A stretch of 39,956 nucleotides of DNA, taken from positions 1-39,956 of the forward strand of contig JAIXQA010000070.1 of NCBI GenBank assembly GCA_027485915.1, written 5' to 3'. This document shows positions 1 to 39,956 of the stretch, piece after piece. A program made the position numbers and the translations under genes. The notes beneath the pieces were generated by a model. It did no database searches and was not told the origin of the DNA. It saw nothing but the letters and a program-made list of their open reading frames with translations. Source of the DNA: Alphaproteobacteria bacterium. GTDB lineage: Bacteria; Pseudomonadota; Alphaproteobacteria; Caulobacterales; Aquidulcibacteraceae. Positions within the stretch are counted from its first letter, which is position 1, and the number at the start of each line of letters is the position of its first letter.

Positions 1-53
1 ACAAGCAGGCGTGGCCTCTAGCCTTGTTTGGCAGATGAGAGAGTCGGGCAAAT

Positions 54-1736
54 ATGGCAAAACCGATCCTGCGACTGGGGCCTGTTGATGAGTTGGACGA
101 CGAGTTAGAACATCTGCTGGGTCGTTCTGTGCGCGATGAGCCGGACCCTACGGCCACAAGTGCCACCGCACCGCTAGACCCGGACCAAAGCATATTTGAC
201 GAACCAGAACCCGTGGCTGACGAGGCTTTGGCCGAAGCAACGATACCCGTGCCCGCAAAGCCTGTTGCCAAGGACGATCAACCTAGCCTGCTGGATTGGA
301 TGGAGAAGCCCAACGCGGACGAAAAGCCGGAACTTGCCTCCGTGCTGCCTCAAGAATCTGAGCATGCGGGAGTACATGTTGATGCAGAACCAATCCTCGC
401 AGCCGAGGATGATAATCCTTTTGGGCGCGACGTGCCTGCAGTGCCTGAGCCTATCGAAACTTTGCTAACCGCCCCACCATCGGAGCCGGAATCCGAACCA
501 GAGCCTGTGGTGATGATCGCCGAACATGTCGTCGAAGAAACCGTGCTTGAGCCGCCGTTAGACCAAGTGATCGAGACAGCGCAAAACACGGAAGAACCCA
601 GTATCGACGTACCAGAATCGGCCTTTGCTCTGCACGAACAAGATGGGCAGCCCCTCGCGCTCGCCGATGCACCCTTGGCGGATGAAACAACCCACCAAAC
701 TGAGCCAGCAGCCCTAGATGGGGCTGCTCAAATTACAGAACCTGTGGAAGCGCCGAAAGGGCCCTCTCGCGCCGCCCAACGCCGCGCAAACATGAAGCGT
801 AGCCCAATTGGTCGCCGTAAGGCGACACAAAAGCTTGCGGCCACAGTGGCCGGAACCGCTTTGTTCGCCATAGCCTTATTCTTTACGTTGCTTTCTTTCA
901 TGGCGCCCTTGGGTTATCCGTTTGACGCAGTTTCCAGTTATCGCTGGTACTGGACGTTATTGGCACTGCTCGCTGGGCTTTCTTGGGCGGTGGTGCGCGG
1001 ACGCAATATGATGATCGCGTCAGCCTTAGTTGGTGCCATCAATCTCTTGGTTATTTTCCCATCTTTGGGCGCCAGTCCTAAAGGTGGGCAGATTTCAAAC
1101 GCTGTCGTCGCTTGGGCCAATGTGGCGGACGACGAAAAGGCGCTGGAAAAGGTGCTGCGTGAGGCAGAGCGCCAAAAAGCAGGGCTAGTCCTCATCGCCA
1201 AAGCCCCGCGACGTATTTTAACGCCGCCTGCGGGCTGGAATGTATTGGAACGGCCTAACTTTGACGACCCCACCAGCATTGCTGTTTTGTCGCGTGGTCG
1301 TTGGCAATCGTCAACCATTCCCGGGGAGCCCACCATCGCGCGAACGGCGGCAGGCGATCTGACCATTATTGCTACCCTCCCACCCGCCTCTAATGGTACC
1401 AAAGGCGTTGGGGCAGCCCGCGAATCCCAATTGAATCGAGCAGCAGTTCGAGCGGGAGATCAGGATGGGCCTGTCGCCGTACTCGGCGATTTCGGTGTCG
1501 CACCTTGGGATGGCGCGATGAGCCAATTCCGTAAATATGGAAATGTCACACGAGTACAGTGTGGCGGCTTTATGGGCACGACTGTCAGCAAGGCCTTTGG
1601 CCTTATCGGCATCACCCATGACCATGCCTTTGTGCGCGACGTAAAGGTAACCCATTGTCGTTTAGGTGGGTCACTCAATAGCGGCGGCCATCGCGCGATC
1701 TACCTCTATCTGGCGCCGCTGGACACTGCGAAATAA
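54..1736 (+). CDS. Membrane protein with degenerate EEP (endonuclease/exonuclease/phosphatase) domain
   Basis: 560 aa, ATG start. Residues 1 to about 235 are a low-complexity, Glu/Pro/Asp-rich, probably disordered segment. A basic patch follows, then three hydrophobic helices (about 262-285, 298-314 and 319-338), then a C-terminal domain of about 220 residues. That domain has the order of an EEP hydrolase: GDFG near 477 where GDFN is usual, DHAFV near 522 where DHxxV is usual, and GGHRA near 543 where SDHRP is usual. The early strand that normally ends in the metal-binding Glu reads LVLIAKAP and has no Glu. I see a three-helix membrane anchor with an EEP-type fold behind it. The loss of several catalytic residues suggests it is inactive or altered. 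The long acidic leader is unusual for the family. It converges with the NDUFAF6-like gene, whose stop lies 3 bp further on. Function unknown. Confidence 0.7.
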   Translation: MAKPILRLGPVDELDDELEHLLGRSVRDEPDPTATSATAPLDPDQSIFDEPEPVADEALAEATIPVPAKPVAKDDQPSLLDWMEKPNADEKPELASVLPQESEHAGVHVDAEPILAAEDDNPFGRDVPAVPEPIETLLTAPPSEPESEPEPVVMIAEHVVEETVLEPPLDQVIETAQNTEEPSIDVPESAFALHEQDGQPLALADAPLADETTHQTEPAALDGAAQITEPVEAPKGPSRAAQRRANMKRSPIGRRKATQKLAATVAGTALFAIALFFTLLSFMAPLGYPFDAVSSYRWYWTLLALLAGLSWAVVRGRNMMIASALVGAINLLVIFPSLGASPKGGQISNAVVAWANVADDEKALEKVLREAERQKAGLVLIAKAPRRILTPPAGWNVLERPNFDDPTSIAVLSRGRWQSSTIPGEPTIARTAAGDLTIIATLPPASNGTKGVGAARESQLNRAAVRAGDQDGPVAVLGDFGVAPWDGAMSQFRKYGNVTRVQCGGFMGTTVSKAFGLIGITHDHAFVRDVKVTHCRLGGSLNSGGHRAIYLYLAPLDTAK

Positions 1737-1739
1737 CAT

Positions 1740-2585
1740 CTAAATGCGTTGGCGTGCAACCGCCCAAACAAGCCGCATTTGGCGTTCGAGCAAACTTAGG
1801 CTCGCGACTTGCCGGAAGGGATCAGTGAGGGCTCGGAATGCTTTCGCATAGGGCAAGCCAAGAGTAGCATAGGCCAAAGCAGGGAAAGCTTGGCCGAAAG
1901 ATGCTTTTCCACAAGCCAGATTGGCGGCTTTGTGCGCAGCCAATATTTGAGCGTGAGCCAGTTGGAGTGCGATTGCGAGCTGTCGACTAGTCTGACCAGA
2001 AAATGTCGCCTCAATATCCAAGCCCACCTGAGCCTCCACCGGCAGCCACAACTGACGACGATGCGTCCAGCGTGGCCATTGCGCCATGAGATCGCAGATA
2101 CGCCACACGATGCTGGCTTGGCGTGCGACTTGATCCAATGACGAGGAAATAGCTGGCGCACCAGCAGCCAACAAAGCCAGACGATTGAAGTTGCCATAGG
2201 TCTGGTCAGCCTGGTTCGCAAGTTCCGCCCAGGTTTGAAACGGAACCTCATCCTGCTCTATCCCAAAGCCGTCTATTATGGCGTCAAACCAAGGTCGGGG
2301 CAGGTCAAAAGCGCGGATAGTTTCTGCCAGCGCATGTGCAACAGGTTGGGGGCGCACCGTCTTTCCGGAATAGATTTCCTCCAGCATGTCTCGCCACCAT
2401 TGCAGTCGGATGGCAGCTAGCATGGGCTCAGACACGGCTTGGCGGGCACGGGCGACTTCGTGGGTAAATAGAATGAGCGCGATCACTCCTGCCCGCGCCT
2501 CAGGTGCCAGGAAGCTGGTGGCCAAGGTTTGGTCAGGCGCCACTTGGGCCGCTTGTTCAATCATATCTGGACTAAGGGTGATCAT
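1740..2585 (-). CDS. Phytoene/squalene-synthase-like protein, NDUFAF6-type, lacking catalytic Asp motifs
   Basis: 281 aa from the ATG at 2585. An in-frame start at 2633 also exists, but it would place the intrinsic terminator at 2600-2630 inside the gene, so 2585 is preferred. The fold family is squalene/phytoene synthase, shown by the signatures AIRLQWWRD and a later ICDLMAQW...LWLP. True synthases carry two Asp-rich metal-binding motifs. Here the first position reads FTHEVARARQAVSE and the second has WTHRRQLWLP, as in the mitochondrial complex I assembly factor NDUFAF6. I infer a non-catalytic role, possibly respiratory complex I assembly, rather than carotenoid or hopanoid synthesis. It lies at the downstream end of the yajC-secDF group near an NDUFAF3-like gene, which supports this reading. 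The bacterial function is not proven. Confidence 0.75.
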   Translation of the reverse strand: MITLSPDMIEQAAQVAPDQTLATSFLAPEARAGVIALILFTHEVARARQAVSEPMLAAIRLQWWRDMLEEIYSGKTVRPQPVAHALAETIRAFDLPRPWFDAIIDGFGIEQDEVPFQTWAELANQADQTYGNFNRLALLAAGAPAISSSLDQVARQASIVWRICDLMAQWPRWTHRRQLWLPVEAQVGLDIEATFSGQTSRQLAIALQLAHAQILAAHKAANLACGKASFGQAFPALAYATLGLPYAKAFRALTDPFRQVASLSLLERQMRLVWAVARQRI

Positions 2586-2599
2586 GGCAGCTCCCATAC

Positions 2600-2630
2600 A
2601 AAAACGGCCCGCGCAAGGGCGGGCCGATTT
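2600..2630 (-). terminator. Intrinsic terminator of the PuuD-like gene
   Basis: On the minus strand there is a perfect 8-bp GC stem (CGGCCCGC with GCGGGCCG, 2605-2612 and 2619-2626) with a 6-nt loop, followed by five U residues (2600-2604). It sits between the stop of the PuuD-like gene (2649) and the ATG of the NDUFAF6-like gene (2585). It therefore probably separates those transcripts, at least in part. Confidence 0.85.
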
Positions 2631-2648
2631 CACAGGATCGTAGTAGGC

Positions 2649-3269
2649 TCAGCCCCACATGGTTTGGCGCATCGTCATGGCCACCAGCATAGGCAGCGAC
2701 AACAAAAGATTGGTGCGCGAGAACAGCATCGCAGTACGCGCAGCCTTTGGCTTGGCTTCTGCAGGCGCCTCTACAAGACCCAAAGCGATCTTTTGATTTG
2801 GCCAGATCACCAGCCACACATTGAGGAACATGATAATCGCCAGCCACATACCAACCCCGATAAAGACATGGCCATCGTCCAAGGCAAAGCCATTGCCTGC
2901 GTTCAGGGTCATGGCTTGTACCAAATAACCACGCGCCCATGCGACCAAAATCCCTGTCACCAATGTGCCGACGGCCGCCCAACGAAACCAGAACAGAGCT
3001 TCTGGGGCAATGAACTTGCCAATGGCTGGCTTCAGTTCATCCGGAATTTTCGGCATGGTGCGAATTTGCACGAAGTTAAAATAATAAAGCAGCCCGATCC
3101 ACAAGATACCGAAGAAGACATGCAACCACCGCATCGCGGCATGGCCCATCAATTCGTGCATATTGCCAGTCGTGTTATTGGGTTGACCGGCGAAGATCGC
3201 AATCAAGAGAATGGCCAACACCACACTGACGATGAAGGTGTTTCTGAAGTTAGAGAGAAGCGCGCCCAT
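2649..3269 (-). CDS. PuuD-like (urate hydroxylase N-domain family) integral membrane protein
   Basis: 206 aa with ATG start and AAGGGGAAAC just upstream as ribosome binding site. It has about five hydrophobic helices: near residues 10-28, 45-66, 92-112, 135-156 and 183-202. The helix motif HAAMRWLHVFFGILWIG and the later WFRWAAVGTLVTG match the membrane half of PuuD, a membrane-bound urate-oxidising enzyme described in Agrobacterium. PuuD proper carries a C-terminal cytochrome c domain. No CxxCH is present here and the protein ends after the membrane part. It may work with a separate cytochrome or do something else, and no purine catabolism genes are nearby. It is preceded by the Mth938 gene (62 bp gap) and followed by a strong terminator. 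Confidence 0.65.
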   Translation of the reverse strand: MGALLSNFRNTFIVSVVLAILLIAIFAGQPNNTTGNMHELMGHAAMRWLHVFFGILWIGLLYYFNFVQIRTMPKIPDELKPAIGKFIAPEALFWFRWAAVGTLVTGILVAWARGYLVQAMTLNAGNGFALDDGHVFIGVGMWLAIIMFLNVWLVIWPNQKIALGLVEAPAEAKPKAARTAMLFSRTNLLLSLPMLVAMTMRQTMWG

Positions 3270-3328
3270 AGTTTCCCCTTTAAGTACGGTTGCCTCGATA
3301 AGCCTCTATGTAGCCTATTTCCACGCCA

Positions 3329-3340
3329 TGTCACGTGACA
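3329..3340. promoter_or_regulatory. 12-bp perfect palindrome (TGTCACGTGACA)
   Basis: The site is fully self-complementary, so it cannot form a normal hairpin with a loop and is better read as a possible dimer-binding site. It overlaps the stop of the Mth938 gene and lies about 60 bp before the PuuD-like start. That position would suit an operator for PuuD-like transcription. It could be chance. Confidence 0.3.
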
Positions 3341-3732
3341 GGTAACATTGCCACTGCAAAGTGACGGCCCTCGGTAGCCAGATGATTATAGGTACGACAG
3401 GCGGCGGGGGTTGGCATAAGCTCTAGGCCGATACCTGCCCTGTTTAACATATCACGGAGGCCGGTTGGCGGCGGCACCATATCGCCGCCAGTTCCGAACA
3501 ACAGAAACTCGATCTCGCCCTTTAGATCCATAATCGGCGCAAAATAGGTGCTTAAGGCTGAGCTCGCGAGGTCGGCCATGACTAATGGGCCCCAAGATGC
3601 GGGCGCGTCAGCCAAAATCAGGACTGAACCTTCAATTCGCACATCACCAGTTTCCAACCCAAAGCGAAACCCGCCCGCGCCATAAGCCGTGATCAGAGGG
3701 CGACCTTTGCCTGTTGCCGGGACCAACTGCAT
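3331..3732 (-). CDS. Mth938-like domain protein (NDUFAF3 homologue)
   Basis: 133 aa, covering the whole family length. The core reads EFLLFGTGGDMVPPP, then GIGLELMPTPAACRTYN and ATEGRHFAVAMLPV. This is the typical pattern of the Mth938/COG3737 family, which includes the mitochondrial complex I assembly factor NDUFAF3. It is soluble with no signal peptide. The start ATG lies 5 bp after the secF TAG, so it is almost certainly co-transcribed with secDF. The family has no known enzymatic activity. The neighbourhood with secDF and an NDUFAF6-like gene suggests a role in assembly of an inner-membrane complex, which is inference. Confidence 0.88.
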   Translation of the reverse strand: MQLVPATGKGRPLITAYGAGGFRFGLETGDVRIEGSVLILADAPASWGPLVMADLASSALSTYFAPIMDLKGEIEFLLFGTGGDMVPPPTGLRDMLNRAGIGLELMPTPAACRTYNHLATEGRHFAVAMLPVT

Positions 3733-3737
3733 GGCGT

Positions 3738-4682
3738 CTAGGGCCGGGCGTCAGCTTCGGTTCTGGCCGCCGCTTTTTCTGCTCCACGCTTGGGTGGCCA
3801 CAGGATCAGAACCGGGGCAGCGACATAAATGGACGAATAGGTTCCAATGAACACACCAAACAACATGATGACAGTAAATACCTGCATCGTTTCACCGCCG
3901 ACCACGGTCAGACCCAAAAGCGCAAGGAAAGTCGTCAAAGCAGTGATGATGGTGCGCGACAAGGTCTCATTGGTTGACAGGTCGATAATGTCCCCAAAGG
4001 ACATCTTTTTATATTTGCGCATATTTTCTCGCATGCGGTCGAACACCACCACCGTATCGTTCATTGAATAGCCGATGATGGTCAACAAGGCCGCGATGGT
4101 TGTCAGAGAGAAATCAAGCTGCGTGACAGACATAAAGCCTAAGGTCAGAATGATGTCGTGCGCTAAAGCGACGATTGAGCCAAAACCCATCTGCAGCTCA
4201 AAGCGAGTCCAAATGTAGAGAACAACCAGAATAATAGCGATGCCAAGGGCCAAAGCGCCATTGGTGCCCAATTCTTCTGACACCTTGGGCCCAACCACTT
4301 CCACACGTGGAAATTTCACACCGGGCATAATCGCGCGCAATTCCGCTTTCACCGCGTCCACCGTTGCTGAAGCATCGGCTCCCTCCGGTGGCAAGAAGCG
4401 GATCATGGCTTGGTTTGGCTCTTGGAAGTCCTGCACGCCAACATCACGCAGATTCATATTCCCCACGCGCTCACGCACTTGCGCCAGATTAATTGGCTTA
4501 TCCCAAACCGCTTCGACAACGGTGCCGCCCTTAAAGTCGATCCCGAAATTGAGACCGAGGGTAAAACAGGATACGAGCGAGGCAATACACAAGACCACCG
4601 AAACGATGGCTGCAGGGATCGAAAAACGAACAAACCCAAACTTTGTGTTCTTGGGAATGAGCTTAATAAAGGGCCATTTCAT
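3738..4682 (-). CDS. secF: Protein translocase subunit SecF
   Basis: 314 aa, normal SecF length. SecF pairs with SecD in the inner membrane and uses the proton motive force to help pull preproteins through SecYEG. Visible marks are a first helix near residues 20-40, GIDFKGGTVVE at the start of the periplasmic domain, and a C-terminal six-helix RND-type region with VVVFDRMREN near residue 210 and LSRTIITALTTFLALL. The ATG at 4682 has GAGGAAT upstream and starts 11 bp after the secD stop codon, so the two are co-transcribed. Confidence 0.97.
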   Translation of the reverse strand: MKWPFIKLIPKNTKFGFVRFSIPAAIVSVVLCIASLVSCFTLGLNFGIDFKGGTVVEAVWDKPINLAQVRERVGNMNLRDVGVQDFQEPNQAMIRFLPPEGADASATVDAVKAELRAIMPGVKFPRVEVVGPKVSEELGTNGALALGIAIILVVLYIWTRFELQMGFGSIVALAHDIILTLGFMSVTQLDFSLTTIAALLTIIGYSMNDTVVVFDRMRENMRKYKKMSFGDIIDLSTNETLSRTIITALTTFLALLGLTVVGGETMQVFTVIMLFGVFIGTYSSIYVAAPVLILWPPKRGAEKAAARTEADARP

Positions 4683-4693
4683 GTTCGTATTCC

Positions 4694-6343
4694 TCAGATC
4701 GGCAGGCGCTTAGGTTTGGTCTGCCGATACCAGGCAGCGACCAAGACCTGCGTCATCAGGATGGCGGTAAAGAGCGACGTGATCACGCCAATGGAAAGGG
4801 TCCAAGCAAATCCGCGGACAGGGCCTGCACCAAAGTAGAAGAGGATCAAAGCGGTCAGAAGGGCGGTCACGTTCGCGTCCATGACCGTCACGATGGCGCG
4901 CTTAAAGCCCGCATCAATCGCTAGGGCTGTTGACCTACCTGCCAACTCCTCTTCGCGCATACGTTCATAGATCAAAACGTTGGCATCCACGGCCGCACCA
5001 ATCGTCAAGATCAAACCGGCGATGCCAGGCAAGGTTAGGGTTGCGCCGACCATGGTCATCGCAGCCAAGATCAAAATGAGATTGACTGCAAGAGCCAAGA
5101 TCGCAATGCCACCGAACACAATGCCGTAAGCTAAGACCATGAAAACAACGATTAAGAGCATGGCGATGATACCGGCTGTTGCGCCCGCGGTGATGGAGTC
5201 GCGACCCAACTCGGGGCCAACCGTGCGTTGTTCCATCACTTTCAGTGGCGCGGGCAATGCGCCTGCCCGGAGCAAGGTTGCCAGTTCATTGGCGCTTTCA
5301 ATGGTGAAGCTGCCGGATATCTGACCGTTACCGCCCAAGATGGGCTCGCGAATGGAAGGTGCCGATAGGACTTTATCGTCAAGAACAATCGCAAAGCGTT
5401 TGCCAACATTCTCGGTTGAGGCGCGGGCAAAGGCTCGCGCACCAGCCCCGTCGAATTGGAAAGTTACTGCTGGTTCACCAGATTGTGGATCAAAGCCGGG
5501 GTCCGCCTTGGTCAGATTATCCCCTGTCACGAGCGCGCGCCGGCGCACCAGAACAAAAGGCTCACGCGGTTCACCGGGCTGTTCGAGCAAAACAGAGCCC
5601 GGCGGGATGCGGCCGGCGGCGGCTTCTGATGGCGAAACTGTTTCATCCACCATTTGGAAGGTCAGGCGGGCAGTTTGGCCAACCAAGCGCTTTAGCTTTT
5701 CAGGATCACTTTCGCCCGGGGCTTGAACCACAATCCGGTCGACACCTTGGCGCGTGATTGCGGGCTCTTTAGTACCAGTCTCGTCAATCCGGCGGCGGAT
5801 GACTTCGATCGATTGGCTAACTGCACGGCGGGTCATCGCCACCTTGGCTTCTTCGGTCAGACGGATTTCAATAACATTCCCGGGGGCAGCTTTCACATCT
5901 AAATCGGTCCGCCCTGTTGGTCCGGTTAAACCAATCACCGGAGAAGCCAAGGTTTGGATACGCTTGATCGCTTCTGGGATGTCAGCTGGGTTTTGAATAG
6001 TGACACGTGCAACTTGCCCGTCAGGTGTTAGGCCACGGCCAGCGAAAAGGATCGGTGTCTTAGATGCACCTAATTCACCGGGTCGTTTCTGGCCGCGCAA
6101 CTCGCGAGACAAGTCGTCTGCCACAGTTTCCAGCCGCGCCTTATAGACGACTTGGCTTTCCACTTCGAACATCAGATAGGAGCCGCCCTGCAAGTCGAGA
6201 CCCAGATTGACGCTTTTGTTTGGCAGGAAGCTCGGCATCGAGTCGCGTACCGACTGCGGCAAGGCATTCGGCAGGGCAAAAATCAGGCCCAGTAGGGAAA
6301 CGATGATAACGGCGAGAACCCGCCAGCGCGCAACATGTAACAC
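4694..6343 (-). CDS. secD: Protein translocase subunit SecD
   Basis: 549 aa. The start codon is GTG at 6343, and the N-terminus MLHVARWRVLAVI matches the usual SecD beginning. There is a first transmembrane helix, LGLDLQGGSYLMFEV, a periplasmic P1 domain of about 300 residues, and a C-terminal RND-like membrane block with DANVLIYERMREE near residue 450. SecD acts with SecF and YajC in late steps of export through SecYEG. It lies 60 bp after yajC and 11 bp before secF. Confidence 0.97.
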   Translation of the reverse strand: MLHVARWRVLAVIIVSLLGLIFALPNALPQSVRDSMPSFLPNKSVNLGLDLQGGSYLMFEVESQVVYKARLETVADDLSRELRGQKRPGELGASKTPILFAGRGLTPDGQVARVTIQNPADIPEAIKRIQTLASPVIGLTGPTGRTDLDVKAAPGNVIEIRLTEEAKVAMTRRAVSQSIEVIRRRIDETGTKEPAITRQGVDRIVVQAPGESDPEKLKRLVGQTARLTFQMVDETVSPSEAAAGRIPPGSVLLEQPGEPREPFVLVRRRALVTGDNLTKADPGFDPQSGEPAVTFQFDGAGARAFARASTENVGKRFAIVLDDKVLSAPSIREPILGGNGQISGSFTIESANELATLLRAGALPAPLKVMEQRTVGPELGRDSITAGATAGIIAMLLIVVFMVLAYGIVFGGIAILALAVNLILILAAMTMVGATLTLPGIAGLILTIGAAVDANVLIYERMREEELAGRSTALAIDAGFKRAIVTVMDANVTALLTALILFYFGAGPVRGFAWTLSIGVITSLFTAILMTQVLVAAWYRQTKPKRLPI

Positions 6344-6403
6344 GTCGATCTAGCCCTTCGGCAGTATGCAGACCCTTTATGAGACGGGTCGCTTTGGTCT
6401 CAA

Positions 6404-6754
6404 TTAGGATTTAGCGTCGTTGGCGACGACAGGCTCGCCCTTGCCCTGCACTTGGCTCACCGTCGATTTGATCACGCGTACAGCAACATTTGGTGCAATC
6501 TCCACAGTCAGTTCGTCGTCCGCCACTTTGGTCACTTTGCCAATAATGCCACCTGAAGTGATAACGCTGTCGCCGCGACGGATCGCGCTCAACATCTCCG
6601 CATGCTGTTTCATACGCTTTTGCTGTGGACGGATCAAAAGGAAATAGAACACCACGAGAATCATCACGAGTGGCAGGAGTTGCATCATGATGACTTCTGG
6701 GCCTGCAGGAGCCGCAGCGCCGGCAGCTTGAGCATAAGCGGGGGTGGGAAACAT
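6404..6754 (-). CDS. yajC: Sec translocon accessory protein YajC
   Basis: 116 aa. A single hydrophobic helix (about residues 20-43) is followed by LLIRPQQKRMKQH and a small cytoplasmic domain with GDSVITSGGIIGKV. These are the standard YajC signatures. It is the first gene of the yajC-secD-secF unit. ATG start, with GAGG about 8 bp upstream. The 186 bp upstream, up to the histidine phosphatase stop, must hold the promoter, but I cannot pick a clear -35/-10 pair. Confidence 0.95.
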   Translation of the reverse strand: MFPTPAYAQAAGAAAPAGPEVIMMQLLPLVMILVVFYFLLIRPQQKRMKQHAEMLSAIRRGDSVITSGGIIGKVTKVADDELTVEIAPNVAVRVIKSTVSQVQGKGEPVVANDAKS

Positions 6755-6940
6755 AAGGACCTCAAAGTTTCTGTTGGACAGAAGAATAGGCGGTTGAACT
6801 GTGCGCTGCAGGTAGGGATGCCCAACCCGAATGACAAGGCAAACCGCAGCAAGGGGCGGGAGTTAGCATGCCCCAGACCACTGCGGCAATGAAACTTGAC
6901 ACATTGCCGTGATCTCGCGACCTTGTGAAACATCTGCCTA

Positions 6941-7492
6941 TCAGGTCAGGCGGATCGAGGCTTCCTCGCCCAAGGTCTCCACTGTCAAAACGCCGCCCAG
7001 GTTGCGTAGGATCGTGATGGAAGCATGGCCAGGCTTAAAGCAGGTCACCGTATCGGAATTCGTCGCCAACCCTACCGCAGCATTGATGGCAACAAAGTGG
7101 GAGAAGACCAAAGTATCCTGTGTGACTTCCAACAGCGCTTGACCAATCTGATTCCGCCACTGCCGCAGCCCAGCATCGACATGCCCATCGTGCCATGATC
7201 CACTCATAAGCTTGGTCAGCCATTCCCGGTGATTGGTCACTTCGGGTGGTACCGGGATTTCTGCGACCCGTGGCTCAATGCGCGGCACGAACCCGAGAGC
7301 CGCTGAGGTCGGGCTAGCGGTCTCCTGGCAACGTGCGAGCGGAGACGTCCAAACCGCATGGCCTCCCACACCCTTTAAAATCAAAGCCGCCGCCTCGGCT
7401 TGCTGATGACCGAGTTCAGACAGGCCAGGATTAGGGTGGGCACCCCATGTCGCGGCAGGCTCTGCGTGACGCACGAGGTAAATGAGGGACAT
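6941..7492 (-). CDS. Histidine phosphatase family protein (phosphoglycerate-mutase-like)
   Basis: 183 aa. The N-terminal IYLVRHAEP is the catalytic RH motif, whose His forms a phosphohistidine. WTSPLARCQETA near residue 55 carries the conserved Arg, and VFSHFVAINAAVG near residue 150 carries the second catalytic His. Substrate unknown: the family includes sugar, nucleotide and protein phosphatases. ATG with AGGAG upstream. The gene starts 20 bp after the stop of the VOC gene and is probably co-transcribed with it. A second, unrelated family member is present at 9605-10360. Confidence 0.88.
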   Translation of the reverse strand: MSLIYLVRHAEPAATWGAHPNPGLSELGHQQAEAAALILKGVGGHAVWTSPLARCQETASPTSAALGFVPRIEPRVAEIPVPPEVTNHREWLTKLMSGSWHDGHVDAGLRQWRNQIGQALLEVTQDTLVFSHFVAINAAVGLATNSDTVTCFKPGHASITILRNLGGVLTVETLGEEASIRLT

Positions 7493-7512
7493 GCGGACTC
7501 CTGCTTAAAGTT

Positions 7513-8094
7513 CTAGGTCTTTTGCGCCGCGTTTAGGGCCTTTTGCTCAGCGGTCCGTGCCGTCCAAGCGGCGATGATATCGGCTGCGGAGGCGGCTTCT
7601 TCGGCCATAATCTCATCATGCTTAGGGTCACGGCAGGTGATTTCCACATTAATGCCATTGGGGTCATAAAAATAGATCGAATGGACGAAATGATGGTCAA
7701 TCGGGCCAAAGCACGGGATTCCTGCTTGGTCTAGCCGGTCCTTAAAAGCCATCATGGTTGCATGATTTTCGGCTTCCATGGCGAAATGCAGGTCCATGCC
7801 CCATTTCATTTTGAACTTGCCACTATGGGCCCCTTCGGGAACGTCGAAGAAAGCGACAAAATTACCGTCGCCCAGCTCAAAGAACAAATGCATATAGGGA
7901 ATTGGGCGACCGGACCCTGGTTCTTCCTCGAATACCAGCGCGGCCTTGAGCGGCAGACCCAGAATATCTTCGTAGAATTTTCGTGTCTCTTCGGCGTCAC
8001 GACAGCGAAAGGCGCTATGGTGGATGCCTTTCAAGCTTGGTGCTGGATTGATTGCTTTGGCTTTGTCAGCGGCTTTTGCAAAGTCGATCGCCAT
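7513..8094 (-). CDS. VOC (glyoxalase/dioxygenase fold) family protein
   Basis: 193 aa from the ATG at 8094. GGGG lies 8 nt upstream of it. An ATG two codons earlier (8100) and a longer open frame to 8166 are alternatives. The single VOC module starts at GIHHSAFRCRD, continues with FYEDILGLPL, and ends with HSIYFYDPNGINVEIT, where the His and the final Glu are typical metal ligands. A C-terminal Ala-rich helix follows. The fold covers glyoxalases, extradiol dioxygenases and resistance proteins, so the substrate cannot be stated. It is divergent from the M20 gene (about 140 bp) and upstream of a histidine phosphatase. Confidence 0.85.
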   Translation of the reverse strand: MAIDFAKAADKAKAINPAPSLKGIHHSAFRCRDAEETRKFYEDILGLPLKAALVFEEEPGSGRPIPYMHLFFELGDGNFVAFFDVPEGAHSGKFKMKWGMDLHFAMEAENHATMMAFKDRLDQAGIPCFGPIDHHFVHSIYFYDPNGINVEITCRDPKHDEIMAEEAASAADIIAAWTARTAEQKALNAAQKT

Positions 8095-8234
8095 GTCCAT
8101 ATCCCCGAAACATTCCGTGCCTTCGTGCACTCTAGCGCAGTTTTGCTGATCGACCAGTCGCTGCACTGTTCAGTTGCGTACCACAGCCCATGCCCACGGT
8201 TGACAGACGTCTGGTTCCACATAACGATCCCGTG

Positions 8235-9590
8235 ATGAAAAACCTCTCCCCCACCCGCATCGCAGGCCTTTTTCTGGCTCTTTCCATGGTTTCAGCCGCA
8301 AAAGCCCCTGCGCCGATCTCGGCGGCGGAGATTAATGCTGCGGCAGATGCGATCGGCCCGAAAGTGGTTGCCTGGCGGCGCGATATTCATGAGCATCCAG
8401 AACTTTCCAACCGCGAGTTTCGCACAGGGGCTCTGGTCGCTGCACATCTGAAGTCGCTCGGGCTCGAGGTTCGCGAAAATGTTGCCAAAACGGGGGTTGT
8501 CGCGGTGTTACGGGGCGGTCGTCCCGGCCCAGTCGTCGCCCTGCGGGCAGATATGGATGCGCTGCCTGTTTTGGAAGCTACTGGCTTGCCGTTCGCCTCC
8601 AAAGCGGTTGGGGAGTATCTTGGCAATAAGGTCCCCGTCGCCCATGCCTGTGGACACGACGCCCACACAGCTATGCTGATGGGGGCCGCTGAAGTCCTCG
8701 TCAAGATGAAGGACCGGATCCCCGGTACCATTGTCTTCATCTTCCAGCCTGCCGAGGAAGGGGCACCTCCAGGCGAAAAGGGCGGTGCGTCGCTGATGAT
8801 TGAAGAAGGTGCCCTCCAAAACCCTGCCCCCTCTGCAATTTTTGGCTTGCATGTTTTCCCAGGCGTCCCCGGCACGATCCATTACCGGCCAGGTGGCTTT
8901 ATGGCGGCATCGGATAAGTTCCAAGTCTTCCTAAAGGGCAAACAGACACATGGGGCTGCACCTTGGGGTGGGATCGACATCATGTCGCTTCAGGCCGCTA
9001 TCATCCAAGATTTCAACCGCTTGGCGGCGCGCACCGTCGATGTGACCGCAACACCAACAGTCATAACGACTGCCATGGTTCATGGTGGCGTGCGGTACAA
9101 CATCATCCCTGATACGCTGGAAATGGGCGGCACATTGCGCACCTTTAACAATACGCAGCGTCAAGACATCAAAAACAAAATGGAAAAGACGGTTGTGTCG
9201 CTCGCCGCTGCCTATGGGGCCGAAGCCAAGATCGCTTTTAACAGTGGCGACCCCTATGGCGGCAATAATGTCACCTTTAACGACCCGAATTTAGCACGCG
9301 CCACCCAATCGGCTTTAGCTGAAGCGGTCGGTGCCGATAAGGTCAATATCAATCGTCCGCCCATTACGGGGGCGGAGGATTTTGCTGATTACCAAGCCGT
9401 GATTCCGGGCGTATTTTATCATCTGGGGGTCAGCAAAGCGGGCGTCCCCGAATCTGAATGGACCATCAACCACGCACCCAATTTCGACACCAATGAAGAC
9501 GTCCTGCCCATCGGGGTTCGAACCCATGTGCTGACCGCTATTCGCTATCTGGAACGCGGTGTCCCTGCGGTGCGTACGCCGGGGAGCTGA
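8235..9590 (+). CDS. Exported M20 family amidohydrolase/peptidase (N-acyl amino acid hydrolase type)
   Basis: 451 aa from the ATG at 8235. The in-frame start at 8190 would place 15 residues before a good signal peptide, so it is rejected. A hydrophobic signal of about 24 residues ending SAAKA suggests export. The metallopeptidase core has RRDIHEHPELS, ALRADMDALPV near residue 107 and ACGHDAHTAML, with the metal-binding Cys139 and His141. Then come QPAEEG and a dimerisation domain with HGAAPWGG. GAEDFADY near the end is the last metal-site region. The family removes acyl groups from amino acids (IAA-amino acid hydrolase, hippurate hydrolase). The physiological substrate is not evident. Confidence 0.9.
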   Translation: MKNLSPTRIAGLFLALSMVSAAKAPAPISAAEINAAADAIGPKVVAWRRDIHEHPELSNREFRTGALVAAHLKSLGLEVRENVAKTGVVAVLRGGRPGPVVALRADMDALPVLEATGLPFASKAVGEYLGNKVPVAHACGHDAHTAMLMGAAEVLVKMKDRIPGTIVFIFQPAEEGAPPGEKGGASLMIEEGALQNPAPSAIFGLHVFPGVPGTIHYRPGGFMAASDKFQVFLKGKQTHGAAPWGGIDIMSLQAAIIQDFNRLAARTVDVTATPTVITTAMVHGGVRYNIIPDTLEMGGTLRTFNNTQRQDIKNKMEKTVVSLAAAYGAEAKIAFNSGDPYGGNNVTFNDPNLARATQSALAEAVGADKVNINRPPITGAEDFADYQAVIPGVFYHLGVSKAGVPESEWTINHAPNFDTNEDVLPIGVRTHVLTAIRYLERGVPAVRTPGS

Positions 9591-9613
9591 GGGGCTTAGG
9601 TTACCTACCCCTC
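9589..9613. terminator. Inverted repeat at convergent gene ends (putative bidirectional terminator)
   Basis: GAGGGG and CCCCTC flank an inner TAGG/CCTA stem with a TTA loop, giving 10 paired bases with a 2-nt bulge. It overlaps the stop codons of both the M20 gene and the histidine phosphatase gene. No long U-tract follows on either strand, so efficiency is uncertain. Confidence 0.5.
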
Positions 9614-10360
9614 GACCTCATCCTCCAGCTCTGGGGCGGTAAAGATCGCCTCAAAGCTGGTTTGGTGCATGCCGGCCTTCAGCCAACCGTAAGGCGTGAC
9701 ATTGGTTGCCTTGATGATGCGGCGTTCAATCCGGCTGATCGGGTTGTCGCCCTCTTCGGGCACCAGATCAAAATCCAGCACATTGACGCAGGCCAAATCC
9801 TGTTCAAATGGCAGCGAAGCCGACGGCCCAGCCCCACACATCCAGCCTAGCAAAAGTCTGTTGATACCTTCATGGGCAACCACCAAGGCGCTGCTCCAAC
9901 CCGGACGATGCAGCAAAGCCTCAATCGACGCGACAGCGCGCGCGTAGGCGTTGGCAAAAAGCTCGCCCCCCTCAAAAAATGTCGCCCCTTCTTGACCAGC
10001 CTGTTCAAAGGTGAAAGTCAAATAAGCGCTTAATTCTTCCCGCGTCGCAAACGGAATAAACTTGCCAGAATGAAGCTCGGTCAGGCCCGGCTCATCTTCC
10101 AACACGGGCGGGGACATATGCTGCGACAGCACAATCTCTGCCGTCTCGCGCGTGCGGCGCAGGCCCGAACAGATCGCAATATCTAAAGGCACATGGGCAA
10201 AAGCAGCGGCTGCCGCTTTGGCCTGCTCTTTGCCTAAGGGCGTCAAGCGCGCAATCGTGGGGTCTTGCGATTTGACGACCTCGCGAGAGCCATAATCCAC
10301 ATGACCATGGCGCATCAAATAGATGCGCCGCCGGCCGGTAGTGCCTTCCAAAGCGCTCAC
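9605..10360 (-). CDS. Histidine phosphatase family protein, coupled to the racemase gene
   Basis: 251 aa from GTG at 10360. That GTG overlaps the racemase stop codon as GTGA and has GGGG 9 nt upstream. A TTG at 10375 is the alternative. YLMRHGHVDYG carries the phosphohistidine RHG motif. CSGLRRTRETAEI has the conserved Arg, a Glu-containing loop follows at LTELHSGKF, and VVAHEGINRLLLGW has the second His. The layout resembles phosphoglycerate-mutase-like broad-specificity phosphatases. Tight coupling to a CoA-ester racemase suggests a related metabolic role, which is inference. Confidence 0.85.
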   Translation of the reverse strand: MSALEGTTGRRRIYLMRHGHVDYGSREVVKSQDPTIARLTPLGKEQAKAAAAAFAHVPLDIAICSGLRRTRETAEIVLSQHMSPPVLEDEPGLTELHSGKFIPFATREELSAYLTFTFEQAGQEGATFFEGGELFANAYARAVASIEALLHRPGWSSALVVAHEGINRLLLGWMCGAGPSASLPFEQDLACVNVLDFDLVPEEGDNPISRIERRIIKATNVTPYGWLKAGMHQTSFEAIFTAPELEDEVEG

Positions 10361-11451
10361 GAAGAAATACCCCAATCGGCCAATATGTCTTGGCTATGTT
10401 GGCCGGGCTTTGGCGCGACAGAGCGGATGGTGCCGGGCGTCTTGGAAAAGCGCGGTGCTGGTGCCGGCTGAGTGACACCTTCGACTTCGACAAAAGTCTG
10501 ACGCGCTACATTGTGAGGATGCTGGGCAGCCTCTTCCCAACTCAAGACAGGCGCAAAGCATACATCGGTGCCTTCCATGATAGCCGTCCATTCATCGCGC
10601 GTCTTGGTCTTGAAAATCGCTGCGATTTTTTCCGACAGTGCCGGCCAATTGGCGCGGTCAAACTGATTTTGGAAGGCGGGATCGGTAATCTCAGCCTGTT
10701 GCAGCAAGAGGGCATAGAATTGCGGCTCAATCGAGCCAATCGACACCCATTTGCCATCGCTGGTCTCATAGCAATCGTAGAAATGTGCGCCGCCGTCGAG
10801 CAAATTGGCATCGCGCGTGTCCTGCCACATGCCGCTGGCGCGCATGCCCCAGAACATGGACGTCAGCGAGGCTGCCCCATCGGTCATCGCCACATCGATC
10901 ACTTGGCCCTCACCCGTCGCACGGGCATGAATGACCCCGGCCAATAGACCAAAGGCCAAATAAAGTGCGCCACCACCATAATCGCCAATCAGGTTCAGCG
11001 GTGGCGCTGGAGGCTCGCCCTGACGCCCTGTAGCCCAAAGAGCCCCAGTCAAAGCGATGTAATTGAGGTCGTGGCCAGCAGCCTTTGCCAAGGGTCCAAA
11101 CTGGCCCCAGCCTGTCATGCGGCCATAAACCAGCTTTGGATTGCGCGCCAAGACAACATCGGGTCCAAGGCCCAACTTCTCAAGCACGCCGGGGCGATAG
11201 CCCTCGAGCATCGCATCGGCCTGTTCCAAGAGCTTCAAGCAGGTTTCGACATCCTCGGGGTTTTTCAAGTCGAGGCTAATCGAACGACGACCGCGCCCGG
11301 TGACATCTTTGGCCCCGCCGCCAGAGCGCGACCTTGGGCCATCAATGCGAATGACGTCTGCGCCCAAATCAGACAACAACATGCCGCAGAATGGCCCTGG
11401 CCCAATTGCCTCAAACTCGACGACCTTGACGCCACTTAATGGTCCGGACAT
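10357..11451 (-). CDS. Alpha-methylacyl-CoA racemase (CaiB/BaiF CoA-transferase family III)
   Basis: 364 aa, ATG start with AAGGGGAAAG upstream. Family III fold: GVKVVEFEAIGPGPFC at the N-terminus, then SLDLKNPED. The three acid-base residues known from Mycobacterium tuberculosis MCR (His126, Asp156, Glu241) are matched here as His127 in GHDLNYI, Asp157 in IGDYGGG and Glu242 in IEPQFY. This separates it from CoA-transferases of the same fold. It would interconvert (R)- and (S)-2-methylacyl-CoA in branched-chain or sterol-like lipid oxidation. Its stop overlaps the start of the histidine phosphatase gene downstream. Confidence 0.9.
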   Translation of the reverse strand: MSGPLSGVKVVEFEAIGPGPFCGMLLSDLGADVIRIDGPRSRSGGGAKDVTGRGRRSISLDLKNPEDVETCLKLLEQADAMLEGYRPGVLEKLGLGPDVVLARNPKLVYGRMTGWGQFGPLAKAAGHDLNYIALTGALWATGRQGEPPAPPLNLIGDYGGGALYLAFGLLAGVIHARATGEGQVIDVAMTDGAASLTSMFWGMRASGMWQDTRDANLLDGGAHFYDCYETSDGKWVSIGSIEPQFYALLLQQAEITDPAFQNQFDRANWPALSEKIAAIFKTKTRDEWTAIMEGTDVCFAPVLSWEEAAQHPHNVARQTFVEVEGVTQPAPAPRFSKTPGTIRSVAPKPGQHSQDILADWGISS

Positions 11452-11546
11452 GGCTTTCCCCTTGAGCTGTTGGTTGGCGACCCTTCACAGGTCTTTGGCC
11501 ATTCTGTTGCGACAATGTGCACAAAAGCGCAATGGCCAAAGCCACC

Positions 11547-12224
11547 TCAAACAGGGGATAAAGTCCAATCCACCACCCAAGGCCAATCTGGCCCACGGCG
11601 CAAAGTCTTAGCTGGTGCTGCAGGCCCTAAATCGCGGGCCTGCCACTCCTTCAGTGCGCAAACACGCAGACCAGAGCTTTCAAAAGCCGCCAGCCAATCC
11701 TGAAAGGGATGGGAAAATGTGGGCATGGTAATTTCCGCCCCATCGATGGTTTTGAAATGCGCCGAAATGCCCTGCAAGGACAAAAAGGGATGAATCTCGA
11801 TAATCTTGATGGTGCCGTCCTCCCGCAAGAGACGACGTGCTTCGAGCAAGGGTGTTGCTAAATCCGACACATGTTCAAGTGTCAGAGAAAACAGGATGAA
11901 ATCTGCGCTTTGATCTGGCAGCGGAATTGGCGCGCTCATATCGGCTTGAAACAATGTCAAACTTGCGTCGCGTTGCCGTGCCTCTGCCAACATAGCTGAC
12001 GACAGATCAAAGCCGATACGTGCGGTGGCCCCACGTGCCGCTAAGGCTGCCAAATTGCGCCCCGTGCCGCAGCCAAATTCCAAACACGTCTTTTGCGTCA
12101 AAGATAGGGACGCTTGGCTGAGGGCGTGACCGGCGGCAAAGACCATGGGATTGTCATAGCCATCATAGCTGGCCGCCCATACATCATAGGCCGCAGCGAC
12201 TCCAAGGGTTATGGGCCCACTCAT
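11547..12224 (-). CDS. Class I SAM-dependent methyltransferase
   Basis: 225 aa from the ATG at 12224, which overlaps the miaA stop as ATGA. The longer open frame to 12266 is rejected because it runs into miaA. AYDVWAASYDGYDNPM at the N-terminus and the SAM-binding motif I LEFGCGTGRNL near residue 58 define the fold. DMSAPIPLPDQSADFILFSLTLEHV gives motifs II and III of the UbiE/COQ5-like group, written here only as a pattern. The substrate is unknown. Coupling to miaA suggests co-expression, not necessarily a tRNA substrate. Confidence 0.87.
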   Translation of the reverse strand: MSGPITLGVAAAYDVWAASYDGYDNPMVFAAGHALSQASLSLTQKTCLEFGCGTGRNLAALAARGATARIGFDLSSAMLAEARQRDASLTLFQADMSAPIPLPDQSADFILFSLTLEHVSDLATPLLEARRLLREDGTIKIIEIHPFLSLQGISAHFKTIDGAEITMPTFSHPFQDWLAAFESSGLRVCALKEWQARDLGPAAPAKTLRRGPDWPWVVDWTLSPV

Positions 12225-13090
12225 ACCGGAATGATCTTCCAATCCGCGGCGCGGTTGCGAATCCATGTCATTTGCCGCTTGGCATAATGGCGGCTGTCGA
12301 GGATGGAGCGTGAAATGGCTTCGTCATAGCCACATTGCTCCTCAAAGAAATCAATGAGGCCAGGCATGCCAACAGCCTTCATGACGGGCAAATCAGGTTC
12401 CAGCCTGCGTTGGTAAAGCGCGTGGGCTTCGTTCAGGCCACCCTCTTCCATCATGCGTTCAAAGCGCGCTTCAATCCGGGCATAGAGGACATCACGTTCC
12501 GGCATCAAGGCGATCCCCTTCCATGAGCCCTCCGCGAGAATGGGCGGTTGGGGGTCTTGGTGCCAGTCCGACAAGGGCCTGCCTGTCGCTTCAAACACTT
12601 CAAGCGCTCGGGCGATGCGCACGGCGTCCTTAGGTTCGATTTTTCGCGCCGCCTTTGGGTCGATCTGCATGAGACGCGCATGGGCGGCACGTGGGTCCGC
12701 GCCAACCAATCGTCGGGTAGTTGCCCGCACCTCTGGGGGAACAGGCGGGGTGGGAACCAAGCCTTGGGTCAACGCATGTGCGTATAGGCCCGTGCCACCC
12801 ACGAGAATAGGACGACGACCGCGTGCCTGAATATCAACAATTGCCGCTTCGGCTTCAGCCAGCCAGGCCCCAGTCGAATAGGCAACCGCCCCGTCGATAT
12901 GGCCAAACAAATGGTGGGGTACATCGCCCATTTCAGCCACGCTGGGCCGCGCCGTTAGGATCTCCAAATCTGCATAGACTTGCATCGAGTCCATATTGAT
13001 GACTTCGCCATTTTGCTGGATAGCAGCATCAATGGCATAGGCGGTCTTGCCGGAAGCCGTGGGCCCAAGAATAAGGAGGACGGTTTGCAT
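12221..13090 (-). CDS. miaA: tRNA dimethylallyltransferase MiaA
   Basis: 289 aa, ATG start. It adds the dimethylallyl group to A37 of tRNAs that read UNN codons. Visible features are the P-loop GPTASGKT (residues 8-15), DSMQVY (about 34-39), ILVGGTGLY near residue 97, and the C-terminal YAKRQMTWIRN that contacts tRNA. Length is typical of alphaproteobacterial MiaA. It is divergent from serB with a 58-bp intergenic space and overlaps the methyltransferase gene by ATGA. Confidence 0.96.
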   Translation of the reverse strand: MQTVLLILGPTASGKTAYAIDAAIQQNGEVINMDSMQVYADLEILTARPSVAEMGDVPHHLFGHIDGAVAYSTGAWLAEAEAAIVDIQARGRRPILVGGTGLYAHALTQGLVPTPPVPPEVRATTRRLVGADPRAAHARLMQIDPKAARKIEPKDAVRIARALEVFEATGRPLSDWHQDPQPPILAEGSWKGIALMPERDVLYARIEARFERMMEEGGLNEAHALYQRRLEPDLPVMKAVGMPGLIDFFEEQCGYDEAISRSILDSRHYAKRQMTWIRNRAADWKIIPV

Positions 13091-13148
13091 GGCCTGCCTC
13101 TAACCCAAGTCCGCCATGACCGCCAATAGTCTGATGCGAATAAGCTGA

Positions 13149-14024
13149 ATGGAGTTCGAATTGCCCTCTTTGATCCTCGTGAGCCCCACAGGCGAAAAAG
13201 TCCTTGAAGAAGCCGTGGCGCGGATCGAAGCCCTTTGGGGTGACGTTTCGCTCAAGACGATTGAAGCGGGTGAAGCGCTGCATGTAAGCGCGAGGGAGGG
13301 CGATGTCGAAGAAGCGATGTCTTGGTTGTGCGGGCTACCACTCGATACTTCTTCCAGACCACCCGTGCGTATGGGACTGTTAGTGGCCGACATGGATTCG
13401 ACCATAATTAGCTGTGAGTGCTTGGATGAATTGGCTGACTTTGCCAATAAAAAAGCCGAAGTTTCGGCCATCACCGAACGGGCTATGGCTGGTGAATTGA
13501 ATTTTGAAGGTGCGCTGACAGAGCGTGTCGCCATGCTGGCAGGGCTAGAGTTGGCAGCCCTCCAAGCCTGTTATGATGCACGCGTCGCCCTAAACCCCGG
13601 TGCCGAAGTCTTTGTGAAGACTATGGCAAGCCTAGGCGCGCATTGTGCCTTGGTCTCAGGTGGCTTTAGTTTCTTTACAAGCCGTGTAGCCGACCGGGCT
13701 GGATTTCACACCAATCGAGCCAACCAATTACTGGACGATGGTGCCTGCTTAACGGGCAAGGTGGCGGTGCCCATTCTTGGCAAAGAGGCAAAGCTCGCTG
13801 CGTTGAAAGAAGATGCGGCGCGTTTGAACCTCGATCTGTCGCAGACCCTTGCGATTGGCGATGGTGCCAACGATCTCATGATGATTGAAGCCGCCGGGCT
13901 TGGCATTGCCTATCGCGCTAAACCAATTGTAGCGGCGCAAGCCCCGGCCCGGATCGAACATGGAACTTTGGAGAGCGCGCTATTCTTTCAAGGCATCCCG
14001 CGCAGCAGCTTCGTGACGACCTGA
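13149..14024 (+). CDS. serB: Phosphoserine phosphatase SerB
   Basis: 291 aa. It catalyses the last step of serine synthesis, hydrolysis of O-phospho-L-serine. The N-terminal 75 residues form a small regulatory-type domain. The HAD core follows: VADMDSTII with Asp81 (nucleophile) and Asp83, LVSGGFSFF with the motif-2 Ser, and IGDGANDLMMIEAAGLG with the metal-binding Asp. Substrate-contact region CECLDELADF follows motif 1. It shares a 58-bp divergent promoter region with miaA. Confidence 0.95.
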   Translation: MEFELPSLILVSPTGEKVLEEAVARIEALWGDVSLKTIEAGEALHVSAREGDVEEAMSWLCGLPLDTSSRPPVRMGLLVADMDSTIISCECLDELADFANKKAEVSAITERAMAGELNFEGALTERVAMLAGLELAALQACYDARVALNPGAEVFVKTMASLGAHCALVSGGFSFFTSRVADRAGFHTNRANQLLDDGACLTGKVAVPILGKEAKLAALKEDAARLNLDLSQTLAIGDGANDLMMIEAAGLGIAYRAKPIVAAQAPARIEHGTLESALFFQGIPRSSFVTT

Positions 14025-14042
14025 CACAGCTTGGAACCTTAC

Positions 14043-14058
14043 CTCAAATTCATTTGAG
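14043..14058. promoter_or_regulatory. 16-bp palindrome between serB and the PDZ hydrolase
   Basis: CTCAAAT-TC-ATTTGAG is a 7+7 bp inverted repeat with a 2-nt centre, too tight for an RNA hairpin loop but suitable for a dimeric regulator. It lies 55 bp before the hydrolase ATG at 14113. A second inverted repeat (TCCCGC/GCGGGA, 14071-14093) sits just ahead of its AGGAGGG ribosome binding site and could fold in the leader RNA. Confidence 0.35.
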
Positions 14059-14112
14059 TTGCTCGCCCCTTCCCGCTTAGGACGAACGCGGGATCTAGAG
14101 GAGGGCGTGCTT

Positions 14113-15507
14113 ATGACACGAGGATTTTTCTTGGCTGCGGCCATACTAGCGGGAACTTTTGCTTCAGGCTCGGCCTTTGCCAATCAAAATAGCGAGACAC
14201 AGTCGACAGCTGAGTTAACGAGGCGGGCGGCCCTAGGTGTAGCGCTTGAGAATACCGGTGACGGCCCGAAGGTGACTGTCGTCACCCCACAACTTACCGC
14301 GGCATTAGCGGGCATCGAACCGGGCGACATCATCTTAAGCGTGAATGGCAAAGCGACCAAAACCACTGTCGAGCTTGTCGCCGCTGCGGGACTGTTGCGT
14401 GCTGGCGATGCGGCAACGCTTACCATTCGCCGCGGCACGGGAACCAAGACAGTTACGGCCAAAGCCACCGCTCGCCCGCTTGAGTCCATTCCGGGGGCAG
14501 ATGTGCGATATGGCACGGTGCGGTTTAAAGACGGTCGCTTACGCGATATTTTGGTAACGCCCAAGGAAGCGGCACCAGGTGCCCCAGTCGTGTTCTTAAT
14601 TCAGGGCTATGGCTGCGGCAGCGTCGAAGGCCCACCAACCCACCCTTATCATCTTTTGGCCAAAACCTTAGCGGAGGTGGGGATCGGGTCCTACCGGATT
14701 GAGAAGCTCGGCATGGGTGACAGTCTTACCAACACGCCTTGCCTCAAGACTGACTTTGCTCTGGAGATGGAAGGCTTTGAAGCTGCCTATCAAGCCTTGA
14801 TCAAGGAACGAGGGGTCAGCCCTGATCGCATTATCATCTTTGGTCATTCTATGGGCGGGATACAAGCGCCTTTAATTGCCGCTAAAGGGCCCGCCCCTCG
14901 TGGGGTGATGGTTTACGGCACGGCCCTGCGGAACTGGCAGGACTATATGCAAGAGCTTTTTGCCATGCAGGGCTTCTTGTCCGCTGCTGCCGACCCCGCA
15001 GAAGCGGAGCAAACAGCGAAAGCCTTTAGGCCTTTGATTCAGCGAATTTTCAATGAGACAATTAGCCTAAAGACGATCGCCAATGAAAACCCCAATCATG
15101 AAGCCATGTTGCGCAGCGCCTTTGATTGGGACGGCGATGACCTAATCCTCGGTCGTAATCTTGCTTATTGGCGGGGGGTTGCGGCGCAAGACACGGTGGC
15201 TGCTTGGCGTGACACCAAAGCACCCGTTCTGGCTATCTATGGCGAAGCTGATTTCGCCGCGATTGATGAGCGAGACCATGAGCGACTTGTCGATGTGGTC
15301 AATTTCTATCGGCCAGGAACCGCCACCTATCGCTTCTTGCCGCGTTCCGGTCATGGCTTCGATGTTCAAGCTAGTCGGGAAGAGGTTCGGGCTGCCAATC
15401 AGGCTGGGAAGCCTGTCTCTGTCGCACCTTACAATCCTGAACTCACCAAAATGATGGCGGCTTGGATCAATGAACTCCCAGCCAAAAGCGAAACTGGCAC
15501 CAAATAG
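14113..15507 (+). CDS. Exported PDZ domain plus alpha/beta hydrolase fusion
   Basis: 464 aa from the ATG at 14113, chosen for AGGAGGG (14097-14103) and the signal peptide ending SAFA near residue 23. The in-frame start at 14059 would mask that signal. Residues about 35-115 form a PDZ domain (GVALENTGDGPKV, GIEPGDIILSVNGK). Residues from about 150 form an alpha/beta hydrolase: FLIQGYGCGS, the nucleophile elbow GHSMGG, YGEADFAAIDERDH holding a likely acid, and RSGHGFDV with the catalytic His. I infer a periplasmic esterase or peptidase-like enzyme whose PDZ may bind protein C-termini. It converges with the OmpA fusion gene. Confidence 0.85.
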   Translation: MTRGFFLAAAILAGTFASGSAFANQNSETQSTAELTRRAALGVALENTGDGPKVTVVTPQLTAALAGIEPGDIILSVNGKATKTTVELVAAAGLLRAGDAATLTIRRGTGTKTVTAKATARPLESIPGADVRYGTVRFKDGRLRDILVTPKEAAPGAPVVFLIQGYGCGSVEGPPTHPYHLLAKTLAEVGIGSYRIEKLGMGDSLTNTPCLKTDFALEMEGFEAAYQALIKERGVSPDRIIIFGHSMGGIQAPLIAAKGPAPRGVMVYGTALRNWQDYMQELFAMQGFLSAAADPAEAEQTAKAFRPLIQRIFNETISLKTIANENPNHEAMLRSAFDWDGDDLILGRNLAYWRGVAAQDTVAAWRDTKAPVLAIYGEADFAAIDERDHERLVDVVNFYRPGTATYRFLPRSGHGFDVQASREEVRAANQAGKPVSVAPYNPELTKMMAAWINELPAKSETGTK

Positions 15508-15521
15508 ACTGAGCTTCGGCT

Positions 15522-15551
15522 GGTACCAAAGGCTTTTAGCCCTTTGGTACC
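15522..15551. terminator. 11-bp inverted repeat at convergent ends
   Basis: GGTACCAAAGG and CCTTTGGTACC form a perfect 11-bp stem with an 8-nt loop. It lies 15 bp after the PDZ hydrolase stop and spans the stop of the OmpA fusion gene. There is no U-tract on either side, so it may work as a 3' end protector or a Rho-assisted or bidirectional terminator. Confidence 0.5.
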
Positions 15552-17206
15552 GGTTCGCCTTCTGCGGGTATACGCGGTGGTCCGAGACGGACGCCAGGGG
15601 GGATTCCACGCGATGCGGTTTCGGCTTCCGCGCCTAGATTTATCAATGGGCACGCCGGTGGCGCGCATAGCCAAATTTCAACCCGTCGATTGCGGATCCG
15701 CCCGCGCTCGTCAGAGTTTGAGCCAACCGGTAAGGAATCGCCATAAGAGCGCACTACACCCGGTGTAACGCCAAGGCCTTGTAGCGCCAAAGCGACGGTT
15801 TCAGCGCGCGATTGAGCTAAGCCAATATTGGTTGCCCGCGCGCCAACATTATCGGCAAAACCCAACACCGCGATCCGTCGCTTATCGATTTGGTTTTTGT
15901 TGATAAAGGCAACAAAGCGTTTGAGATCTTCTTCAGCGCGCGAGTCCGGCTGATTGGCCCCATCATAGAAGCGAATGTCAAAATTCATCCGCTCTGCAAA
16001 CCGACTAAAGGTTCGGTAGTCGCCCGGGGCATCTGGCGGGGTTAAAACCTTCACCGCGCCTAAGCGCAAAGGTGTAATGCCCATACGTGCTACCAATTCT
16101 TGGCCTGGTTGAGATGTTGCGAAGTCCGCAAAATCCCGCGCATTGGGGTCTCCACCAGAAGAGCCGACATATACAAATAAGCGCTCGGTAAACGGATAGG
16201 TTTCAGTTGAGATCGAAAAATCATCGGCACCGACGGAGCGCGCGCCACGTTCATTCAGCGCCAAAGCCTTTACCCCACCTGTAATGCGTCGCGTGATCCC
16301 AATTGCCTTTTCGTCACGGCTGACGGCATCAGCCACTGCGACGGGATCATCGAGGAAAGTCACGGTTTCGGGGGGTTCCCGGTCCCCTAACAGACGGCCT
16401 GCAGGGCTTGAGTCAAAATCCGCACCGAGGTCTTCAAGCTTGATGGCGATTTTGCCTTCAGCCTCTTTTGAAACCTGGCTCCAATCGGTGAACTCCCCGC
16501 TCAAGATCCGGCTCAAGGTTTCGGTATCAATCCGATTAACTGGATTATTCCGGTTGACGATAACTAGGCTCGCGTCGAGGCCAATAATCTTCTCGCTCGA
16601 AGCATTGGTGAAATTTCCCAAAGCCGACAAGCGATCGGCTTCGCCGGGCAAAACTTGGCGCGTTGACATCACCGCTTCGAGCCGCTGCTGGGTCAAGGCT
16701 TCAAAGCCACCGTGCGACGAGCCAAGCGCTATCAAAACGCGCGCACTTTTTCCCCCGCGGGAGCCCGTTACTTCGATCAGGTTTTCACCTTTGTCGGCCC
16801 GCACAGAGGAATAGCCTCTCACGCGCATCCAAGCCGAGACAAGGTCCATCATAACACTGGAACCCATGCTGGACGCGCCGCCAATCCGGAACAACACGTC
16901 TACGGGTTTTGGCTGACCTGCGGCAAAGTCTTCGGTGATCGGAATCTGGCCCTGATCTTGCGCGGTCACGCGCTGTCCTTCGGCTTGGAATAGCCACGAC
17001 ATGTAAAAGAGGACCAAGATGCCAACAACAATGACCAAGCCGGTCAAAGCCATGAGCCATCCCCATACGTCCAACTTAAGGCTAAACCGGGGAACCTTTG
17101 GCCTAGCAGGACCCTTGGCGGGCGGACGCTTTACGGGCTTTTTGGCGGAGTCTGGATTGATCACCTTATTCCAGTCATAAGGCACATCGTCGCGGCCGTC
17201 TGCCAT
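15536..17206 (-). CDS. PstS-like substrate-binding domain fused to OmpA peptidoglycan-binding domain
   Basis: 556 aa, ATG with GGGGAAT upstream. A Pro/Lys-rich cytoplasmic N-terminus is followed by one membrane helix (about residues 48-72). A periplasmic substrate-binding domain of the phosphate-binding type comes next: FRIGGASSMGSS near 108, then SLVIVNRNNP and TLSRILSGEFTDWSQV. An OmpA C-terminal domain follows (LGFADNVGARATNIGLAQSRA, given here as pattern; then GRIRNRRVEIWL). This should be anchored in the inner membrane and bind peptidoglycan. The ligand is unknown. It lies 88 bp before the HtrA stop on the same strand and is probably co-transcribed, which suggests an envelope maintenance role. 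Confidence 0.85.
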   Translation of the reverse strand: MADGRDDVPYDWNKVINPDSAKKPVKRPPAKGPARPKVPRFSLKLDVWGWLMALTGLVIVVGILVLFYMSWLFQAEGQRVTAQDQGQIPITEDFAAGQPKPVDVLFRIGGASSMGSSVMMDLVSAWMRVRGYSSVRADKGENLIEVTGSRGGKSARVLIALGSSHGGFEALTQQRLEAVMSTRQVLPGEADRLSALGNFTNASSEKIIGLDASLVIVNRNNPVNRIDTETLSRILSGEFTDWSQVSKEAEGKIAIKLEDLGADFDSSPAGRLLGDREPPETVTFLDDPVAVADAVSRDEKAIGITRRITGGVKALALNERGARSVGADDFSISTETYPFTERLFVYVGSSGGDPNARDFADFATSQPGQELVARMGITPLRLGAVKVLTPPDAPGDYRTFSRFAERMNFDIRFYDGANQPDSRAEEDLKRFVAFINKNQIDKRRIAVLGFADNVGARATNIGLAQSRAETVALALQGLGVTPGVVRSYGDSLPVGSNSDERGRIRNRRVEIWLCAPPACPLINLGAEAETASRGIPPGVRLGPPRIPAEGEPVPKG

Positions 17207-17294
17207 CCAGAATTCCCCAGGTTTCCATATCTGCCTTTACGCGTGCCAAGCGATAGTCGAGGCGGACTGAAAGGTCTAGCTTCGCTGCCTGTTA

Positions 17295-18665
17295 CTAACG
17301 CGTTGGACGCAGCGCCCGGTAAATAGGCTGCCCATCGCGATATAAGCGGACGACCACGGCATCGCGCTTGCGCGCGGCTGCCTGTAGAGCCGCACGCGCC
17401 TCTTGCGGGCTTGAAATGGCTTGGCCTTGCACTTCTAAGAGGCCATCTCCGGGACGCACTTGGTCTTTACCCGGTCCAAAGGGATCAAGTGCGGAGACAA
17501 CTACGCGTACATTCGGTGGCAGCTTTGGGCGATCAGAGGGGGCTGCGGAGCGGAGAACAAGGCCCATCACAGAAACAATTGGTGCCGCTTGTGGCGTTGG
17601 GGCACGGACTTCACCGGGCGCGCGACCGACAACTAGGTTTGCAAAAATAGCTTGGCGGCCGCGAAATCCTTCAAGCTTTACCTTAGCACCTGCTGGGGCT
17701 GTGGCCGCAAAGCGCGCCAAAGCGCGTGGGTCTGTTACCGGCTGGCCAGCCCATTTCAAAATTCGGTCGCCCATCCGCAGGCCGGCTTTGGCTGCAGGCG
17801 AATTTGCGGCCACATCGACAACCACAACCCCATTCTGGCCAGTCCCACCTTCTTCCGGTGTCAAAAGGCGCGCGCGCAGCCCGATCCAGCCGCGCTGAAC
17901 GCGACCAGTTTGCAAAATGTCGGCGACGATCTTGCGCGCTAAATTCGATGGGACAGCAAAGCCAACGCCCACCGAGCCACCTTGTGTGCCCCCGGGTGAG
18001 ACAATGGCTGTGTTGACACCAATCACCTCGCCGCGCGCGTTAAACAGCGGCCCACCTGAATTACCACGGTTGATAGCCGCATCTGTTTGCAGGAAGTCGT
18101 CAAAGCGCCCAGCCTGCAGATCGCGATTTCGCGCTGAGATCACGCCGACCGATAAGGAGTTACCTAGTCCAAACGGGCTACCAATAGCAATCGCCCAATC
18201 CCCCACGCGGGCGGCGTCACTATTGCCCCAAGGGACGCTGGCCAAACGCTGTGTCCCCGTGGCGCGCAAAACAGCGAGATCTGTCTCTGTATCTCGTCCG
18301 ACTAAAGTTGCAGTCAAGATAGTGCCATCGACGAGGATGATCTCAAAGCGATCATTGCCTTCGATCACGTGATTATTGGTCACCACAACGCCCCGCGGAT
18401 CAATGACAAAGCCAGAGCCTGTGGACGCCCCACCTGCAGCCGCATGCACAGAATCACGTGGCGCGCCGACTAAGGACTTCTTCGCCCGGATCGCGACAAC
18501 AGCTGGCTGCAACCGTGCAGACAAATCTGCAAACCCCGTGCCCAAACCAATCGATGGCCCAACAGGACTTGGGGTTGAACCTTGTGCGGCCACCGGCGCG
18601 AAGCCTTGAAGGCCCAACCCGATCGCCGAAATCCAGAAAGTAGCAAGCAAGCGCGCAATCATCAT
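17295..18665 (-). CDS. HtrA/DegP-like periplasmic serine protease with two PDZ domains
   Basis: 456 aa; two consecutive ATG codons start it. A signal peptide ends near residue 28 (PVAAQG). The trypsin-like triad is complete: His99 in TNNHVIEG, Asp129 in TETDLAVL and Ser203 in GNSGGPL. PDZ1 lies at about 255-345 (GWIGLRARLLTPEEGG, AGLRMGDRILKW) and PDZ2 at about 360-456 (QVRPGDGLLEVQG). HtrA proteases degrade or refold misfolded envelope proteins. A structural gene for an OmpA fusion follows. It is divergent from the TonB receptor. Confidence 0.93.
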   Translation of the reverse strand: MMIARLLATFWISAIGLGLQGFAPVAAQGSTPSPVGPSIGLGTGFADLSARLQPAVVAIRAKKSLVGAPRDSVHAAAGGASTGSGFVIDPRGVVVTNNHVIEGNDRFEIILVDGTILTATLVGRDTETDLAVLRATGTQRLASVPWGNSDAARVGDWAIAIGSPFGLGNSLSVGVISARNRDLQAGRFDDFLQTDAAINRGNSGGPLFNARGEVIGVNTAIVSPGGTQGGSVGVGFAVPSNLARKIVADILQTGRVQRGWIGLRARLLTPEEGGTGQNGVVVVDVAANSPAAKAGLRMGDRILKWAGQPVTDPRALARFAATAPAGAKVKLEGFRGRQAIFANLVVGRAPGEVRAPTPQAAPIVSVMGLVLRSAAPSDRPKLPPNVRVVVSALDPFGPGKDQVRPGDGLLEVQGQAISSPQEARAALQAAARKRDAVVVRLYRDGQPIYRALRPTR

Positions 18666-18840
18666 GAGCTACGACTTAGACCGGAGCGGGCATTTGGGAA
18701 AGTAACCCCGTCCCGCAATGCGCACGCAATCGCATTGGCTTCTAAATTAAAAAAACTTCATGACAGCCTTTTCACGGGTAATTGAACAAGAAATCCGAGA
18801 TAGAGGGGCACAGACTTTCTATTGGGCGGGGAAAACACCC

Positions 18841-20946
18841 ATGACTTTGATTTCGCACCGCGTGCTAGCCTTCGCGCTTGCGCCAGTGGCTCTTGTTGGT
18901 AGCGCAGGCCTTTTGCCTGCTTGGGCGCAAACGGCTGGCAGTGTCAGCTCAACCCCAGCGACTGCCAATGCGCTGCCAGATCTAGTCGATGGCAAGCGCA
19001 CGTTTGAGCCCGCCTACTTCAACGACATTACGCCGCAGACGGCTGCCGATATGGTGGTGCGCATTCCCGGCTTCAATATTGAAGACGGAGAGTCCGTTCG
19101 CGGCTTTGGCGCAGCGGCTGGCAATGTGCTGATCGACGGCTCGCGGCCAACCAGTAAGAATGAAGACCTCTTTTCCATTCTCGCCCGCATTCCCGCCGGC
19201 AATGTCGACAAGATCGAGCTACTTGAAGGTGCTGCCGCGGGTGCCTTGGCACCGGGCAAAAGCCTTGTCGTTAATGTAATCCGCAAGACGAACAATAAAG
19301 CGAGCGGCAAGTGGGAAGTGCAAGCCACAGGCGTTGGAAGTGGCCGCATCAAGCCTAAGATCGACACGTCATACACGTCAAAGCTGGCTGGCTTTAACAT
19401 GACCACTGGCCTGCACGCCGAAATCGAGAATGTCGAAGACTTCATCGGTTACGAGGGCATCATTTCGCCATCTGGCGTCTTTCTAGAACGTGGACCAAAT
19501 GACGATCGTCGTCGATCAAAATATGCCCAAGCAACCTTGGCAGTTGATGGCAAAATTGGCGATACCAAGCTCAACGCCAATGCGAGTTATATGGAAGGCA
19601 AGTTTGGCCGCAACTGGGTACATGTGGCCTATCGACCGAACGCCAATTTGCCGTTCCGCATTGATGAGGGCAAAGAAGCTGGGACCACAAAGCGCTGGGA
19701 GATTGGCGGCGACCTTGAACGCGATGTCGCAGGCTGGACGGGCAAGCTGGCGCTTCTGGCCAAAGCCACTGAAGATGAAAACTTGGACCTTGCAGGCTTC
19801 AATGATGTTGGGCAGATCAAGAGCTTTGGCCGCTTCGTTGCCAATTCCATCAATGAGGAGCGTGTGGCCCGCCTTACGTTCAAAAAGAAGTTTGGGGCCC
19901 ACCAAGTCGAAACCGGCGGCGAGCTGGCTTACAATAGCTTGGATTTTGTTGGCCAATATGCCGAAGGTGATGGCACGATCTTTATCGTTAGGCCGACAGA
20001 CATCTCGTCAACAGAAGTGTCTGAAAATCGAAAAGAAGCCTTCATTAGTGATTCTTGGACCCTCTCTTCCAAGTTGACCCTTGAATCGACCCTGACAGGT
20101 GAGTGGTCAACCATCGAGCAGACCGGGACGTCGGGCAAGAAGCGCTCCTTCTTCTATCCTAAGCCTCGGGTCAAAGCGGCCTGGAAGCCCCAAGATGGTT
20201 GGACCTATCGGGTCGAAGTAGAACGAGTCGTCGGGCAATTGGACTTTGGTGCATTTGCAGATTCGGCCTCCGTTGGCGATAACAATCAGAATAGCGGGAA
20301 CCCCGAACTACGCCCCGAACAAGTTTGGTCAGGCCTGATCGGCGTTGAAAGGCGCTGGGGCAAACGCGGCGTCATCAATGCCTCGCTTGTACAAGAAAAA
20401 TTTGAGGATCAATTGACCCTTGTGCCAACACGCAATGGTGGCGTGGCCTTAGGAAATGTACCAGAAGCCGAGCGCTGGGGTTACAATGTGTCTTGGACCA
20501 TACCTTTGTCCGCGCTGCTTGAAGGTTTGGAACTTGAAGGCAATTATCGTTGGCGCGATTCTGAACTGATTGACCCGATCACCAATCAGGCCCGGCCCTT
20601 CTCTGGCTGGAACGGCAAGAACTTCAACACCAACATCACCTATGAAATTCCGAAGAAGCGATTGCGGATGGGGGCTTGGTATTGGCGCGGCAACAATAAT
20701 CGCGAATACCGTCCAGACCAAACCTTTCTGTGGGATACGATCCAGAATTGGGGTGCGTGGATTGAAACCAAGGCTTATAAGAATTTGAGCCTCGAATTTG
20801 GGGTTGAAGATCCAAATGGCACGACGTTCAACCGCCTTCGGACAGACTTCACCCCTAACCGACGGTCAGGGGTGGTGCGTCAAACCCAATATCGGGAGCG
20901 ATCGAAGGATGGGATCTGGTATCTTCTGGTCAAAGGCACCTTCTGA
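18841..20946 (+). CDS. TonB-dependent outer-membrane receptor
   Basis: 701 aa from the ATG at 18841, which has GGCGGGG upstream and begins a clear signal peptide ending PAWAQ. The frame to 18760 is rejected. The plug domain includes QTAADMVVRIPGF, then GFGAAAGNVLIDGSRP and NVDKIELLEG. The rest is an aromatic-rich beta barrel ending in Phe (LLVKGTF), as outer-membrane barrels do. The substrate cannot be deduced; there is no siderophore, B12 or sugar gene beside it. A peptide transporter is convergent downstream, so peptide uptake is possible but speculative. Confidence 0.88.
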   Translation: MTLISHRVLAFALAPVALVGSAGLLPAWAQTAGSVSSTPATANALPDLVDGKRTFEPAYFNDITPQTAADMVVRIPGFNIEDGESVRGFGAAAGNVLIDGSRPTSKNEDLFSILARIPAGNVDKIELLEGAAAGALAPGKSLVVNVIRKTNNKASGKWEVQATGVGSGRIKPKIDTSYTSKLAGFNMTTGLHAEIENVEDFIGYEGIISPSGVFLERGPNDDRRRSKYAQATLAVDGKIGDTKLNANASYMEGKFGRNWVHVAYRPNANLPFRIDEGKEAGTTKRWEIGGDLERDVAGWTGKLALLAKATEDENLDLAGFNDVGQIKSFGRFVANSINEERVARLTFKKKFGAHQVETGGELAYNSLDFVGQYAEGDGTIFIVRPTDISSTEVSENRKEAFISDSWTLSSKLTLESTLTGEWSTIEQTGTSGKKRSFFYPKPRVKAAWKPQDGWTYRVEVERVVGQLDFGAFADSASVGDNNQNSGNPELRPEQVWSGLIGVERRWGKRGVINASLVQEKFEDQLTLVPTRNGGVALGNVPEAERWGYNVSWTIPLSALLEGLELEGNYRWRDSELIDPITNQARPFSGWNGKNFNTNITYEIPKKRLRMGAWYWRGNNNREYRPDQTFLWDTIQNWGAWIETKAYKNLSLEFGVEDPNGTTFNRLRTDFTPNRRSGVVRQTQYRERSKDGIWYLLVKGTF

Positions 20947-20955
20947 CCAGAAGAT
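20921..20955. terminator. 12-bp inverted repeat at convergent ends
   Basis: ATCTTCTGGTCA (20921-20932) and its exact complement (20944-20955) flank an 11-nt loop. It covers the last codons and stop of the TonB receptor and lies 19 bp from the POT transporter stop. No strong U-tract is seen. Confidence 0.5.
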
Positions 20956-20974
20956 CCAAGCATTCGGGAACCCT

Positions 20975-22756
20975 TTATTTCACGCCATGAGCCAGCTTCT
21001 TCAGAAGCGGCGAGGCCAAGGCCATCGCAATGCCGATCCCAATCGACCAAAGTCCAATCGTATTGAAGACCTCCAACGAGGTCGCCAAAGCCTTGGCTGG
21101 ATCGGTAACTTGACCGGCCACCGTCTCGGTCGCGGTCAATTGGGCGATGATCCCACCCAGATATTGGGCACCAGAGCTTGCCAAAAACCACGTCGCCATC
21201 AAGGTCGAGAGAAGTTTGGGCGTGGATAGTTTGGTCATCCAGCTAAGGCCCACCGGGCTTAAGCACAATTCACCAGTTGTGTGCAGCAGATAGGCAAGTG
21301 CCAAGAAAATCACAGGCACGCGGGCCTGATCATCGGCAAACTTCGCACCCCACACCAAGATCAAGAAGCCAAGGCCCACCTGCATAAGGGCAATTGCAAA
21401 CTTCATGGGTGCTGAAGGATCCATATTGCGCTGTCCAAGCTTCACCCACAGCCAAGCAAAAGCCGGGGCAAAAATGAGAATAAACCCAGAATTGAAGCTT
21501 TGCGTCTGTGGCGCGCTGATGCTCACAAAGCCATTATCAGGCAAGGCAACATTGGTCGCCGTGAAGAGGGAGAGCGATGAGCCTGCTTGTTCGAACAGGG
21601 TCCAGAACACAACCGAAGCCGCAATCAACACCAAAGCTAAGATCAAACGACCGGCTTCTTCTTTGCTGCACTCGGTCATCATGTGATAGACGATATAAAT
21701 CAAAACAGCAGCTGAGCCCAAGGCCAGCATATTGCCGACCAATTGGTTGTTTTGAACCAAGAACCAAATCGCGGGCACCGACACAATCGCCCCAATATAA
21801 ATCGCGACCTCAAGATTGATTGGACCCAAAACCTTCTTCTTAAGAGCCTCAGGGTTGGGTGGTTCACCTTTACCTTCTAGACTGTCCTTGCCGCGTACAA
21901 AGGCAATATAGCCTGCCAACATCCCGACACCTGCAAGGCCGAAGCCTGCCCACCAACCAACAACCGTTCCCAAAGCACCGCAAAGAATTGCGGCCCAGAA
22001 GGCCCCTAGATTGATGCCGTAATAATAGAGCGTGAAGCCCGGATCACGGCGAGGGTCGCCTTCGGGATAGAGCTGACCAACGATAGACGAAATGCTGGGC
22101 TTTAGGAAACCCACGCCCAGAATGATCAAGGACAAAGCGATGTAAAAGATGATCTCAAACGGACCATCTGACTTCACCTTCTTCAACTCATAGCTACCAG
22201 CCGGCAGCAGGGCCGGCACCGGGGCCGTGGCGGGAAGATCCTTGATCTCAATGCCCTTTTCCGAAGCACTGTAAGCATAAGCCTGTTCGCCAATCTTCAA
22301 CTTGGCGACATAATCCTCATTGCGGCCTTCTGTAACGAACTCATAAGTCGCGCCCTGATAGGTCAAGGTCTGTGTGGTTGGCTTGCCTTCAAAGCCCATC
22401 GCAAAGTGGCCGAAGACCAAAGCCAGCGCACCAAAGGCAATGGCCTTGCGCGTCCCTAAAAAGCGGTCTGCCAAGACCCCACCGACCAGCGGCAAAAGAT
22501 AAACGAGCGTCGTATAAGAGGAGTAGGTCTTTTGCGCATCGGCTTGATCAAACAGGAAGTGTTGCACGAGATAGACCGTCAACAGGCCGCGCATCCCATA
22601 GTAGGAAAAGCGCTCCCACATCTCGGCAAAGAACAAGACACGCAAACCTTTAGGGTGCTGCTTCATTTCTCTGGCGACAGGGAAAATTGTCCCCAGCGTC
22701 ACCAAAAGCCCCCCAGCAAACACGATGTTCCAAATGACACCCCAAAGATCCGACAT
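20975..22756 (-). CDS. POT family proton-coupled oligopeptide transporter
   Basis: 593 aa from ATG at 22756, with GGGGGAG upstream. The longer frame to 22864 is rejected. EMWERFSYYGMRGLL near residue 42 is the PTR2/POT signature, and GFLKPSISSIVGQLY and FTLYYYGINLGAF are further family marks. POT proteins import di- and tripeptides with protons across the inner membrane. Between helices there is a soluble insert of about 70 residues (about 125-195: TLTYQGATYEFVTEG to SYELKKVKSDG) that is not part of the basic 14-helix fold. It converges with the TonB receptor. Confidence 0.92.
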   Translation of the reverse strand: MSDLWGVIWNIVFAGGLLVTLGTIFPVAREMKQHPKGLRVLFFAEMWERFSYYGMRGLLTVYLVQHFLFDQADAQKTYSSYTTLVYLLPLVGGVLADRFLGTRKAIAFGALALVFGHFAMGFEGKPTTQTLTYQGATYEFVTEGRNEDYVAKLKIGEQAYAYSASEKGIEIKDLPATAPVPALLPAGSYELKKVKSDGPFEIIFYIALSLIILGVGFLKPSISSIVGQLYPEGDPRRDPGFTLYYYGINLGAFWAAILCGALGTVVGWWAGFGLAGVGMLAGYIAFVRGKDSLEGKGEPPNPEALKKKVLGPINLEVAIYIGAIVSVPAIWFLVQNNQLVGNMLALGSAAVLIYIVYHMMTECSKEEAGRLILALVLIAASVVFWTLFEQAGSSLSLFTATNVALPDNGFVSISAPQTQSFNSGFILIFAPAFAWLWVKLGQRNMDPSAPMKFAIALMQVGLGFLILVWGAKFADDQARVPVIFLALAYLLHTTGELCLSPVGLSWMTKLSTPKLLSTLMATWFLASSGAQYLGGIIAQLTATETVAGQVTDPAKALATSLEVFNTIGLWSIGIGIAMALASPLLKKLAHGVK

Positions 22757-22897
22757 GATCAAACTCCCCCTGAAGGCCGTCAATAACGGCCTCGTGATCT
22801 GTGGCGCGCACATGATCACGGGATTGCGATGAGGGCAAGGGCAGTTAAGCGGCTGGCATTGCACACTTATCAGTCGCCTATGGCGGCCATGGTGCGG

Positions 22898-24745
22898 CTA
22901 GTTTGCCTCATGCTGCACCGGCAGCTCAGCATGCAAATCTAAATCGCCACCCAATTTATCACCGACCGATAGCGCGTTGAGACGGGCATAAGCACCGCCC
23001 TTTGCTACCAATGCGTCATGCGTACCCTGTTCTACGATCCGGCCAGACTCAAAAACCAAAATCCGATCCGCTTCGCGCACCGTGGATAAACGGTGCGCGA
23101 TCAGGATGGTCGTCTTGTCCTTGGCCAAGGCCTTCATGGCGTCCTGGACGTCTCGCTCAGTCTGTGTATCGAGCGAGGATGTTGCTTCATCTAGGATCAA
23201 GATACGGGCATCGGCTAAAAAAGCGCGCGCGAGGGCGACGCGCTGGCGTTCGCCACCAGACAACTTAACCCCTCGTTCGCCTACTTGAGTTTCCAAACCT
23301 TTAGGCAAGCGGCCGATAAAGTCCGCCGCACGGGCATCTCGCGTTGCCGCCTCCAAATCTGCGAAACTGGCATCTGGGCGCGCATAAGCGATGTTTTCCC
23401 GCAAGCTGCGATGAAACAAGGCTGGGTCCTGTGGTACCAAAGCAATCGCGCTGCGCAAACTGTCTTGGCGAACTTGGCGTACGTCTTGCCCATCAATGCG
23501 TATCGCGCCGGCATCAACATCATAAAGCCGCTGCAACAGCTTCACGAAAGTGGACTTGCCAGAACCGGTTTGACCCACCAGTGCCACCGTCTCACCGGCT
23601 TGGATGGTCAAAGAGAAATCATGATACAAAGGCTCGTTCTGCCCGCGATAGCCGAACGTGACCTTATCAAAAACGATTTCGCCCTTGCCTTGCACAAACG
23701 GCTTGGCGTTGGGTGCATCGGCGACGTCTTCAATTTCCAAGCTATAGGCCACCGCATCTTCAATGTCGGCAAAACCACGTTGCACTTGCTGCACCGTCTC
23801 ACCCAGATTGCGCAAATAGCTGGCGATTAGGAAATAGCTGGTCAAAGCAAAAGTTGCGTCGCCGGCACTCGCTCGGCCCTCGCGCCATTCGATGAGCACC
23901 AACCCTAAAAGTCCAACTTGTAACGACCATAGGATGATGTTGGACACCGCCCAGCCATCAGCATAGCGCATCCAAGTCGTGGCCACGAGGCCACGCCACT
24001 TCTCGACTACCCCAGCAAAGCGCGCTTCTTCGCGCGCCTCTGCACCAAAGGCTTTGACGGTTGGATTGGCCGAGACAGCATCCGCCAAGGCCGCACCAAT
24101 GGCCGTATCGGCTGAATTAGAGCGTTCATTGGCTTTTTGAATATAGAAGCGCGCAATCAAGATGCTGGCAGCCGTAAACAAGGTAATTGTCCCACCAACA
24201 TAGAGACCGACTAAGGGCCACGTTGTCAGCATCATCCCCGTCAAGCCAAGCAAGACAATCGCCGCGGGCAGAATGAACCATAGGAAATTGTCCGACAGTG
24301 TGTCATAGGCCCACATGGCACGGCTAACCCGACGCACCGTAGCCCCAGCGAAATTATCGCTATGCCACTGGCTGGAAAAGCGCTGGACGTCCCGAAAGCT
24401 TGAGCTAGTGATATTGGCCATATTGCGCGCAGCAAACAGATTCCAAACCCGCACCAAAATATTGCGCAGGACAAACATACCCGCAGCAATTGCTGCGAAC
24501 AGCCAGAAGAGGTCGAACGCTTGATTGGCGGCTTGCGGGCCTTCCGTCAATTTCTCGACAATCCTACCAGACAAGGCAGGCAAGAGTAGTTCGCACGCGG
24601 TTGAGGCCATCATCAGGATCACAACGGCAAAGAATTTTACGGGCTGGCTGCACCAATGCCGCCAGAGATACAGCATAATTTGGCCGATATGAGCCTTTTG
24701 CTGACGCGTTGAGGCGTCGTCTTCATCATCAAAAAAATCGGACAT
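22898..24745 (-). CDS. ABC exporter half-transporter, MsbA-like (TMD-NBD)
   Basis: 615 aa. An acidic N-terminus is followed by six membrane helices (about 35-310) and one ATPase domain. The domain carries Walker A GQTGSGKST near residue 395, the Q-loop VPQDPALFH, the signature KLSGGERQRVALARAFL, Walker B ILILDEATSS and the H-loop LIAHRLSTV. It probably works as a homodimer. The lipid A flippase MsbA, peptide exporters and drug exporters share this plan. kdsA, an LPS gene, lies upstream on the same strand after 333 bp, which weakly favours an envelope-lipid role. Confidence 0.9.
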   Translation of the reverse strand: MSDFFDDEDDASTRQQKAHIGQIMLYLWRHWCSQPVKFFAVVILMMASTACELLLPALSGRIVEKLTEGPQAANQAFDLFWLFAAIAAGMFVLRNILVRVWNLFAARNMANITSSSFRDVQRFSSQWHSDNFAGATVRRVSRAMWAYDTLSDNFLWFILPAAIVLLGLTGMMLTTWPLVGLYVGGTITLFTAASILIARFYIQKANERSNSADTAIGAALADAVSANPTVKAFGAEAREEARFAGVVEKWRGLVATTWMRYADGWAVSNIILWSLQVGLLGLVLIEWREGRASAGDATFALTSYFLIASYLRNLGETVQQVQRGFADIEDAVAYSLEIEDVADAPNAKPFVQGKGEIVFDKVTFGYRGQNEPLYHDFSLTIQAGETVALVGQTGSGKSTFVKLLQRLYDVDAGAIRIDGQDVRQVRQDSLRSAIALVPQDPALFHRSLRENIAYARPDASFADLEAATRDARAADFIGRLPKGLETQVGERGVKLSGGERQRVALARAFLADARILILDEATSSLDTQTERDVQDAMKALAKDKTTILIAHRLSTVREADRILVFESGRIVEQGTHDALVAKGGAYARLNALSVGDKLGGDLDLHAELPVQHEAN

Positions 24746-25078
24746 GGATCACACAGAGACAGAACAGCAAAGCACCGAGCGGCGTTGTTGGGGTGCACAC
24801 TGTTAAAAAAACTCAAGCAAGGCCGATAATCGGCAAAGCCACGAAGGAAGTGAAGTGCGACGCGCGTGGGTCGGCCCAAACAAATGAGACGAACCATCAT
24901 TGGATGGGCGGCGTCGGCAATCGCCCCGTGTCAGTACTCAGTCATGCTTAAGTAAGTCTCCTCGATTTATGAGAGACGTGGTTAACGGCTGAAACTGCAT
25001 GGGTAAAGCCTGTCAAAGTCAAATGGCACCCACTTTGGCTATCTTGGCAGCGACCTGTGGCCCGATGGCCACAGGGAC
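24746..25078. other. 333-bp intergenic region, kdsA to ABC exporter
   Basis: I see no convincing gene. It holds a 9-bp perfect hairpin just after kdsA (25054-25075), an A7 run (24804-24810) and a 13-bp palindrome GCCGAT-A-ATCGGC (24822-24834) about 80 bp ahead of the ABC exporter start. The last could be a regulator site. An open frame on the plus strand here has no family resemblance. Confidence 0.5.
25054..25075 (-). terminator. Hairpin after kdsA
   Basis: CCTGTGGCC and GGCCACAGG pair perfectly over 9 bp with a 4-nt CGAT loop, 3 bp past the kdsA stop. It lacks a U-tract, so I call it a probable 3' end hairpin rather than a textbook intrinsic terminator. Confidence 0.55.
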
Positions 25079-25924
25079 CTAATAGCCCTTGGTGATCTTG
25101 TCGTGGGCGATAATGCCTTTCAAAACATCTTCCAACTCAGCAAATGGCACCATGTTTGGACCGTCAGACGGGGCCTTATCGGGGTCGGGGTGGCTTTCCA
25201 TGAAGATGGCAGCCACGCCAACAGCCGCTGCGGCGCGCGCCAGATATTTGACCATGGTGCGATCCCCACCAGAAGAATCACCTTTTCCACCGGGTTGTTG
25301 TACCGAATGGGTTGCGTCAAACACAACTGGCGCACCAAAAGTTGCCATGGTTGGCAAGCCTCGAAAGTCCGTCACCAACGTATTGTAGCCAAAGCTTGCG
25401 CCGCGCTCGGTCACCATCACATTCGGATTGCCAGAACCTGTCACCTTAGCGATCACATGTTTCATGTCCCATGGGGCCAAGAACTGACCCTTTTTCACAT
25501 TCACGACTTTGCCGGTCTTGGCTGCGGCAATCAACAAATCTGTTTGCCGACATAAAAAGGCTGGAATTTGCAGCACATCGACCACCTCGCCTACGACTCG
25601 GCAATGTTCTTCGGTGTGCACATCGGTTAAGACTGGCAAACCAAGCGTGTCCTTAATCTCTTGAAACACCGCCATCGCATTATCGAGGCCGAAGCCACGT
25701 GCACCTGTCAGGCTCGACCGATTGGCCTTGTCATAGCTCGACTTGTAAATCAGGCCCACGCCCAACTTGCCATAGGTCTCTTTAAGCCAAAGGGCGGTTT
25801 CCAGCGCGTGCTCACGGCTTTCCATCGCGCATGGTCCGCAGATGAAACTGATGGGCAAGCTGTTACCGACTTGGACAGCGCCAGAACCAGCACCGACGGT
25901 GACGATGGGAGCGGGATTGGTCAT
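25079..25924 (-). CDS. kdsA: 3-deoxy-8-phosphooctulonate synthase KdsA
   Basis: 281 aa from the ATG at 25924, with GGAGATGTAACC before it. E. coli KdsA is 284 aa. The open frame to 25984 is not needed. It condenses phosphoenolpyruvate with arabinose 5-phosphate to make Kdo-8-phosphate for LPS inner core. Motifs: FICGPCAMES, YKSSYDKANRSS, DVHTEEHC, NVKKGQFLAPWDM, ERGASFGYN and FDATHSVQQPGG. Cys in ICGPCAMES, with the C-terminal HPDPDKAPSDGPNM, fits the KDO8P synthase family. Isolated from other LPS genes. Confidence 0.96.
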   Translation of the reverse strand: MTNPAPIVTVGAGSGAVQVGNSLPISFICGPCAMESREHALETALWLKETYGKLGVGLIYKSSYDKANRSSLTGARGFGLDNAMAVFQEIKDTLGLPVLTDVHTEEHCRVVGEVVDVLQIPAFLCRQTDLLIAAAKTGKVVNVKKGQFLAPWDMKHVIAKVTGSGNPNVMVTERGASFGYNTLVTDFRGLPTMATFGAPVVFDATHSVQQPGGKGDSSGGDRTMVKYLARAAAAVGVAAIFMESHPDPDKAPSDGPNMVPFAELEDVLKGIIAHDKITKGY

Positions 25925-26100
25925 GGTTACATCTCCGGCGGCACGGTGACCGCAACATAGTTTGACTGGCCTAATCACAGGCAAATACGCGCCGCTTTTG
26001 GCATAGCTTCGCGCCGAAATAAACAGATAGGGATCAGGACGATGCCTTTCGATGGGGTTTGGTTAACACATGCATAAGGTTTCGCAGTTTTAATAGGGCT

Positions 26101-26298
26101 ATGACCCAGTTAGAGTCTCCCTTTCCCCGAAAGCTTAGGCCTGTTACTCGGCCGCCCATGTCGATTGCGCGCGGCTATCGGCAAGACGAACTCAGCAAGC
26201 ACAAATGGTCGTGGCAACAGACACTTGTATTCGCAATTCTGGCCTCCACCGTCCTTTGGGGTTTGATCTTCTTGGCAATACGCGCTTTGCTCGCTTAA
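26101..26298 (+). CDS. Small single-helix membrane protein, unknown function
   Basis: 65 aa from the ATG at 26101. A basic, Pro-containing N-terminus (SPFPRKLRPVTRPP, then GYRQDELSKHKW) is followed by one hydrophobic helix (about residues 42-63) ending the protein. It lies 63 bp before the DUF6065-like gene on the same strand and divergent from kdsA. The ribosome binding site is weak. The clear helix and context support a real gene, but I recognise no family. Confidence 0.5.
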   Translation: MTQLESPFPRKLRPVTRPPMSIARGYRQDELSKHKWSWQQTLVFAILASTVLWGLIFLAIRALLA

Positions 26299-26361
26299 TC
26301 GTCTGTGGCAAACGCCTTCAGGACTAGACAAATCACGTCGAAAGACTGAGGAAGCGTAGCC

Positions 26362-27111
26362 ATGAAACTGATTTCTTATACCCTTGGCTTCCCTCCAACT
26401 GAGATGCGTCCGGGACCTGCCCAGCGCCCTTGGATGGACTCCACGTCTGACCGCTTCGCTTATCGCTGCTTGCCCCTCAACATTGCCAATCAATACGGCT
26501 GGGAATTATTGTGCCCGTGTTCGTTTGAGGTGACATGGGACGGTGGGCCGAGCCCGGATGCGATGGTGGTGGAAATCTTAGAGGATGGTTGGCCACATCC
26601 AACAAGCCACTTTGGTCATGGCGTGCTGACGTTCCACGTCAATCAGATTTTCCGGACAGAACCCGGCACGCAATTGATGACCACTGGGCCGATGAATAAT
26701 CCTAAGGATGGAATTTCTGCGCTTTCCGGCATTATCGAGACAGATTGGTCGCACTATACCTTCACCATGAATTGGGTGATGACACGCGCCTTCCACCCGG
26801 TCCGGTTCCAAAAGGGCGAACCGTTCGCCCACATCTTCCCGGTTAATTTGGCAGCGATTGAGCAGATTAAGCCCGAATTCAAGCCATATGAGACCGAAGA
26901 AAACCTCAAGGAATCCTATGAGGCTTGGCAAGATAGCCGCAACATCTTCAACCAAGAGCTTGAAATTCCAGACTCCCAAGCGCGCAAAGACAAGTGGCAG
27001 AAATCCTATTTCCAAGGTCTAGGGCCTGATGCAAAGCCGACACAGAAGGCGCGTCATTGGACCAAGCTCGATGTGCAGCCTTGGCCGGGCTCGAAAGCAA
27101 AAAAGAAATAG
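26362..27111 (+). CDS. DUF6065-like protein
   Basis: 249 aa, ATG with GAGGAAG upstream. No signal peptide or membrane helix. Trp- and Pro-rich: RPWMDSTSDRFAYRCLPL, then ANQYGWELLCPCSFEVTWDG, FGHGVLTFHVNQIF and NWVMTRAFHPVRFQKGEPF. I recall this pattern from the DUF6065 family, whose role is unknown. The C-terminal 70 residues are charged and probably helical. The next gene, mmcB, has its own LexA box, so the two need not be co-regulated. Confidence 0.65.
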   Translation: MKLISYTLGFPPTEMRPGPAQRPWMDSTSDRFAYRCLPLNIANQYGWELLCPCSFEVTWDGGPSPDAMVVEILEDGWPHPTSHFGHGVLTFHVNQIFRTEPGTQLMTTGPMNNPKDGISALSGIIETDWSHYTFTMNWVMTRAFHPVRFQKGEPFAHIFPVNLAAIEQIKPEFKPYETEENLKESYEAWQDSRNIFNQELEIPDSQARKDKWQKSYFQGLGPDAKPTQKARHWTKLDVQPWPGSKAKKK

Positions 27112-27126
27112 GGCCACTCGACAAAA

Positions 27127-27141
27127 GAACATAGATGGAAC
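27127..27141 (-). promoter_or_regulatory. LexA (SOS) box upstream of mmcB
   Basis: On the minus strand the site reads GTTC-CATCTAT-GTTC, a perfect match to the alphaproteobacterial LexA consensus GTTC-N7-GTTC. It ends 10 bp before the mmcB ATG (27152), so bound LexA would block transcription start. mmcB is a known SOS gene in Caulobacter, which agrees. Confidence 0.85.
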
Positions 27142-27151
27142 ATGATGGGTG

Positions 27152-27649
27152 ATGCTCGACCCTCTAAGCCCTGATCTCTTGTCTTATAACGCTACAGAAA
27201 CATTGGGCTCGGCCGCCGTGCCAGCTGCACGCCCCGACGTCACCTTGGCTGTGCGTAATGGCGCGACGCGGTGCCTGATCCATGCAGGCTATGCCCTTAT
27301 TTGGGAGTTTAAGCTTGCTAATAATCGCCGCGCGGATATTTGCGGCCTCAGCCAAAAGGGCGAATTGGTGATTGTGGAGGTCAAGTCCGGGGTTGAGGAC
27401 TTCAAGACCGATATGAAATGGCCTGAATACGCGCCTTATTGTGACTTGTTCTATTTCGCCGTTGCGCCAGACTTTCCAGTCGACTTGATCCCCGCGACTG
27501 AGGCGCAAGCGCCAGGCCTGATCGTCGCGGATTCATTTGGAGCTGAAATTGTACGCCGTGCGCCGCGGTTTGATTTGGCCCCAGCCCGGCGCAAAGCAGT
27601 GACCTTAAGCTTTGCCCGCCATGCGGCGGTAAGAGCGCTGCGGATCTAG
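27152..27649 (+). CDS. mmcB: MmcB family DNA repair protein
   Basis: 165 aa from ATG at 27152; a GTG one codon earlier is the alternative. It is a PD-(D/E)xK nuclease-like protein: Asp62 in RRADICGL, then Glu76 and Lys78 in VIVEVKSG, followed by DFKTDMKWPEYAPYCDLFYF. In Caulobacter the family contributes to mitomycin C resistance under LexA control. Here an exact LexA box lies just upstream. Its TAG stop overlaps the stop of the convergent DJ-1 family gene through a shared CTAG. Confidence 0.9.
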   Translation: MLDPLSPDLLSYNATETLGSAAVPAARPDVTLAVRNGATRCLIHAGYALIWEFKLANNRRADICGLSQKGELVIVEVKSGVEDFKTDMKWPEYAPYCDLFYFAVAPDFPVDLIPATEAQAPGLIVADSFGAEIVRRAPRFDLAPARRKAVTLSFARHAAVRALRI

Positions 27650-27663
27650 CGGCCAAAGCGCTC
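27633..27663. terminator. Inverted repeat around the shared CTAG of two convergent stops
   Basis: GAGCGCT and AGCGCTC (7 bp) flank a 17-nt loop that contains both overlapping stop codons. There is no U-tract. It is weak as a terminator, but it follows the same pattern as the other convergent junctions in this window. Confidence 0.35.
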
Positions 27664-28326
27664 GAAAGCTTGGGTGACAGCGGGCCCAAACTCCAGATTG
27701 CGCTTGGCATAAAAGCCCGCAAGCCCTGCCAGAATATCGCCCGGCGTTGTCTGGGGGGAGCCGCCGACGAAAGGGGGGGCAGGATCATATTCAATCGACA
27801 ATTGGACGCGCTGGGCTGCGGCCTTCCCCGCGATTTCAGCAACAATGGTCAAGGCAAAATCGATACCCGCTGTGACCCCGCCGCCAGTAAAGACCCGCCC
27901 ATCGCGCACGACACGGCCTTGAGTCGGGATCGCGCCGACTTCAGCCAACAGGCTATGATAGGCCCAATGGGTGGTCGCCTGCTTACCCTTTAACAAGCCA
28001 GCTGCACCCAGAACAAAGGCACCGGTGCAGACGCTGGTGATATAGCGCGCTTGGCCGGCCTGCTCTTTCAAAAAGGCGATCAGCACGGGGTCTGCCATCG
28101 CCTGCTCCACGCCAAAACCACCAGGCACGCAGATCAAATCCAGCGGCGGACAAGCGTCAAAGGTCGTTGTCGGCACAAGCGAAAGACCACAATCAGTCGG
28201 CACCGGGTCAAGGCTATGGCTGATAATATGAACTTGGGAATCCGGCAAGCGGTGCAAGACCTGCAATGGTCCCGTAAAGTCCAGCTGCGTGACATTGGGA
28301 AACAGGATAAAGCCAATTTGCAACAT
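27646..28326 (-). CDS. DJ-1/PfpI family protein, isonitrile hydratase (InhA)-like
   Basis: 226 aa. IGFILFPNVTQLDFTGPLQVL and PLDLICVPGGFG are typical of the cyclohexyl-isocyanide hydratase group, written here as patterns. The nucleophile Cys sits in TSVCTGAFVLGAAGLL, followed by ATTHWAY and GGGVTAGIDF. There is no AraC-type DNA-binding domain, which separates it from GlxA regulators. It may hydrate isonitriles to N-formamides. Substrate and role are otherwise open, since no isonitrile genes are nearby. Confidence 0.85.
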   Translation of the reverse strand: MLQIGFILFPNVTQLDFTGPLQVLHRLPDSQVHIISHSLDPVPTDCGLSLVPTTTFDACPPLDLICVPGGFGVEQAMADPVLIAFLKEQAGQARYITSVCTGAFVLGAAGLLKGKQATTHWAYHSLLAEVGAIPTQGRVVRDGRVFTGGGVTAGIDFALTIVAEIAGKAAAQRVQLSIEYDPAPPFVGGSPQTTPGDILAGLAGFYAKRNLEFGPAVTQAFERFGR

Positions 28327-28477
28327 GGGGCCTCCTCAATGCGCTCGCTGATGGGAAGGCTCTAGCATGATGCGATGACGGCTTAAAGGCTGACATGCGT
28401 GCTTGCAAGGATGGACAAAGAGCCGCAGCGCAAACTGCCAATGTGTGCTTGCCAGCGCTTGGAATAAGTGGTGGATC

Positions 28478-29176
28478 ATGACCATGTCAAACCCGTCTGA
28501 TACGCCACCCCCCAAGCCATCCACCCCTCTGACGCGCCTGATCGCCCTCGGCGCGCTTGGCCTTGGTGTGCTGGTACTAGGTGGGGCCTTTTTGCAAAAG
28601 AGCTTGACACCAAAGCCTGTGCAGACTGCACTGCCAGAAGGATGTAATGCCCGCGCCTTTGCGGAGATTGGCGGGCCCTTCAGTCTGGTCAATCAAGACA
28701 AGGTGGCGGTGAGCGAAAAAACATTTATGGGCAAGCCCGCGCTCATCTATTTCGGCTTTACATATTGCCCAGACATCTGCCCGCTTTCCCTGCAAACCAT
28801 GCGCTTGGCTCTCGAAGAAGCCAAAACGGTGCCCGGTTCAAAGTCTGGCGACATTCAGCCCATTTTGATCAGTCTGGACCCAGAGCGCGATACACCTGCC
28901 GCTATGAAGACCTATGTGACCTCAGCGGGCTTTCCCCAAGGCTTGCAAGGCCTGACCGGCACGCCCGAACAAGTGGCGGCCGCCGCTAAGGCGTTTAAAG
29001 TTGGGTTTCGGAAGTCGATCCCAGAGGGCGGAAAGGCGGAGGATTATGTGATCGACCACACTTCGATCTTCTATTTGGTGGACCGCCAAGGCAAGCTTGC
29101 GACCTTCTTTTCGGCCGATCCAGACCCTAAAGCCATGGGCCAATGTCTGGCTGCTTTGTCAAAGAACGGTCTCTAA
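28478..29176 (+). CDS. SCO1/SenC family copper chaperone for cytochrome oxidase
   Basis: 232 aa from the ATG at 28478; a second ATG two codons later is possible. One membrane helix (about 19-40) is followed by a periplasmic thioredoxin-like domain. The copper ligands are visible: Cys97 and Cys101 in TYCPDICP and His194 in VIDHTSIFYLVD. ISLDPERDTP is a further family mark. SCO proteins deliver copper or electrons to the CuA site of cytochrome c oxidase. No oxidase gene is in the window. Confidence 0.93.
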   Translation: MTMSNPSDTPPPKPSTPLTRLIALGALGLGVLVLGGAFLQKSLTPKPVQTALPEGCNARAFAEIGGPFSLVNQDKVAVSEKTFMGKPALIYFGFTYCPDICPLSLQTMRLALEEAKTVPGSKSGDIQPILISLDPERDTPAAMKTYVTSAGFPQGLQGLTGTPEQVAAAAKAFKVGFRKSIPEGGKAEDYVIDHTSIFYLVDRQGKLATFFSADPDPKAMGQCLAALSKNGL

Positions 29177-29233
29177 AGGACTCGCACTTAGGTCGCCTAG
29201 GGCGGATTTGAGCAAATTTCAGTCCACCTATCG

Positions 29234-29252
29234 GTTGTGCACCTTGCACAAC
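29234..29252. promoter_or_regulatory. TGCA-rich palindrome upstream of phaZ
   Basis: GTTGTGCA-CCT-TGCACAAC is a perfect 8+8 bp inverted repeat. More TGCA-type words (CGCAGTTGCAGCA) follow, then a T6 run. It lies 167 bp before phaZ. Alphaproteobacterial PhaR binds TGC/GCA-rich dyads at polyhydroxyalkanoate genes, so this is a candidate PhaR operator, by inference only. A TATAAT hexamer occurs at 29283-29288. Confidence 0.45.
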
Positions 29253-29418
29253 GCAGTTGCAGCATTTTTTCAAATATCTGTTTATAATGGATAAAATTAC
29301 ATTCCCTTACGGCAAGCACCCGAAACATGCTGCGTGATATAGTTGCCAAATCTTCATAGATACCATGCAATCATTGCTGATCTGGCTGCCCCATGTGGGG
29401 CGTACAGAGGGGGCGAAC

Positions 29419-30699
29419 ATGCTTTATTCAATCGTTGAGATGCAGCGCGCCGCGATGATGCCCTGGCGGGTCGCCGTCAATTTCCAGCGCGCTTTGCTAG
29501 CCAATCCCCTAAACCCCATCGCCCAGACCCCGTTCGGCCGCAATCTGAGCGCCGCCTCCGACTTGTTTGAGGCGATGACGCGCCGCTATGAAAAGCCCGA
29601 ATGGCGCATCGATTCCACCGTCATTAATGGCATAAAGGTGCCCGTTACGATTGAGACCGTCTGGTCATCTGCTTGGTGCAGCCTTGTGCACTTTAAGCGC
29701 GACAAGCAAGCTTTAGCTGAAGCGCGCGGGCCAAATTGGGTGGAGCCACGCGTCCTGATTGCTGCCCCCCTGTCGGGCCATTTCGCGACTTTGCTGCGCG
29801 GCACGGTTGAGGCTTTCATCCAAGACCACGATGTCTATATCACCGATTGGCATGATGCCCGTGATGTGCCCATTGGGATGGGTCGCTTTGATCTCGATGA
29901 TTATATCGAGCATATTCGCGAAATGCTGGTGCAAGTGGGGCCGAAAGCCCATGTTGTTGCCGTGTGCCAACCGGGCCCGCCAGTCCTCGCCGCCATCGCC
30001 TTGATGGCAGAGGATAAGGACCCTGCCCTGCCCGCTTCCATGACCTATATGGGCTCGCCGATTGATGCGCGTTGCTCGCCGACGGTGACGAACAAGCTGG
30101 CAGAAGAAAAGCCGTTTACTTGGTTTGAATCCAAAATGATCCAGACCGTGCCGCCGATCTTCCCGGGTGCTTTCCGCCGGGTTTATCCGGGCTTTGTGCA
30201 ACTTGCCTCCTTCATGCAAATGAATATGGACCGCCACATCGACGCCCACCGTGACTTCTTCAATCACTTAGTGGCTGGCGATGGCGACGAGGCCGAAAAG
30301 CATCGCGAATTCTACGACGAATATCTGGCAGTTCTGGACCTCTCAGAGGAATTTTACCTGCAGACGATCCAGAAGGTGTTTCAAGAATATCATCTGCCAA
30401 GGGGTATTCTTATGTGCCGCGACCGTCTGGTGAAGCCACAATTGATCAAGACGGTCGCGCTGATGACGGTTGAGGGCGAAAAGGACGACATCTCTGGCAT
30501 TGGCCAAACCCAAGCCGCCCACGACATTTGCACCGGCATCCCCAAGAAGATGCAATATGACTATGTCCAAGAAGGTGTCGGCCATTATGGCGTGTTTAAT
30601 GGCCGACGTTTCAAAAGCGAGATCTACCCCCGGCAGAAGCAGTTTATCCGCACGTACTTTAGTGCGGATAAAGAGCGTCAGTTCTTAGCGGCTGGCTGA
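29419..30699 (+). CDS. phaZ: Intracellular polyhydroxyalkanoate depolymerase PhaZ
   Basis: 426 aa from the ATG at 29419, with GAGGGGG upstream; an upstream in-frame start at 29365 is less likely. It mobilises stored PHA granules in the cytoplasm. The nucleophile is a Cys rather than Ser: Cys183 in VAVCQPGPP, exactly where Cys183 lies in Cupriavidus necator PhaZ1. The likely acid is Asp356 or Asp357 in EGEKDDISG, and the His is His389 in EGVGHYGVF. No PHA synthase or phasin is in the window. Its end overlaps the end of the convergent exported-protein gene by 22 bp. Confidence 0.93.
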   Translation: MLYSIVEMQRAAMMPWRVAVNFQRALLANPLNPIAQTPFGRNLSAASDLFEAMTRRYEKPEWRIDSTVINGIKVPVTIETVWSSAWCSLVHFKRDKQALAEARGPNWVEPRVLIAAPLSGHFATLLRGTVEAFIQDHDVYITDWHDARDVPIGMGRFDLDDYIEHIREMLVQVGPKAHVVAVCQPGPPVLAAIALMAEDKDPALPASMTYMGSPIDARCSPTVTNKLAEEKPFTWFESKMIQTVPPIFPGAFRRVYPGFVQLASFMQMNMDRHIDAHRDFFNHLVAGDGDEAEKHREFYDEYLAVLDLSEEFYLQTIQKVFQEYHLPRGILMCRDRLVKPQLIKTVALMTVEGEKDDISGIGQTQAAHDICTGIPKKMQYDYVQEGVGHYGVFNGRRFKSEIYPRQKQFIRTYFSADKERQFLAAG

Positions 30700-32720
30700 T
30701 TGGTGAAAGTGAGGCCAAGCCGGGTTGCCAGATCTTTTGGTTCTACGATGCTTGGGAATTCAACAGGTGCAGGCGGCTGCATAACGGCTGCCATCACGCC
30801 ACCAACCTCAATCCAGCGTGCCAAAGAGGTCAAAAATTGCCGTTCTAAGATAGGCTTATCCTTCTGAGCTGCTTGATCGCGGAGCGGTTGCGCCCACGAC
30901 TGGCGGACCTGGGCGACAGCTTGCGCATCTTGGGTGGCTGTCCGGCTAGTGGCCCCCTTAGCCGGTGGGGCCATCATCGATGCAAACGCACCTGCCGCCT
31001 TGGCAATCCCACCTTGATCACGAAGCTCTAGTGCACCATTGAGGAAGCGCACACCCTGATAAAGGGCGAGCACTTGCTTGAGCTGTTCGATGTCGTCCGG
31101 CTTCTTCGCCTCTTTGTCTTTCGGCTCATTCACCTTCTTCAAGTCCGCAGCCATTGGCGCAACCAAGGCATCGACAGATTGTTCGCGGTAGAATTTCCCG
31201 AGCCCATCCATCTCCATATCGAGATTGACTCCAGCCCAACCTTTAAATGTGTAGTTCAAATCATTCAATCTCGCGACATCTGCAATTGGGTCATAGGCGG
31301 CTTCGGCCCCAATCACCAATTCGATCCCATCGGCAAACAGCGGCGCAAACATTGCCATCGGACTGTCCGGCTGATTCAATAGGGCCTCAGGAACAGTCAA
31401 TTTCATGGTCATGGGAGCCAGTTTCGTCGACGTGATGATCCCATCAGCATTGCGGACGGCGCTAGTTGCAACTTTGTCGATGGTAAAATTGAAGCCTTGA
31501 ACTTCAAAACCAAAGTTCGACATGGAAATCGAACCGATACCACCATCGAGTGGCCCCCCGGGCAACAAATCCTTCAGTTTGGGACTTGGGTTAACAACAG
31601 CAGGTGCCTTGGTTGTAGCTGTGGCCGCTATTGCCGCTGTTCCAGAGGCTAATTCTGCAAAACCCATCAACGCCGAGCGCCCACTTGGCTTTGCATCCGT
31701 CTTCGTCGGCAAGGCTTTCATGAAAGCACCACCAAGCGCGGCGATATAGGCCACATTGATATCTGTCAGCGCAAAGGATTCAAGCTTCATATCAAAGCGC
31801 TTGTCGCCCTCCCCTGACGTTGCCGAAAGGCCCGAGAGGCCGAATTTCCCGATATTCTTCTGGGTCCAATCTGCCAATTCCATCCGGTCCATCACGAACT
31901 TAACAGTCTCGGCACTTTTCTCTTTTTCCGCGGGGGTCTGAATATCCATGCTGACGCCTTCAATCATCATGGAGCCAAAGGACACGCTTTTGAAATCAAA
32001 GTCTTCGAACTTAACATTGCTGGCGTCTTGAAGGGGTTGTACCCCGTCACTCTTAAAATTGGTCAGAGATATCTTGCCAAACTTGCCAGCCGCCTCGGAA
32101 TCAACCACTTCGAGATTTAGCATCTCCATAGATGTGACGGACCATCCATCCTTTCCGAGATTGAGACCCAAAAGATTGAAATCACCAATCTTCATATCGG
32201 TGACTTTGCCTTCTGCGTCTTTGGACTTCGTAGCCATGTTTGACGCGCGGATATCGCCGTTAAAGCTGGTACCTGTCGCATCAGGCGATCCATTATTGCT
32301 TTGGGTGCCGCCATTTGCCCAATTCGTGAAAGACCCAAGATTAGTCGAGGTGGTAAGGCCACTAAGTTCCATTTTGCCAAGTGTAATCTCTTCGCCATTC
32401 TTTTGGATCACCGTGCCGTCCAAAAAATTGAGGCTAAAACGGGCCTCTTTAGACCCTGGATCCACTTGAGGCATGCGTTGGAGGATCAACTGGCCAAAGC
32501 TAGATTCAGTTTTTAAGGTGATTGGGTTCTTGAAAACGACATTCTCGAAAACCGCACGGTCTTCCGTAACGCTTTTGGTCACAAATTGGTTTACCGCAGT
32601 GGGCTTATCCAATTGCCAAGTCTTCAAGACATCGCGCATTTTGGGTGCCTTTTGCGCATAGGCTGGCGCGATCAGCACAGAACACAAGGCTGTCGCCGCC
32701 AATAAAGACTTCAAATTCAT
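30678..32720 (-). CDS. Large exported protein of unknown function
   Basis: 680 aa from the ATG at 32720 (GGGGGAG upstream). A signal peptide ends AYAQ near residue 23. I recognise no family. The middle reads as many short strands with alternating hydrophobic residues and repeated phrases such as KISLTNFKSDG, FEDFDFKSVSFGSMMIEG and SISMSNFGFEVQGFNF. This suggests an extended beta fold like that of AsmA- or YdgA-type envelope proteins. Residues about 350-380 are Ala/Thr/Pro-rich, and the last 150 residues are more helical. It lies 112 bp after the PBP1-type gene on the same strand, so an envelope role is plausible. Confidence 0.7.
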   Translation of the reverse strand: MNLKSLLAATALCSVLIAPAYAQKAPKMRDVLKTWQLDKPTAVNQFVTKSVTEDRAVFENVVFKNPITLKTESSFGQLILQRMPQVDPGSKEARFSLNFLDGTVIQKNGEEITLGKMELSGLTTSTNLGSFTNWANGGTQSNNGSPDATGTSFNGDIRASNMATKSKDAEGKVTDMKIGDFNLLGLNLGKDGWSVTSMEMLNLEVVDSEAAGKFGKISLTNFKSDGVQPLQDASNVKFEDFDFKSVSFGSMMIEGVSMDIQTPAEKEKSAETVKFVMDRMELADWTQKNIGKFGLSGLSATSGEGDKRFDMKLESFALTDINVAYIAALGGAFMKALPTKTDAKPSGRSALMGFAELASGTAAIAATATTKAPAVVNPSPKLKDLLPGGPLDGGIGSISMSNFGFEVQGFNFTIDKVATSAVRNADGIITSTKLAPMTMKLTVPEALLNQPDSPMAMFAPLFADGIELVIGAEAAYDPIADVARLNDLNYTFKGWAGVNLDMEMDGLGKFYREQSVDALVAPMAADLKKVNEPKDKEAKKPDDIEQLKQVLALYQGVRFLNGALELRDQGGIAKAAGAFASMMAPPAKGATSRTATQDAQAVAQVRQSWAQPLRDQAAQKDKPILERQFLTSLARWIEVGGVMAAVMQPPAPVEFPSIVEPKDLATRLGLTFTNQPAAKN

Positions 32721-32832
32721 CGCTGCACTCCCCCAGAACATGGCGACAAATTGGCACGATACGGCAGCGCTGCCAACGGCTGAACTGCCGCATCCAGTAT
32801 TACAAAACGTTTAACTAGGGTGGGACAGATGG

Positions 32833-35001
32833 CTAGCGCGGCGGCCCACTGGCCTCAGTTGGGCGAGCTTGCACTTCCTTGACAATTTCGTCGAGGCTGC
32901 GTGTTTCCGGTGCTGTCCGCACCGGTGTGGGTGAAGAAGCAGCAGGTTGTGCCTCGGAGGCTGGGGGGGGTACTGGAACAGCTGCGCCATCACTGCCTGC
33001 CGAAATATCCAACGGATCAACTGGCAAGGTCTCGACATTGTCGTCCGTCGGCTCCGCCAAAGCGCTAGGATCTGGTGCAGGTGTCAAAGGCAACGCAAAT
33101 CCGCGCGGTGCAACCCCCTTCATGGTCGGTACCATAAAGGCGCGCCAAATCCGGGCTGGGGCCGATCCGCCTGTCACGCGATTGGTCTTGACAGTGAAGT
33201 CATCATTGCCGACCCAGACCCCAGCAACATAGCCACCTGTAAAGCCGATGAACCAAGCATCGGCATAGTCACTTGTCGTGCCAGTTTTGCCACCAACGGG
33301 GCGGTCAGAAAGCTGTGCGGTGCGAGCGGTGCCTGCCGAGACGACTTGGGCCAGCATCAAATTCATATTGCGAAGAGGGCCATCCTCAATGGCACGGCGG
33401 GGGGCTGGGGGCGTACGCTCCCACAGAATTTTGCCAGAACGGGTGCGGATGCGCTTGAAGCCATAAGGCGTTACCGCCATGCCGCCATTGGCGAAGGGCA
33501 CATAAGCTGCGGTCAATTCAAGCGGAGTCAAAACTTCTGTGCCAAGAGCCAAGGTCGATTGCGGGTCAAGGCGCGATCTGATGCCTAAACGGCGCGCGGC
33601 CCGGATGACAGAATCACGACCGACTTCTTCGCCAAGGCCGACCGCGACTGTATTGATGGAACGGGCAAAGGCGCTGATCAGCGGCATCGCCCCACGAAAC
33701 TTGCCATCATAATTCTGTGGTGCCCATTCGCCCACTTTAATCGGCGCGTCCACACGCACAGAGTAAGGGGTTTCGCCCCGCTCCATCGCGGCTAAATAAA
33801 CGAATGGCTTAAAAGCCGACCCGGGCTGCCGCTTGGCGTCAGTGACACGATTAAATTCGCTCTCTTGATAATTGCGACCACCGACCATAGCGCGAACGCC
33901 GCCGTCGCCAGCGAAGGCAACCAAGGCACCCTGGCCCATGCGCATGGCCTTGCCATTCGCCCCAAGCTCTTGCGCAAGAGCAGTCTCTGCATTCAATTGT
34001 GCGGCTAGGTCGAGCGACGTTTCAACAATAATATCTTCTTCCGGCTCCCCCACAATGGACCCAACGTCTACGGCGATCCAATCGAGGAAATAGGCTGCAC
34101 CGCCCCCGCGCGAAGTTGGCACAAAGCGCAAGGGTTGGCTAACGGCTTGTAGACGCTGCGCTTTCGTGATGACGCCTTGGGTCTCCATCACATCGAGTAC
34201 GACGGTTGCCCGGTCCGAAGCGCGCTGAGCGCTGGATACAGGGTTGAAACGCGACGGGGCCTTCAACAGACCAGCCAATAAGGCTGCTTCCGATATGGTC
34301 AAGTTTTGCGGCGTCTTATCGAAATAGCGGCGTGCGGCCTCGTCAATCCCATAGGCACCAGAGCCAAAATAGACGCGGGCGAGATAAAGGGCGAGAATTT
34401 CATCCTTGGTGAAGCGACTCTCCAACCAAACAGACAGCAAGAGTTCTTGCGCCTTGCGCTTCAGCGATTGCTCTGACGACAAGAACAGATTTTTGGCCAA
34501 TTGCTGCGTCAGGGTAGAGCCACCTTGGACCACACGACCCGCCCGCGCATTGACGTAAAAGGCCCGTGCAAGACCTTCAAAGTCAAAGCCCCAGTGGCGG
34601 TAGAACTTGCGGTCTTCAATCGCCAACACGGCTTGCGGCACATAGGAGGGCAGGCTCTTTAGATCGATTGGCGGGGAATCGGGTGCTCCACGTCGGTCGA
34701 CGACCTGGCCGCGAATGTCGACATAGGTGATGGAAGGTCGATCGGTCTTCTTCCACAGCGCTTCAGGGTCTGGCAGGTCTGAGGCGACCCAAATGAAGAC
34801 GCCAACCGCAAACACGCCCATCCATAGGACCAGAACAGCCCCCCAGTAAAAGAGCGTACCAAAGAAGCCGCGGTTTTGCCGGGGTCTTGCACCACCCGCG
34901 CGCGAAGGCCCGCGACGACGTGGTGGTGGACCATCCTGATAGCCGCCGCGACGACCGCCACCATTGGAATTTCTTCCATTGCCTGCCCCGCGCCCTGCCA
35001 A
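32833..35001 (-). CDS. Class A penicillin-binding protein (glycosyltransferase/transpeptidase, PBP1-type)
   Basis: 722 aa. The start is TTG at 35001 with AAGG 8 nt upstream. A stop codon lies only eight codons further upstream and no ATG or GTG precedes the membrane helix. An Arg/Gly-rich cytoplasmic tail of about 45 residues is followed by one helix (about 48-70). The GT51 domain has IEDRKFYRHWGFD and GGSTLTQQLAKNLFLS. The transpeptidase has the active-site PGSAFKPF (SxxK), then RSINTV (SxN) and GGKTGTTSDYADAW (KTG). A Pro/Ala-rich tail ends the protein. It polymerises and crosslinks peptidoglycan in the periplasm. Confidence 0.95.
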   Translation of the reverse strand: MAGRGAGNGRNSNGGGRRGGYQDGPPPRRRGPSRAGGARPRQNRGFFGTLFYWGAVLVLWMGVFAVGVFIWVASDLPDPEALWKKTDRPSITYVDIRGQVVDRRGAPDSPPIDLKSLPSYVPQAVLAIEDRKFYRHWGFDFEGLARAFYVNARAGRVVQGGSTLTQQLAKNLFLSSEQSLKRKAQELLLSVWLESRFTKDEILALYLARVYFGSGAYGIDEAARRYFDKTPQNLTISEAALLAGLLKAPSRFNPVSSAQRASDRATVVLDVMETQGVITKAQRLQAVSQPLRFVPTSRGGGAAYFLDWIAVDVGSIVGEPEEDIIVETSLDLAAQLNAETALAQELGANGKAMRMGQGALVAFAGDGGVRAMVGGRNYQESEFNRVTDAKRQPGSAFKPFVYLAAMERGETPYSVRVDAPIKVGEWAPQNYDGKFRGAMPLISAFARSINTVAVGLGEEVGRDSVIRAARRLGIRSRLDPQSTLALGTEVLTPLELTAAYVPFANGGMAVTPYGFKRIRTRSGKILWERTPPAPRRAIEDGPLRNMNLMLAQVVSAGTARTAQLSDRPVGGKTGTTSDYADAWFIGFTGGYVAGVWVGNDDFTVKTNRVTGGSAPARIWRAFMVPTMKGVAPRGFALPLTPAPDPSALAEPTDDNVETLPVDPLDISAGSDGAAVPVPPPASEAQPAASSPTPVRTAPETRSLDEIVKEVQARPTEASGPPR

Positions 35002-35137
35002 GATCGCAACCTTTCGTAAAGTCTATCGGAAATGTCCTGCCCGATTGAGGTTAATCACAAGTGAATCAGGCAAATCCAAGGACGCTTCGAGACCACTCCA
35101 AGGCAAAATTTGGCATTGTTTTTGCGCGGTCACGTGC

Positions 35138-35500
35138 ATGAGCACTTTTTCGGGACAAATCATTCTTGTCGGCACTGCGGTGTGCGAAGGTTTTAACCAC
35201 AAAGTGGCCAAGGGCGCACGCTGCGCCATGGTCTGTGTGTGCGATTGCGACCGCATGGAAGGCTTGGGTCTTTTAAAGCTATATGAGACCGAAGATGGCC
35301 TCGATGCCGGCCGTCTACTCGATGAAACCTTGGGCCGTCATGGCTGGTGCGACATCACCATCAAGGCTTGCTTACCCGTGGCCGATAAGCACGATGGCTG
35401 GGAGCCGGAGCTCGAGGCACTGATCGGGGCGGCCAAGCGCCTTGGGGTGGCCCATATGGTATTTGAACCCCAATCAGACCGCCCCAAAGTACTGCATTAA
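35138..35500 (+). CDS. Conserved-looking small Cys-rich protein, unknown function
   Basis: 120 aa from the ATG at 35138; the open frame runs back into the PBP gene but the product should start here. Soluble, no signal peptide. It has six Cys, four of them in a tight CAMVCVCDCD cluster (about residues 29-38), which could bind metal. The C-terminal half looks like an alpha/beta fold (WEPELEALIGAAKRLG, VAHMVFEPQ). I recognise no family. It is divergent from the PBP gene and convergent with ppa. Confidence 0.55.
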   Translation: MSTFSGQIILVGTAVCEGFNHKVAKGARCAMVCVCDCDRMEGLGLLKLYETEDGLDAGRLLDETLGRHGWCDITIKACLPVADKHDGWEPELEALIGAAKRLGVAHMVFEPQSDRPKVLH

Positions 35501-35518
35501 GCGCTTTAGTCAGAAGCT

Positions 35519-36070
35519 TTAGCTGCCCTTATACCCAAAGCCTTGGGCATTGGCGCGTTCAACGCCTTCCATGATCATTTTCTTGGCGATATCGGCATCT
35601 TGCCAGCCCTTCAGCTTGGTCCATTTACCAGGTTCCAAATCCTTATAATGGGCAAAGAAATGCTCAATTTGGGCGACTTGAATAGCGGGCAAATCCTTAT
35701 AGCTGTCGACGCCATCATAAAAGGCGGTCAGCTTTGGAATGGGCACCGCTAGGATTTTCTCGTCTTCACCGGCTTGGTCTTCCATCAACAAAACACCGAT
35801 GGGCTTCACCCGCAGGACGCAGCCTGGGATCAATGCGCGACGGCCAATGCACAAGACGTCAACCGGGTCGCCGTCGCCTGAAAGGGTGCCTGGGATAAAG
35901 CCGTAATTGGTCGGATAGCGCATGGGGGTATATAGGAAACGGTCGACAAACATCGCGCCGGATTCCTTATCAATCTCATATTTAATCGGCTCACCACCCA
36001 GCGGCACTTCGATCACGACATTCACATCATTAGGCATATCGTGGCCGGGTGGAATTTTCTTGATATCCAT
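35519..36070 (-). CDS. ppa: Inorganic pyrophosphatase
   Basis: 183 aa, family I (soluble, Mg-dependent). It hydrolyses PPi and so drives biosynthetic reactions. Motifs: [16 protein letters not shown], the signature [10 protein letters not shown] with metal-binding Asp residues, and a C-terminal [18 protein letters not shown] start with an AGGA-type site about 9 nt upstream. Alone on its strand, with its own promoter presumably in the 304-bp region upstream. Confidence 0.96.
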
Positions 36071-36374
36071 GGGGAGGATTCCTGTGTTCTAAAACGTTAC
36101 TTTTGGCAAATCGGCCACGCGCCCATTTTCAAGGCCCGAACCCATGCGCGCGGGGGTTTAGACCAAGTGACGACACAAAGCCATCATTCGATGCAATCAT
36201 TTTTGGGCAAAGCTTAGGCTTAGGCACCACAAGCTAGCCTGCGTCGCCCTGTGCAGAAACTGCGCCCCTCTCCGCGCTGCCATCTTCCCCATCTCTGCGG
36301 TCGGCTTTAATCTTGTCTTCACCGAGCCTGATGCAGGCTCGCACCCGAGGCTAGTAGTTTGGAGCGCCGGTGAG
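36071..36374. other. 304-bp divergent intergenic region between ppa and the desaturase
   Basis: No gene is convincing here. It must hold both promoters. It contains a 7-bp perfect hairpin CGAGCCT-GATGC-AGGCTCG (36323-36341) 33 bp before the desaturase ATG, likely in the leader RNA and without a U-tract. I see no clear sigma-70 hexamer pair. Confidence 0.5.
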
Positions 36375-37463
36375 ATGAATGAAGACGTAAAGCGGAGCAA
36401 GGCACCGACGTTCAAGAGCCATAATGATACGGAAACGCCCAATCCTATCCCCTTTTATCTCCTGCATGTCTCTGCTTTAGCAGCCATTTTCACAGGGGTT
36501 CACGCGGCAGACCTTTGGCTCTGTTTAGGGCTTTATCTTTTGCGCATGTTTGGGGTGACAGCAGGCTATCACCGTTATTTCGCGCATAAGAGCTTTAAGA
36601 CGAGCCGGGTGTTTCAATTCATCCTGGCCTTCATTGCCCAAACATCTGCCCAACGCGGCATCCTCTGGTGGGCGAGCCACCACCGCAACCACCACCGCTT
36701 TTCCGATACGGCACAAGACGTCCACTCTCCGGCCAGAACCAGCTTTTGGTATGCCCATTTCGGTTGGGTGATTGATCCGAAGAATCACGAAACCGACTAT
36801 GATGGGATCGCCGATTTCACCAAATATCCCGAACTCGTCTGGCTTGAGCGCAATCCCTATATCCCGCCCGTCATTTTAGGCGTTGTAGTGTGGCTATTTG
36901 CCGGCTGGTCCGGCCTTGTAGTCGGCTATGTGTGGAGCTTGATCGCCTGCTATCATGCCACCTTCTGCATCAACTCGCTTGCGCATGTGCATGGCCGTCA
37001 ACGCTTTGTGACGGGCGACCATTCGCGCAACAATTGGATTCTGGCCATCGCGACCATGGGTGAAGGGTGGCACAATAACCATCATGCTTTCCCAAACGCG
37101 GCCCGCCAAGGCTTTAAATGGTGGGAGTTTGATTTGAGCTTCTTGATCCTGCGTGTCTTGTCATGGTTCGGGATCGTCTGGGATTTGCGTCACCCGCCCA
37201 AAGAGATGGTGCAAGGCATTCATTTGCCAGGTCCAGCCCTCATGGAAAAGGCCGCCCATCAATTGTTGCAAGACTTTGCCGACCGCCTCGCGAAGGCCCG
37301 CGAAAGTTGGCGCGTGCCGACGGTGGAGGAGTTACGCGCCATAGCGATCCGCAATATGCCAAAGAACCCGCACCTTGATGCCATTCTAGCCCGCGCGGAA
37401 GAATTGGCTGCTGAATGGATGCCAGCCTGGCTTGCACAACAAACATCACGTCAGCCGGGATAA
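36375..37463 (+). CDS. Membrane acyl-CoA desaturase (delta-9 type)
   Basis: 362 aa, ATG start. All three His boxes of the di-iron desaturases are present: HRYFAH (66-71), HHRNHH (102-107) and HNNHH (233-237). Four hydrophobic helices surround them (about 27-60, 80-95 and two between 163 and 200). It inserts a cis double bond in saturated acyl chains, adjusting membrane fluidity. The C-terminal 90 residues are an extra charged helical tail (MEKAAHQLLQDFADRLAK). The Rhs module array begins 216 bp downstream. Confidence 0.93.
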   Translation: MNEDVKRSKAPTFKSHNDTETPNPIPFYLLHVSALAAIFTGVHAADLWLCLGLYLLRMFGVTAGYHRYFAHKSFKTSRVFQFILAFIAQTSAQRGILWWASHHRNHHRFSDTAQDVHSPARTSFWYAHFGWVIDPKNHETDYDGIADFTKYPELVWLERNPYIPPVILGVVVWLFAGWSGLVVGYVWSLIACYHATFCINSLAHVHGRQRFVTGDHSRNNWILAIATMGEGWHNNHHAFPNAARQGFKWWEFDLSFLILRVLSWFGIVWDLRHPPKEMVQGIHLPGPALMEKAAHQLLQDFADRLAKARESWRVPTVEELRAIAIRNMPKNPHLDAILARAEELAAEWMPAWLAQQTSRQPG

Positions 37464-37679
37464 CGCGTGGGTTTGAGATGGCCGCAACATCTGGGTCGAC
37501 AAGTGCACAGCTTCGCTCTGTCACAAGCCATCCGTTTTCGCAGAAGCAATTTCATGAGCGGTTGGGGGGCCGGAAGGGTCACCAAAACGTTTCTAAGTCA
37601 AATGAATTTGAGACCTTCCAATTTGGTCTGGCTGCGCCGACAGAAGGACATAAGCGGACGCTCTTTTGAGCTGTAAAGC

Positions 37680-38054
37680 CTAGGTTCTGCTGGGTGGAAA
37701 CCCAGAGATTGGATCAATAAGGCCCGCTTCTATGAGCGGACGCATTCTTTCCGTATCCTTTTCATTCAGGGGGTTTATTCCGTCAAAAGTGTCCAAGAAA
37801 TCAGCCAATGTAACGTCTTGTGCGGAAAACTGTCCCAAGTCTCTGAGTTTTCGGCTTAATGTGTAAGTCATAAGCGCGTTTAAACAGTCAAGGGTTTCCC
37901 ATTCCTCATCACTGAATTCCATTGAGCTGAGCGGCTCCAAAGTTTCGCAGCTTGCATCCCAGACCTCGAGGCTCCCGTGTGACGTTTGGCAAACCATCGC
38001 ATGCGCAGGCCATTGGTTTCTTAAAAGCTCAAAAAGTTCGATAATCGGACGCAC
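37680..38054 (-). CDS. Putative immunity protein of an orphan Rhs-CT module (acidic, 124 aa)
   Basis: 124 aa from GTG at 38054, with AGGGAAG immediately upstream. It lies 12 bp after the stop of Rhs-core fragment B. It is strongly acidic (MEFSDEEWETLDCLN, DVTLADFLDTFDG), soluble, and has no signal or membrane helix. I recognise no family. Its place directly after an Rhs fragment, its size and its acidity fit a cytoplasmic immunity protein, often acidic against basic nuclease toxins. The cognate toxin is reduced to a 29-residue tail, so it may now be an orphan antitoxin. This function is inferred. Confidence 0.5.
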   Translation of the reverse strand: MRPIIELFELLRNQWPAHAMVCQTSHGSLEVWDASCETLEPLSSMEFSDEEWETLDCLNALMTYTLSRKLRDLGQFSAQDVTLADFLDTFDGINPLNEKDTERMRPLIEAGLIDPISGFPPSRT

Positions 38055-38066
38055 TTCTTCCCTACC

Positions 38067-38390
38067 TTATTGTTCCATTGTTGCGCACGGTTGTCGGTCT
38101 ATCGCCACGATTAAATGATCGCTCATTATCCCATCTTTTCCAAGCTGAGCCTCCAAGGGCACGACGGTGCCGGCCGCATTGGTGGTGAGGATGGGCGCGC
38201 CGTGATGGTGGGTGTGGAGCCAGTTGAGCGTGCCAGTTTGGCCGACAGCGGTGGCCAGCGGCATATAGCCGCCCAAGCCATCATCCCCACCAGTTGGCCC
38301 TGTCGCCCCAACCTTGGGCATCAGCCAGATATATTCAGCCTTGATGTCGGAAGTACCCGTAGCGCCATGTTCGTCTACAATAACAAATGC
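38067..38390 (-). pseudogene. Orphan Rhs core fragment B with a short residual C-terminus
   Basis: The frame is open for 107 codons after an in-frame TAG (38391-38393). The first ATG is only at 38321. It reads Rhs core: DIKAEYIWLMPKVG, GGDDGLGGYMPLATAVGQTG, LNWLHTHHHGAPILTTN and GTVVP, then leaves the core at LEAQLGKDGIMSDHLIVA and stops after 29 residues. In Rhs systems such fragments mark displaced C-terminal toxin modules; here the toxin part is mostly lost. It begins 19 bp after the previous immunity-like gene. A 102-bp block in it is about 93% identical to core fragment A. Confidence 0.75.
38157..38258 (-). repeat. Rhs core repeat, copy B (102 bp)
   Basis: This 102-bp (34-codon) block encodes ATAVGQTG to GTVVP and matches 39415-39516 with 7 differences, by my count. 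Homology ends sharply at both sides, as expected for a recombination segment between displaced C-terminal modules. Confidence 0.85.
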
Positions 38391-38409
38391 CTAGAATATG
38401 TTGAATTCG

Positions 38410-38703
38410 TTACCGACAAATGGCGATCGCCCCGCTGTTGGTGATGCCAATGAACAAGGTATCGGTCTTCACCGTGGCCAATTCGACGGGAGGCTTGCTC
38501 CACTTTTCATCTGCGCAGTTGATTGTCATGAAGTTCTCGGAAATGGACTTCAGGATGATTTCTTGTTGTGAAATCCGTCCGTTGTTCAGACCGACGGCCA
38601 AATACGATTCTCGGACATGATGATAGATATAAACATTGCTTAGGATCGACCCCACCAGCAAAATCATAAATGAAATAATCGCACTTTTGGGCCACTTGGA
38701 CAT
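38410..38703 (-). CDS. Membrane-anchored candidate immunity protein for the NlpC/CHAP-like toxin
   Basis: 97 aa from the ATG at 38703, with GAGG 6 nt upstream. An ATG at 38715 overlaps the toxin stop as ATGA and is equally possible. One N-terminal helix (about residues 7-27, SAIISFMILLVGSILS) is followed by a soluble part of about 70 residues with two Cys, probably in the periplasm. No family recognised. Placement next to the toxin stop and periplasmic exposure suit neutralisation of a cell-wall hydrolase. Base use looks more AT-rich than in nearby core genes. Confidence 0.6.
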   Translation of the reverse strand: MSKWPKSAIISFMILLVGSILSNVYIYHHVRESYLAVGLNNGRISQQEIILKSISENFMTINCADEKWSKPPVELATVKTDTLFIGITNSGAIAICR

Positions 38704-38711
38704 AATCATCC

Positions 38712-39533
38712 TCATTGACATAAGCATCGACGAATAACGGGCGTCTGGCCGGGTCGGAAGCCCCAATCATTCTCTTTTACGCCATCAGGCGTTGCAGAGA
38801 TAGATTTCCCGTTGCCACTCACAATGCCAACATGACCACGAAAAGCTATAAGATCTCCTACCTTCGGCGGACCAGTCACAACAGGCCAGTCAGGAACAGA
38901 ATAACTTGGCATTGAGAGATTTGCCGCCCCGGGTGGATAGCGTCCGAAAATCCGCGCCAACAGGCCTCCGCCAATATTCGGTAGGCTATAGCCGGATTTT
39001 TCATATTGTGTATCGACAAATAGATTGCATTTATAGGTTCCTTTGCCGAAGCCGCTTCGCACATCTGAGCGATCTGCGCTTTTACTCCAATCCCGTTTGT
39101 CACTTCTGGCTTGGGCAATCAAACTTCTCGACGAACCACAGGAGCACAGCCCATCTGGATCCATAAACCCAAGCGGATTGCCACCCGCATAAGCATAAGG
39201 ATTATCATCCCCCGCCAGCCCAATGGGGTCGGCTTGGATGTAGCGCCCGGTGTTAAGGATTATCATCCCCCGCCAGCCCAATCGGGTCGGCTTGGATGTA
39301 GCGCCCGGTGTTGACGTCATAATCGCGGTAGCGGTTGTAATAGTGCTGTGCGCCCGCCAATTGCTGGGAATTGGCAAATTGGCCGGGGAAGCCCAGCACT
39401 GCGTGGGCGGGATAGGGCACGACGGTACCGGTTGCATTGGTGGTGAGGATGGGCGCGCCGTGATGGTGGGTGTGGAGCCAGTTGAGCGCTCCTGTTTGGC
39501 CGACAGCCGTGGCCAGTGGGCCACCATGGTCAT
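38712..39533 (-). CDS. Rhs C-terminal toxin, NlpC/P60- or CHAP-like cysteine hydrolase (out of frame with its core)
   Basis: The open frame is 273 aa from ATG 39533, but residues 1-93 are the Rhs core read in the wrong frame. Real coding starts near 39254 with NTGRYIQADPIGLAGDDNP, then YAYAGGNPLGFMDPDG, the standard end of an Rhs core. The toxin follows: YKCNLFVDTQ with the likely nucleophile Cys169, PKVGDLIAFRGHVGIVSGNG with His234, and KENDWGFRPG. This is the NlpC/P60 or CHAP pattern, so I infer a peptidoglycan amidase or endopeptidase. The stop overlaps the ATG at 38715 of the immunity candidate. The 58-bp duplication breaks the reading frame between core and toxin. Confidence 0.65.
   Translation of the reverse strand: MTMVAHWPRLSAKQERSTGSTPTITARPSSPPMQPVPSCPIPPTQCWASPANLPIPSNWRAHSTITTATAIMTSTPGATSKPTRLGWRGMIILNTGRYIQADPIGLAGDDNPYAYAGGNPLGFMDPDGLCSCGSSRSLIAQARSDKRDWSKSADRSDVRSGFGKGTYKCNLFVDTQYEKSGYSLPNIGGGLLARIFGRYPPGAANLSMPSYSVPDWPVVTGPPKVGDLIAFRGHVGIVSGNGKSISATPDGVKENDWGFRPGQTPVIRRCLCQ
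39197..39312 (-). repeat. 58-bp tandem duplication within the Rhs core
   Basis: Two adjacent copies (39197-39254 and 39255-39312) differ at one base (ATGGGG versus ATCGGG on the plus strand). Each encodes NTGRYIQADPIGLAGDDNP. Since 58 is not a multiple of 3, the core frame runs into a TAA at the junction (39253-39255) and the toxin lies in another frame. Confidence 0.95.
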
Positions 39534-39537
39534 AGGC
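39253..39537 (-). pseudogene. Rhs core fragment A, ended by the duplication
   Basis: 94 open codons between an in-frame TAG (39538-39540) and the TAA at the duplication junction. It has no in-frame ATG. It reads PLATAVGQTGALNWLHTHHH, then GAPILTTNATGTVVPY, LGFPGQFANSQQLAG, HYYNRYRDYDVNTGRYIQ. These are the last steps of an Rhs/YD-repeat shell before its DPxG cleavage site. It starts 23 bp after the stop of the partial gene at the window edge, so it lacks the rest of the shell: a displaced module, not a full rhs gene. Confidence 0.8.
39415..39516 (-). repeat. Rhs core repeat, copy A (102 bp)
   Basis: Counterpart of 38157-38258 on the same strand, with 7 differences in 102 bp. It lies about 1.26 kb away and could recombine with it, deleting the toxin and immunity genes between them. 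Confidence 0.85.
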
Positions 39538-39560
39538 CTAAAAAGCCGATAGCCCTTGAG

Positions 39561-39956
39561 TTAGACTTCATCATCACGACCGTGCTCGAGCCTATCAATA
39601 GCTCGCGTGATCGATTGGGAGGCTTTTCCCCGCTTGATGTCTCCTAGTGCAATTGCCTTGCCCTCATAGAATTTGAATGGTTTAGGTAGTTCAACAGAAT
39701 AGAGCCTGCCGGTTACAAAATTGATGTTCGCCCATTGCTTTTTGCCGTCAACGAACATTTCTACTCGATATAGGTCCTCAGCATACGCCGCATCCTCAAG
39801 CAGTGTTTCAGGGTCAAGAATATAGTGAAATATAGGATTGATCCGGCCTTTGTGCCACCAATGCTGTATAAAGGGTTGACGAAGCTGTGCGCTTATCTTC
39901 TCGGCGTGCGCATGGTCAACTCTGGCTAAGAAATGCTTAATTATGATGTCTGTCGG
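39561..39956 (-). CDS. Partial gene at the window edge, possible immunity protein of a preceding Rhs module
   Basis: The frame is open from the window end to the TAG at 39561, giving at least 131 residues; the start lies outside the window. It reads HFLARVDHAHAEKISAQLRQ, HYILDPETLLEDAAYA, MFVDGKKQWANINFVTG and ends RAIDRLEHGRDDEV. Soluble, mixed charge, no family recognised. It stops 23 bp before Rhs core fragment A, the same spacing as the immunity-like gene before fragment B (19 bp), so an immunity role is inferred from position only. Confidence 0.5.
   Translation of the reverse strand, partial: PTDIIIKHFLARVDHAHAEKISAQLRQPFIQHWWHKGRINPIFHYILDPETLLEDAAYAEDLYRVEMFVDGKKQWANINFVTGRLYSVELPKPFKFYEGKAIALGDIKRGKASQSITRAIDRLEHGRDDEV

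Follow-up and report, generated by a model that had tools for sequence, protein, structure and literature searches.

A serial array of displaced Rhs toxin/immunity modules, with no matching shell gene found, in an alphaproteobacterial genome

The usual view of displaced Rhs tips is that they form a store on which a full rhs gene close by can draw. Arrays at which no such gene is seen occur in several species, among them the one described here, and make it possible to ask whether selection keeps immunity genes after the weapon has been lost. The window analyzed comprises all of contig C23 (39,956 bp) from a 3.31-Mb assembly of 99.96% completeness (G000), and the contig ends inside the immunity gene Imm1. 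At this end, the minus strand carries in order Imm1, core fragment A, an NlpC/P60-like tip, a membrane immunity gene, core fragment B, the remnant of a toxin tail and an acidic immunity gene (Table 1). The locus is a series of displaced toxin/immunity modules of Rhs type whose core homology is short, and no shell was found for it. Order, strand and coordinates of the array agree with the original prediction, and its view of serial displaced modules with short core homology and no intact shell is supported. The gaps of 23 and 19 bp given there hold only approximately, as core homology begins at 39519, about 41 bp past the Imm1 stop, and at about 38381, some 28 bp past the stop of the membrane immunity gene.

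Table 1. Features of the array at the end of contig C23
Feature	Position	Strand	Remarks
Imm1, last 131 codons	39561..39956	-	frame open at contig end, 5' part cut off
Spacer between Imm1 and core A	39520..39560	-	same junction in G006
Rhs core fragment A	39253..39519	-	TIGR03696; frame ends with TAA (39255-39253) at the duplication
58-bp tandem duplication	39197..39312	-	copies 39312-39255 and 39254-39197, 1 mismatch
Last 36 core codons and NlpC/P60-like toxin domain (180 codons)	38712..39254	-	open frame
Membrane immunity gene, 101 codons	38410..38715	-	one N-terminal hydrophobic helix by eye
Rhs core fragment B	38156..38381	-	congener core match
Toxin C-terminus remnant, 30 codons and stop	38062..38154	-	three-frame translation; toxin identity by eye
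Acidic immunity gene, GTG start, 124 codons	37680..38054	-	directly after the tail remnant
Dispersed repeat, 3' array edge	37470..37640		22 BLAST rows in the G000 sequence searched

Both fragments are Rhs core, and in each module such a fragment precedes the tip. In module A, TIGR03696 matched 39147-39254, within the frame of the toxin, with 41.7 bits and 39259-39408, within core fragment A, with 36.8 bits, both over the cut-off, while fragment B was assigned by its identity to congener cores, which reached 89% at the protein level for the core of G005 (38172-38381). Nucleotide identities to congeners were 88.7-94.0% over 266 bp for A (seven core copies) and 88.5-92.4% for B. Since relatives of the core, searched with its N-terminal half (E <= 1e-6), were detected in seven of 398 genomes of the order, every one of them in the same genus, the likeness is not due to chance. 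Each module also has a tip and an immunity gene of its own, namely the NlpC/P60-like domain (a weak match) with the membrane immunity gene, and the 30-codon tail with the acidic gene. Where Imm1 runs into its spacer, the last three 45-column bins are 82-87% identical to G006, compared to 45-64% in the first five.

Core A and its toxin had been described as one unit. Both are present, but not in a single reading frame. The 58-bp tandem duplication between them is not a multiple of three; because of it, the frame of core A stops and the toxin is shifted out of this frame. Tip A shares its frame with the final 36 codons of the core and not with core fragment A. The profile matches of the toxin are weak: NLPC_P60 was hit with E 3.6e-4 and 20.9 bits, below the curated cut-off of 23 for membership in this family of peptidoglycan hydrolases, and CHAP with E 5.4e-3. 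Inspection by eye revealed a Cys and a His of plausible placement in the domain. Among 60 genomes of the family, matches in other genomes never passed residue 73 of the 180. A viral origin of the tip was rejected, as six pattern-matching stretches in viral contigs included no coding sequence related to the query; a plasmid origin was rejected as well, as none of the 379 matching records did so over 80% of the query (among the 25 matches listed, coverage reaches 68% at most and is 20% or less, at the core end, in 18). The stop of the toxin overlaps the start of the membrane immunity gene in an ATGA motif (38715-38712). This immunity gene has a homologue with 75% protein identity on contig C28 (47734-48045) and no relative among the other 397 genomes of the order.

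In module B, three-frame translation placed the tail remnant out of frame with core B. The remnant yielded no Pfam or plasmid match and was hit in the PDB only at E 0.99 and 4.2. That neither small immunity protein, acidic or Imm1, belongs to a known family was borne out for Pfam and NCBIfam, the best match being a chance one to KRAB (E 0.18); a growth factor hit by the acidic protein in the PDB (E 0.05) was also taken as chance. The original prediction had overlooked that the frames are broken at both tips, that C28 carries a second copy of the membrane immunity gene and that Imm1 is linked to one type of tip.

Imm1 is predicted to neutralize an Rhs tip that would sit to its right. It shows 58% protein identity to L056:10851-11243, which is located after an Rhs tip in G006. 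A relative in G106, a genome of another family, is 34% identical to the G006 copy and 31% to the C23 copy, and follows a tip homologous to that of G006 on a different Rhs core. Imm1 homologues lie directly behind one Rhs tip type in both of these genomes, and the tip/Imm1 pair, kept on two different cores, is a directly testable one. By eye, this tip type appears HNH-like. Using the longer G006 homologue as query, the Imm1 family was found in four of 398 genomes of the order, with Rhs loci in three (G000, G006, G106) and a weak match (28%) within a 1,104-codon frame in G247. For the acidic gene, no relative was detected among the other 397 genomes. These searches gave no indication that the two small immunity genes occur widely away from Rhs loci. 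A PDB match of the G006 homologue of Imm1 to cholera toxin B (E 0.19) was regarded as chance. Eight congener tips could not be placed in a known family, having no Pfam matches except two chance ones (E 0.08 and 0.09), while the G106 tip matched RHS repeats and gave one chance match.

From the direction of the array, a full rhs gene had been expected to the right. This expectation is unsupported as far as the sequence extends, as no full-length Rhs with the core of the array was found in searches of the assembly (the smallest contig among the 78 loci read measured 3,537 bp, and smaller ones may be missing from the assembly) or, in three congeners, beside their arrays or elsewhere. The sole full-length Rhs found in G000, on C79 (1,473 aa), is similar to the array core at the protein level only (26.5% over 215 columns), with no nucleotide match at E 1e-3. 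Among 78 further contigs, compared over their first 20 kb or in full, shared k-mers revealed none that continues C23; this search also covered stretches of C79 and C56 and left out C82 and the far ends of contigs above 20 kb. VipB/TssC, the T6SS sheath protein, gave no match in G000, and the E. coli control was positive; judged by this one protein, the T6SS that would mark a T6SS Rhs effector was not found. A narrow phrase search of the literature for shell-less rhs/immunity arrays found none, which does not show them to be unreported.

Three congeners (G001, G005, G006) carry similar shell-less arrays beside different genes. One of them, UKL13-1 (G005), is a complete genome in one contig. Each has three core matches, in frames of 203-397 aa and none longer, and all nine matches lie in frames without inner stops. 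The RHS repeat PF05593 was found in neither G005 nor G006 and only once, as a 145-aa fragment, in G001. What had seemed to be a third toxin tip in G005 was discarded since, by eye, it resembles the end of a VOC-family enzyme; it has a 38% match in G000 contig C13. Core scraps of approximately 31 codons occur behind an acyl-CoA-synthetase-like gene (named by eye) in G003, G004 and G007, and a decayed core piece is present on G000 contig C56. In the same family, contig C21 of G012 bears an Rhs frame of 1,428 aa followed by eight more core matches. Core copies are 88-99% identical to one another, and cores within a locus 90-99%. Core divergence was rejected as a clock for shell loss, because the G012 array with its full rhs gene is more divergent (67-94%). 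Of 60 family genomes searched, 30 are core-bearing, and 14 of these have no core-bearing frame of at least 600 aa; judging from these counts, shell loss with retention of tips may be common.

Homologues of tip immunity genes also occur apart from any core. On C28 (46.6-49.2 kb), six genes without core lie on one strand, two of which are homologous to tip immunities, one to the membrane immunity gene and the other to a tip immunity of G006. The others encode DUF4288 (twice), DUF7336 and Sel1, and a link to tips is seen only for the two immunity homologues. Judged by their substitutions, the three comparable immunity pairs are under purifying selection, with pS/pN values of 0.81/0.26 for Imm1 and its G006 homologue (Fisher p 3e-20), 0.69/0.19 for the C28 gene and the second immunity gene of G006 (p 7e-21) and 0.25/0.11 for the membrane immunity gene and its C28 copy (p 0.01). 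This selection may date from the time when the immunity genes still had their toxins.

The explanation we favor, and consider probable, is that the tip array has no shell and is partly decayed, with immunity genes that are retained for orphan defence. The C23 array would be what remains of the downstream portion of an Rhs locus belonging to the genus. Incoming tips would have displaced old ones, leaving the string of core fragment, tip and immunity modules that is seen today, and the shell gene of this core, absent from the searches here and in the congeners, would since have been lost from the lineage. In the window, the duplication separates tip A from most of its core, and tip B is down to 30 out-of-frame codons. 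Since neither a shell nor a partner gene with the same core was found, the cell probably does not produce the toxins as weapons for delivery. As each of the three immunity frames of the window is open as far as readable and the comparable pairs are under purifying selection, the immunity genes most likely still act as orphan protection from the tips that related strains carry. The C28 run would give the same orphan immunity without any tip. On the other hand, the intact frames of the nine congener core matches and the 36 in-frame core codons of tip A would still allow tips to be reused by recombination.

It is conceivable, though unlikely, that C23 holds an ordinary displaced array in which a full rhs gene of the same core lies to the right, unassembled due to the repeated core copies, and the modules form a silent tip reserve recombining onto it. 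The array direction, the break of the contig within the array, the core codons in frame at tip A and the arrangement in G012 fit this explanation. However, searches of a nearly complete assembly found no long gene of this core, the complete genome G005 has its three core matches without a shell, and the arrays of all three congeners have dispersed repeats instead of rhs genes at their 5' edges. Such repeats raise the thought that the arrays of the genus are units of their own, detached from the shell, moved between chromosomal sites via these repeats and kept for their immunity genes, which we regard as rather doubtful. The 250-bp 3' edge of the C23 array matches 12 other places, and six of nine array edges match at least 12 other places while three match none or one. 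Among random intergenic control pieces, 17 of 200 G000 gaps and six of 34 congener gaps had at least three matches, two of these six being array edges themselves. The test was made post hoc, on edges examined after repeats had already been seen, and included C28, which is not an rhs array and whose 5' edge was placed by hand at the first DUF4288 gene. It replaced a test with queries drawn from the flanks themselves (16 of 406 gaps near a cluster).

That the immunity genes are pure relics, drifting leftovers without present function, is very unlikely. The reduction of tip B and the core scraps elsewhere in the genus would agree with it, but the immunity frames have stayed open and pN is well below pS in all three comparable pairs, the acidic gene being outside this comparison. 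An intracellular role of the toxin/immunity pairs as toxin-antitoxin modules, as reported for the orphan rhs tip in Salmonella Typhimurium, is highly improbable. Without export, a peptidoglycan hydrolase should do no harm in the cytoplasm, which would apply to tip A as far as its weakly matched class holds, and module B is nearly without toxin. The ATGA overlap and the frame open from the core end through the toxin would suit such a role, as would the transcription of Salmonella orphan tips from internal promoters (PMC7043789).

Displaced Rhs tip/immunity arrays are already known; it is the state of the C23 array that is unusual. For Enterobacteriaceae, successive displacement has been put forward to account for strings of dissociated tips whose core fragments vary in length (Jackson et al. 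2009, PMC2935791). Those tips lie downstream of intact genes, and their cores within a locus are described as always identical, whereas no intact gene of the array core was found in G000 or the three congeners, and cores within a locus are 90-99% identical. The orphan module of Salmonella Typhimurium LT2 likewise consists of a core-homologous fragment with a linked immunity gene; it can recombine with the main rhs gene, to which it is 95% identical over 522 bp (Koskiniemi et al. 2014, PMC3967940), while no such partner was found in G000. Old immunity genes retained after effector replacement, and tandem tip-less immunity genes as C28 appears to hold, are reported for the immunity arrays of Vibrio cholerae (Kirchberger et al. 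2017, PMC5361080) and for polyimmunity loci (Zhang et al. 2012, PMC3482391). In contrast to both, no T6SS sheath gene was found in G000 and the core fragments are still attached in C23. Protection by orphan Rhs immunity, which in G000 is inferred only, was demonstrated by experiment in Serratia marcescens Db10 (PMC10539506), where the gene stands alone and has its homologue in the immunity that accompanies a tip in another strain, as is the case here.

The window is a complete contig of 39,956 bp from a draft genome (3.31 Mb, 82 contigs, completeness 99.96%), which genome placement assigned to the same genus as, among others, G005 (Hyphomonadaceae bacterium UKL13-1), G001 (Candidatus Phycosocius bacilliformis) and G006 (an Aquidulcibacter MAG). 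The anatomy originally described, a displaced array of Rhs tips and immunity genes, was borne out, with the order and parts on the minus strand compiled in the table. In module A, core and toxin meet at a tandem duplication of 58 bp that contains a single mismatch. The frame of core fragment A stops at this duplication, while the toxin runs on in a different frame, which is itself open. The NlpC/P60 assignment of the tip is weak (20.9 bits, below the cut-off of 23). In module B, the toxin tail and the core fragment lie in different frames as well.

Table. Parts of the array in the window and short core remnants in three congeners
Feature	Position	Strand	Remark
Imm1	39561-39956	minus	truncated by contig end
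Spacer		minus	between Imm1 and core fragment A
Rhs core fragment A	39519-39253	minus	
Last 36 core codons and NlpC/P60-like tip	39254-38712	minus	
Membrane immunity	38410-38715	minus	membrane helix by eye
Rhs core fragment B	38381-38156	minus	
30-codon toxin tail (module B)	38154-38062	minus	toxin nature by eye
Acidic immunity	37680-38054	minus	
Core scraps, about 31 codons, three congeners	L094:9937-10029, L093:9501-9593, L095:93-185		behind the same acyl-CoA-synthetase-like gene

A full-length Rhs gene (shell) with the core of the window was not detected in the source assembly by DNA, the core model, the RHS repeat model or the core protein. The only full-length Rhs found there (contig C79, L011:3283-8118) comprises 1,473 aa, has a tip of its own and is followed by a gene that possibly encodes an immunity protein. 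A congener's core shares 26.5% protein identity with it over 215 columns and no nucleotide match. An integrase-like gene (by eye) lies nearby (L011:10157-11389). VipB/TssC was not found in this genome. By eye, the C79 protein has a signal-peptide-like start, which would presumably fit WapA-type secretion. Weaker core scraps occur on two other contigs of the assembly, C56 (L096:3031-3174) and C49 (L153:3089-3217).

In G001, G005 and G006, the core model gave three matches per genome; their frames span 203-397 aa and are devoid of inner stops, and no longer frame with a core match was detected. The RHS repeat model did not match G005 or G006 and detected a single 145-aa fragment in G001. The full rhs gene that had been predicted to the right of the window is unsupported by these relatives, in which no shell was found, though it may still exist in the source strain. 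Relatives of the N-terminal half of the core (E <= 1e-6) were confined to seven of the order's 398 genomes, each belonging to the source genus; three of the seven (G003, G004, G007) gave only one short match each, the scraps of the table. A positive control of the same family (G012) revealed a frame of 1,428 aa with eight codirectional core matches behind it. The core model matched 30 of 60 family genomes searched, and 14 of these 30, including all three core-bearing one-contig genomes (G005, G031, G052), had no core-bearing frame of at least 600 aa, a count in which some frames run into contig ends and others might be shortened by a frameshift. This counts against a special status of the window's array. 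A possible further shell-less island is present in G031, from another genus (C1:54983-67211), where eight core matches are spread over both strands in frames of 192-354 aa; no core-bearing frame is longer. In the congener G008, which has no core model match, one frame of 2,958 aa contains numerous RHS repeats (C8:113774-118768).

The arrays have different neighbours (names by eye). The window's array lies beside a desaturase, that of G005 beside one nitroreductase-like gene and one VOC-like gene, that of G001 beside redoxin-like genes, and that of G006 beside a P450 and an epimerase-like gene. The desaturase is present in eight of nine genus genomes and is followed by different sequences in G001, G004 and G005; only 0.4 kb (G003) and 1.2 kb (G007) were read behind it, and the contigs of G002 and G006 end in the desaturase or 0.2 kb behind it. 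To its right in G001, minus-strand pieces resemble by eye a broken secreted polymorphic toxin gene beside a small ankyrin-like neighbour (L065:6083-9884). In a post hoc test, 250-bp pieces of the 5' edges matched 23 (G005), 19 (G001), 23 (G006) and 15 repeat places (C28, another contig of the source genome), and 3' pieces matched 18 (G006), 12 (window), one (C28) and none (G005, G001). Random intergenic pieces matched at least three places in 17 of 200 cases in the source genome and in six of 34 at congener loci, two of these six being array edges themselves. Thus, in all three congener arrays a repeat lies where the shell would be expected. Queries from array flanks yielded 44 repeat clusters within 1.33 Mb of the source genome. 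Its intergenic repeats (e.g. L124, L150, L153, L173) measure about 120-280 bp, and some include a palindrome-like stretch; dispersed repeats border the arrays, and several contigs terminate at such a repeat or close to one.

In all three comparable immunity pairs, synonymous exceeded nonsynonymous change per site. The gene behind tip 1 of G006 shares 58% identity with Imm1. A relative in G106, from another family of the order (34% to the G006 and 31% to the window copy), follows a module whose combined core and tip are 41% identical to those of G006 module 1; the cores of the two modules are different. Two loci thus connect Imm1 with one tip type. No Pfam family was found for this tip, which looks HNH-like by eye only. 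G106 contains two Rhs modules with immunity genes (L104:7289-10248), and no long Rhs frame was seen by eye in the 7.3 kb upstream. Aligned with G006, the last three bins of the window (Imm1 end and spacer) showed 82-87% identity, whereas the two before them reached 60-69% and the first five 45-64%, indicating that the common ancestor of the junction block is younger than that of the remaining gene. The simplest cause is a recombination breakpoint inside Imm1. Neither the membrane nor the acidic immunity has a relative among the other 397 genomes of the order; the role of the acidic protein is therefore predicted from its position. The membrane immunity has one relative within the source genome, on C28, next to a homologue (67%) of G006 immunity 2. 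This run of six small minus-strand genes without core (46.6-49.2 kb, L004:8604-11173), which also includes two DUF4288 proteins (one below cut-off), DUF7336 and Sel1, resembles a polyimmunity locus.

The retention of immunity genes has already been described, as have polyimmunity loci (PMC5361080, PMC3482391), and protection by one orphan Rhs immunity was demonstrated experimentally (PMC10539506). For a Salmonella orphan tip, one paper describes deployment once recombined with the main gene (PMC3967940), and a later one expression from internal promoters (PMC7043789). In Enterobacteriaceae, displaced tips whose core fragments vary in length are strung together downstream of intact genes (PMC2935791). 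The window's array resembles these in being a tip string with core fragments but differs in that no intact shell was found. It is the known displaced-tip kind in an unusual state: the shell was not found, one tip is severed from its core, the other is only a tail, and the immunity genes are retained.
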